From a virus, in IMG/VR virus record IMGVR_UViG_3300031565_009125, positions 1-30,837 of that record: DNA of 30,837 bases; one strand, given 5' to 3'. Of the stretch, positions 1 to 30,837 are shown piece after piece. The position numbers were made by a program, and so were the translations under genes. Numbering within the stretch: position 1 is the first letter of the stretch; the number at the start of each line of letters is the position of its first letter. The notes below the pieces were generated by a model that worked only from the letters and a program-made list of their open reading frames with translations, ran no database searches and was not told where the DNA came from.

Positions 1-323
1 GTGGCGACAGATGGATCGGTCTCCCCAATTTCAGGATGCTCCGCGAGGAGTTTCTTTCCCGCGGCTATGTCTGCCTCGGTCACGGGCCTGTCGTCTATGA
101 CGATGCCGCTCTGCAACGCCATCAAGGCATCATGCGCCGGCGATCCCTCGTCAAGAAAGAGCAACGCTGTACGCACGGCATCAAGGAGTTCGCCTCGTAC
201 CTGCGGCATCGTCACTCTGTCCCGCACCACCGCCTCGATCTCGGAACGCAGGACCCAACTCCCCGTCAGTATCTCTCCGTGCGGTTTCTCCCACCCTATA
301 ACCTGAATCCGCTCCTCGCTCAC
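1..323 (-). CDS. Hypothetical protein, partial (runs off the left edge)
   Basis: Reading leftward from a GTG at 323, the frame stays open to the window edge and gives 107 codons starting MSEERIQVIGWEKPHGE. The GTG lies 11 nt past the stop of the upstream secreted-protein gene and follows a weak AAGGCGAG ribosome site. The product looks soluble, acidic and mostly helical, with no signal peptide, membrane segment or cysteine motif, and I do not recognise the family. An in-frame ATG about 38 codons in is a possible later start. Close spacing with its neighbours suggests co-transcription. Confidence 0.6.
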   Translation of the reverse strand, partial: MSEERIQVIGWEKPHGEILTGSWVLRSEIEAVVRDRVTMPQVRGELLDAVRTALLFLDEGSPAHDALMALQSGIVIDDRPVTEADIAAGKKLLAEHPEIGETDPSVA

Positions 324-334
324 CTCGCCTTGCC

Positions 335-763
335 TCAGTTCCGAATCCGATACCGGATCACCGCCACCGTCGAAGCCTCGACCGCCGTGAACTCCACAAC
401 CAGCGGATTTACCCCCACAATGTTCCCTGTGGTGTTTTCAACCCTCACCGATCCCTCGACCACCACACATCCATAACTGGGCACATAGGCCCGCTGCATC
501 GGTATCTCTGACGAAGGGCCCAGGTCCACCTCGAACGTGCACTCCAACTCCATCCCCGGCGCGATAAAGCTACCGCCAGCACCCGCTTTTGGGGGCAGTC
601 CCTTGACGATGGACACCTCATTGCTCTCCACCGCGACAATCGACCCGTCAACCAGAGTGTACTCGGCGCTTCCCCGGTTCGTCACCGTGTCCGCCGCCTG
701 CAATCGCATCGCCAGCACCCCCAGAATCGCGACCACCACAAGTATCCAGAGAAGCCGTCTCAT
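335..763 (-). CDS. Secreted hypothetical protein with signal peptide
   Basis: 142 aa. Residues 1-20 form a classic Sec signal (MRRLLW, a hydrophobic run, then LQA before ADT, a likely signal peptidase I site). The mature part is rich in V, T, S and G and looks beta-stranded. The chosen ATG at 763 is 8 nt after an AGGGG; an in-frame ATG at 769 is too close to that ribosome site. A GTG at 865 overlapping the upstream stop would add an unlikely basic extension before the signal. No family recognised. It is one of three predicted exported proteins in this window. Confidence 0.7.
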   Translation of the reverse strand: MRRLLWILVVVAILGVLAMRLQAADTVTNRGSAEYTLVDGSIVAVESNEVSIVKGLPPKAGAGGSFIAPGMELECTFEVDLGPSSEIPMQRAYVPSYGCVVVEGSVRVENTTGNIVGVNPLVVEFTAVEASTVAVIRYRIRN

Positions 764-861
764 TTGCATTTCCCCTGTCCAGACACCGGGATGCCGTCCG
801 TTCCATCTCGTCAAACAACACGGCAGCACCCGAATCACCAGATTGACAAACTCGGCGATCC

Positions 862-1014
862 TCACCTCGCCTTGCCTCCCTTGCACTTCTTCCCCCCGCC
901 CTTGTACCCGCTCGCATACGCCGCCTGCCCCTGCCGCTCCGCTGCCGCCTTCGAGGGGTACACCTTCCCCTTGCTGCCCCACTTCCATCCGCCCTTGACC
1001 TTATGTACCGGCAT
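862..1014 (-). CDS. Small basic Gly/Lys-rich phage protein
   Basis: 50 aa, too short for most ORF lists. It starts MPVHKVKGGWKWG and continues with a YPSKAAAERQGQAAYASGY stretch, ending in a Gly/Lys/Cys-rich tail. Short proteins with this 'vKGGykwGksGKvYpsk' look recur in tailed-phage genomes; their role is unknown to me. AGGAGG lies 4 nt upstream of the ATG at 1014; an ATG at 1017 is possible but too close to it. The high positive charge suggests nucleic-acid or capsid contact (inference). Confidence 0.75.
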   Translation of the reverse strand: MPVHKVKGGWKWGSKGKVYPSKAAAERQGQAAYASGYKGGGKKCKGGKAR

Positions 1015-1092
1015 CATCCCTCCTCGGCGTTCTCGGAAATTCCCGCCGGGACCCCTATTCGCCCCTCCTCAGAGGATTGGGGCGCATCGGTT

Positions 1093-1317
1093 TCACCACC
1101 GCGATACCTCAATCGTGTTGTACTGGCCATCGCTCGACTCAACCGCTGCCCCCTGAGCGCCCTTGTGGCGAACTCTGTCCCTTATCACGCCAATCCCGAT
1201 ACAGATAACCAACCCTATCAGGAGGACAGGCACTAACCACATGTCTCTCTTGGGCGCAACCTGGAACGCCGGATACTCCCTCCACCCCCCCGTTAACCCC
1301 GTAGAATCAAAACTCAT
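1093..1317 (-). CDS. Small single-pass membrane protein
   Basis: 74 aa. Residues 26-44 form one hydrophobic segment (MWLVPVLLIGLVICIGIGV) followed by a basic RDRVRHK stretch, which favours a cytoplasmic C-terminus. The ATG at 1317 has GGGGAGG about 4 nt upstream and overlaps the previous gene's stop by 11 nt, so translation is probably coupled. No family recognised; small membrane proteins in phages may serve in lysis or exclusion, but nothing here decides this. Confidence 0.65.
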   Translation of the reverse strand: MSFDSTGLTGGWREYPAFQVAPKRDMWLVPVLLIGLVICIGIGVIRDRVRHKGAQGAAVESSDGQYNTIEVSRW

Positions 1318-1663
1318 CTCGCCTCCCCAAACCCATCTGGTTTTTTCCGAGACACCCCTTGTGGCACTGAGCCACCATCACCCCCACAGCAGCCTTTTCG
1401 CCCTTTACCCATCCCTCCGCTGGCTCTATCCATTCACTCGGTAGCGAAGAATCGTCAGGGATCGCCATGCGGAATCCCCCACGTCCCCAATCCCACGTTA
1501 TGATTCCGCCTGCCCAGAGGAGCCGCTCCAGCGCATCCAGGTTCTTGGCCGTTTCGCAAACATCACAGATCGGACTCCCCGGAGTGGCCGTGTATCCCCT
1601 CTGTATGACCCCGTGTGTTATGTGTGCCCCTAGAAGCTCGCGCAGACCTCTCAGCCAACCCAT
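1307..1663 (-). CDS. Hypothetical protein with CxxC motif
   Basis: 118 aa. Contains a CDVCETAKNLDALERLLWAGG region (about residues 33-53), where CxxC precedes a helix. Two further cysteines (AQCHKGC) lie near the C-terminus and could complete a metal site. AGGAGG is 4 nt before the ATG at 1663; an adjacent ATG at 1666 is only 1 nt away from it. It is the first gene downstream of a 187-nt gap, so it may have its own promoter. No family recognised. Confidence 0.6.
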   Translation of the reverse strand: MGWLRGLRELLGAHITHGVIQRGYTATPGSPICDVCETAKNLDALERLLWAGGIITWDWGRGGFRMAIPDDSSLPSEWIEPAEGWVKGEKAAVGVMVAQCHKGCLGKNQMGLGRRDEF

Positions 1664-1850
1664 CATGCCTCCTGAACCGTCTTTAATTTTTTTCCCGGGA
1701 GTCCCACGTCCCTGGGTGGACGGGTACTATCTATCACGGCTACGCGGTCCCCCGCCGAAGCTACGGGTCGCGTCGGTTTCGGGTTGGGTGGCATGTTCAC
1801 AGTTTGTTCACAGTCAACGTAATCACCATTATAGGACGTAAACAGGCATT
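1664..1850. other. Intergenic region with direct repeats, no gene seen
   Basis: No open frame with a ribosome site. It contains a 9-bp direct repeat GTTCACAGT at 1795-1803 and 1806-1814 (11-bp period, one helical turn) and, on the minus strand, a TATAAT at 1833-1828 without a convincing -35 box. It could be a promoter/operator for the gene at 1663 (inference). Confidence 0.35.
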
Positions 1851-2516
1851 TCAGGCCCCCTCATCATCATCAAACCCCTCATCCTGCCCCTCATCATTGT
1901 ATGTTTCGCCTGCTCCTAGCTCCCCTGCCACCTCAACTGCCTGGATCGACACAACCTCGCGCACCTCAGCGAGTGACAAGCCTTCCATGATCTGTATCAA
2001 CCTGCGCTCCGCCGCCGGTGTCAGGCTCCGCTCTTCGGTCACCCGGTCGGCTACCCGTCTACCCACAAGCTTCGTCAGATCGCGCTTGGCCTCTCGCCGT
2101 GCCCGCTGCATTCCCTGCGCCGTAGCCGTCTCTGCGGCCTCTGCTTGCAGATTGGCGATGTGGGTAGGGCCGTAGTCGTCCAGCATCTCGTCAATGGTGG
2201 CCCTACCGCTGCCGAAGCTCCTTCCTGGGCCTCCCTTCCACTCCCCAGGTACGAACCTCCCTAACGCGTCCCTACCTGCGTTTTCTTTCCCCTTCTCGAG
2301 AGGCGCTGCCGGGGCCGTACACAATCCCTTCTGCAACCCTTCTTCCAGCCTCTCAGGCTCGATCTCCTGCGTTCTCGGCGTGTTTCCGTAGTCTACCCCC
2401 TCGCGTTGCTTCTGCTGAGTAGTGGGAGGCCCCTCACGTTTCGGAGTTTTCGCATTGCGCGTCCTCATCATGCGTTTCCCATGTCCATAGGATTTACCAC
2501 ATTTCCGACATTTCAT
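1851..2516 (-). CDS. DUF5681-like phage protein with N-terminal Cys motif
   Basis: 221 aa. The N-terminus has CRKCGKSYGHGK, a half zinc ribbon. A charged linker follows, then GRDALGRFVPGEWKGGPGRS (about residues 114-133), the Gly-Arg-rich signature of DUF5681 proteins, often found near phage terminase genes. The C-terminal half is helical with a very acidic tail (DEGQDEGFDDDEGA). The start is uncertain: ATG 2516 lacks a ribosome site and directly abuts a -10-like hexamer (2522-2517), so a transcript from that promoter would begin inside the gene and ATG 2471 or 2468 would be the start. A small-terminase-like role is possible but unproven. Confidence 0.6.
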   Translation of the reverse strand: MKCRKCGKSYGHGKRMMRTRNAKTPKREGPPTTQQKQREGVDYGNTPRTQEIEPERLEEGLQKGLCTAPAAPLEKGKENAGRDALGRFVPGEWKGGPGRSFGSGRATIDEMLDDYGPTHIANLQAEAAETATAQGMQRARREAKRDLTKLVGRRVADRVTEERSLTPAAERRLIQIMEGLSLAEVREVVSIQAVEVAGELGAGETYNDEGQDEGFDDDEGA

Positions 2517-2545
2517 ATTATGCCACGGCGGGGCGCGAGTGTCAA
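2517..2545 (-). promoter_or_regulatory. Candidate leftward promoter (TTGACA-17-CATAAT)
   Basis: On the minus strand TTGACA (2545-2540), a 17-nt spacer, then CATAAT (2522-2517). It faces away from the rightward promoter at 2581 and would serve the DUF5681-like gene. The -10 box touches the first ATG, so either the start is downstream or this promoter is not used. Confidence 0.45.
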
Positions 2546-2580
2546 GGTGCGGGTGTATCCTGGGGTCCCGAAAATAGTTC

Positions 2581-2609
2581 TTGACAGGGTAGTACATTCG
2601 TGCTAGTAT
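2581..2609 (+). promoter_or_regulatory. Rightward promoter of the left small-gene cassette
   Basis: TTGACA (2581-2586), exactly 17 nt, then TAGTAT (2604-2609) preceded by TG at 2601-2602, giving an extended -10. Transcription should start near 2616, placing the first structured leader at the mRNA 5' end. It has a perfect -35, and no gene lies between it and the cassette. Confidence 0.7.
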
Positions 2610-2615
2610 GTGGAA

Positions 2616-2658
2616 GATGGCTAGTAGACGAGGGCGAAGGCCCGGAAGGGGAGAGAAG
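2616..2658 (+). promoter_or_regulatory. Structured leader 1 of the left cassette
   Basis: Follows the cassette promoter. It contains CTAGTAGACG, a GGGC-GAAG-GCCC hairpin (2632-2643) and the purine-rich site GGAAGGGGAGAGAAG before ATG 2659. The same order recurs at 2911-2951, 3895-3926, 23443-23475 and 24046-24085. Confidence 0.6.
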
Positions 2659-2871
2659 ATGCATCGAGCAGCAGAAGGCCGAGAGGTTGTCAGAATCCTG
2701 CGGGATGTCGCCCGCAAAGTGGAGCAGGGCCAGACAGAGGGAAAGCCGATGGATATGAACGGGAACAGCGTAGGCGAGTACGGATTCACGCAAGGCCGCA
2801 CCGATGGCAGCCGGCGCCGGTTTACCGTCACGATCCAGGCGGACAATGACGCATTCAAAGACTACTCCTAG
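2659..2871 (+). CDS. Small hypothetical protein, first gene of left cassette
   Basis: 70 aa. A helical N-terminus (VVRILRDVARKVEQG) is followed by MDMNGNSVGEYGF and a strand-rich end (RRFTVTIQADNDAF). The pattern resembles the 64-aa product at 22516-22710 in the right cassette: LR-x-VA...E-x-G, D-x-(N/D)-G-x-x-(V/I)-G, then F, D and F at similar spacing. The two are probably distant paralogs. ATG 2659 is chosen because it follows the GGAAGGGGAGAGAAG ribosome site; an upstream ATG at 2608 would start inside the promoter. Function unknown. Confidence 0.7.
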   Translation: MHRAAEGREVVRILRDVARKVEQGQTEGKPMDMNGNSVGEYGFTQGRTDGSRRRFTVTIQADNDAFKDYS

Positions 2872-2951
2872 CCCCTGCCCTTAGCCCTCCTTCGGGAGGG
2901 CCTGCGCGAGTAGCTAGACGAGAGGGCGAGAGCCCGGAAGGGGAGAGAAGA
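2872..2951 (+). promoter_or_regulatory. Structured leader 2 (UUCG hairpin plus GAGA hairpin)
   Basis: Two hairpins precede the ribosome site. The first is GCCCTCC-TTCG-GGAGGGC (2884-2901), a 7-bp stem closed by the very stable cUUCGg loop. Then CTGCGCGAGTAGCTAGACG, then GGGC-GAGA-GCCC (2924-2935) with a GNRA-type loop, then GGAAGGGGAGAGAAG and ATG at 2952. The middle block recurs almost unchanged on the minus strand near 24091-24072. Confidence 0.65.
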
Positions 2952-3332
2952 ATGGCGAACCGGACACTGAAACCACGACAATGCCGAACCGGAACAGAAC
3001 CAGGAATGGACTGCTACAACACAGGACTCGCCCCGCGCATCGGCCGCAGCAAGTGCGGCGAATACTACATTGTGGGGACCGAACTCGCAGTACAAGACGC
3101 GTACAACAGGCTCAGGCGTGGGGCTAGCCCGCGGGCCATTCACGCTGAGAAGGACGGCCGATGGTTCCCTGTTCACATCTACGCAACAGCAGCGCCAGCA
3201 TGGCGAGCATATGACGCGGCCAACGAAAAGGCGCGGGAAAGGGTGCGGGCCGACATTAGAGAGGCGGAGGCCCGACGCCAGCAGATTCTTACGGGCACAG
3301 CAGAAGAGGCGATTGAAGCTATCCTGCGCTGA
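2952..3332 (+). CDS. Hypothetical protein, second gene of left cassette
   Basis: 126 aa. The N-terminal half (residues 10-60) has three cysteines and a GEYYIVGTELAVQDAYNRL segment. The C-terminal 50 residues are a charged helix, probably coiled (AANEKARERVRADIREAEARRQQ). It ends ILR-stop; the same CTGCGCTGA ending occurs in two right-cassette genes because the stop lies inside the conserved leader that follows. No family recognised. Confidence 0.7.
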   Translation: MANRTLKPRQCRTGTEPGMDCYNTGLAPRIGRSKCGEYYIVGTELAVQDAYNRLRRGASPRAIHAEKDGRWFPVHIYATAAPAWRAYDAANEKARERVRADIREAEARRQQILTGTAEEAIEAILR

Positions 3333-3411
3333 CCTCCGCCCCGGCCCATCCACGCGGTGGGCCGAGCCGGGAAGTCAGACGGAGCGCGAGAGCGCGAGGA
3401 GGGAGGAGCAG
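3322..3411 (+). promoter_or_regulatory. Long structured leader, copy A1
   Basis: Begins inside the last codons of the upstream gene. Elements: CTGAC (3329-3333) complementary to GTCAG (3374-3378); inside them CGGCCCA (3342-3348) pairing with TGGGCCG (3358-3364) around a 9-nt loop; then GCGC-GAGA-GCGC (3384-3395) and a GAGGAGGGAGGAG ribosome site before ATG 3412. An alternative CCCGGC/GCCGGG pairing would exclude part of the main stem. Near-identical copies occur on the minus strand at 23711-23796 and 23144-23222. Confidence 0.65.
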
Positions 3412-3666
3412 ATGGCAGAGAGAGAATATGGGATCGGACGAATACCAGCGGACGTGGACCCGGTAGAGGAGACGCTCGCTGAGATCGAGGCTGAGCGAAT
3501 ACAACCTAGCTACAGGCCAGCGGCCGGGTTGGTCGAACCCACAGGGACCACGCAGGGGCACGCGGTGCCCAAGGCGACTCGATGCCAGGTGTGCGGCGCG
3601 CCGGCTGATGGTTATAACCCAGGCGCCGGGCAGGACCTGTGCGCTCGGCACTGGGACGAGTATTGA
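3412..3666 (+). CDS. Small putative zinc-binding protein, left cassette
   Basis: 84 aa. Starts MAEREYGIGRIPADVD, followed by an acidic helix (ETLAEIEAERIQ). The C-terminus has CQVCGAPADGYNPGAGQDLCARHWDEY, a C-x2-C...C-x2-H arrangement that fits a single zinc site. The ATG is fixed by the strong GGAGGGAGGAG site 3 nt upstream. No enzyme motif; a role in binding nucleic acid or a host protein is possible. Confidence 0.7.
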   Translation: MAEREYGIGRIPADVDPVEETLAEIEAERIQPSYRPAAGLVEPTGTTQGHAVPKATRCQVCGAPADGYNPGAGQDLCARHWDEY

Positions 3667-3688
3667 GAGCGAGAGAGGAGATCGCACG

Positions 3689-3865
3689 ATGACGCGACGA
3701 GAGCATTATGCCGGAAAATGGGACGGCATCTGCAAACGGTGTGGACACGACTATATCAACGACTGCCGCGGGAACTGCACCTGCCTCTCCTGCAACGGTC
3801 AGCGACAGGACGAGGAACGAGAGGGTCTGCGTTTCGAGGAGGACCAGGATTTCGTGCAGCACTAG
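3689..3865 (+). CDS. Small Cys-rich protein, left cassette
   Basis: 58 aa. Contains CKRCGHDYINDCRGNCTCLSC (residues 15-35) with six cysteines, enough for a compact zinc ribbon, followed by an acidic tail (DEEREGLRFEEDQDF). The ribosome site is GAGAGAGGAG, 8 nt before the ATG. Unlike its neighbours it has only a 23-nt gap upstream and no obvious hairpin, so it is probably translated along with the preceding gene. Function unknown. Confidence 0.65.
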   Translation: MTRREHYAGKWDGICKRCGHDYINDCRGNCTCLSCNGQRQDEEREGLRFEEDQDFVQH

Positions 3866-3926
3866 CCCCCCCGGTGGGGTGGGGCTTGGGGTGGAGACGA
3901 GGGCGAAGGCCCGAGGAGAGAGGAAG
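3866..3926 (+). promoter_or_regulatory. Structured leader with G-rich hairpin, copy 1
   Basis: Opens with a C7/GGTGGGGTGGGG block able to form a hairpin; G runs continue to 3894 (GG-T-G4-T-G4-CTT-G4-T-GG), so an RNA G-quadruplex is an alternative. GGGC-GAAG-GCCC (3901-3912) and a GAGGAGAGAGGAAG ribosome site follow, before ATG 3927. The first block is repeated at 4311-4331. Confidence 0.55.
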
Positions 3927-4310
3927 ATGGAAGCGACAATGAGAGTGGGCGATGTTGTAGTGCCGAAATGTGGAGACCCGGAGAACGAGGTCGGATATAC
4001 CGGCAGGGTGGTAGCGATAATCCCAAGTCCCGGCGCGACCTACCCTCCGCAAATCGAGGTGCGATTCCCCGACGATCACTCCGACTGGTGGAGAGAAGAC
4101 GAGTTGACGCCCGCCAAGGCCACAATGAAGATCACCATGGCAGATCAGCGGTGGGAGAAGATAGAATCCCAGCTCCCCGCTGAGGAGCGAGGGGAGTGTG
4201 GGGAGTGTCACGCAGAACCGCTCCCGGCGACGTACTACCTGCTTGTAAACGGGGCCGCCACCATCTGCCCCAACTGCTACCGCCGACTGGAGAGAGACGG
4301 AGGTCTCTAA
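3927..4310 (+). CDS. Hypothetical protein: small beta domain plus C-terminal zinc ribbon
   Basis: 127 aa. Residues 5-60 (MRVGDVVVPKCG...YTGRVVAI...IEVRFPD...WWREDEL) look like a small beta-barrel of the SH3/KOW kind. The C-terminus has CGECHAEPLP...ATICPNCYRRLE, a C-x2-C / C-x2-C zinc ribbon. ATG 3927 follows GAGGAGAGAGGAAG. An internal ATG before DQRWEKIE could give a second, ribbon-only product, but has no good ribosome site. Confidence 0.7.
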   Translation: MEATMRVGDVVVPKCGDPENEVGYTGRVVAIIPSPGATYPPQIEVRFPDDHSDWWREDELTPAKATMKITMADQRWEKIESQLPAEERGECGECHAEPLPATYYLLVNGAATICPNCYRRLERDGGL

Positions 4311-4360
4311 CCCCCCCGGTGGGGTGGGGCGCGGGAGAAAGAGAGGAGAGAGGAGCGTCC
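4311..4360 (+). promoter_or_regulatory. Leader with G-rich hairpin, copy 2
   Basis: Repeats about 20 nt of the C7/GGTGGGGTGGGG block seen at 3866. The next part is different (GCGCGGGAGAAAG) and lacks the GAGA hairpin. GAGAGGAGAGAGGAG precedes ATG 4361. Confidence 0.5.
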
Positions 4361-4573
4361 ATGCCCAAACCCGACGATCTGTCCGACGCTGCCCGCCGCC
4401 TGGTGAAACAATCCCACGCCGCGCAGAAGAAGAAACACGGGAACGGATATAGCCAGGAGATGATGCGCCGAGGACGAAAAGGGGGCTGGCCCAAGGGCCA
4501 CCCGAGGAAGAAGAAGCAGGAAGGCCCCGGTGATGAGCCGGGGTCTTCTCTCAGGCTACCCGCACCCCTTTGA
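4361..4573 (+). CDS. Small basic protein, last gene of left cassette
   Basis: 70 aa, strongly basic: KKKHGNGYSQEMMRRGRKGG, then WPKGHPRKKKQ. It may bind nucleic acid. The last 17 codons run through the terminator hairpin at 4521-4547 and overlap, tail to tail, the last gene of the minus operon by 23 nt. The ribosome site GAGGAGCGTCC is weaker than in its neighbours. No family recognised. Confidence 0.6.
   Translation: MPKPDDLSDAARRLVKQSHAAQKKKHGNGYSQEMMRRGRKGGWPKGHPRKKKQEGPGDEPGSSLRLPAPL
4521..4547. terminator. Bidirectional hairpin between converging operons
   Basis: AAGGCCCCGG (4521-4530) pairs with CCGGGGTCTT (4538-4547) across a 7-nt loop: a 10-bp stem with one G-T wobble. For the minus transcript the bases after the stem are pyrimidine-rich (CCTGCTTCTTCTTCC). 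It sits where the plus cassette and the long minus operon meet. Confidence 0.55.
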
Positions 4574-4724
4574 GGGGCCGCCTCCCCAGGCGCATCATCT
4601 CCGGACACCTATAGGCCCAGTCGAGTATCTCCGTCCAGTCCGCGCGTTCCTCCATCCCCGGATGATTCCGGCGGATACGCTCGCGGCGTTGCTCAGATGT
4701 CTCCCGCTGCTTCTTCTGGCGCAT
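4551..4724 (-). CDS. Small basic protein, last gene of the early operon
   Basis: 57 aa: MRQKKQRETSEQRRERIRRN, then an acidic/aromatic part (DWTEILDWAYRCPEMMRLG) and RRPLKGVRVA. GAAAGG lies 6 nt upstream of the ATG, supporting a real gene despite a 32-nt overlap with the preceding one. No family recognised. Its end is antisense to the end of the plus-strand cassette. Confidence 0.6.
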   Translation of the reverse strand: MRQKKQRETSEQRRERIRRNHPGMEERADWTEILDWAYRCPEMMRLGRRPLKGVRVA

Positions 4725-5208
4725 TGTCGGCCTTTCCCGCCTCCTTCTCCGCGTTCACGCAGCGGGACTCCGCGGCGTGTATCATCTCTAGGTCCGTGAC
4801 CCGTCCGCGCGCATTGCACTCAGGGCAGATCGTGTCACCGCCGCCATAGGCCAACATATGCCGACCACATGAAGAACAGACCCTCTCCGATACGGCTATG
4901 CCTCGGTCGGTGAGGATGGATCGCTCCGACTCCAGTTCCGCGACCCGCTTCTCCGCGGCCTCGGCACGGGCGCGCTCCTCCATCGCCCTCTGCTCGGCCG
5001 CGTCCGCACGCTGGCGGTACTTGTTCCGTTCCTGGTGGTAGCACCCACAACGCGCACTTGCTCGCTGCCATCGCTTACGCCATCTAGAGGCCCGCTCATG
5101 TGCCCGCCGAAACAGCGATTGTCTTTCGTCATCGCCACCTGCCGCCTCCCAGTCGGCACGCGCTGGTTTGGGAACCCCTGCCCATGTCGTCCGGTCACAT
5201 TCACTCAT
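4693..5208 (-). CDS. Coiled-coil protein with zinc ribbon
   Basis: 171 aa. A helical, Arg/Glu-rich coiled coil spans about residues 30-100 (AEQRAMEERARAEAAEKRVAEL). A zinc ribbon follows at about 111-132: CSSCGRHMLAYGGGDTICPEC. Ends in an acidic tail. ATG 5208 has GGAGGGAGTGAAGG upstream and begins just after the previous gene. No enzyme motif; a DNA- or RNA-binding adaptor is plausible. Confidence 0.65.
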   Translation of the reverse strand: MSECDRTTWAGVPKPARADWEAAGGDDERQSLFRRAHERASRWRKRWQRASARCGCYHQERNKYRQRADAAEQRAMEERARAEAAEKRVAELESERSILTDRGIAVSERVCSSCGRHMLAYGGGDTICPECNARGRVTDLEMIHAAESRCVNAEKEAGKADNAPEEAAGDI

Positions 5209-5211
5209 CCT

Positions 5212-5397
5212 TCACTCCCTCCAGGCCAAGTCGCCGGGGCATATCCCTTCCGCCTCGGCAACAGATAGGTCGCGGCCAGTCAAGTAGGACAGCAACGCCA
5301 ATACAACGCGCCGCGTCCCATCTGGTTCCTCGGCAGATACATCCTGTAAGGCTACCAGAACGACAAGCGCCATCTCATCCAATCGGCTACTCGCCAT
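5212..5397 (-). CDS. Small hypothetical protein
   Basis: 61 aa, helical: MASSRLDEMALVVLVALQDV then a polar middle and LALLSYLTGRDLSVAEAEGI. GAGAGGGAGAGCG precedes the ATG, which overlaps the upstream stop by 11 nt. The hydrophobic stretch (ALVVLVAL) is short for a membrane segment. No family recognised. Confidence 0.6.
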   Translation of the reverse strand: MASSRLDEMALVVLVALQDVSAEEPDGTRRVVLALLSYLTGRDLSVAEAEGICPGDLAWRE

Positions 5398-5578
5398 CGC
5401 TCTCCCTCTCCCTGAAGTGCTCGTCGCAGGCGGGGGCGCGCTCAGACCGAATCACCGGAACGAGCGACTTCCTCCGTTCTGGCGTAAGTATACAGTGGCC
5501 CACCCAGAAGCCGAGGTAGGATATGCGGAACTTCGCTTCCCACGCCGCGCACTCGCCGCAGACGCGCTGTTCAGGCAT
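5387..5578 (-). CDS. Small Cys-containing protein
   Basis: 63 aa. CGECAAWEAKFRISYLGFWVGHC, then a later cysteine (APACDEHF), suggests a metal site made of CxxC plus C/H ligands. ATG 5578 overlaps the stop of the previous gene by 8 nt (ATGCCTGA), the usual coupling arrangement here. The frame extends further upstream, but that part overlaps a well-supported gene. Function unknown. Confidence 0.6.
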   Translation of the reverse strand: MPEQRVCGECAAWEAKFRISYLGFWVGHCILTPERRKSLVPVIRSERAPACDEHFRERESDGE

Positions 5579-6875
5579 CGTCGCCCTCGATGCTAGCCCA
5601 GTCAATGACGCGTTCGCAGTTCGGACAGGTCGGACTGGACTTGCGTCCCGCATCATTGCCAAGGTACTCCCCGCACCCGCAGTAGAACAGGTCCCCCTCG
5701 GCAATACGCTGCCTCCCCGCCAATTGGTGAATCCGCAGTATCTTCGCCTTCGCCTTCGGCTCCGACTCGACGCGGCGGATGGCGTAGTATCGTTCGGGCA
5801 GCGACAGGTCTGTAATCACGTCATCCCCGAAGAAACAATACGCCTCCCCTGAAGTCAATCGCCGGCAATCGCCAGTCCCTCCCCCCTTGGGGATGACATA
5901 CCAATCTGTATCCAGTTCCCCCTCAGACTTAGGCCAGACCCCCACAACCCGCTCCCCCTCCCGCTCCTTCCGCAGGCGCTCATTCTCGCTCTCCGCCTCC
6001 ACCTGAGCACGCGCGGCTTCTGCCAGACCGACCTCCCACTCGTGGCAGCACTCAGTACACTCCTCCTGCCGGCGGGCGTGCTGGGCGCGGGCGGCGGCGA
6101 TGGCCTTGCTCCAGACCTCAATGGGCACCAGACACGCGGCCCCCGCTTTCTGGTCCTGGCGCAACCCGGCAAGGTATTCCTCTGCCAGCGACATCAAGTC
6201 TATGTCCAACAAGCCACCATCATCCACCGCGTCCCCCTCGGGCGCGGCGTCGGGGGTTGGTTGCTCCTCCACCTTCGGCTCGATGGGGCGGATGGCGATA
6301 TGGCGGGCCGACCAAGGCTCCCAGTCGGATCGCGGAGCATCTACTATGATCTCTACCCCGATGTATGTGCCGTCGGAGTGAACGTGGTAATAGTGCTTCC
6401 CGGAGTCAATCCCCCCTCCCTGATCCATTAGTTCGAAGACCCGCTCCCCCTCCCGCTCCTTCCGCAGGCGGGCGTTCTCGCTCTCGGCTTCCGCCTGAGT
6501 ACGTGCGGCTTCTGCCAGACCGACCTCCCACTCGTGGCAGCACTCAGTACACTCCTCCTGCCGGCGGGCGTGCTGGGCGCGGGCGGTGCCAACTAACCTG
6601 TCGGTCCCAGCCCACCACTGGTCGCTGTCACGATATCCGCCACCTCGTTGATCTATGCGGTCCAGCAGCGCCTCCACCGCATCCCCCTCCGGCGCGGCGT
6701 CGGGGGTGTCGCAATCGGGACACTCGTCGGGGGTGAAGGTGAGGGTGCCGGGAGCGTCAACATTGACCCCTACTGCCATAAGCACACTATCTGCCCCCAT
6801 GATGCCGTCGCAGCAAACTGCCTCAAACTGCCTTCCTCCGCGGAATCCCGCAGACTCTATCCTCACGCTCGCCAT
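5571..6875 (-). CDS. Large hypothetical protein with internal duplication and C-terminal zinc ribbon
   Basis: 434 aa. The start at 6875 (MASVRIESAGF) follows GGAGGAGG by 6 nt. A block occurs twice: DAAPEGDAV, a variable part, then RAQHARRQEECTECCHEWE, VGLAEAARxQxEAESEN and RLRKEREGERV. The second half of each block is a coiled coil preceded by a CxxCC cluster. Between and after the blocks lie unrelated strand-rich pieces. The C-terminus has YCGCGEYLGNDAG and CPNCERVIDW, a zinc ribbon. At DNA level 147 bp are repeated with about 8 differences, so the duplication is recent or kept by gene conversion. No enzyme family recognised. Confidence 0.7.
   Translation of the reverse strand: MASVRIESAGFRGGRQFEAVCCDGIMGADSVLMAVGVNVDAPGTLTFTPDECPDCDTPDAAPEGDAVEALLDRIDQRGGGYRDSDQWWAGTDRLVGTARAQHARRQEECTECCHEWEVGLAEAARTQAEAESENARLRKEREGERVFELMDQGGGIDSGKHYYHVHSDGTYIGVEIIVDAPRSDWEPWSARHIAIRPIEPKVEEQPTPDAAPEGDAVDDGGLLDIDLMSLAEEYLAGLRQDQKAGAACLVPIEVWSKAIAAARAQHARRQEECTECCHEWEVGLAEAARAQVEAESENERLRKEREGERVVGVWPKSEGELDTDWYVIPKGGGTGDCRRLTSGEAYCFFGDDVITDLSLPERYYAIRRVESEPKAKAKILRIHQLAGRQRIAEGDLFYCGCGEYLGNDAGRKSSPTCPNCERVIDWASIEGDDA
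5948..6094 (-). repeat. Internal direct repeat, copy 1
   Basis: 147 bp matching 6440-6586 without gaps and with about 8 mismatches by eye. Encodes the CxxCC and coiled-coil part of the second protein block. Confidence 0.85.
6440..6586 (-). repeat. Internal direct repeat, copy 2
   Basis: Partner of 5948-6094, 492 bp away. The flanking DAAPEGDAV-coding segments (about 6226-6257 and 6674-6705) are also repeated but at a different spacing, so the original unit was larger and has since been altered. Confidence 0.85.
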
Positions 6876-6876
6876 C

Positions 6877-7074
6877 TCACGCCTCCTCCGCGGCCTTCGC
6901 CGCATCATTGCCTACGCCAAGCGGCGTATTGAATACTCCAGGCTTCCGTAGACTATGACACTCCTTTGCGTGATCGCAGTAGACGCAGCGTCCATTCCCT
7001 CCCAGTTCAAACGTCGGACAGGCTCCATTATCGGGCGCATGACAACACTGGCACGCGCCATATTTACAGGGCAT
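6877..7074 (-). CDS. Small Cys/His-rich protein
   Basis: 65 aa. MPCKYGACQCCHAPDNGAC, then CVYCDHAKECH: eight cysteines and two histidines in about 45 residues, enough for two zinc sites. ATG 7074 lies 11 nt inside the end of the RusA-like gene with GGAGGAG upstream; the frame also has a GTG at 7077. Similar Cys-rich short proteins are common in phage early regions. Function unknown. Confidence 0.65.
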   Translation of the reverse strand: MPCKYGACQCCHAPDNGACPTFELGGNGRCVYCDHAKECHSLRKPGVFNTPLGVGNDAAKAAEEA

Positions 7075-7474
7075 CACTCTCCTCCGCGGCCTGTGCCGCT
7101 AGTTCTATCGCACACCCCGGCGGCTCATCCGCCAAGGCATATCGCTTCTGCGCGTGTAACTCCACGACTTGAGTATCGTTCGCGATCAGCGTGGGTGTCA
7201 CCGCATCCAGAATCAATTTCGAGAGGTTGTCTATATCGGGCCGGGTGACGTGTGGCTTCTCCCTCTTCGGCATCTTCTTCAGGCGCGGCATAAGGAAGCT
7301 GAGGCGCACCCGCACGGGTCCCGAGAAGGCAGCACCCTGTCGGGCCAGCGCCGCTTCGTGCGCGACGAGTGCGTACCACTGAGGTTTCTCCTGGTAGATG
7401 CCGGCGTGCTGTCCCCGGCGCGTAGCACGAGGCCGCGCTAGGGGCTTCGGTTCGCCAGCCACAAAGAATCTCAC
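7064..7474 (-). CDS. rusA: RusA-like Holliday junction resolvase
   Basis: 136 aa, the normal RusA length, from a GTG at 7474 that overlaps the upstream stop as GTGA with GGAAAGG upstream. The N-terminus FFVAGEPKPLARPRA matches the family's 'G.P.pk.RpR' opening. RPDIDNLSK (residues 78-86), D90 and NDTQVVEL (D100) supply the acidic residues that bind magnesium, and K110 follows. RusA dimers cut four-way DNA junctions during phage recombination and genome resolution. It pairs functionally with the YqaJ nuclease and candidate annealing protein upstream. Confidence 0.88.
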   Translation of the reverse strand: MRFFVAGEPKPLARPRATRRGQHAGIYQEKPQWYALVAHEAALARQGAAFSGPVRVRLSFLMPRLKKMPKREKPHVTRPDIDNLSKLILDAVTPTLIANDTQVVELHAQKRYALADEPPGCAIELAAQAAEESDAL

Positions 7475-7689
7475 CGCCGCCTTCCTTTCCGCGATTGGAC
7501 CACAATCCGCATTCTGTGCTCCCGACCGCATTGACAAGTAACCTTCGTCTCTGTTTCCCAAAAGGGGCGCACGGTACGCAGTGTCACCACTTTCCCGCAT
7601 GAGCACATGACTGAGGACGCATACCGCATGATGGAATATCCCATGCGCTCCCGCGATCCCCAGCGCGACCGCCGACCGCCAGCCATCAT
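7471..7689 (-). CDS. Small zinc-ribbon protein
   Basis: 72 aa with CSCGKVVTLRTVRPFWETE then CQCGREHRMRI: a CxCG / CxCG ribbon (about residues 29-53). ATG 7689 overlaps the HNH gene's stop as ATGA and has GGGAG 7 nt upstream; a longer start at 7719 with GGGGG is also possible. Lies between HNH and RusA genes, so a nucleic-acid role is plausible. Confidence 0.65.
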   Translation of the reverse strand: MMAGGRRSRWGSRERMGYSIMRYASSVMCSCGKVVTLRTVRPFWETETKVTCQCGREHRMRIVVQSRKGRRR

Positions 7690-8198
7690 AGCAATCTCCC
7701 GCAAAAGCTCTGGGGACATCTATCCCCCTTGACAAGATTGCACCGCGGACAACTGATGACGATGTTCGCCAGTTCGTTATCCCCTCCCCCGGCAAGGGGG
7801 ACGCGGTGGTCTATATGAAATGCACCGCCCTTAATGCCATCTCCGCACCACCAGCAACGCCGCCCTTGCGAAATCAACATCCGCTGAATATCATCCTGGC
7901 TGAAGTACCCTCCAGCCCCCTTCTTGCGCGCCCTCCGCCGTGCTTGCACAACCCGATTGGCCTCCCGCCATGTCGCCCGATTCTTTTCTCGATACCGGCG
8001 ATCCCGGCCCCTTTTGAGTTCCCGCGCCCGGTCGCGATTGTCTTCTCGATGCTGACGTGCACGCTCTCGCCTTTGTGTTCGCGTGCAGACTCTACAGCGA
8101 GCGGCAATGCGACCATGATTGACACCGAAGAACTGTCGCGTATGTGGGAATCGCTCTCCACATTTGCTACATGCCCTGGTTTTTTCTTTGCCGCTCAT
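7686..8198 (-). CDS. HNH endonuclease
   Basis: 170 aa. N-terminal Cys4 ribbon (CSKCGERFPHTRQFF...ARCRVC, residues 10-38), a long basic helix (40-95), then a C-terminal HNH domain: CWWCG (115-119), HIDH (128-131), N145 and CPRCNLVKG (150-158). The two CxxC pairs hold the structural zinc and H-x-DH/N/H-like residues the catalytic metal. ATG 8198 overlaps the upstream stop as ATGA. In phages such enzymes may be homing nucleases or act in packaging or recombination; beside RusA and within an operon, and not inserted in a gene, a replication/recombination role is likelier. Confidence 0.85.
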   Translation of the reverse strand: MSGKEKTRACSKCGERFPHTRQFFGVNHGRIAARCRVCTRTQRRERARQHREDNRDRARELKRGRDRRYREKNRATWREANRVVQARRRARKKGAGGYFSQDDIQRMLISQGRRCWWCGDGIKGGAFHIDHRVPLAGGGDNELANIVISCPRCNLVKGDRCPQSFCGRLL

Positions 8199-8572
8199 GC
8201 CCCAGCCTCCAGCACTTCTTTAATGACGCTCGCATGGCAGGGTTTTGGGTGGCAAGCGCACACGAGCACGAGCTTGCCGTGCTTCTCGTGGAGAGCGCGC
8301 AGGCGGGCGAGTTCCTCTTCTTCCGATGCTCCTCGATCCCGGAAGTGCATCCGATAGAGACTGACTGCGTCTGCCTGAGTCAGGAGGAATGACGCCCCGT
8401 TCCACGGAGGTTTCCCGACCCGGAATGGGTTCCTCAGCGGACTCGCTCTCAACCCCCACCGTGGCAGCATCCGCCCAACCCACACATATGTTTCATCTGG
8501 GAATGCGGTGCATTTACCCCCGCTCGCCATGTTCGGCACAAGGAAGTCTCGGACGTTGGCAACGGTGATCAC
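8195..8572 (-). CDS. DUF4326 family protein
   Basis: 125 aa. The layout fits DUF4326: an N-terminal strand, then TYVWVGRMLP, SPLRNPFRVG (about residues 45-54) and near the end LVCACHPKPCHASVI, the conserved C-x-C-x-P-x-PCH motif. The biochemical role of the family is unknown; it is common in phages and may be nucleotide- or NAD-related (inference). It starts at a GTG (8572) 9 nt after GAGGAGG. Confidence 0.8.
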   Translation of the reverse strand: MITVANVRDFLVPNMASGGKCTAFPDETYVWVGRMLPRWGLRASPLRNPFRVGKPPWNGASFLLTQADAVSLYRMHFRDRGASEEEELARLRALHEKHGKLVLVCACHPKPCHASVIKEVLEAGA

Positions 8573-8590
8573 GCCATCACCTCCTCGCCA

Positions 8591-8818
8591 TCACGGTTTC
8601 TCCAAGAAGAAGATGTCGCCACGAATCTCCCATACTCTCCACCTTTGCCAGGGGTGCGAATGACAGTTAGGATGATGCCACCCCTTTGTATTCACAGGCG
8701 GATTGATATGCTTGCGCGCATAGAACATCTGTCCGACAACGGGCGGCTTGCGAAGCCACTTGCACCGCATCATCGCACCGGGCAGCGATCCCGGCTTAGC
8801 GTAGATAACGAGCGCCAT
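8591..8818 (-). CDS. Small hypothetical protein, His/Trp-rich
   Basis: 75 aa. Basic and aromatic: MRCKWLRKPPVVGQMF, then GWHHPNCHSHPWQRW, a cluster of histidines with one cysteine that could bind metal. GGAGG is 8 nt before the ATG, right after the upstream stop. No family recognised. Confidence 0.6.
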   Translation of the reverse strand: MALVIYAKPGSLPGAMMRCKWLRKPPVVGQMFYARKHINPPVNTKGWHHPNCHSHPWQRWRVWEIRGDIFFLEKP

Positions 8819-8821
8819 CGC

Positions 8822-9133
8822 TCACACCTCCCCGCCAGCCGCACGGAGGGCGGCATCCCATGCCTTACCCGCCGCTACTCGCTTGCACTCGGAGCAATCG
8901 CATGAATCGAAATGGTCATCGTCGCGTCCGTTCTCCATGTGCTGACGCATCCGATTACCAGCCGCCACCATCGTCGCCACCGCACCCTTCTTGAGCGGCT
9001 TCTTCGCGCCGAGGAAGGAATGGACGGCGCGGGCCATCTCACGAAAGAACATCCGGGCATCCCCTGTGCACTCATCCCAAGGCAAGCTCCCTGTTGCCCG
9101 CTGGATCGCCTTCGCCATCTCGTCATTGCTCAT
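8822..9133 (-). CDS. Hypothetical protein
   Basis: 103 aa, mostly helical (MSNDEMAKAIQRATG; FFREMARAVHSFLG), with HFDSCDCSECKRVAAGKAW near the C-terminus where three cysteines lie close together. The ATG overlaps the MazG-like gene's stop by 11 nt. No family recognised. Confidence 0.6.
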   Translation of the reverse strand: MSNDEMAKAIQRATGSLPWDECTGDARMFFREMARAVHSFLGAKKPLKKGAVATMVAAGNRMRQHMENGRDDDHFDSCDCSECKRVAAGKAWDAALRAAGGEV

Positions 9134-9743
9134 CGGAGCCTCCTGTGAGGACTTCCTTGGATTCTGTCCACGTCTGTTCGCGATGGTTCACCCAATCTCG
9201 CTGTTGCACTTCGGCCGCGGTACTGGCCACAACCTCGCCTAGGTCAATCCCGAACGACTCCGCCAACTGACAGGCGAAGATGAGCATATCGGCGAGGGCA
9301 TCACTGACCCGTTCCCTGCTCCAATCCTCTGGCTTGATCTGATTCACACACTTAATTCCGGCACGCACTAGGGGTCCGATGGCCTGCCCTAACTCAAAGT
9401 ATTCTTCGGCTACCCCTCCGGCGTGCGCGAGCATGAGTTCGTTCTTCGTCATGTGTGGGAAGTTATGCTTTACCCATACGGTGTGGGCGCGCTGGATGGC
9501 CGATATGTCTCTCGCCACCGCCGCCCGGATGTCCGGCACGAACACCTCGCCCTTCTCGTCCGCGCAGCCGAGGGCGCGGAGAATGGCATCGACCTGGACG
9601 CAGGCCATGTTCAGCGTGAATTCATTCGTGGGGTAGGAGTCTGGACCATTCTGCCTCATCTGTTCTTGACACATGGGCTTGATTGCATCTAGGGCTAGCC
9701 TCGCCAGCGCCTCCACCTGCTTGTCCGTCGTCTGCTCAGTCAT
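9123..9743 (-). CDS. MazG-like nucleotide pyrophosphohydrolase
   Basis: 206 aa. The C-terminal two thirds show the all-alpha NTP-PPase pattern: AEEYFELGQA (E113, E114 and E117, the EExxE helix), then DALADMLIFACQLAE (D148 and D152), then a closing VVASTAAEVQQRDW helix. Such enzymes hydrolyse NTPs or alarmones to monophosphates; phage versions may change nucleotide pools or ppGpp. The N-terminal 75 residues (MTEQTT, AILRALGC, GEVFVPD) are shared with the product at 10394-10732, so this looks like a separate helical module fused in front. It overlaps both neighbours. Confidence 0.75.
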   Translation of the reverse strand: MTEQTTDKQVEALARLALDAIKPMCQEQMRQNGPDSYPTNEFTLNMACVQVDAILRALGCADEKGEVFVPDIRAAVARDISAIQRAHTVWVKHNFPHMTKNELMLAHAGGVAEEYFELGQAIGPLVRAGIKCVNQIKPEDWSRERVSDALADMLIFACQLAESFGIDLGEVVASTAAEVQQRDWVNHREQTWTESKEVLTGGSDEQ

Positions 9744-10401
9744 CGCTCTTCACCTCCATCTGCCGACTGATTTCCTGAACAACCCGCTCGTGCATATCGT
9801 TCGCGGCGAGGTCAGACTCCTGGGTTATGGGTCCCTCTAGCGACCACGGACTCTCGAAACTCACCTCGCGCTCAATGTTGGCCTCCCAGTAGGGCTTCTC
9901 ATAGACCGCATGGAACGCCATCGTTTCGTAGAAGCGTTCCAGCCCGATCTCTTCTATCTCGCCATCATCCTTGAGCCTCATGTCCCCGACCGTCGATACA
10001 ACTATCCGCTTCCGCCCGCACTGGAGCAGGGTGTTCCGGCGGAAGGCACAGCGACCAACGCATATGAAGTGGGCCGCCCAACCCCGTTCGGTGCGCTTGA
10101 CTTTGCTCATCGCTTCGCCTCCATCGCCTCCCTTCGCTCCCGCGCTCGCAAGCCTAAGTAGCATTAGCACCTGCGCCAACTCCTCGCGGGTGTGTTGGTG
10201 ACCGGCTAGCCACAACTCCCGCGGCGCGAGGTGTCCTGGCGCTTCCCCATCATCGCCAACCCACTCGCTTCCACAGAAGCCTGTCCTCATCGCATCCACT
10301 ACCTGCGGGCCATCGTATGGCCGCCAACAGAGAGCGATAGCACCCCCGGGCAGGTTCTCGCAGCAGGGACAGTCTCGACAGGTGACGACCTCCTTAGCCA
10401 T
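9736..10401 (-). CDS. Two-part phage protein: Cys-rich head plus conserved phage domain
   Basis: 221 aa. Residues 1-50 carry five cysteines (CRDCPCCENLPGGAIALC, TGFCGSEWV), a likely zinc module, followed by a helix. From residue 98 (MSKVKRTERGWAAHFIC) the sequence matches a type of short phage protein I recall as standing alone: CAFRRNTL, RIVVSTVGDM, YETMAFHA, then FESPWSL and NDMHERVVQEI. An ATG at 10110 starts that second part with GGAGG just upstream, so two products are possible. AGGAGG is 5 nt before ATG 10401. Biochemical role unknown. Confidence 0.65.
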   Translation of the reverse strand: MAKEVVTCRDCPCCENLPGGAIALCWRPYDGPQVVDAMRTGFCGSEWVGDDGEAPGHLAPRELWLAGHQHTREELAQVLMLLRLASAGAKGGDGGEAMSKVKRTERGWAAHFICVGRCAFRRNTLLQCGRKRIVVSTVGDMRLKDDGEIEEIGLERFYETMAFHAVYEKPYWEANIEREVSFESPWSLEGPITQESDLAANDMHERVVQEISRQMEVKSDD

Positions 10402-10732
10402 CATCGCCTCCTGTGAGGGCGCGCCGGATTTCCCTCACTGCTTCTCGAATGAAACGTTCATACATCACGTCATAGGTCTTGGTCGCTCCCCCGTCTATCT
10501 CGTGCAGGATGCGGAGCGCCCTCGCCACGTCCGGCACGAACACCTCGCCGTCGCGCTCGCAGCCGAGGTGACGGAGGAACGCTTTCGCCTGTCTGGCCGC
10601 GATCAATCTCCGGTGGGATTCCCGGCCCTCGGGTGTCCGCGCTGGTGGACCCGTAGCCACAAACTCGTCAACCTCTCGCAGCAGAATGTCCTCCAACACC
10701 TCCAGCTTCTCGACAGTCGTCTGCTCAGTCAT
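10394..10732 (-). CDS. Hypothetical protein sharing the MazG protein's N-terminal module
   Basis: 112 aa. MTEQTT, a helical stretch, FLRHLGCERDGEVFVPDVARAL (about residues 52-73) and an IREAVREIRRALTGG tail. The opening and the LR-x-LGC...GEVFVPD block match the protein at 9123-9743, so a segment was duplicated within the operon. It overlaps the previous gene by 4 nt and the next by 8 nt. Function unknown; with its paralog it may make homologous contacts. Confidence 0.65.
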   Translation of the reverse strand: MTEQTTVEKLEVLEDILLREVDEFVATGPPARTPEGRESHRRLIAARQAKAFLRHLGCERDGEVFVPDVARALRILHEIDGGATKTYDVMYERFIREAVREIRRALTGGDDG

Positions 10733-10953
10733 CGCTTCTCCTCCATCGCTTCGATGCGCTCCACGAGGTCGGCGAGGGCGTCGGAACGGGTGCGACCTTT
10801 CGCATATTGGGGCGGACTTGCCCCGTCAGCGTCCCACGCGTCTACAATCCATCCATCCATCCATCCGGTGAGCGTTCCTATCTCTTGCCGCTTCATGCGT
10901 CCCAGTCGCCACCCGCACGCCTTCAGCCTCCGCTTCGCCTCCGCAACGGTCAT
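10729..10953 (-). CDS. Small basic hypothetical protein
   Basis: 74 aa from an ATG at 10953 just after the upstream stop (TGACATG). MTVAEAKRRLKACGWRLGRM, then GWMDGWIVDAWDADG and a helix (RSDALADLVERIEAMEE). The frame is open further upstream to 11073, but that part overlaps the preceding gene. The ribosome site is weak, so translation is probably coupled. No family recognised. Confidence 0.55.
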   Translation of the reverse strand: MTVAEAKRRLKACGWRLGRMKRQEIGTLTGWMDGWIVDAWDADGASPPQYAKGRTRSDALADLVERIEAMEEKR

Positions 10954-10954
10954 G

Positions 10955-11185
10955 TCAGCCACGGTTAGCCCCTTTCGGCAGCAGCACGAGGGGCCGGTGT
11001 TCCAGTAGTCGATCCTTACTGTGGGCACACCATCCCGTGTCCAGTCGCACCATGTAGTGAGGGGAACCCACAATCTCCGTTACCGTTCCCTTGAGAATGC
11101 CTCCATCGAGATTGCGGTCCCCGTGGGGGTTAATAATCTCCACCTCAACCCAATCGCCGACCGATACGCTATCCAGCCATCCCAT
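10955..11185 (-). CDS. Small predicted beta-barrel protein
   Basis: 76 aa. VSVGDWVEVEIINPHGD, LKGTVTEIVG and YMVRLDTG match the strand pattern of a small SH3-like barrel, as in many short phage proteins. GGAG lies 5 nt before the ATG. No catalytic residues seen. Function unknown. Confidence 0.6.
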   Translation of the reverse strand: MGWLDSVSVGDWVEVEIINPHGDRNLDGGILKGTVTEIVGSPHYMVRLDTGWCAHSKDRLLEHRPLVLLPKGANRG

Positions 11186-11211
11186 GTTTCTCCTCCTTCG
11201 TCACCGTCTGC

Positions 11212-11520
11212 TTAGCCACTCGCCTTCTCCTCCTTTCGCATGAGAACGCCCCGATGGTCTGCCATCATCATGGCGAAGTTAGCCGCGTCTACGCACGACT
11301 TTAGGAGGTCAGCCTTCTCGCTTTCGTCTCCTTCCGCATGGTGATCTATCAGTCCAACCTTCCACTGCAATTGGTCCAAGAGGAACTGCCAATCACACTC
11401 GCGCCAGTGTATCCACTCCTCGTTGTCGGGGTCGGCAACGAGCGGGTCCTTTTCCCGCAGCCTCGCCTCCATCAACGCCGCAAACATCGCTACTTCCGGT
11501 CGCAACTTGAATTCAGCCAT
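11212..11520 (-). CDS. MazG-related phage protein, probably inactive
   Basis: 102 aa. LRPEVAMFAALMEARLREKD, DWQFLLDQLQWKVGLI and CVDAANFAMMMADHRGVL match a phage family I recall with the pattern 'LRPev..FA..ME.kLreND', 'W..LL..L..E..EL' and 'AD.ANFAMMiAD'. The second acidic motif (DAANFAMMMAD) is kept, but the usual acidic residues of the first (E-E-x-x-E) are replaced by KVGLI, so catalysis is unlikely. ATG 11520 overlaps the upstream stop as TGATG. Confidence 0.6.
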   Translation of the reverse strand: MAEFKLRPEVAMFAALMEARLREKDPLVADPDNEEWIHWRECDWQFLLDQLQWKVGLIDHHAEGDESEKADLLKSCVDAANFAMMMADHRGVLMRKEEKASG

Positions 11521-11801
11521 CACGACTCCTTCCTCGCCTTTCGCTTCGCCGCAATCTCCTGCTTCAGATCGTCCGATAGCCCTGGAGTCCGCAACAACAC
11601 ATCAATGATCGACTCCGGTTCGCCGCCGCGCTGAGGGGCAGGCGTTCGCTTCTCGCGCCGCTCTCGCTGTATCCTCGCGTAGCACTCCCGCCAGTTGTGC
11701 CGTCGTCCGCAGTGAACGCACGGGGGGAAGGAGGGGGCGCGGTGCTGTTCGGTCCGTTCAGGTTCAGGCGACTCTACCCACCAAGGACGCTTGCCGCTCA
11801 T
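11520..11801 (-). CDS. Small zinc-knuckle-like protein
   Basis: 93 aa. CVHCGRRHNWREC (residues 28-40) is a C-x2-C-x3-H-x4-C array, one residue shorter than a retroviral knuckle. A basic region (RERREKRTP) and a C-terminal helix (IIDVLLRTPGLSDDLKQEI) follow. It directly follows the replication-initiator gene, sharing ATGA, so a role in single-stranded nucleic-acid binding during replication is a fair guess. Confidence 0.6.
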   Translation of the reverse strand: MSGKRPWWVESPEPERTEQHRAPSFPPCVHCGRRHNWRECYARIQRERREKRTPAPQRGGEPESIIDVLLRTPGLSDDLKQEIAAKRKARKES

Positions 11802-12679
11802 CGCTTCGCCCTCCTCGCCAGTAGCGTCTTGATACGATTCAGGTGATAGTGACTGACGATGGTCTGCAGCAGGGGGACGCTCTCGCCCCAGGCATCATCC
11901 TTGCCCGACACCGCGTAGGCAATGACTGCCCGCACTTTCTGCCAACCATCCTCGCCCTCTTTTGCGTGCTCCTTGAGTGTCGCCTTGAGTCTAGCCGTGT
12001 CAACTATCCCGATTGCCACCTTCTCATCGGTGAGGGAACGGTATCCGTCCGCGTACGCCTGAAGGCATTCCATCCAACCGGGCGGAGCCTTCGCGACGCC
12101 CGTATTTTCGGGTTCGGTTACGGCTACGGGTACGGATACGGAGACCCCCGACGGTTTGATATAGGTTTCCGTAGCTATCGCGAACCCTTCGCGAAGGGTT
12201 TCCTCGGACACGGGAAAACCGTTGGCGCGACAGGCTGAAGCTATGATTTCAACTTCCGTGAGGTCCACGCCCCTGCTGAGGTTGTAGCCTATCACCAGGG
12301 AGGCGAGTTCGGGGGGCTTACGGAGGAGGTCTTTCGCTGAGGCGACGAGCTTGTTGGGGCTGTCGGAGCGGTAGCCGATGTAGTTCTTGACCCACCAGTA
12401 GTCCCGGTCAGGGAACCAGGCAAGGCCGCTTATGGGTTGGGCGGTGGCTTCCTCGACCATAGTGCGGAATCTCTTCGGGGTTAGCTTCTTGAAGTTGGCG
12501 AGGTGGCGCACGGCGTCAATGGGGCACTGGAAGAGACCGCTTGGGGTTCGCATCGGCCCCATCCATGCCCACTCAAACAGGAGGACGTGGGCGAACTTGC
12601 CCGCGAGCATCAGCGACTTGATCCACGCGTCGCCCCAAAACTTGTTGCACTCAAATTCCTCGTATCCCTCGCCTGCCAT
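11798..12679 (-). CDS. Putative replication initiator / replisome organizer (DnaD- or O-like)
   Basis: 293 aa. Residues 10-105 resemble the N-terminal winged helix of phage replisome organizers: FWGDAWIKSLMLAGKFAHVL, PSGLFQCPID, then a DYWWVKNYIGY strand, matching the family pattern 'iw.d..v..L....k.L...L......GiyeislekiA...g.....ve..l...v.....WvkNfi'. A flexible V/S/P linker follows (about 175-195), then a helical C-terminal domain (GWMECLQAY...DGWQKVRAVIAYAVSG). The linker DNA holds tandem hexamers and a perfect palindrome, like the lambda O gene where the origin lies inside. ATG 12679 has AGGAG 11 nt upstream. Confidence 0.6.
   Translation of the reverse strand: MAGEGYEEFECNKFWGDAWIKSLMLAGKFAHVLLFEWAWMGPMRTPSGLFQCPIDAVRHLANFKKLTPKRFRTMVEEATAQPISGLAWFPDRDYWWVKNYIGYRSDSPNKLVASAKDLLRKPPELASLVIGYNLSRGVDLTEVEIIASACRANGFPVSEETLREGFAIATETYIKPSGVSVSVPVAVTEPENTGVAKAPPGWMECLQAYADGYRSLTDEKVAIGIVDTARLKATLKEHAKEGEDGWQKVRAVIAYAVSGKDDAWGESVPLLQTIVSHYHLNRIKTLLARRAKR
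12105..12200. other. Candidate replication origin inside the initiator gene
   Basis: Tandem hexamers of the form GNTACG (GTTACG, GCTACG, GGTACG, GATACG; 12117-12140, with a degenerate unit before them), then an AT-richer stretch (GGTTTGATATAGG), then a perfect 18-bp palindrome AACCCTTCGCGAAGGGTT (12183-12200). The order of iterons, AT-rich DNA and palindrome within the linker of the initiator gene parallels lambda ori in gene O. This is an inference from layout. Confidence 0.4.
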
Positions 12680-12759
12680 TCTAGCTATGTCTCCTGCCGC
12701 GATCTCGGAATGTCATGTGTTGGCCCGTCAACTGTCGCCACTCTACCTCCCTCGCCCTG

Positions 12760-13503
12760 TCATCTCGGCGGCGGTCCCACTGCCGTCACTATCCGCCGCC
12801 CGATCCACTCCGCGACCTGGGGGACGACGGTGTTGCCGAGGCATCTAAGTCTGTCCATGAGATATGGTAGCCCATCAACCACTCTTCCCACGCTGGGTTC
12901 ACTCGCCCAAACCGTTCCTCTCCGATAAGCACTTGGGTCCGTAGACGTTGATATGTAGTCGGTATGATCTCCCCACGCCCCCATGCCGCAGCCCACCGGA
13001 GAGAACCGCCCTTGTATTCTGTCGCCCCCGGCGTAAGCCACAATGAACACCCTTTGTCGTGTATGTGGCGCACCCAGGGCGCACGCCGAAAACATTCCCC
13101 ATTCCGCATCGTACCCGCCCTCGGCCAGGTCCCCGAGAACTCGTCCGAACCCCAGGGAAAGGAGGCCTGGCACGTTTTCCAGCAGGATGAGTCGGGGTCG
13201 TAGATCGCGAAGGCATCGGACGACCTCAGTCCAGAGTCCCGTTCTCTCGCCTTCGATTCCCGCCCGCTTGCCGGCGACTGATACATCCTGGCAGGGGAAC
13301 CCGGCACAGATGAGGTCAACGGGTTCGACTCCCTCCCATTCGACTTCTCGGATGTCTCCGTATCGTGTGACATCAGGCCAGTGCTTCTCCAGTAGCTTGA
13401 CGGCGTATGAATCGTTCTCTACCTGCCATTTGCACGTCATGCCGGCTCGTTCGAGTCCGAGGTCCAGCCCTCCGATCCCCGCGAACAGGGAACCAAAGGT
13501 CAT
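12760..13503 (-). CDS. dcm: C5-cytosine DNA methyltransferase (Dcm-like)
   Basis: 247 aa. Motif I FAGIGGLDLGL (residues 7-17) binds S-adenosylmethionine; motif IV GFPCQDVS (68-75) has the catalytic C71; motif VI is ENV (109-111); motif VIII QRVFIV (150-155); motifs IX/X end with CLGNTVVPQ (221-229). The target-recognition region between VIII and IX is only about 50 residues, so specificity cannot be predicted, but the enzyme looks intact and of phage size. No restriction enzyme gene is next to it, so it is an orphan that probably protects phage DNA from the host. ATG 13503 overlaps the upstream stop as ATGA. Confidence 0.93.
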   Translation of the reverse strand: MTFGSLFAGIGGLDLGLERAGMTCKWQVENDSYAVKLLEKHWPDVTRYGDIREVEWEGVEPVDLICAGFPCQDVSVAGKRAGIEGERTGLWTEVVRCLRDLRPRLILLENVPGLLSLGFGRVLGDLAEGGYDAEWGMFSACALGAPHTRQRVFIVAYAGGDRIQGRFSPVGCGMGAWGDHTDYISTSTDPSAYRRGTVWASEPSVGRVVDGLPYLMDRLRCLGNTVVPQVAEWIGRRIVTAVGPPPR

Positions 13504-13682
13504 GGCGGCGGTCCTAGCCACTCCGCCGCCTTGTATTCCGCCGTCTGCTCCATCGCTGTAGCGGTCCTCGCCGCGGCCCGCTCAATTTCGGCGAAGGCGC
13601 AGCCGATCCGCACGCAAGCCCACGCCGCTGCCAGAAGCAGCACCATCACCCCCAGCCAGGTTGTCCACCGGCGGAACCTCAC
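13500..13682 (-). CDS. Small membrane protein
   Basis: 60 aa starting from GTG (13682), which overlaps the upstream stop as GTGA. MRFRRWTTWLGVMVLLLAAAWACV gives a basic N-terminus and one membrane segment or uncleaved signal; the rest is a helix (IERAAARTATAMEQ). Resembles Rz-type or small inner-membrane proteins in layout only. No family recognised. Confidence 0.6.
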   Translation of the reverse strand: MRFRRWTTWLGVMVLLLAAAWACVRIGCAFAEIERAAARTATAMEQTAEYKAAEWLGPPP

Positions 13683-13903
13683 GGGTTCTTCTCCTTCCGG
13701 GCGGCGAGTGCGTCGATGGCAGCCCAGTCATCATCATCGAGACTTGAAAGGTCCCTCTCGCCAAGAGCATTCCGCAGCCCCTCCGCCACCGTCTTGAGTT
13801 CCGCGAGGGCAGCGAGGGCGGCGTCCTTCTCTTTGCGCTCCCTAACGTAGCAATCTCGCATATGCTCCCATTGGGCGTGCCATGTTGTTCCGTTTGTGCT
13901 CAT
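13679..13903 (-). CDS. Small coiled-coil protein
   Basis: 74 aa: MSTNGTTWHAQWEHMRDCYV, then a charged coil (RERKEKDAALAALAELKTVAE) and an acidic DLSSLDDDDW patch. ATG 13903 has GAGGGAAAGAGG upstream and overlaps the previous stop as ATGA. The open frame extends to 14014 but that part overlaps the preceding gene. No family recognised. Confidence 0.6.
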   Translation of the reverse strand: MSTNGTTWHAQWEHMRDCYVRERKEKDAALAALAELKTVAEGLRNALGERDLSSLDDDDWAAIDALAARKEKNP

Positions 13904-14496
13904 CCTCTTTCCCTCCATAGCTCCCCTTGCTGCCCGCCCGCCTTCCGCGCCGCACCGCTCACGCCGACGCGATCCTGCCAGCGCGAGGGGGAGGGGCGGG
14001 GGACTGGTGAGCACGATGGCTGCTGCCAGCCCCCCTGCGGGTCCCCGGCGAGAGGTTCCGGGCTGTTGCTTGGCGTCGTGTGGGACACCCTCTCGGTTCT
14101 CCGGCGCATACCCGCCAACGCCGCTTCCGTCCGCTCCTTCGCCGCCTCCAGTTGTGGGTTCGGTTCTGGCTTCACGGTTCTGTCGTCTGGGTAGTGGGTG
14201 AGTCGGTGACGAAACTCCCTGCGCTCCACAATCCGCTTGGACTCAATGCGAAATCCTCTTTTCTTTAGTTGTGCCTTCGCTCCATCCCAAGACCAACCCG
14301 CCAGCAGGCCGTCCCCCCACTCAACCTTCGCGGCATTGTATGCTGCGTGAAGTTCTGAGGATGTATGCCACTTGCCGTCGCGCAGGATGCAGTAGAGTCG
14401 CCACGGGCCACGATCTGCCTGAAGCCAACGCGCTCCGTAGTCAGCCTCATCGTAGTCAAAACAGGGGGCGGCGATGGCTCGGGAGACTTGGGTCAT
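13900..14496 (-). CDS. Hypothetical protein, possible winged-helix N-terminus
   Basis: 198 aa. Residues 35-100 (PWRLYCILRDGKWHTSSELHA, AKAQLKKRGFRIESKRIVERRE) have the look of a winged helix: a helix, a 'W.t..eL' helix-turn-helix and a wing. The last 80 residues are Pro/Ser/Gly-rich and disordered. ATG 14496 overlaps the upstream stop as ATGA. A DNA-binding regulator is possible; I cannot name a family. Confidence 0.55.
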   Translation of the reverse strand: MTQVSRAIAAPCFDYDEADYGARWLQADRGPWRLYCILRDGKWHTSSELHAAYNAAKVEWGDGLLAGWSWDGAKAQLKKRGFRIESKRIVERREFRHRLTHYPDDRTVKPEPNPQLEAAKERTEAALAGMRRRTERVSHTTPSNSPEPLAGDPQGGWQQPSCSPVPRPSPSRWQDRVGVSGAARKAGGQQGELWRERG

Positions 14497-14804
14497 TGAA
14501 TCTCCGGGATGTCGGCGGGCAAGTCTCCGCAGGCCGCGTCGAGCCATGTCGCCAAGCCACATAGGTTGTCCGCGTATGTCTGCCGCCGCTGGGGTGCCTT
14601 CACTCGCCCGGTAATCGTGATGTCCGCCCTTGTTCCGATCTGCTCGTGGAGTCGCATGATCTCCCCGTCCTCATTGAGGTAAGCAAGGCCAAGGAGAACG
14701 TCTCGGTGCCGCTCCGGGGTCGTGATAATGCCACCCCGCTTCAGCGAACCTACCAGAATGAGGTCCTCCTGCTGCTTGCCCTTGAGCCTGATTTGGTAGG
14801 CCAT
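14493..14804 (-). CDS. Hypothetical protein
   Basis: 103 aa. Starts MAYQIRLKGKQQEDLILVGS with GGAGGGAGAGTG upstream. The middle (VLLGLAYLNEDGEIMRLHEQ) mixes strand and helix and ends in an acidic tail. No metal or catalytic motif; family not recognised. It overlaps the 47-aa gene upstream by one base (TGATG). Confidence 0.6.
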   Translation of the reverse strand: MAYQIRLKGKQQEDLILVGSLKRGGIITTPERHRDVLLGLAYLNEDGEIMRLHEQIGTRADITITGRVKAPQRRQTYADNLCGLATWLDAACGDLPADIPEIQ

Positions 14805-14947
14805 CACTCTCCCTCCTCGCACGCCGTTGCCGCCTGGTCGCGCCGCGCTTGTCGCTGCTGGTCGGCTAGGCGCTTCGCCTGCTTCAGTTTCTCCCATGCC
14901 GCAAGGCTCTCTGCTTCGAGTCGCTCGACTTCGCTCTGTTTGGTCAT
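14804..14947 (-). CDS. 47-aa coiled-coil mini-protein
   Basis: MTKQSEVERLEAESLAAWEK, then LKQAKRLADQQRQARRDQ: one long charged helix. GGAGAGAGAGAGC precedes the ATG and the end is coupled to the next gene. It follows the long-stem hairpin at 14970-15030. Function unknown. Confidence 0.6.
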   Translation of the reverse strand: MTKQSEVERLEAESLAAWEKLKQAKRLADQQRQARRDQAATACEEGE

Positions 14948-14969
14948 GCTCTCTCTCTCCTTTCGTTAG

Positions 14970-15030
14970 GGGGCGGCCCCGGCAAGGGTTAATCACTAAC
15001 ATGGCCAAGCCACAATACCGGGACCGCCCC
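14970..15030 (-). promoter_or_regulatory. Long-stem leader hairpin H1
   Basis: On the minus strand a 13-nt arm GGGGCGGTCCCGG (15030-15018) pairs with CCGGGGCCGCCCC (14982-14970), with one G-U wobble and a 35-nt loop, just upstream of the GGAGAGAGAGAGC site of the 47-aa gene. Both arms are identical in H2 at 15299-15354, while the loops differ. Confidence 0.6.
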
Positions 15031-15039
15031 GCGAATGTG

Positions 15040-15279
15040 CTAGTCTTCGTCTTCGGGGTCGTCCTTGTGGATGAGTTTCGCGACCTCCGGGTGCAGAATC
15101 CAGGTGTCGCCGCTTTCTGGAAACTCAACCAAACCCTCATCCTCCAGTGCCTTCACGAACTCCGTGATGGTTGCCGAGGAGTCACCAACTCCCCGCTCTG
15201 CCACTTCCAGTCTTTCAGACAGAGCGGTGATCCTGCCCTGCAACGCCGCCATGTCCTTGCCCATCTGATATCCGTCCAT
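15040..15279 (-). CDS. Small protein with coiled coil
   Basis: 79 aa. MDGYQMGKDMAALQGRITAL starts a coiled coil, followed by FVKALEDEGLVEFPESGDTW and an acidic tail (HKDDPEDED). The later part looks like a winged-helix fragment. ATG 15279 follows a GAGAGAGAGAGCG site beneath hairpin H2. It sits between the two copies of the hairpin. No family recognised. Confidence 0.6.
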   Translation of the reverse strand: MDGYQMGKDMAALQGRITALSERLEVAERGVGDSSATITEFVKALEDEGLVEFPESGDTWILHPEVAKLIHKDDPEDED

Positions 15280-15298
15280 CGCTCTCTCTCTTTCTCGG

Positions 15299-15354
15299 GG
15301 GGCGGCCCCGGCCCGCGGGTTCTCGCCGACAAGCAGCAAGACCGGGACCGCCCC
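15299..15354 (-). promoter_or_regulatory. Long-stem leader hairpin H2
   Basis: Same 13-nt arms as H1 (minus strand 15354-15342 and 15311-15299) around a different 30-nt loop, in the gap between the candidate annealing protein and the 79-aa gene. Two gaps, same stem, changed loop: the stem is what is kept. Confidence 0.6.
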
Positions 15355-15367
15355 GCAAGTGGACTAC

Positions 15368-16315
15368 TCACTTATCCAGTCCAAGGTCGGTCGGCGTTTC
15401 AGCTTCACCATTGCCACCGGCAGATGTTTCGGCCTCCTCTTCTGCCGGGGCACTTTCGGGGGTAGCCTTGTTCGGTCCCCGCTTCCGCTTGAGCGCGTCC
15501 TTAACGCCAGCAATGCCGCCCCGTTCTTCCATGGGCGGTTCCTCCGTCTGGAACCACTCAGCCGCGACGCTCATGCCGTCCTTGAGCGAGGTGTATATCT
15601 TCTGGAGTCCGACCATCTGCGCCGGGGTCATCGCGTCGAGCTTGCGCTGTAGGCGAATCTCGATCTGTTCCTTCGTCACCCCGTATTTCTCAAAGGCGGT
15701 GAGCATCTTCTTGATACCGTCGGGGGAGGTATCCGCCTTGGCCTTCAGTGTCTCCTCGCACTGAGTGACGGCCTCCTCCACGATGTCACCGGGTATTAGC
15801 CCGAGGATGCAGGCCCGTACCCGTCGCGCCCCCTGATTGGCGGTCATCTCGTAGATGTCTCGGGGGTCTTCGAGCGCGTAGGATGTCTTCCGGGTGTGGC
15901 GAACGTGCTTCACCTTGAAGCTCCGCACCTGCCGCACGTTCCGCTCCAGGTCCCACGCATACGCCTGCATCGTGCTCTCGCCGGGGCGCTGGTCGAGTTC
16001 TCGAATCCCAAAGTCCAGGTTGCCCCAGTTCTGAGCGATAGCCTCAGCGAGGCGGATGCTCGGGCCGGTGATGTTCGTGCCACCGCGGGCGTACGTGTAC
16101 ATCGCCCCTTCCGCCAGTCCTGACCGCTGGCAGGCAATGAGGATGCGCTCCCTCGCGTCCTTTTCGTCGCGGGGGAACCTCTGCGCCACTAGCATCATCG
16201 CCTGTACCTCGGCGATCTCTCGCTGTGATACCGCCGCCACGAGGGCGTCCTGCTGTTGCGGGCGGGCGGCGATACGATTCTCGCCTTCGTCGGTGAGCTT
16301 CTCTAACTGAGTCAC
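15368..16315 (-). CDS. Candidate single-strand annealing protein, YqaJ partner
   Basis: 315 aa. Diagnostic blocks: GGTNITGPSIRLAEAIAQNW, NLDFGIREL, YAWDLERNVRQVRSFKVKH, DPRDIYEMTANQGARRVRAC and a helical region ending near residue 245. This family is widespread in phages and commonly sits beside an alkaline or YqaJ exonuclease. By analogy with RecT/Bet it would load onto single strands and anneal them; I base the function on the neighbouring nuclease, not on a solved family. The Pro/Ala/Glu-rich last 60 residues look disordered. Start is GTG 16315. Confidence 0.65.
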   Translation of the reverse strand: MTQLEKLTDEGENRIAARPQQQDALVAAVSQREIAEVQAMMLVAQRFPRDEKDARERILIACQRSGLAEGAMYTYARGGTNITGPSIRLAEAIAQNWGNLDFGIRELDQRPGESTMQAYAWDLERNVRQVRSFKVKHVRHTRKTSYALEDPRDIYEMTANQGARRVRACILGLIPGDIVEEAVTQCEETLKAKADTSPDGIKKMLTAFEKYGVTKEQIEIRLQRKLDAMTPAQMVGLQKIYTSLKDGMSVAAEWFQTEEPPMEERGGIAGVKDALKRKRGPNKATPESAPAEEEAETSAGGNGEAETPTDLGLDK

Positions 16316-16316
16316 G

Positions 16317-17231
16317 TCAGTTGCCTCCCTTCAGGAGTAGGCGTCGGCTCCCCGGCAGCGTCTTTGTGAACGACGCGTACAGGTCCGGGTGGGCCTCTCG
16401 GAATGCCTTGGGGTCGAAGCGTGAGGAGTCCTTGGCCTGCTTGTAGGTCAGCAGAACGTTGCCCTCAGCGTCGGCGAGGGTGTCCGCCTCTCGGAGGGCT
16501 TGCAGGATCGTAAACCTCGCGCCCTCTTCGTCTGCCTTGAGGTCCTGCGCCCGTTGCTTGAGAGTACGCAGGGTATTGACCGCCTCTATAGCGTCCGGCA
16601 TGGCAGTCACCACCTCTTCCGTCGAGGTCGCAAACCGCTTCATCGCATCGGCGAGGTTCACCGGCTCTGGCGGGGTCTGCGCCTCCACCATCTTCCAGAA
16701 TGCCGCCTCCCGCTCGATGATAAGCGCCTGAAGTTCCTCGTCGCGGGGCACTTCGTAGATTCGGAAGTCAGAGCCGGCGATCAGCAGGGGAATGTCGAAC
16801 ACCTCCAGGCCAGACACAATCATGTTGTGCTGACACTGAATCACGTAGACTTGGGGAACCTCGTCGGTCCCCTCATCGCCCCACTCTGCGCCGGAGCGTG
16901 AGGTCTTGATCTCCAGGCCGCGCCCGTCGTCGGTGATACCGTCGAGCGTCGCTAGCATGAAGGGATGCTCCACACTCTGCATATGCCCGTACTCATCGCC
17001 GACCGGAAAGCTCACTGTCCGCCCGGTCTCGTCGGCATACTTCTGCCGAACCACCGGCTCTAGTCTCGTACCCCACTCCATCGCGGGGGTTGTCTCCTGT
17101 TCGCCTGACAGTCCGAGCTTGTCGCACCAGACCTGATAGGGCGTTTTCCAGGGAGACAATCCGAGCACGGCGGCAGCTTCGGAGCCGCCTATGCCGTTCA
17201 CTCGCTTGGGGGAAAGCGTAGCCTCACTCAC
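16317..17231 (-). CDS. yqaJ: YqaJ-type viral recombinase exonuclease
   Basis: 304 aa. Opens with GIGGSEAAAVLGLSPW (residues 13-28), the YqaJ signature. MEWGTRLEPVV (E58), ATLDGI (D97) and GLEIKTS (E107, K109) give the PD-(D/E)XK nuclease centre, followed by the helix VPQVYVIQCQHNM. The rest is a helical C-terminal tail. Like lambda Exo, such enzymes resect double-strand ends to feed the annealing protein. The end of this gene lies just before that protein's GTG start, which supports a pair. Start is GTG 17231. Confidence 0.92.
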   Translation of the reverse strand: MSEATLSPKRVNGIGGSEAAAVLGLSPWKTPYQVWCDKLGLSGEQETTPAMEWGTRLEPVVRQKYADETGRTVSFPVGDEYGHMQSVEHPFMLATLDGITDDGRGLEIKTSRSGAEWGDEGTDEVPQVYVIQCQHNMIVSGLEVFDIPLLIAGSDFRIYEVPRDEELQALIIEREAAFWKMVEAQTPPEPVNLADAMKRFATSTEEVVTAMPDAIEAVNTLRTLKQRAQDLKADEEGARFTILQALREADTLADAEGNVLLTYKQAKDSSRFDPKAFREAHPDLYASFTKTLPGSRRLLLKGGN

Positions 17232-17481
17232 AAGCTTCCTTCTCCTCTCCGCCGCGCTCTAGCGGCTCGAATACGCGATCAAGCGCCCATGCCACCGCGT
17301 CCACTTCATCCTTGTGGCGGCGGGTAGCCTCCGCTTCATCCATAGCGGCGCACTCCTGCCAGTAGTAACCGCAGGGCTTGTGGCGCAGTTGACAAGTGCG
17401 GCAGAAGGCGGGTACACTTCTCTTGCCTGAAGCCGCTTCGGTCCCCACGGGGGCTGAGGCGGTTTCGCTGTTACTTGCCAT
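17224..17481 (-). CDS. Small Cys-rich protein
   Basis: 85 aa. The polar N-terminus (MASNSETASAPVGTEAASG) precedes FCRTCQLRHKPCGYYWQECA, a four-cysteine site (about residues 27-45), then a helix (VDAVAWALDRVFEPLERGG). ATG 17481 overlaps the previous stop by 11 nt with GGGAAGGGAAACACG upstream. The four cysteines recall an iron-sulphur or zinc site. Immediately before YqaJ. Confidence 0.6.
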   Translation of the reverse strand: MASNSETASAPVGTEAASGKRSVPAFCRTCQLRHKPCGYYWQECAAMDEAEATRRHKDEVDAVAWALDRVFEPLERGGEEKEACE

Positions 17482-17755
17482 CGTGTTTCCCTTCCGGCAC
17501 GAACTCGTCGGGGCGGTCATCCCATATGCGCTCACCGCGCCCATAGTCTCCGCCTCTGCGAAACTTACCGATCACGTAGTCCATGCCTGGGTAGTTCCTG
17601 TATAGGCAAGCAACGGCACTCGCATCATCGGTTACGCCATCTTCCTCTCCGATGAATTCGATCAGGTAGTCAACCGTCACGTCCTCGCCGCTCGCGGCCC
17701 TGCCGTCGAGGATGCCGTACTCATAGGCCGGGGCGGGTTCGCGTTGGGTGGTCAT
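17471..17755 (-). CDS. Hypothetical protein
   Basis: 94 aa, acidic. VTVDYLIEFIGEEDGVTDDA and YVIGKFRRGGDYGRGERIW are the clearest blocks. It overlaps its neighbours by 4 and 11 nt. No family recognised. Confidence 0.6.
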   Translation of the reverse strand: MTTQREPAPAYEYGILDGRAASGEDVTVDYLIEFIGEEDGVTDDASAVACLYRNYPGMDYVIGKFRRGGDYGRGERIWDDRPDEFVPEGKHDGK

Positions 17756-18084
17756 CCCTCCTCATTCTCCTCCGTCGGTTCTGGCGGGAATCTCATAGCG
17801 AAATGGTCTACGATAGTGAGTTCGGCCCGCAGGGAAACGAGGCGCTCTGCGGCAAACTCCGGGTGGGCTGCGCCAGCCACGTCGGTGACCGCCACCGCTG
17901 GCTTTGAGTCGTAAGCGCTCACCCTCTCAGTCTCCATTAGCGCCACACGAAATGCCCCGGATAGACCGGCTGCGCTACCCATGTCCGCCACAGCCTGCTC
18001 TGGCGATGTGACCACCTCGGGGGACGAGTATCCCCCGGCCTGCTGTGTTACGCGAACCGTGTACGTCCACTGTGGATACTTCAC
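17752..18084 (-). CDS. Hypothetical protein
   Basis: 110 aa from a GTG (18084) overlapping the upstream stop as GTGA, with GGAGGAGG upstream. WTYTVRVTQQ opens a beta-rich part and AERLVSLRAELTIVDHFAMRF is a helix. No family recognised. Confidence 0.6.
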   Translation of the reverse strand: MKYPQWTYTVRVTQQAGGYSSPEVVTSPEQAVADMGSAAGLSGAFRVALMETERVSAYDSKPAVAVTDVAGAAHPEFAAERLVSLRAELTIVDHFAMRFPPEPTEENEEG

Positions 18085-18302
18085 AATCTCACCTCCTCCG
18101 TCAGTCTGGCGAGCTGTTCTGCCCGCCGCCTACAGTGCCGCTCCCTCTCCCGGCACTCCTCCGCCGGTTCGGATCGTCGCTGGCCCTCGTAGTAGACTTC
18201 TTGGCACTGCGTCTCCACAATCGCCTCCTCGAACAACTCCGCTAGAAACGTCATCTGCTTCCGTAGTGCGGCCTCTCGTCTGCTGGCTCCCGCTTTGCCC
18301 AT
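18081..18302 (-). CDS. Small helical protein
   Basis: 73 aa. MGKAGASRREAALRKQMTFL, AELFEEAIVETQCQEVYYEG, then CRERERHCRRRAEQLARLTE. Strongly charged and helical, with three cysteines. AGGAGG is 5 nt before ATG 18302. The longer frame upstream is discarded because it overlaps the membrane-protein gene. No family recognised. Confidence 0.6.
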   Translation of the reverse strand: MGKAGASRREAALRKQMTFLAELFEEAIVETQCQEVYYEGQRRSEPAEECRERERHCRRRAEQLARLTEEVRL

Positions 18303-18352
18303 GCTGTCCTCCTCTGGGTTTGTCGGTCGCCTCGCCCGGTCACCTTCGACCG

Positions 18353-18601
18353 TTACTGCGCGCTCACTAGCCGCCAACTCCCATCGGCGTTCTGCGGCGG
18401 AAGGTCGCGGTCTATCATCTGCGAATACCGCTCCTCCTCCACCTGTCGCTGCGGACTTTGGAGAAGACGCGGGTTCCGAGCACACTTGCGCCAACCCTCG
18501 GCGAAGCACCAGCAGACGAAACTGATAATGGCGGTGACGAAAAAGACACTCAGCAACCGCCGGATAGAGAAGTGGATTGTCGCATCGTCGTGCTTGTGCA
18601 T
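18353..18601 (-). CDS. Small single-pass membrane protein
   Basis: 82 aa. HFSIRRLLSVFFVTAIISFV, then CWCFAEGWRK: one membrane segment (about residues 13-34) flanked by basic residues. The C-terminal 40 residues are polar. GAGGAG precedes the ATG, which lies just past the upstream stop. No family recognised. Confidence 0.65.
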   Translation of the reverse strand: MHKHDDATIHFSIRRLLSVFFVTAIISFVCWCFAEGWRKCARNPRLLQSPQRQVEEERYSQMIDRDLPPQNADGSWRLVSAQ

Positions 18602-18602
18602 A

Positions 18603-19280
18603 TCAGCACTCCTCGTTCGGGGGATAGGGCTTCCAGGGGACTTCGCCGGACAAGGCAACGTTGCAGCGGTAGCATTCCGTCGCGTTATGGAGAACAATAC
18701 ACCCACACTTTCCGCAACTCGGGACTGCGTCCTGGCGCGCCACCTTCGGCCACGTCTGCTTCTGCTTCTCCGGCAGCGGCTCTCCCGCAAGGCACTCGCC
18801 GCCCGCGTCGCGGATGGCCGCGAGAACTTCGGGAATGCCGTCCGTCGCAGCGCTTCGTGTGGCAACAGTAGTGCCGCGGGGTACCCGATAGACGCCGACG
18901 ATCTGTTGATACCAGGGCGACGTAAATCGTTCCCCAACCTGAAACAGCATCGACCTCCATCCGCGGGGGCATTCGGTAGGGTCGGTTGCCAACAGCACCT
19001 TCACCGCCATCTTGCCCTTGTCGAGGCACTGCTCGGGCTTGCACGGCGGAGCTTCCTGGGCACGTTGCTTCGCGGCTTCGAGCAAGTGGTCTACTCCCTG
19101 TGCGGGACGCTTAGTGTGAGCGATTTTTAGCGCCTCCGTTATCGAGCCAGTGGGCACATGAGACCACAGCAACTCCCACAGTGCCTCTCCGCTCTCCACG
19201 TAATTGCACCCGCTCGGCACCACACTTATCGTTGCTTCACCGTCACAGAGTATGGGGTACTCGCGTCTAAGCTTTCCCAT
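18603..19280 (-). CDS. Hypothetical protein with C-terminal zinc ribbon, first clear gene of the early operon
   Basis: 225 aa. The N-terminal part (residues 1-150) mixes strands and helices (TISVVPSGCNYVESGEALWE, SITEALKIAHT, GWRSMLFQVGERFTSPWYQQ). The C-terminus is a zinc ribbon: CGKCGCIVLHNATECYRC. ATG 19280 has AGGAGG 5 nt upstream. It is the first well-supported gene of a run of about 35 that continue to 4551, so it may be strongly expressed early. No family recognised. Confidence 0.65.
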   Translation of the reverse strand: MGKLRREYPILCDGEATISVVPSGCNYVESGEALWELLWSHVPTGSITEALKIAHTKRPAQGVDHLLEAAKQRAQEAPPCKPEQCLDKGKMAVKVLLATDPTECPRGWRSMLFQVGERFTSPWYQQIVGVYRVPRGTTVATRSAATDGIPEVLAAIRDAGGECLAGEPLPEKQKQTWPKVARQDAVPSCGKCGCIVLHNATECYRCNVALSGEVPWKPYPPNEEC

Positions 19281-19316
19281 CACATCCTCCTCTCGCCCCC
19301 ACGGGCTTATGACTGC

Positions 19317-19529
19317 TCACAAACGCCCGACTGGCGGCCATGGCTGTTCGGGGGGAGTGTATTTGACCGCCAGCCGGACGAGATACGCTGCCGGGCCGCA
19401 CGATGTTCCAGACGAGCAGCACTCAGAACCATCAGCGCAGTCAGTTGTGGCGCGGCCCGACTGTTTGGTGGGTAGCCCCTCCCGGTAACGCGGGTGTGCC
19501 GACGAGCGCGACCGGGGTTGCGGGGCCAT
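19317..19529 (-). CDS. Doubtful small Cys-containing ORF
   Basis: 70 aa: MAPQPRSRSSAHPRYREG... then DCADGSECCSSGTSC. The only good sign is an excellent ribosome site (AAGGAGG, 6 nt before ATG 19529) directly below a 12-bp hairpin. The composition (Pro, Ser, Ala, Cys) looks like out-of-frame GC-rich DNA, and the same frame stays open upstream to 19874. It could be a real mini-gene or a chance reading of a structured non-coding stretch. Confidence 0.3.
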   Translation of the reverse strand: MAPQPRSRSSAHPRYREGLPTKQSGRATTDCADGSECCSSGTSCGPAAYLVRLAVKYTPPEQPWPPVGRL

Positions 19530-19558
19530 CGGTCCCCTCCTTGTGAGTATGATTGCGG

Positions 19559-19717
19559 CCGCGGGGCGCGAAGGGGCGTCTGATCCGAGGAGGTGACCGC
19601 GCCCCGCGGTTTGCGGCGGACTCACCCTGATTGAGGCGCTGCAATGATGGCAGAGGGCGAGGGAGGAAAGTTCCCCGCCCCCCAGGACGGAGGCTGCGCC
19701 ACCGCACAGTCCAAACC
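19559..19717. ncRNA. Candidate structured RNA element between the HTH gene and the early operon
   Basis: A perfect 12-bp inverted repeat CCGCGGGGCGCG (19559-19570) / CGCGCCCCGCGG (19598-19609) is followed by nested pairings: GGTTT and GGACT (19608-19612, 19618-19622) with AGTCC/AAACC (19708-19717); GGCGC (19635-19639) with GCGCC (19696-19700); and an inner hairpin GGGCG-A-GGGA...TCCC-CGCCC (19655-19680). Two more inverted repeats lie downstream (19331-19373 and 19392-19459). The strand is not settled. It may be a leader or antitermination RNA, a small RNA or a DNA cruciform site. Confidence 0.4.
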
Positions 19718-19783
19718 CCGCGGCCAACTGCGACCGCTTCTCTGCCGCCTGTGTGTATTCTGGTATGAGGGCCGCGGGGGTCA

Positions 19784-19984
19784 TCATCGAGCCTCCGAGA
19801 GATGATTGCAGGGGCCGCCAGCACCCTCGCGGATGGCCTCGCCCGACGGCCCCTGAAGGGGAATCTCCACCCATGAGGCAGAGCCTGTTATTCGTTTGTC
19901 TGTTCGCAGTCCAATCATTCTGTGGAATAACCTATTGGCGACTTGTTCCTCGACGGCCTTTCGCTCGGATGGGGTATAATCCAC
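19784..19984 (-). CDS. Small hypothetical protein after the HTH gene
   Basis: 66 aa from GTG 19984, 20 nt past the HTH gene's stop. MDYTPSERKAVEEQVANRLF is a plausible helical start; the end (EAIREGAGGPCNHLSEAR) reads through a GGGGCCG/CGGCCCC inverted repeat. There is no clear ribosome site. No family recognised; the second half may be non-coding. Confidence 0.4.
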   Translation of the reverse strand: MDYTPSERKAVEEQVANRLFHRMIGLRTDKRITGSASWVEIPLQGPSGEAIREGAGGPCNHLSEAR

Positions 19985-20004
19985 GTTATATCGTAAGTGG
20001 AACC

Positions 20005-20265
20005 CTAACGCCCTCCTGCCCTCTGCGCCAGAATCTCGTCAAGCGCCTTGCGGATCGTGCGGAGTTCAGAAAGCCGGACCCCTTGAACCGCGGACTTCTC
20101 GCTGAGTCGTTCCCACAACCATTTCTCGTCGCAGTTCATGTGCCGCGCGAGCGCCGAAAAGCTAATTCCCTTCGCCCGACGCCGAGTATTCAGGGCGGTG
20201 CGGTCCCGGCGGCTCGCCAGTCGATCTCGCTTTTCTTCCATTACGGCGATTCCCTCTGTCATCAT
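20005..20265 (-). CDS. XRE-like HTH regulator
   Basis: 86 aa. ISFSALARHMNCDEKWLWERL (about residues 35-55) is a helix-turn-helix, followed by VRLSELRTIRKALDEILAQ, a second helical pair as in compact XRE repressors. The first ATG (20265) is 8 nt past the -10 of a strong promoter, so the transcript would be leaderless or nearly so, like lambda cI. An ATG at 20241 with GAGGG upstream is the alternative. It is divergent from the integrase and leads into the early operon, so it may be a cI- or Cro-type repressor, or an excisionase-like factor. Confidence 0.7.
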   Translation of the reverse strand: MMTEGIAVMEEKRDRLASRRDRTALNTRRRAKGISFSALARHMNCDEKWLWERLSEKSAVQGVRLSELRTIRKALDEILAQRAGGR

Positions 20266-20272
20266 GGAGCCT

Positions 20273-20301
20273 ATTCTAAACCCTCAATTCCACGTTGTCA
20301 A
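20273..20301 (-). promoter_or_regulatory. Promoter of the HTH gene
   Basis: On the minus strand TTGACA (20301-20296), a 17-nt spacer, TAGAAT (20278-20273), then AGGCTCC and ATG. The -35 is consensus and the -10 has five of six matches. The spacer contains AACGTGGAA; related CCACGTT/CCACTT half-sites lie near 19981-20002. Confidence 0.75.
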
Positions 20302-20352
20302 GGGGTTTTACCATGGATTTAAGAAATATTTCCGGGCGGACAGACCTTTTCG

Positions 20353-20361
20353 TGCTACAAT
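20353..20361 (+). promoter_or_regulatory. Extended -10 promoter of the integrase operon
   Basis: TGCTACAAT: TG, one base, then TACAAT (20356-20361). No good -35 is present at 16-18 nt, as is common for extended -10 promoters. A start near 20368 would give a leader of about 43 nt before ATG 20411. Confidence 0.5.
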
Positions 20362-20410
20362 GCCCCCAGTAGAAAGGGACGCAGAATGTGGCATATGAAG
20401 GCTGGATACC

Positions 20411-21391
20411 ATGCCGGGACTATCTCGTGAGGAGTTCCCCGGCGCTATCAACTCCTTTTTGGGCTACCTTTCTGACTACCGGCGCTGCGCTAAAGGGACG
20501 ATACGGGCGTATGGCTACGACCTGCAGCTATTTACGCGGTTCCTACGGCTGCGCCACGCCCAACTGACTGAGCCTGCCGAAGTCACCCGCGAGATCGTCG
20601 TGGAGTATGCCCGGGAGCTGAGCGGTGGCCCAACGACGGTTCGGCGGCGCCTCTCGGCATTGGGGTCATTCTATAAGTACCTCGTCATCACTGGGCAGAT
20701 TGCCTCAAATCCTGTCTATGGGATTCCGCTCCCCCAGAAGAATCGCCCCCTGCCGAAGGCACTCACGTTGCTCGAACTTGATGCGCTGCTCCTGGCGGCG
20801 GAGAAGCCCTGGCATCGCGCGGCACTCTGGCTATTCTGCGGCACCGGGATTCGCGCGACCGAACTGGCGGAAATCCGCCTTGAAGACGTGGACTTGCAGG
20901 CGGCCACTTTACGGGTGCACGGCAAGGGGAACAAAGAGCGCATGGTGCCCCTCTCTACTGCCGTCATCCGGGCGATCTATCAATATCTCCCCTACCGCCA
21001 TCCATGGCGAACCGTAGACACCCTGCTCGTCAACGACTATGGCAGGCCTCTCACGGGCCGTCACCTCTATCAGGTAGTCAAGTCGTTGGTAAAGCGGGCG
21101 GGTCTTGAGCCAAAGTCGGGGGAGTCGCCGGACCCCCATGCGAAGAGCATCTCGCCCCACTGCTTCCGGCATACCTTCGCCACACAACTCGTCCGGAATG
21201 GAGTAGACATCCGCACGGTGCAGGAGCTTCTCGGGCACGCGGAACTCTCTACCACGGCCCGGTATCTGGCGGTGGATACGAACCAGAAGCGGGCAGCGGT
21301 GGAGACTCTGGCAAATTCCATGCAGGGGCGGGATGTGGTATACTCATCCCTGCATGGGCGGGAAGGGGGCCATCATGCCCGAGATGATTGA
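20411..21391 (+). CDS. int: Tyrosine recombinase (phage integrase)
   Basis: 326 aa. SAM-like N-terminal core-binding domain (residues 10-95: CAKGTIRAYGYDLQLFTRFL) and a catalytic domain from about 115. Active-site residues: R148 (GTGIRATEL), K172 (HGKGNKER), H250 and R253 (HCFRHTFAT), H276 (LLGHAELSTT) and Y285 (RYLAVD). Complete, XerC/D-sized and likely active; it would integrate and excise the element together with a small factor. GAAGG lies 9 nt upstream of the ATG. The C-terminal tail overlaps the next gene by 17 nt. I could not identify attP. Confidence 0.95.
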   Translation: MPGLSREEFPGAINSFLGYLSDYRRCAKGTIRAYGYDLQLFTRFLRLRHAQLTEPAEVTREIVVEYARELSGGPTTVRRRLSALGSFYKYLVITGQIASNPVYGIPLPQKNRPLPKALTLLELDALLLAAEKPWHRAALWLFCGTGIRATELAEIRLEDVDLQAATLRVHGKGNKERMVPLSTAVIRAIYQYLPYRHPWRTVDTLLVNDYGRPLTGRHLYQVVKSLVKRAGLEPKSGESPDPHAKSISPHCFRHTFATQLVRNGVDIRTVQELLGHAELSTTARYLAVDTNQKRAAVETLANSMQGRDVVYSSLHGREGGHHARDD

Positions 21392-21743
21392 CTGCCCTGG
21401 CTGCGGAGCCGCGAATTCGATCCACCGAGAAGGTTGCTTCAACTGCGGTGGCCTATTGCCGGGGACCTCAAGGGAATTCGCTTCTACCGATAGGGTACCA
21501 CGAGGGGACGCGCCGGTAGCCGCCCTCGTCCTCGGCATTGTCACTCTGTTCTTCTTTGGCATCCCGCTCATAGGTCCCGCCCTAGCAATTCTCGGGATAG
21601 TCTTCGCACGGCGTTCCACCAACGGCTCGAACCCCGGCATGGCGACGGCCGGATTGGTATGCAGTATCGTTGGACTCGTGCTTGCAGTCGCCTGGATTCC
21701 AGTCTATATCATCATATGGCAGTCGTTGCCGTTTGTCCCGTGA
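21375..21743 (+). CDS. Zinc-ribbon and membrane protein (DUF4190-like)
   Basis: 122 aa. N-terminal CPGCGAANSIHREGCFNCGG (residues 6-25), a C-x2-C / C-x2-C ribbon. A short linker then leads into two membrane segments (AALVLGIVTLFFFGIPLIGP and MATAGLVCSIVGLVLAVAWI) with the 'ILGIVFARRS' turn typical of DUF4190. This architecture is common in bacterial chromosomes and unusual in phages. GAAGGGGG precedes ATG 21375, which overlaps the integrase end. Likely a lysogeny or host-derived cargo gene; function unknown. Confidence 0.75.
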   Translation: MPEMIDCPGCGAANSIHREGCFNCGGLLPGTSREFASTDRVPRGDAPVAALVLGIVTLFFFGIPLIGPALAILGIVFARRSTNGSNPGMATAGLVCSIVGLVLAVAWIPVYIIIWQSLPFVP

Positions 21744-21782
21744 ACCCCGCCGGGAAGTCACATTCTGCATAGGGGGACGGAG

Positions 21783-22313
21783 ATGCTAAGACGACGCGGC
21801 TTTACCTTGATCGAAATTCTGGTCGTTATCCTCATGATGCTGATACTGATCGCCATCGCCTTTCCGGTATTCGGGGCGGCGAAGGCGAGGGCACACCAAT
21901 TGGCCTGCGGCTCGAATCTAAAACGGATCGCCGCCCTGTGTGTCATGCACTACGACATGTATAGTTCCCATCCGTCAGTCGCCGATTATGGGGTTCTAGC
22001 AGAACTGGATGGGCTAGAATATTGCCCCGATGCTCCCGAGGACATAGACACATACGCCGACAACTGGAACCCATGGCCCGCCGACAAGGAACAACTTATA
22101 GTCGGTACTACGACTACCGTAACTGGCGCATTTGTGCTCGCCCCAGAAGACCAACCGTGGGCCATCAATGATGCCGATGTCATCCGAACATTCTGTGAGC
22201 ACCGCGGGACCTGGATAATTCTATGGTGTGATGGCCATATCACGAGAGAGAAGAGCAATCCGCTAGAGATGGAGGGTTGGGACCCCGAAGCATACGGGAA
22301 ACCCAACGCATAG
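21783..22313 (+). CDS. Pseudopilin-like protein with H-x9-DG motif
   Basis: 176 aa. MLRRRGFTLIEILVVI is a type IV prepilin leader (cleavage between G6 and F7, E at mature +5), followed by a hydrophobic helix to about residue 30 and ARAHQLACGSNLKRIAAL, the usual pseudopilin spine. Near the C-terminus HRGTWIILWCDGH is H-x9-DG-H, the mark of DUF1559-type pseudopilins abundant in Planctomycetota, Armatimonadota and relatives. GGGGGACGG precedes the ATG. As the last gene of the integrase operon it is probably lysogenic cargo, perhaps altering host secretion, pili or phage reception. Confidence 0.85.
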   Translation: MLRRRGFTLIEILVVILMMLILIAIAFPVFGAAKARAHQLACGSNLKRIAALCVMHYDMYSSHPSVADYGVLAELDGLEYCPDAPEDIDTYADNWNPWPADKEQLIVGTTTTVTGAFVLAPEDQPWAINDADVIRTFCEHRGTWIILWCDGHITREKSNPLEMEGWDPEAYGKPNA

Positions 22314-22323
22314 GGACGAGGGA

Positions 22324-22346
22324 GGCCCCGGTTACCGGCCGGGGCC
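22324..22346. terminator. Bidirectional terminator hairpin
   Basis: GGCCCCGG (22324-22331), a 7-nt loop, CCGGGGCC (22339-22346): an 8-bp perfect GC stem between the pseudopilin gene and the converging right cassette. The TAA stop of the minus gene lies in the loop. No U-tract, so termination strength is uncertain. Confidence 0.5.
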
Positions 22347-22526
22347 TTGCCGCGCCACCAGCTCATCTAGCGCCTTCGCGTTTCTCTTGTCGGGGGCGAA
22401 CCGTCCCTTCACCCACCGATTCACCGTATAGAAGCTCACATCGAGGGCGACGGCTAGGGCCTCCAGGGAGCCGAGGCGGTCGGCGAGGGCTTGGATTCGT
22501 TCTGGCGTCCAGTGGTTAGGTCGCAT
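22332..22526 (-). CDS. Small XRE-like HTH protein
   Basis: 64 aa. ALADRLGSLEALAVALDVSF then YTVNRWVKGRFAPDKRNAKA gives a helix-turn-helix of the bare XRE type with almost nothing else. ATG 22526 overlaps the upstream stop by 11 nt. Last gene of the right cassette; it could recognise the palindrome at 24389-24405 that controls the cassette, closing a feedback loop (inference). Confidence 0.7.
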   Translation of the reverse strand: MRPNHWTPERIQALADRLGSLEALAVALDVSFYTVNRWVKGRFAPDKRNAKALDELVARQGPGR

Positions 22527-22710
22527 CGGTATTCTCCTCAAACCCCGGCCCGTCGGTGGACAGGCTGAGGCGAAACGTTGTCTTTGTCGTCGCGTCAAAG
22601 TGTCCGATAGTGGTCCCATCGCAGTCCACCAGTCGGGCGAACGTATCCCCGCGCTCCAGCATCGCGGCGACACGTCTCAGAAGGCTTGCGATCTGTTGTA
22701 GTCTAGGCAT
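22516..22710 (-). CDS. Small hypothetical protein, paralog of the left cassette's first gene
   Basis: 64 aa. MPRLQQIASLLRRVAAMLER, then LVDCDGTTIGHFDATTKTTF and RLSLSTDGPGF. The helix / D-x-x-G-x-x-(I/V)-G / strand order matches the product at 2659-2871. GAGG lies 6 nt before ATG 22710; a GTG at 22722 overlapping the upstream stop as GTGA is the alternative start. Function unknown. Confidence 0.65.
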   Translation of the reverse strand: MPRLQQIASLLRRVAAMLERGDTFARLVDCDGTTIGHFDATTKTTFRLSLSTDGPGFEENTDAT

Positions 22711-22718
22711 TTCGTTCC

Positions 22719-22937
22719 TCACCTTCGCCTTCGCGCTAGGAACTTCGCACCCTCAACAATCGGATTCCAGGCTCTCGCCATGACCGTCGCCCTGTCTCTC
22801 GGTGAGAGCTTCGCCAGCACGGGCCGCCGCAGGTGCAGCGCGCAGTCCGCGCAGATGTAGCGTTCCGAGCGTCCCGGTAGTCGGATGGGGTCCGGGCACT
22901 CCGTCCAGGGCCTGTGGCAGCGGGGGCAGGTGGTCAT
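22719..22937 (-). CDS. Small zinc-ribbon protein
   Basis: 72 aa. CPRCHRPWTECPDP...YICADC (residues 4-33) is a C-x2-C / C-x2-C ribbon, followed by a basic helix and RRRR end. ATG 22937 overlaps the upstream stop as ATGA. Similar in plan to its neighbour at 22934-23143. Function unknown. Confidence 0.65.
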   Translation of the reverse strand: MTTCPRCHRPWTECPDPIRLPGRSERYICADCALHLRRPVLAKLSPRDRATVMARAWNPIVEGAKFLARRRR

Positions 22938-23143
22938 CGCTTGCCGCGCTTCGCGCTGCCCTGTACTTTTCGCAGGAAGGTCTGTCCAGTCGCAAGGGTG
23001 CAGGCATCGCACAGGTAGTGAGTATCTTTCGGATGGGCCTGCATAGTCGTCACCCGTCCGCAAGCCGGGCAGATGAGGTCTCGGATTTCGCGCCGGCGAC
23101 TGTCTGCCAGGATAGCGTCAATGTCTAGCCGCTTCGCCATCAT
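22934..23143 (-). CDS. Small zinc-ribbon protein
   Basis: 69 aa. CPACGRVTTMQAHPKDTHYL then CDAC, a C-x2-C / C-x2-C ribbon with an intervening histidine, and a basic C-terminus. Begins ATGATG with GGAG 3 nt upstream of the first ATG, under leader copy A3. Function unknown; nucleic-acid binding likely. Confidence 0.7.
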   Translation of the reverse strand: MMAKRLDIDAILADSRRREIRDLICPACGRVTTMQAHPKDTHYLCDACTLATGQTFLRKVQGSAKRGKR

Positions 23144-23222
23144 TCTCTCCTTTGCGCTCTCGCTCCGTCTGACTTTCCGACTCGGCCCACCTCGCGGATG
23201 GGCCGGGGCAGAGGTCAGCGCA
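23144..23222 (-). promoter_or_regulatory. Long structured leader, copy A3
   Basis: Same order as A1 on the minus strand: CTGAC (23218-23214) complementary to GTCAG (23173-23169), CGGCCCA (23205-23199) pairing with TGGGCCG (23189-23183) across 9 nt, then a shortened GC-GAGA-GC and AAAGGAGAGA before ATG 23143. The loop differs from A1 and A2; the arms do not. The upstream gene's TGA lies inside the CTGAC arm. Confidence 0.6.
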
Positions 23223-23439
23223 GGATAATGTCGAAAATCACCTTCGACCGCGCTGGGGCTTTGGCCCCGATGGCCCACTGCCACAGGGGATCGTCGATAT
23301 CAAACCAGCTCGCGTCGGTGGCAGGAATACTTTCTTCGGGGTAAGACTCGGCATAGATAACCGCCCTTCCCGCGCCTTTCAGCCATAACTTCTCCAGAGC
23401 CCTAACAGCGGCTTCGCGAAGTGACTGCGCTTCTCCCAT
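23215..23439 (-). CDS. Small hypothetical protein, right cassette
   Basis: 74 aa. MGEAQSLREAAVRALEKLWL, then an acidic, aromatic middle (DASWFDIDDPLWQWAIGAKA) and VIFDIILR. The final codons are shared with leader A3. GAAGGAGAGAGACA precedes the ATG. No family recognised. Confidence 0.6.
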   Translation of the reverse strand: MGEAQSLREAAVRALEKLWLKGAGRAVIYAESYPEESIPATDASWFDIDDPLWQWAIGAKAPARSKVIFDIILR

Positions 23440-23515
23440 TGTCTCTCTCCTTCGGGCTCTCGCCCTCGTCTAGCTGCGGACCTCCCGAGTGGGAGGTTTC
23501 GGGGTTGCCCCCTCG
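23440..23515 (-). promoter_or_regulatory. Structured leader, right cassette
   Basis: ACCTCCC (23497-23491) and GGGAGGT (23486-23480) close a 4-nt loop; GCAGCTAGACG follows, then GGGC-GAGA-GCCC (23465-23454) and GAAGGAGAGAG before ATG 23439. It has the same element order as 2872-2951, with a different first stem. Confidence 0.6.
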
Positions 23516-23710
23516 TCAGCGCAGGGAGGCCGCTAGTGTCGGGGAGTAGGCATATATGCTCCGCGGGTAATCTGTTAACCCGCCGCACACCTTCCGGTAT
23601 CGAGTCCATGCCTCCGCTTCGATTCCCGCACTCTGTCGTGCGATGGCAACGCGTACGCTTTCCAGATAATCCGTGTAGGCCTCTTCGCGATCTTTCGGTA
23701 GGGCCATCAT
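23516..23710 (-). CDS. Small hypothetical protein, right cassette
   Basis: 64 aa. MMALPKDREEAYTDYLESVR is a charged helix; the rest (AWTRYRKVCGGLTDYPRSIY) is polar and aromatic. Begins ATGATGGC under leader A2 with GGAG 5 nt upstream of the first ATG. Ends SLR-stop with CTGCGCTGA, shared with the leader that follows. No family recognised. Confidence 0.6.
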   Translation of the reverse strand: MMALPKDREEAYTDYLESVRVAIARQSAGIEAEAWTRYRKVCGGLTDYPRSIYAYSPTLAASLR

Positions 23711-23796
23711 CCTCTCTCCTTGCGCTCTCGCGCTCCTTCTGACTTTCCGGCTCGGCCCACCGCGTGGATGGGCCGGGGCGGAGGTCAGCGCAGGAG
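23711..23796 (-). promoter_or_regulatory. Long structured leader, copy A2
   Basis: Nearly identical to A1 over about 75 nt, in the opposite orientation and about 20 kb away. CTGAC (23788-23784)/GTCAG (23743-23739), CGGCCCA (23775-23769)/TGGGCCG (23759-23753), GCGC-GAGA-GCGC (23733-23722), then AAGGAGAGAGG before ATG 23710. Here the upstream gene stops earlier, so the conserved CCTGCGCTGACC is entirely non-coding: it is kept as RNA or DNA, not as codons. Confidence 0.65.
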
Positions 23797-24045
23797 CTAT
23801 TCAGCCACGCACAGGACTCCGCCGACTTGCGCTATTGTGGCCGGTCGGCAGTTGTAGTCCTCGGGCCGAGAGAACATCATGTGACCTTCTGGCAAGGGGC
23901 AGGGAGGCCGCTCGGCAGGAGCTTGCCCCTTCGTGGCCCGCCATGCGTCAAGAAGGGCGATATGCTCGGCCTGCTTCGTGCATTGCACAAACAACTGCCC
24001 CTCCTCTTCTCCTCTGATTCTCCGCGCCGCCTTAGCTTTGATCAT
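23797..24045 (-). CDS. Small hypothetical protein, right cassette
   Basis: 82 aa. Basic N-terminus (MIKAKAARRIRGEEEG), a helix (QCTKQAEHIALLDAWRATKG) and a Pro/Cys-containing end (YNCRPATIAQVGGVLCVAE). GGAAGGGGAAAGAG precedes the ATG. No family recognised. Confidence 0.6.
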   Translation of the reverse strand: MIKAKAARRIRGEEEGQLFVQCTKQAEHIALLDAWRATKGQAPAERPPCPLPEGHMMFSRPEDYNCRPATIAQVGGVLCVAE

Positions 24046-24119
24046 CTCTTTCCCCTTCCGGGCATCTCGCCCCGTCTAGCTGCTCGCGCAGGCCCCCCGA
24101 GAGGAGCCTGGACCAGGAG
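24046..24119 (-). promoter_or_regulatory. Structured leader, right cassette
   Basis: GGCTCC/GGGGCC hairpin with one wobble, then CCTGCGCGAGCAGCTAGACG (one base from the left-cassette sequence at 2901-2920), a GGGC-GAGAT-GCCC hairpin (24072-24060) and GGAAGGGGAAAGAG before ATG 24045. Confidence 0.6.
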
Positions 24120-24347
24120 CTAGAAGCAGTCTTCGAGTGTTTGCGCTGCGCCTATGGCCGTCATCCCTGCGGATCGCAGGAAGCGGATCAGCCGCTTGAC
24201 CTGTTCGGGAGATGGCCGGGGACCTTCGCCTTCGCTATACATCGCGAGGGCATCGACCTCTGCTTGTGCGTGCTGGAGGTCGTCAGGTATTCCGCCAATG
24301 TCGTCGGCAAGCTCGGTAGCCACTTCGGGTGTTAGTTCTGCCATCAT
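24120..24347 (-). CDS. Small hypothetical protein, first gene of right cassette
   Basis: 75 aa, acidic and helical: ELTPEVATELADDIGGIPDD, AEVDALAMYSEGEG, then SPEQVKRLIRFLRSAGMTAI. Begins ATGATGGC with GGAG 3 nt upstream of the first ATG, about 27 nt past the predicted transcription start. No family recognised; an acidic protein in this position could be a DNA mimic, but nothing proves that. Confidence 0.65.
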   Translation of the reverse strand: MMAELTPEVATELADDIGGIPDDLQHAQAEVDALAMYSEGEGPRPSPEQVKRLIRFLRSAGMTAIGAAQTLEDCF

Positions 24348-24381
24348 CCTCTCCTTGCGCTCTCGCCCTTCTTCTAATCCT
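24348..24381 (-). promoter_or_regulatory. Short leader with GAGA element
   Basis: Directly after the promoter: AAGAAGGGCGAGAGCGCAAG then GAGAGG and ATGATG. Only GC-GAGA-GC can pair here (GGGC faces GCGC), a weaker version of the element. Confidence 0.5.
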
Positions 24382-24409
24382 AGTATACCATATGGTGACC
24401 ATATGTCAA
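24382..24409 (-). promoter_or_regulatory. Right-cassette promoter with palindromic operator
   Basis: TTGACA (24409-24404), 16 nt, TATACT (24387-24382) preceded by TGG (extended -10). A perfect inverted repeat CATATGGT-G-ACCATATG (24389-24405) fills the spacer and touches the -35 box. A bound repressor would block RNA polymerase. Confidence 0.75.
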
Positions 24410-24465
24410 TAGGTTTTTTGCACAAAGATGCGACAAGGGGGAAACGGTACAGGGGGCACGAGGTT

Positions 24466-24497
24466 GGGCGTGGGGGCGTTTTGGGGGAAACGGGGGG
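24466..24497 (+). other. G-quadruplex-type motif
   Basis: On the plus strand: GGG, 3 nt, G5, 6 nt, G5, 4 nt, G6, matching the four-run pattern. It lies between the right-cassette promoter and the end of the late operon; a GGGGGAAACGG unit occurs here and again about 50 bp to the left. Confidence 0.5.
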
Positions 24498-24526
24498 AGG
24501 CGGGAAGAATGCTAGGCACCGCCCCC
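24495..24526 (-). terminator. Possible terminator at end of late operon
   Basis: GGGGGCGG (minus, from 24526) pairs with CCGCC-T-CCC (to 24495), one bulged base, 15-nt loop. It overlaps the last codons of the gene at 24512 and no U-tract follows, so it is only a candidate. Confidence 0.35.
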
Positions 24527-24823
24527 GTTGCTGCATTCCGACCACTCCGAGCACTTCTTCCGCCGGCACCGATGCCGCTTATGGCGGGTTGCCACTCGGA
24601 TAACCTCGGCAAGCCCCGATACGAGGGAAGCCGCCTCGTCAATCGTGAACATGTATTCGCGGACGGCGGATTTGCCGGCAGGGATTCGACACCACTGTAC
24701 TACATCGCAGGGTCGATCCGTGGGATGGTTCCGTAGCCCGAAGCACCAGGCCTCGGTCTCATCCTCGTTGATGCGCATGACGCGATAGCAGAATTGACAA
24801 TCGTCAACCCTGGCGATATTCAT
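24512..24823 (-). CDS. Hypothetical protein with Cys-rich ends
   Basis: 103 aa. MNIARVDDCQFCYRVMRINE, then AWCFGLRNHPTDRPCDVVQW and a basic, Cys-containing end (RHKRHRCRRKKCSEWSEC). The spacing CxxC...C...C fits a metal site. The ATG overlaps the upstream stop as ATGA. No family recognised. Confidence 0.6.
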   Translation of the reverse strand: MNIARVDDCQFCYRVMRINEDETEAWCFGLRNHPTDRPCDVVQWCRIPAGKSAVREYMFTIDEAASLVSGLAEVIRVATRHKRHRCRRKKCSEWSECSNGGGA

Positions 24824-25272
24824 GGCCTCCCCTGTACTACGGCCCGTGCAACGATCCGCTCCACGCAGTCGAGAAACATCCCGAGGTAGCTTACTGCGTC
24901 CGCGAGTTCGTCTCCGAGTTCCCGCGCATTGTCCCTCGTGAGCCAGTCAGTACCGTATTTTGCGTGTGCCTGAATCGTTCTCTCAATAGACCTATCAGCC
25001 AGCCCACGAATAACGCCCACCAGTCGCGCCAGGTCCTCCGGCATGGGCGAACCATCAGGCAGTCGAGATAGTCCGTCCCCATCAGGTCGCTGTGCGTCGT
25101 CTCCTTCGCGTAGTCGAGACTCCACCCCTTTGCTTCGTACTCCGGCACGTCCTTCATCCACACCCGTATGAAGACGCAGTCCTTCGCATTCGCCGGCTCC
25201 ACACCTCGGACAGACAAGGCACCCCTCCTGGTGAACCATGTCAACGCCGCACTCCTCGCAGGGTTCAGTCAT
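24820..25272 (-). CDS. Zinc ribbon plus MazG-like helix, with a disturbed middle
   Basis: 150 aa in this frame. Residues 5-29 (CEECGVDMVHQEG, CPRCGAGEC) resemble the zinc ribbon at the end of B12-dependent ribonucleotide reductases. Residues 77-150 (MPEDLARLVGVIRGLADRSI; ARELGDELADAVSYLGMFLD) look like an alpha-helical NTP-PPase relative. The middle (residues 31-76) is unlike protein, while another frame of the same strand reads VFIRVWMKDVPEYEAKGWSL, a typical small phage protein. Either two compensating indels moved the middle out of frame, or a separate gene overlaps. A start at 25044 for the last part is possible. Confidence 0.5.
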   Translation of the reverse strand: MTEPCEECGVDMVHQEGCLVCPRCGAGECEGLRLHTGVDEGRAGVRSKGVESRLREGDDAQRPDGDGLSRLPDGSPMPEDLARLVGVIRGLADRSIERTIQAHAKYGTDWLTRDNARELGDELADAVSYLGMFLDCVERIVARAVVQGRP

Positions 25273-26505
25273 CTATCCCGCCGCCATCCTTTTCGGCGCG
25301 TAGAACTTCAGCCACTCGTATCGTAGTCGGGTGAGCGTTGGCACTCCGTTCTCGCTACGATCATTAGCCTCTGAGTCGCCCACCTCTAGCCTAGTCATCC
25401 ATCCCTCGATGACGCATCCGGCCACGTGGGCAGGAGTTGGTTTCTTTCGCATGAATGGCGTCTGCCACTGGAAACATCCTGGCTGAATAGCGACAACATT
25501 ACGAATGTGGGGTAGGTCCTCGGCCTTGTGGAGGTGTCCAACGGCGACGATGTGGGGCTTATCGCCACCCTCCATATCGGCGACGATCTTCTGCGAACGA
25601 TACGAAATCGCGTAAGGCGTACCACCGCTCGGATGCAGGATGTCTAGCAGGCACGGCGTGGTCGTTCCCAACCTCACCCTGGCGTCTTCGTGCCCGAGAC
25701 ACTTGATCGGATGCTTCGCCCCCAGTTGTATTGCCCTGTCCTCAATCTTCAGCCCCACGTCGAACCCAATATCTCGATACCACTTCAGGTCGTGGTTTCC
25801 GAGGATGAAGTAGATCGGCAGTCCCGCCGCCACAAACGCTTGGGCGGCACGCTCGGCTTGAGCATCGGCGTTCAGGCAATCCGGGCGCAACTCTCGGATA
25901 TGCCCAGGGTAGACGCCGTTGCCATCGGTCACATCTCCGGTATGGTACAGGGCCTGCACCTTCTCCTGGCGGCAGAAGGCGAAGAACTGAGCCACCTCTC
26001 GTTCTGCCGCATAGCTACTACCATATTGGGTATCGCCGAAGATGCCGATCTTGAAGTGTTCGCCATAGAAGTCGTGGTCGAATGATCGGCGCTCGTGGTC
26101 GGGAGCACGCTGAAGGTTAACGTCTTCATTCGATACGTCCACATCGTACCCATCGGCCCGCGCCGCCCCTGCCAACCTCTCCACCTCGCGCGGAGGGCAG
26201 TTCAGCGCATTGGCGATGTCGATGACGGAGTGACTGGCATTCTTCCGCTTGAGGACGGCGAGAAGGACGGCATACTCCGGTTCGCTGGAGTTCACGGGGA
26301 TACGCACCCGGTCGGCGCGCCGGATGCTGGAATGCTCATAGGTGATTCCGTGGCGCCGCCAGTAACGCGCAACCGTCTTGTCCGATGTGCCGAGGGCCTG
26401 CGCCGCGCCAAGTGCCGTAATATGCTGGTCGCGAAGTTCCTGCCATTCGTCGCGCGTCAACTCGGACGGGCGACGGTTCGCTACGTCTCCTTGTGTTTCT
26501 GCCAT
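25273..26505 (-). CDS. Metallophosphoesterase with N-terminal HTH
   Basis: 410 aa. Residues 15-60 (LTRDEWQELRDQHITALGAA, SDKTVARYWRRHGI) are a helix-turn-helix, and 75-120 a winged-helix-like part (VIDIANALNCPPREVERL). The calcineurin-like phosphoesterase follows: FGDTQ (D158), HTGDVTDG (D191), FILGNHD (N237, H238), LHPSGG (H291) and VGHLH (H324, H326), a full two-metal site. Such enzymes hydrolyse phosphoesters of nucleotides, nucleic acids or proteins. The DNA-binding head suggests nucleic-acid targeting. ATG 26505 follows GGAGG; a longer start at 26517 lacks one. Confidence 0.85.
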   Translation of the reverse strand: MAETQGDVANRRPSELTRDEWQELRDQHITALGAAQALGTSDKTVARYWRRHGITYEHSSIRRADRVRIPVNSSEPEYAVLLAVLKRKNASHSVIDIANALNCPPREVERLAGAARADGYDVDVSNEDVNLQRAPDHERRSFDHDFYGEHFKIGIFGDTQYGSSYAAEREVAQFFAFCRQEKVQALYHTGDVTDGNGVYPGHIRELRPDCLNADAQAERAAQAFVAAGLPIYFILGNHDLKWYRDIGFDVGLKIEDRAIQLGAKHPIKCLGHEDARVRLGTTTPCLLDILHPSGGTPYAISYRSQKIVADMEGGDKPHIVAVGHLHKAEDLPHIRNVVAIQPGCFQWQTPFMRKKPTPAHVAGCVIEGWMTRLEVGDSEANDRSENGVPTLTRLRYEWLKFYAPKRMAAG

Positions 26506-26597
26506 ATTCACCTCCATTGGCCGGGGGCGGCCCACCCGGAGGCGAGATAAGGCGGGCCACCCCCTTGCCGTGCGGAGCGAGGAGCGGAGAGGAGTCC
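26506..26597 (-). promoter_or_regulatory. Long-stem leader hairpin H3
   Basis: GGGGTGGCCC (minus 26563-26554) pairs with GGGCCGCCCC (26533-26524), one G-U pair, then GGAGG and ATG 26505. The stem resembles H1/H2 (GGGGCGG...CCGCCCC) with a C-to-T change that keeps pairing. Confidence 0.5.
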
Positions 26598-26972
26598 TCA
26601 GAACGTCTGGAAAATCTGCATCCCGACGAACCCGCCGAACTTGTAGTCAGTCAATGGGAGCAGCACCAACCCCACCTTTATGGGGACGCCGAGGTCTGTC
26701 TTGAGGGAGATAGACAAACCGGGGTCAATGCGTACCGCGTCCCCTTCGGGGTGAACGATGATGTCGAAGGCAATTAGTTCCGCCACTGTCTCCCCAACGA
26801 TCTTTTCGGGGAGCAGCAGAGAAATGGCTGCGCCCGCGCTCCCTGGAGTCGCGTCGAAGGGCTGCAACCAGACGGCCGTGCCTCCCGTTACCGGGAGGTC
26901 AACGCCCGCTGCCATCGCCGGCACCGCGCACAACGCCAACACAACTACTGCCAACAGAACTGCTCTCATCAT
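26598..26972 (-). CDS. Predicted secreted, outer-membrane-type protein
   Basis: 124 aa. MMRAVLLAVVVLALCAVPAM then AAG is a Sec signal with a clear cleavage site. The mature part alternates polar and hydrophobic residues (ISLLLPEKIV, LSISLKTDLGVPIKVGLVLL) and ends YKFGGFVGMQIFQTF, with a terminal Phe as in outer-membrane beta-barrel strands. Only about 100 residues remain, so it would be a small barrel or a single hairpin. An OM role implies a diderm host; superinfection exclusion is one possibility. Confidence 0.65.
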   Translation of the reverse strand: MMRAVLLAVVVLALCAVPAMAAGVDLPVTGGTAVWLQPFDATPGSAGAAISLLLPEKIVGETVAELIAFDIIVHPEGDAVRIDPGLSISLKTDLGVPIKVGLVLLPLTDYKFGGFVGMQIFQTF

Positions 26973-26983
26973 CTTCTCCCTTG

Positions 26984-27007
26984 GGGCGGTGTCTATGTTG
27001 CCCGCCC
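26984..27007 (-). promoter_or_regulatory. Leader hairpin H4
   Basis: GGGCGG (minus 27007-27002), 12-nt loop, CCGCCC (26989-26984), then AAGGGAGAAG and ATG 26972. Shorter cousin of H1-H3, in the same position relative to the ribosome site. Confidence 0.45.
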
Positions 27008-27010
27008 GAG

Positions 27011-27523
27011 TTATTGAGCCGCTATGGTGATCGCAACGGTCGCGAGATTGCCCGGCAGGATTTCTTCAATCCACGCGTTCCACGTGCCCTCGCTCATGAA
27101 TAGGTCTAACTGAATCGGCGGCATATCTACTGGCAGAACCTCTACCGTCACGATATTGCTCTCGGCGTATCCGCCGCCATCCCAGGTCATCGTCGCTTGA
27201 TTTGAGACCGAGTATCCCGGTATCGTGTAGCCGGGCTTCTCTAACTGCCCCGAGATGGGCAGAAACCCGCCTGGGTGCGGCCACGCCCACGTGACGTTCG
27301 TTACCGCATTCGGTTCACTCGCCGGGACCTGAATCGTCCAGGTGACGGTCCCCTGTTCACCCGCCTTCAGGGTGAGTACGGTTGGGGAAACTGTCACGAT
27401 GGGGTCGATACTCCCCTCGATGAGAGCGGGTGCCTTATTGAGCTTCACCTGCTGCGGCTTCGCCGCCCATACTGGTCCCGCGCACAACGCTACTACAACT
27501 ACTGCTACAACCCATGTCTTCAT
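27011..27523 (-). CDS. Secreted beta-sandwich-like protein
   Basis: 170 aa. MKTWVVAVVVVALCAGPVWA gives a signal peptide. The mature part starts KPQQVKLNKAPALIEGS and has repeated strand pairs: VTVSPTVLTLKAGEQGTVTW, NVTWAWPHPGG, TMTWDGGGY, VTVEVLP. It looks like one or two immunoglobulin-like domains. AGGAGG lies 5 nt before the ATG. The gene sits between a tiny membrane protein and the OM-type protein, suggesting an envelope cargo unit. No family recognised. Confidence 0.65.
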   Translation of the reverse strand: MKTWVVAVVVVALCAGPVWAAKPQQVKLNKAPALIEGSIDPIVTVSPTVLTLKAGEQGTVTWTIQVPASEPNAVTNVTWAWPHPGGFLPISGQLEKPGYTIPGYSVSNQATMTWDGGGYAESNIVTVEVLPVDMPPIQLDLFMSEGTWNAWIEEILPGNLATVAITIAAQ

Positions 27524-27660
27524 GTCGGCCTCCTGCTGTTTCGTTTGCCATCCGGCTCCTCGATCTCGGCGACCCTTTGCTCTATATCCCGCGCCATCCC
27601 GTATGCTCGGAGCGCGATATGTAGAGCCAGGATGGCCAATGCCAGTGATGCAATAATCAT
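27520..27660 (-). CDS. 46-aa membrane mini-protein
   Basis: MIIASLALAILALHIALRAY (one membrane segment) then a charged tail (MARDIEQRVAEIEEPDGK). Both ends overlap neighbours as ATGA, so it is coupled to them. Function unknown; small size and position near lysis and envelope genes fit an accessory lysis or inner-membrane role. Confidence 0.6.
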   Translation of the reverse strand: MIIASLALAILALHIALRAYGMARDIEQRVAEIEEPDGKRNSRRPT

Positions 27661-28154
27661 CTAACGGCCCTCCTCTTCCGGGACGCCGTCGTTCGATACT
27701 TTTCCGCGCTGGGATGCTCGGGGATACCTCGCTTCCGCCTCTTCCGGCGTGATGTCCACGCCGCCTTGCATTGCTTCGAGCAATAGACCTTCCTGGGGTC
27801 CCAGGTCAGAAAAGGCAAATGGCAGTAGGGGCACATGACGGTGCGGAACCGAAGACGGCGCATCCGCGCCTGTAACTGCTGGAGCCAGGTGCGTAGCAGT
27901 GTCGGGCAATCTTCGGGATCGCTCCAGCATACGTGCGCCTTCCCGGCATGACACCAGACCCAGTGATCGAGCCGCCATCCATCGTGTTCCGATGCCCGCC
28001 ACCGGCGGCGAGTAGCGTGCGGGCACACCGCCATTACGGCCGACAGCCGCCGGTGTTCCTGCCGATAGATCAGGCATGATCGAAATGCCTCGCTTTCGCA
28101 GTCGGGCATCCCCAAGTCGCATATGCCGTGGCGATCTCGATAGGGGCAGGACAC
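27657..28154 (-). CDS. Zinc-finger protein
   Basis: 165 aa from GTG 28154, with GGGGG upstream. N-terminal Cys block (CPYRDRHGICDLGMPDCESE), a middle with C and H residues (WRLDHWVWCHAGKAHVCW), then a C-terminal zinc module CPYCHLPFLTWDPRKVYCS-x2-C and a basic tail (SRRKRRKRG). The last part resembles the 'yCs..C..a....r' DNA-binding fold found in some HNH-like and transposase proteins. Likely nucleic-acid binding; no enzyme motif seen. Confidence 0.6.
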   Translation of the reverse strand: MSCPYRDRHGICDLGMPDCESEAFRSCLIYRQEHRRLSAVMAVCPHATRRRWRASEHDGWRLDHWVWCHAGKAHVCWSDPEDCPTLLRTWLQQLQARMRRLRFRTVMCPYCHLPFLTWDPRKVYCSKQCKAAWTSRRKRRKRGIPEHPSAEKYRTTASRKRRAVR

Positions 28155-28170
28155 CGATTCCCCCGCACTA

Positions 28171-28524
28171 TCACTGGCCCTTCTGCACCGTCGTTTCCGT
28201 CACGAACTTGATGCGCCCCTCGCGCAGCTCGGCGAGGAAGGAACGCACATCGGCGATGGCGGCGGTCAACTCCTCACCCGTCTTCCCAAACGCGTCTGCA
28301 GTCGTCTGCAGTGAGTTGCAGACATCACCGATCTTATCTAGCGCGTCGAGAGCCTGCTTGATCTCTGGCGTCAGCGTCTGGATGCTCTTCTCCGCCGCGT
28401 CCGCCGTCTGCCCCACTTCGTCGGCGGCGGCTGCGCTCCGGTTGAACAGCGCCGCGAGTCTGCCCTGGATGCCCGCCAGAAAGTTGACTATCGCGTCCTG
28501 TGCCTTATTGAAGTCGAATGCCAC
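28171..28524 (-). CDS. Coiled-coil phage protein
   Basis: 117 aa from a GTG (28524). Long helices (DFNKAQDAIVNFLAGIQGRL; ALDALDKIGDVCNSLQTTAD; ADVRSFLAELREGRIKFV) with heptad spacing, and the sequence is Ala-rich. Might assist the tail or lysis genes beside it. No family recognised. Confidence 0.6.
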   Translation of the reverse strand: MAFDFNKAQDAIVNFLAGIQGRLAALFNRSAAAADEVGQTADAAEKSIQTLTPEIKQALDALDKIGDVCNSLQTTADAFGKTGEELTAAIADVRSFLAELREGRIKFVTETTVQKGQ

Positions 28525-28525
28525 C

Positions 28526-28987
28526 TCACACCCCCGCCCAGGCTTGGATCGCCGCCTGGTCTCTCGTGCTGTTGTAGAGTCTCGGGCAGGCGGGCCCGAA
28601 GATGCTCTCTATCTCGTCGAGAATCTCCTGCTGGTCGTCGATGACAACCCGGCAGCGTGACGCGCATCGGACCTTGTGCTGGATCACGGCGACACCGGGC
28701 GGGAGCATCCAGAGCGCGTCGTAATGGAGGCCAGCCCGTTCGAGTTGCCCCTGCGTGAATGACGTATCAGCCTCCCCCCGCTGTGTCCCAACGGCCAACC
28801 CACCGACCGCCTGGATAGCGTTGGCGGATTGGATGAGCCAGCCCCGCGGCCTCTGTCTCAACATTAGGAAGCGGCGCAGCCTAGCTGGCATGTGTCTCCA
28901 GAGGTCATCGAACAACACGGCCCCGAAGTGGATTCCGCCCTGGAAGATGCAGCCGTCGAGGTTGATACCGAGAAGATACTCAACCAT
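28526..28987 (-). CDS. Hypothetical protein, weak HAD-like features
   Basis: 153 aa. LGINLDGCIF near residue 10 sits where a HAD enzyme has its D-x-D-G motif, and CRVVIDDQQEILDEIESIFG near residue 115 resembles the acidic 'viDD..e' motif; WLIQSANA could be motif II. The first motif has only one of the two usual aspartates, so activity is doubtful. Start ATG 28987 overlaps the amidase stop by 8 nt. Other options are open. Confidence 0.45.
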   Translation of the reverse strand: MVEYLLGINLDGCIFQGGIHFGAVLFDDLWRHMPARLRRFLMLRQRPRGWLIQSANAIQAVGGLAVGTQRGEADTSFTQGQLERAGLHYDALWMLPPGVAVIQHKVRCASRCRVVIDDQQEILDEIESIFGPACPRLYNSTRDQAAIQAWAGV

Positions 28988-29540
28988 CTGCCCACCGCCT
29001 TACCGCGGAGTCCAGCATCATCGCTGTCTGCACCGCCCAGCCCGGCGTCATCGTGTCCTGTTCCACCTGGGGATTGGCGAGATTATCGATCTCTACCAGG
29101 ACTGCCGCAAGCGCCGCCGTGTTCTTCAGGACCCCCGGCAGAAACCAGTGCCCATCCGCCCGCTTATAGGGCGCTCGCACCATTCTCCCCGCGGCGCAGT
29201 CGGCGATACATTTGGCGAGAAGAAGCGATGATTCGCGGCGCGCCTGTTCTGGATCGTCGCCCCAGTAGTAGGCGTCCAATCCCCGCCGGATCGGACCCGC
29301 CGAATCCATGTGAATCGATAGCACTACGTCGGCCTTCGTGCGCCGCAGTCGCCACTCACTAAGGAGCTTGCCGAGTCCACTGAGGGCCCGCCGTTTGATG
29401 GCGTAGATGATGCCTGCCCCCGACATACCCCCGAGCGCGTGACCCACCCGTGTCAAAACGGTCGCTTCAGTAGGCGGCAACGGTCCCCCGAGTGTGCCGG
29501 GATCGCCCGCGCCGTGGCCGACCTCGACGAAGACCAGCAT
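28980..29540 (-). CDS. N-acetylmuramoyl-L-alanine amidase (endolysin)
   Basis: 186 aa. Amidase_3 fold: VEVGHG (H9), TEA (E25), SIHMDS (H77) and LVEIDNLANP (E150) give the zinc ligands and catalytic Glu. It cuts the amide bond between muramic acid and the stem peptide of the host wall. No signal peptide, so it needs the holin encoded directly upstream. The start at 29540 has GGAAAG upstream; a start at 29558 would add six residues. No separate wall-binding domain, which is common in endolysins for diderm hosts. Confidence 0.9.
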   Translation of the reverse strand: MLVFVEVGHGAGDPGTLGGPLPPTEATVLTRVGHALGGMSGAGIIYAIKRRALSGLGKLLSEWRLRRTKADVVLSIHMDSAGPIRRGLDAYYWGDDPEQARRESSLLLAKCIADCAAGRMVRAPYKRADGHWFLPGVLKNTAALAAVLVEIDNLANPQVEQDTMTPGWAVQTAMMLDSAVRRWADG

Positions 29541-29541
29541 T

Positions 29542-29838
29542 TCAGGACTTCTTTCCATTCAGGGCAATCTGCCCAAGCTTCTCCAGCGTATAGGGACCGG
29601 AGATACCCCAGCCGAAGGCAGTCAGCCAGTGACTATCCACCAGTAGGCCGACGGCCGCCCCGATCATCATTGAGGCCAGGAAACCCATTCGGAGGAGTAC
29701 TTCATCACCAACCTTCTGTCGGCTCGGCAGAATCAGGCCACCCTTACTCAGCAGATGGCGCACTAGGCCGCCCGCGCCGCCCGCGAGGAGGAAGATGCAG
29801 CATTCGATCACCGTCCGGTCCGTGCTCAGTTCAAGCAT
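29542..29838 (-). CDS. Putative holin
   Basis: 98 aa. Two hydrophobic stretches: VIECCIFLLAGGAGGLV (about residues 10-26) and MGFLASMMIGAAVGLLVDSH (about 51-70), with a polar end containing LGQIALNGKKS. GGGG lies before the ATG. Its place directly before the amidase supports the role of making membrane holes for endolysin release. No named holin family is matched by eye. Confidence 0.65.
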   Translation of the reverse strand: MLELSTDRTVIECCIFLLAGGAGGLVRHLLSKGGLILPSRQKVGDEVLLRMGFLASMMIGAAVGLLVDSHWLTAFGWGISGPYTLEKLGQIALNGKKS

Positions 29839-29854
29839 CTCGTTGACCCCTCAG

Positions 29855-30274
29855 TCATAGTGTTGTCTCCCGCGCCGCTGGCTTCTCTTCGACGGTGGTA
29901 AGTCTAGCGTCAAGGTCGGCAGCCGCGGCCTCGATTGCCTTGAGGCGGAACTCGGGGATGTCGGGGGTGTCGCCCTGGCCGAGGGCTTCCAGCGCGGCGA
30001 GCGCCTCGGATCGGGAACTGATATGGCCCTGGAGTTGTGCGAGGTGGGCCGCGTCCGGCTGGTCCTCGGCGACGACCTTGTAGGTGATCTTCGCCGCGTC
30101 GAGCGCGTGCGTGATCTCGTCCCGCTCCGCGGTTGTGTATGCCAGCGCCCGGCCCGCGTCGTCGTGCGGCCATTGCCCCTCTGCGCGCTCAAGCGTATCC
30201 CATTCGGCAGGTCGCTTGTACTCTATGCGACAGACCAGCGGCTCGACTTGTCCGTCCGTCACCCGGCAGTCCAT
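29855..30274 (-). CDS. Hypothetical protein downstream of tail-spike gene
   Basis: 139 aa. MDCRVTDGQVEPLVCRIEYK and AEWDTLERAEGQWP form a beta-rich N-terminus; the C-terminal half is helical (ALAYTTAERDEITHALDAAK; LKAIEAAAADLDARLTTVEE). ATG 30274 overlaps the tail gene's stop as TAATG. A tail-fibre accessory or chaperone role is plausible from position. Confidence 0.6.
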   Translation of the reverse strand: MDCRVTDGQVEPLVCRIEYKRPAEWDTLERAEGQWPHDDAGRALAYTTAERDEITHALDAAKITYKVVAEDQPDAAHLAQLQGHISSRSEALAALEALGQGDTPDIPEFRLKAIEAAAADLDARLTTVEEKPAARETTL

Positions 30275-30837
30275 TATGTGTTGTCCGCCGCGTCGGTATT
30301 GGTCCCGGCATCCGTGAGGCCAGCGGCGCAGGTGCGCCACGCGTTGTCGTGGACGCGGGCCTCTCTGACGCGGACATTGACTAGGTGGCAACCCGTCGCG
30401 AAGTCGAGCACGAGGTTATCGGCGATCTTGGCATCATCGAAATTTGACCCGGCGGCCCCCGAAGTTAGCCATATCCCAATGCCAACGTCGCCAGCGCTCA
30501 CGAACGTGTTTTCATCTATGACGCAACCCACCCAGTTGCCCGCGCCAAAGGTGTATGCTTGCGCCCCGAACCACGCACCAGGATCATCGGCCACTATGAT
30601 ATTTCCGCTCAATCGTACATGATTAGAGTCGCGGATATACAGGGCGCTGCAGGCTGTCCCCGCCCCGGTCAGGCGCACCCGGTTCCGCGTTACGAAGCTG
30701 CGATCAGCCGACCAGATGATGATGCAGTATGGCGTTCCGATACTCGTGCTGATGATGTGGCAACCGTCTAGTTCGCAGTCAGTCACCGCAGACAGATAAA
30801 TGAGATAGGGTCCCGTGTTGCTGTTATGAAGGAACTG
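30274..30837 (-). CDS. Right-handed beta-helix tail protein, C-terminal part
   Basis: Partial: the frame is open through the right edge and supplies the last 187 residues. Repeating N-x-V/F turns (NRVRLTGAG, SNHVRLSGNIIV, VIDENTFVS, IADNLVLDF, VRVREARVHDN) are the ladder of a pectate-lyase-like beta-helix as in tailspikes and tail fibres that bind or cut surface polysaccharides. No catalytic residues can be assigned from this piece. Confidence 0.75.
   Translation of the reverse strand, partial: QFLHNSNTGPYLIYLSAVTDCELDGCHIISTSIGTPYCIIIWSADRSFVTRNRVRLTGAGTACSALYIRDSNHVRLSGNIIVADDPGAWFGAQAYTFGAGNWVGCVIDENTFVSAGDVGIGIWLTSGAAGSNFDDAKIADNLVLDFATGCHLVNVRVREARVHDNAWRTCAAGLTDAGTNTDAADNT

Follow-up and report, generated by a model that had tools for sequence, protein, structure and literature searches.

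The window, a viral contig of 30,837 bases, carries genes including those for an integrase, a DNA methyltransferase, an HNH nuclease, a RusA resolvase and an amidase. A RecE-like exonuclease gene adjoins a gene of PHROG 3657, a family itself nameless that we take to be RecT-like. Judged from its gene content, the contig is that of a temperate-type phage. Next to the integrase gene, at 21333–22313 (plus strand), lie genes for a DUF4190-like protein and a type IV pilin-like protein with an N-methylation motif; these are possibly host-derived cargo, and the pilin-like protein presumably resembles pilins of Armatimonadota. An Rfam match to the DUF3800-VII RNA (14031–14116, minus strand; 41.8 bits against a gathering threshold of 36.2) falls within the reading frame of the ORF at 13900–14562. 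One gene contains a direct repeat of 148 nt (5947–6094 and 6439–6586, 95 % identity), near which sister-phage contigs differ or break.

Small genes form two accessory clusters on opposite strands. The spacers of these clusters, together with similar elements elsewhere in the window, were as follows.

2581–4573, plus strand: accessory cluster of small genes, headed by promoter-like TTGACA-17-TAGTAT
2581–2652, plus strand: leader l1, head of the plus-strand cluster; promoter-like TTGACA-17-TAGTAT at 2581–2609, mini-hairpin at 2632–2643
2852–2951, plus strand: leader l2, type B; hairpin, mini-hairpin at 2924–2935
3322–3411, plus strand: leader A1, type A; hairpin at 3329–3378, mini-hairpin GCGC-GAGA-GCGC at 3384–3395, SD, ATG at 3412
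3862–3926, plus strand: leader l5; G-run hairpin, mini-hairpin at 3901–3912
4307–4360, plus strand: leader l6; second copy of the G-run hairpin (90 % over 29 nt), without mini-hairpin
24409–22934, minus strand: accessory cluster of small genes, headed by promoter-like TTGACA-16-TATACT with a perfect palindrome in its spacer
24345–24409, minus strand: leader m1, head of the minus-strand cluster; promoter-like TTGACA-16-TATACT at 24409–24382, palindrome CATATGGTCACCATATG
24046–24133, minus strand: leader m2, type B; mini-hairpin GGGC-GAGAT-GCCC at 24072–24060
23708–23796, minus strand: leader A2, type A; hairpin at 23788–23739, mini-hairpin at 23733–23722, SD, ATG at 23707
23440–23528, minus strand: leader m4, hybrid; type A 5' end CCTGCGCTGAC, type B 3' end GCAGCTAGACGAG, mini-hairpin at 23465–23454
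23144–23227, minus strand: leader A3, type A; hairpin at 23218–23169, GCGAGAGC at 23163–23156, SD, ATG at 23143
14947–15367, minus strand: two type C leaders (15280–15367 and a spacer ending at 14947) with a small gene between them
26506–26597, minus strand: similar long GC-rich intergenic hairpin, GGGGGTGGCCCGCC/GGGTGGGCCGCCCCC

A small set of hairpin-bearing spacers is thus reused ahead of unrelated small genes, and A1–A3 are one type among them. A preliminary description of this DNA had singled out these three as copies of one leader, and the comparison bore this out: A1 (3322–3407, plus) and A2 (23710–23795, minus) are 95.3 % identical over 86 nt (E=8.9e-36), and A3 (23144–23227, minus) is a true copy, 88 % identical to A1 over 84 nt (E=1.5e-25). 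A fourth type A copy was absent from the whole record. The opposite orientation of the copies was also as described, but it merely tracks gene direction, each copy being sense to its downstream gene. Protein comparison of the genes next to A1–A3 detected no significant mutual homology, and whole-gene duplication was therefore rejected as the origin of the copies. A Pfam search with the small genes flanking A1–A3 gave nothing significant (the gene at 2952–3332 was checked against PHROGs only, with zero matches), and a search with the protein encoded just before A1 returned that protein alone.

The type A repeat starts at TCCTGCGCTGAC, which in A1 and A3 encodes the final codons of the upstream gene (..LR*); the last codons of these upstream genes therefore come from the repeat, which is not the case for A2. 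The upstream stops lie where they had been noticed before: within the CTGAC arm in A1 (TGA, 3330–3332) and A3 (TGA, 23217–23215), and about 10 nt ahead of the arm in A2, where the gene ends earlier (TAG, 23799–23797). The type A 5' end of m4 likewise holds the stop of its upstream gene, which ends in CTGCGCTGAC (stop at 23516) and then runs into a different hairpin. The type B leaders l2 and m2 (24047–24133) are 81 % alike over 93–99 nt, including the final codons and stop of their upstream genes, and the fold predicted for m2 has the stop codon, TAG, within its basal arm. Between the two type C leaders the stem arms GGGGCGGTCCCGG/CCGGGGCCGCCCC are near-identical and the loops unlike.

When all spacers of both clusters were read, a constant 3' part was found, consisting of AGACG(A/G)(A/G)G, the mini-hairpin GGGC-GAGA-GCCC and a purine-rich SD; the mini-hairpin also occurs as GCGC-GAGA-GCGC or with the loop GAAG. 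Upstream of it stands one exchangeable module, either a promoter, hairpin A, hairpin B, a hybrid or a G-run hairpin. The feature is thus more general than first described, type A being one of several reused leader types. The mini-hairpin is paired throughout in 8 of 10 leaders and imperfect in A3 and m1 (GGGC-GAGA-GCGC, 24368–24357). The GAGA element reported for all three type A copies accordingly forms a hairpin of 4 bp in A1 and A2, whereas A3 has just GC-GAGA-GC. One position of the mini-hairpin is compensated between types, with G-C in B and C-G in A. In the promoter spacer of m1 (24382–24409, minus), the perfect palindrome CATATGGTCACCATATG is a possible operator.

A scan with the mini-element confined the leaders to the two accessory clusters and their sister-phage counterpart, in gene orientation, with nothing ahead of structural-region genes. 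Beyond this phage and its sister phages the mini-element pattern matched only inside unrelated sequence lacking the SD/start layout. Type A leaders were found in none of the collections searched outside this phage group: a relaxed type A hairpin pattern run across viral contigs recovered the same phage only, blastn against phage records gave partial, weak matches only, and relatives chosen by RecT (~50 % identity) had zero type A leaders. The exact type A 5' arm had five matches in 84,980 genomes, which were attributed to chance because the hairpin continues beyond the arm in none of them. Start-associated repeats of another kind (GATGGAGGCGAAGCGATGA, minus strand) occur in the window at 9704–9747, 10101–10128, 10693–10750 and 11796–11819, among tightly packed genes without hairpins; two genes there have the N-terminus MTEQTT in common.

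The proposed pairings CTGAC/GTCAG and CGGCCCA/TGGGCCG were found in all three type A copies, as was the 9-nt loop, which shrinks to 5 nt once a U-G and a C-G closing pair are counted. The main hairpin spans 50 nt with 19 pairs, of which zero are broken in A1, A2 or A3, and folding of the hairpin by itself exceeded dinucleotide shuffles in stability (z of −3.3, −4.6 and −4.1, respectively). The five substitutions among the copies fall at three unpaired sites and two sites giving G-U, and none of the pairs shows a double (compensatory) change across A1–A3. Random placement of equally many changes spared all pairs in 4 % of trials, or in 33 % with base types matched (P=0.04–0.33). Since there are only three near-identical copies, RNA pairing in type A is, at the level of sequence, inseparable from DNA conservation and is not proved there.

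Type B offers two further sequences. Between its copies, CTACTC/GAGTAG against CTGCTT/GAGCAG includes one A-U to G-C replacement, the upper stem contains one U-A to C-G replacement, and each copy retains all 13 pairs. Two positions are changed on both sides, compared with zero in any slid control; 129 of 500 column shuffles did equally well, so these compensated pairs are only suggestive of RNA pairing. A covariance model built from A1–A3 alone matched l5 (E=6e-5) and l2 (E=2e-4) at the right place and strand. Its matches to m2 (E=0.009), m4 (E=0.03) and m1 (E=0.04) were weak, also correct in place and strand, and lie in the range of E-values that the model gives to reverse-strand occurrences of the hairpin on which it was built (E=0.007–0.11). 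As model scores, these matches support a common layout. Folding was also assessed for a set of 13 co-directional spacers of ~38 nt or more, taken from a hand-made gene list. All 13 carry a predicted hairpin and their combined folding exceeded that of shuffles (Stouffer Z=−5.7; mean of +0.26 for 40 coding control segments), with four of the 13 individually unremarkable (z between −0.6 and +0.5).

The repeats had also been proposed as sites of recombination, and comparison with sister phages upheld this at another leader. Four sister contigs (G001, G003, G013 and G014) lack the genes at 2653–3865, A1 included, and are 98–99.9 % identical to the window onward from 3895, where identity jumps from ~0.5 on the left to 0.94–1.0 on the right. 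The constant part of l5 begins at 3895, the point at which an m1-like promoter, CCTATTGACATAT..TATGGTATA.TAGG, is joined in the sister phages instead. As homology resumes at exactly this base, gain or loss of the cassette occurs at the leader, and by this contig comparison the leaders are gene-exchange junctions. The junction lies in the constant part of l5, not in hairpin A, and did not involve the A1/A2 inverted pair. No contig other than the window has both A1 and A2, and no inversion between the two was seen.

Such a breakpoint raises the question of whether the leaders are DNA-level recombination cassettes only, in the manner of PeSLs (see below), with homology conserved for accessory-gene exchange and the RNA fold incidental. 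The four contigs without the cassette, the hybrid nature of m4 and the placement of copies ahead of unrelated genes would all be expected on these terms. We nevertheless regard it as unlikely, if conceivable, that this is the whole explanation: equivalent spacers hold hairpins of several unrelated sequences, which homology alone need not produce, each copy is sense-oriented and ends in an SD, and the changes in type A and B stems cost no pairs. A regulatory site is a further candidate: as RNA or DNA, the leaders could bind a regulator, encoded by the phage or the host, that brings the accessory genes under joint control. The nearly fixed loop and stem sequence of A1–A3 and the sharing of leaders by two clusters on opposite strands are compatible with it. 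It appears highly improbable, as the same place is held by different hairpin sequences (A, B and G-run) and no candidate regulator was identified.

The preliminary description had further suggested that an alternative CCCGGC/GCCGGG pairing in A1 and A2 could act as a switch or couple the leader to termination of the upstream gene. The full 6 bp were found in A1 but only 5 bp in A2; A3 also has 5 bp, one of them G-U. Forcing the alternative CCGGC/GCCGG pairing cost 7.8 (A1), 12.2 (A2) and 13.2 kcal/mol (A3), so that the alternative is 8–13 kcal/mol weaker than the main fold and erodes from A1 to A3, which speaks against switching by this route. Under a translation-coupled switch, a ribosome terminating within the CTGAC arm would open the hairpin and free the SD, with CCCGGC/GCCGGG as the other state. 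The position of the stop in the basal arm of A1, A3 and the predicted m2 fold favours such a model. With a ribosome placed on the stop codon in silico, the SD-start region of A1 became easier to open (12.9 kcal/mol before, 7.4 kcal/mol after), in line with the coupling proposed, but the effect was not common to the copies: the opening cost changed little in A2 (11.9 to 9.9 kcal/mol) and A3 (9.6 to 8.9 kcal/mol), barely changed in m2 and l5, and rose in m4 (9.5 to 12.3 kcal/mol). The gaps from stop to start, 71–89 nt, also count against coupling, and this explanation is considered improbable. Because the alternative fold is weak and the SD is clearly freed in A1 alone, the folding models do not support a common switch or a common unmasking mechanism across the leaders. 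A riboswitch acting by the alternative fold was rejected on the same grounds, the fold being far weaker and SD unmasking not common; an Rfam search at A1–A3 gave no match even at E≤3.

Effects on transcription were considered in the same way. The hairpins are followed by no T-run, and no terminator-like site was found on the coding strand of the leaders; an intrinsic terminator was accordingly rejected, the stem being GC-rich without either element. Strong, GC-rich intergenic hairpins could instead be U-less terminators or attenuators, linked to antitermination and cutting gene-to-gene readthrough. The same lack of a T-run and of terminator-like sites weighs against this, as does the lack, for most downstream genes, of a promoter of their own past the hairpin, and we give it as little credence as the coupled switch. 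No promoter-like site was found within A1–A3, excluding a promoter inside type A, and among the leaders only l1 and m1 have one.

The reading that we favour, with a probability of roughly 0.55, is that these are modular start-associated leaders of accessory operons, in which an RNA hairpin organises the intercistronic spacer, setting neighbouring genes apart or linking them, and gene shuffling is secondary. The modular anatomy, the reuse before unrelated genes and the presence or absence of a cassette with its breakpoint in the constant part are direct observations, and from them we infer effects of the leaders on translation, mRNA stability or transcription. Once transcribed, the hairpin would compact the 50–90 nt between a stop and the next SD into a block, keeping the SD of each cistron as a separate small domain near the end of the previous gene. 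A spacer compacted in this manner may provide insulation, mRNA stabilization or coupling, while the common leader sequence could double as homology for the gain and loss of gene cassettes. A bolder version, which we consider quite unlikely, extends this to a phage-wide architecture: the base of the hairpin would consist of a gene's final codons and its stop, and the other arm would abut the next SD domain, folding the spacer of 70–90 nt so as to deliver the terminating ribosome near the next start, with the fold rebuilt from unrelated sequences and spreading as a module.

The closest described layout is that of the start-associated SAS and ESAS of cluster K mycobacteriophages. The SAS is a 13-bp sequence, GGGATAGGAGCCC (at most 2–3 mismatches), located 3–9 bp before the start of a subset of non-structural genes of unrelated families in temperate phages; about half of SAS have an ESAS, a 17-bp imperfect inverted repeat, just upstream, and the role of both is called unclear (Pope 2011, PMC3203893; Adephagia 2024, PMC11373665). 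ESAS contain a SigA-like promoter (−35/−10), and their repeats do not support RNA pairing (PMC3203893; PMC11373665). The leaders described here are likewise start-adjacent, sense and found at non-structural genes of unrelated families. They have an inverted repeat, with a sequence and length other than those of the ESAS repeat. In place of the SAS sequence, however, stands GGGCGAGAGCCC or GCGCGAGAGCGC, the SD lying outside it and downstream, and hairpin A keeps all its pairs and has no promoter-like site. Because sequence and promoter content differ, the leaders are not, by sequence, members of cluster K SAS/ESAS.

PeSL cassettes of T4-type phages are described, in papers citing Arbiol 2010, as modules of an intergenic stem-loop and an early promoter that shuffle small genes. 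The gain or loss of a cassette at a leader is a shared property (here the junction at 3895, at l5 and not at type A). In contrast to that promoter and stem-loop unit, type A has no promoter and only some of the leaders carry one, the stem-loop being followed directly by the conserved mini-hairpin and SD. In phage f1, genes VII/IX provide a single case of a coupling hairpin for which coupling was tested (reviewed in PMC12548453). As there, the hairpin precedes a start and lies close to where the upstream cistron ends or overlaps that end, whereas the present module is repeated, has gaps of 71–89 nt and shows no common predicted unmasking. If the favoured reading holds, an unrelated phage group has a layout like that of SAS/ESAS built from other sequence, suggesting that such leaders arise independently. 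The argument for an RNA hairpin would be stronger in this phage group than in cluster K SAS/ESAS, and its leaders may offer a cleaner system for testing roles in translation, mRNA stability and gene shuffling.
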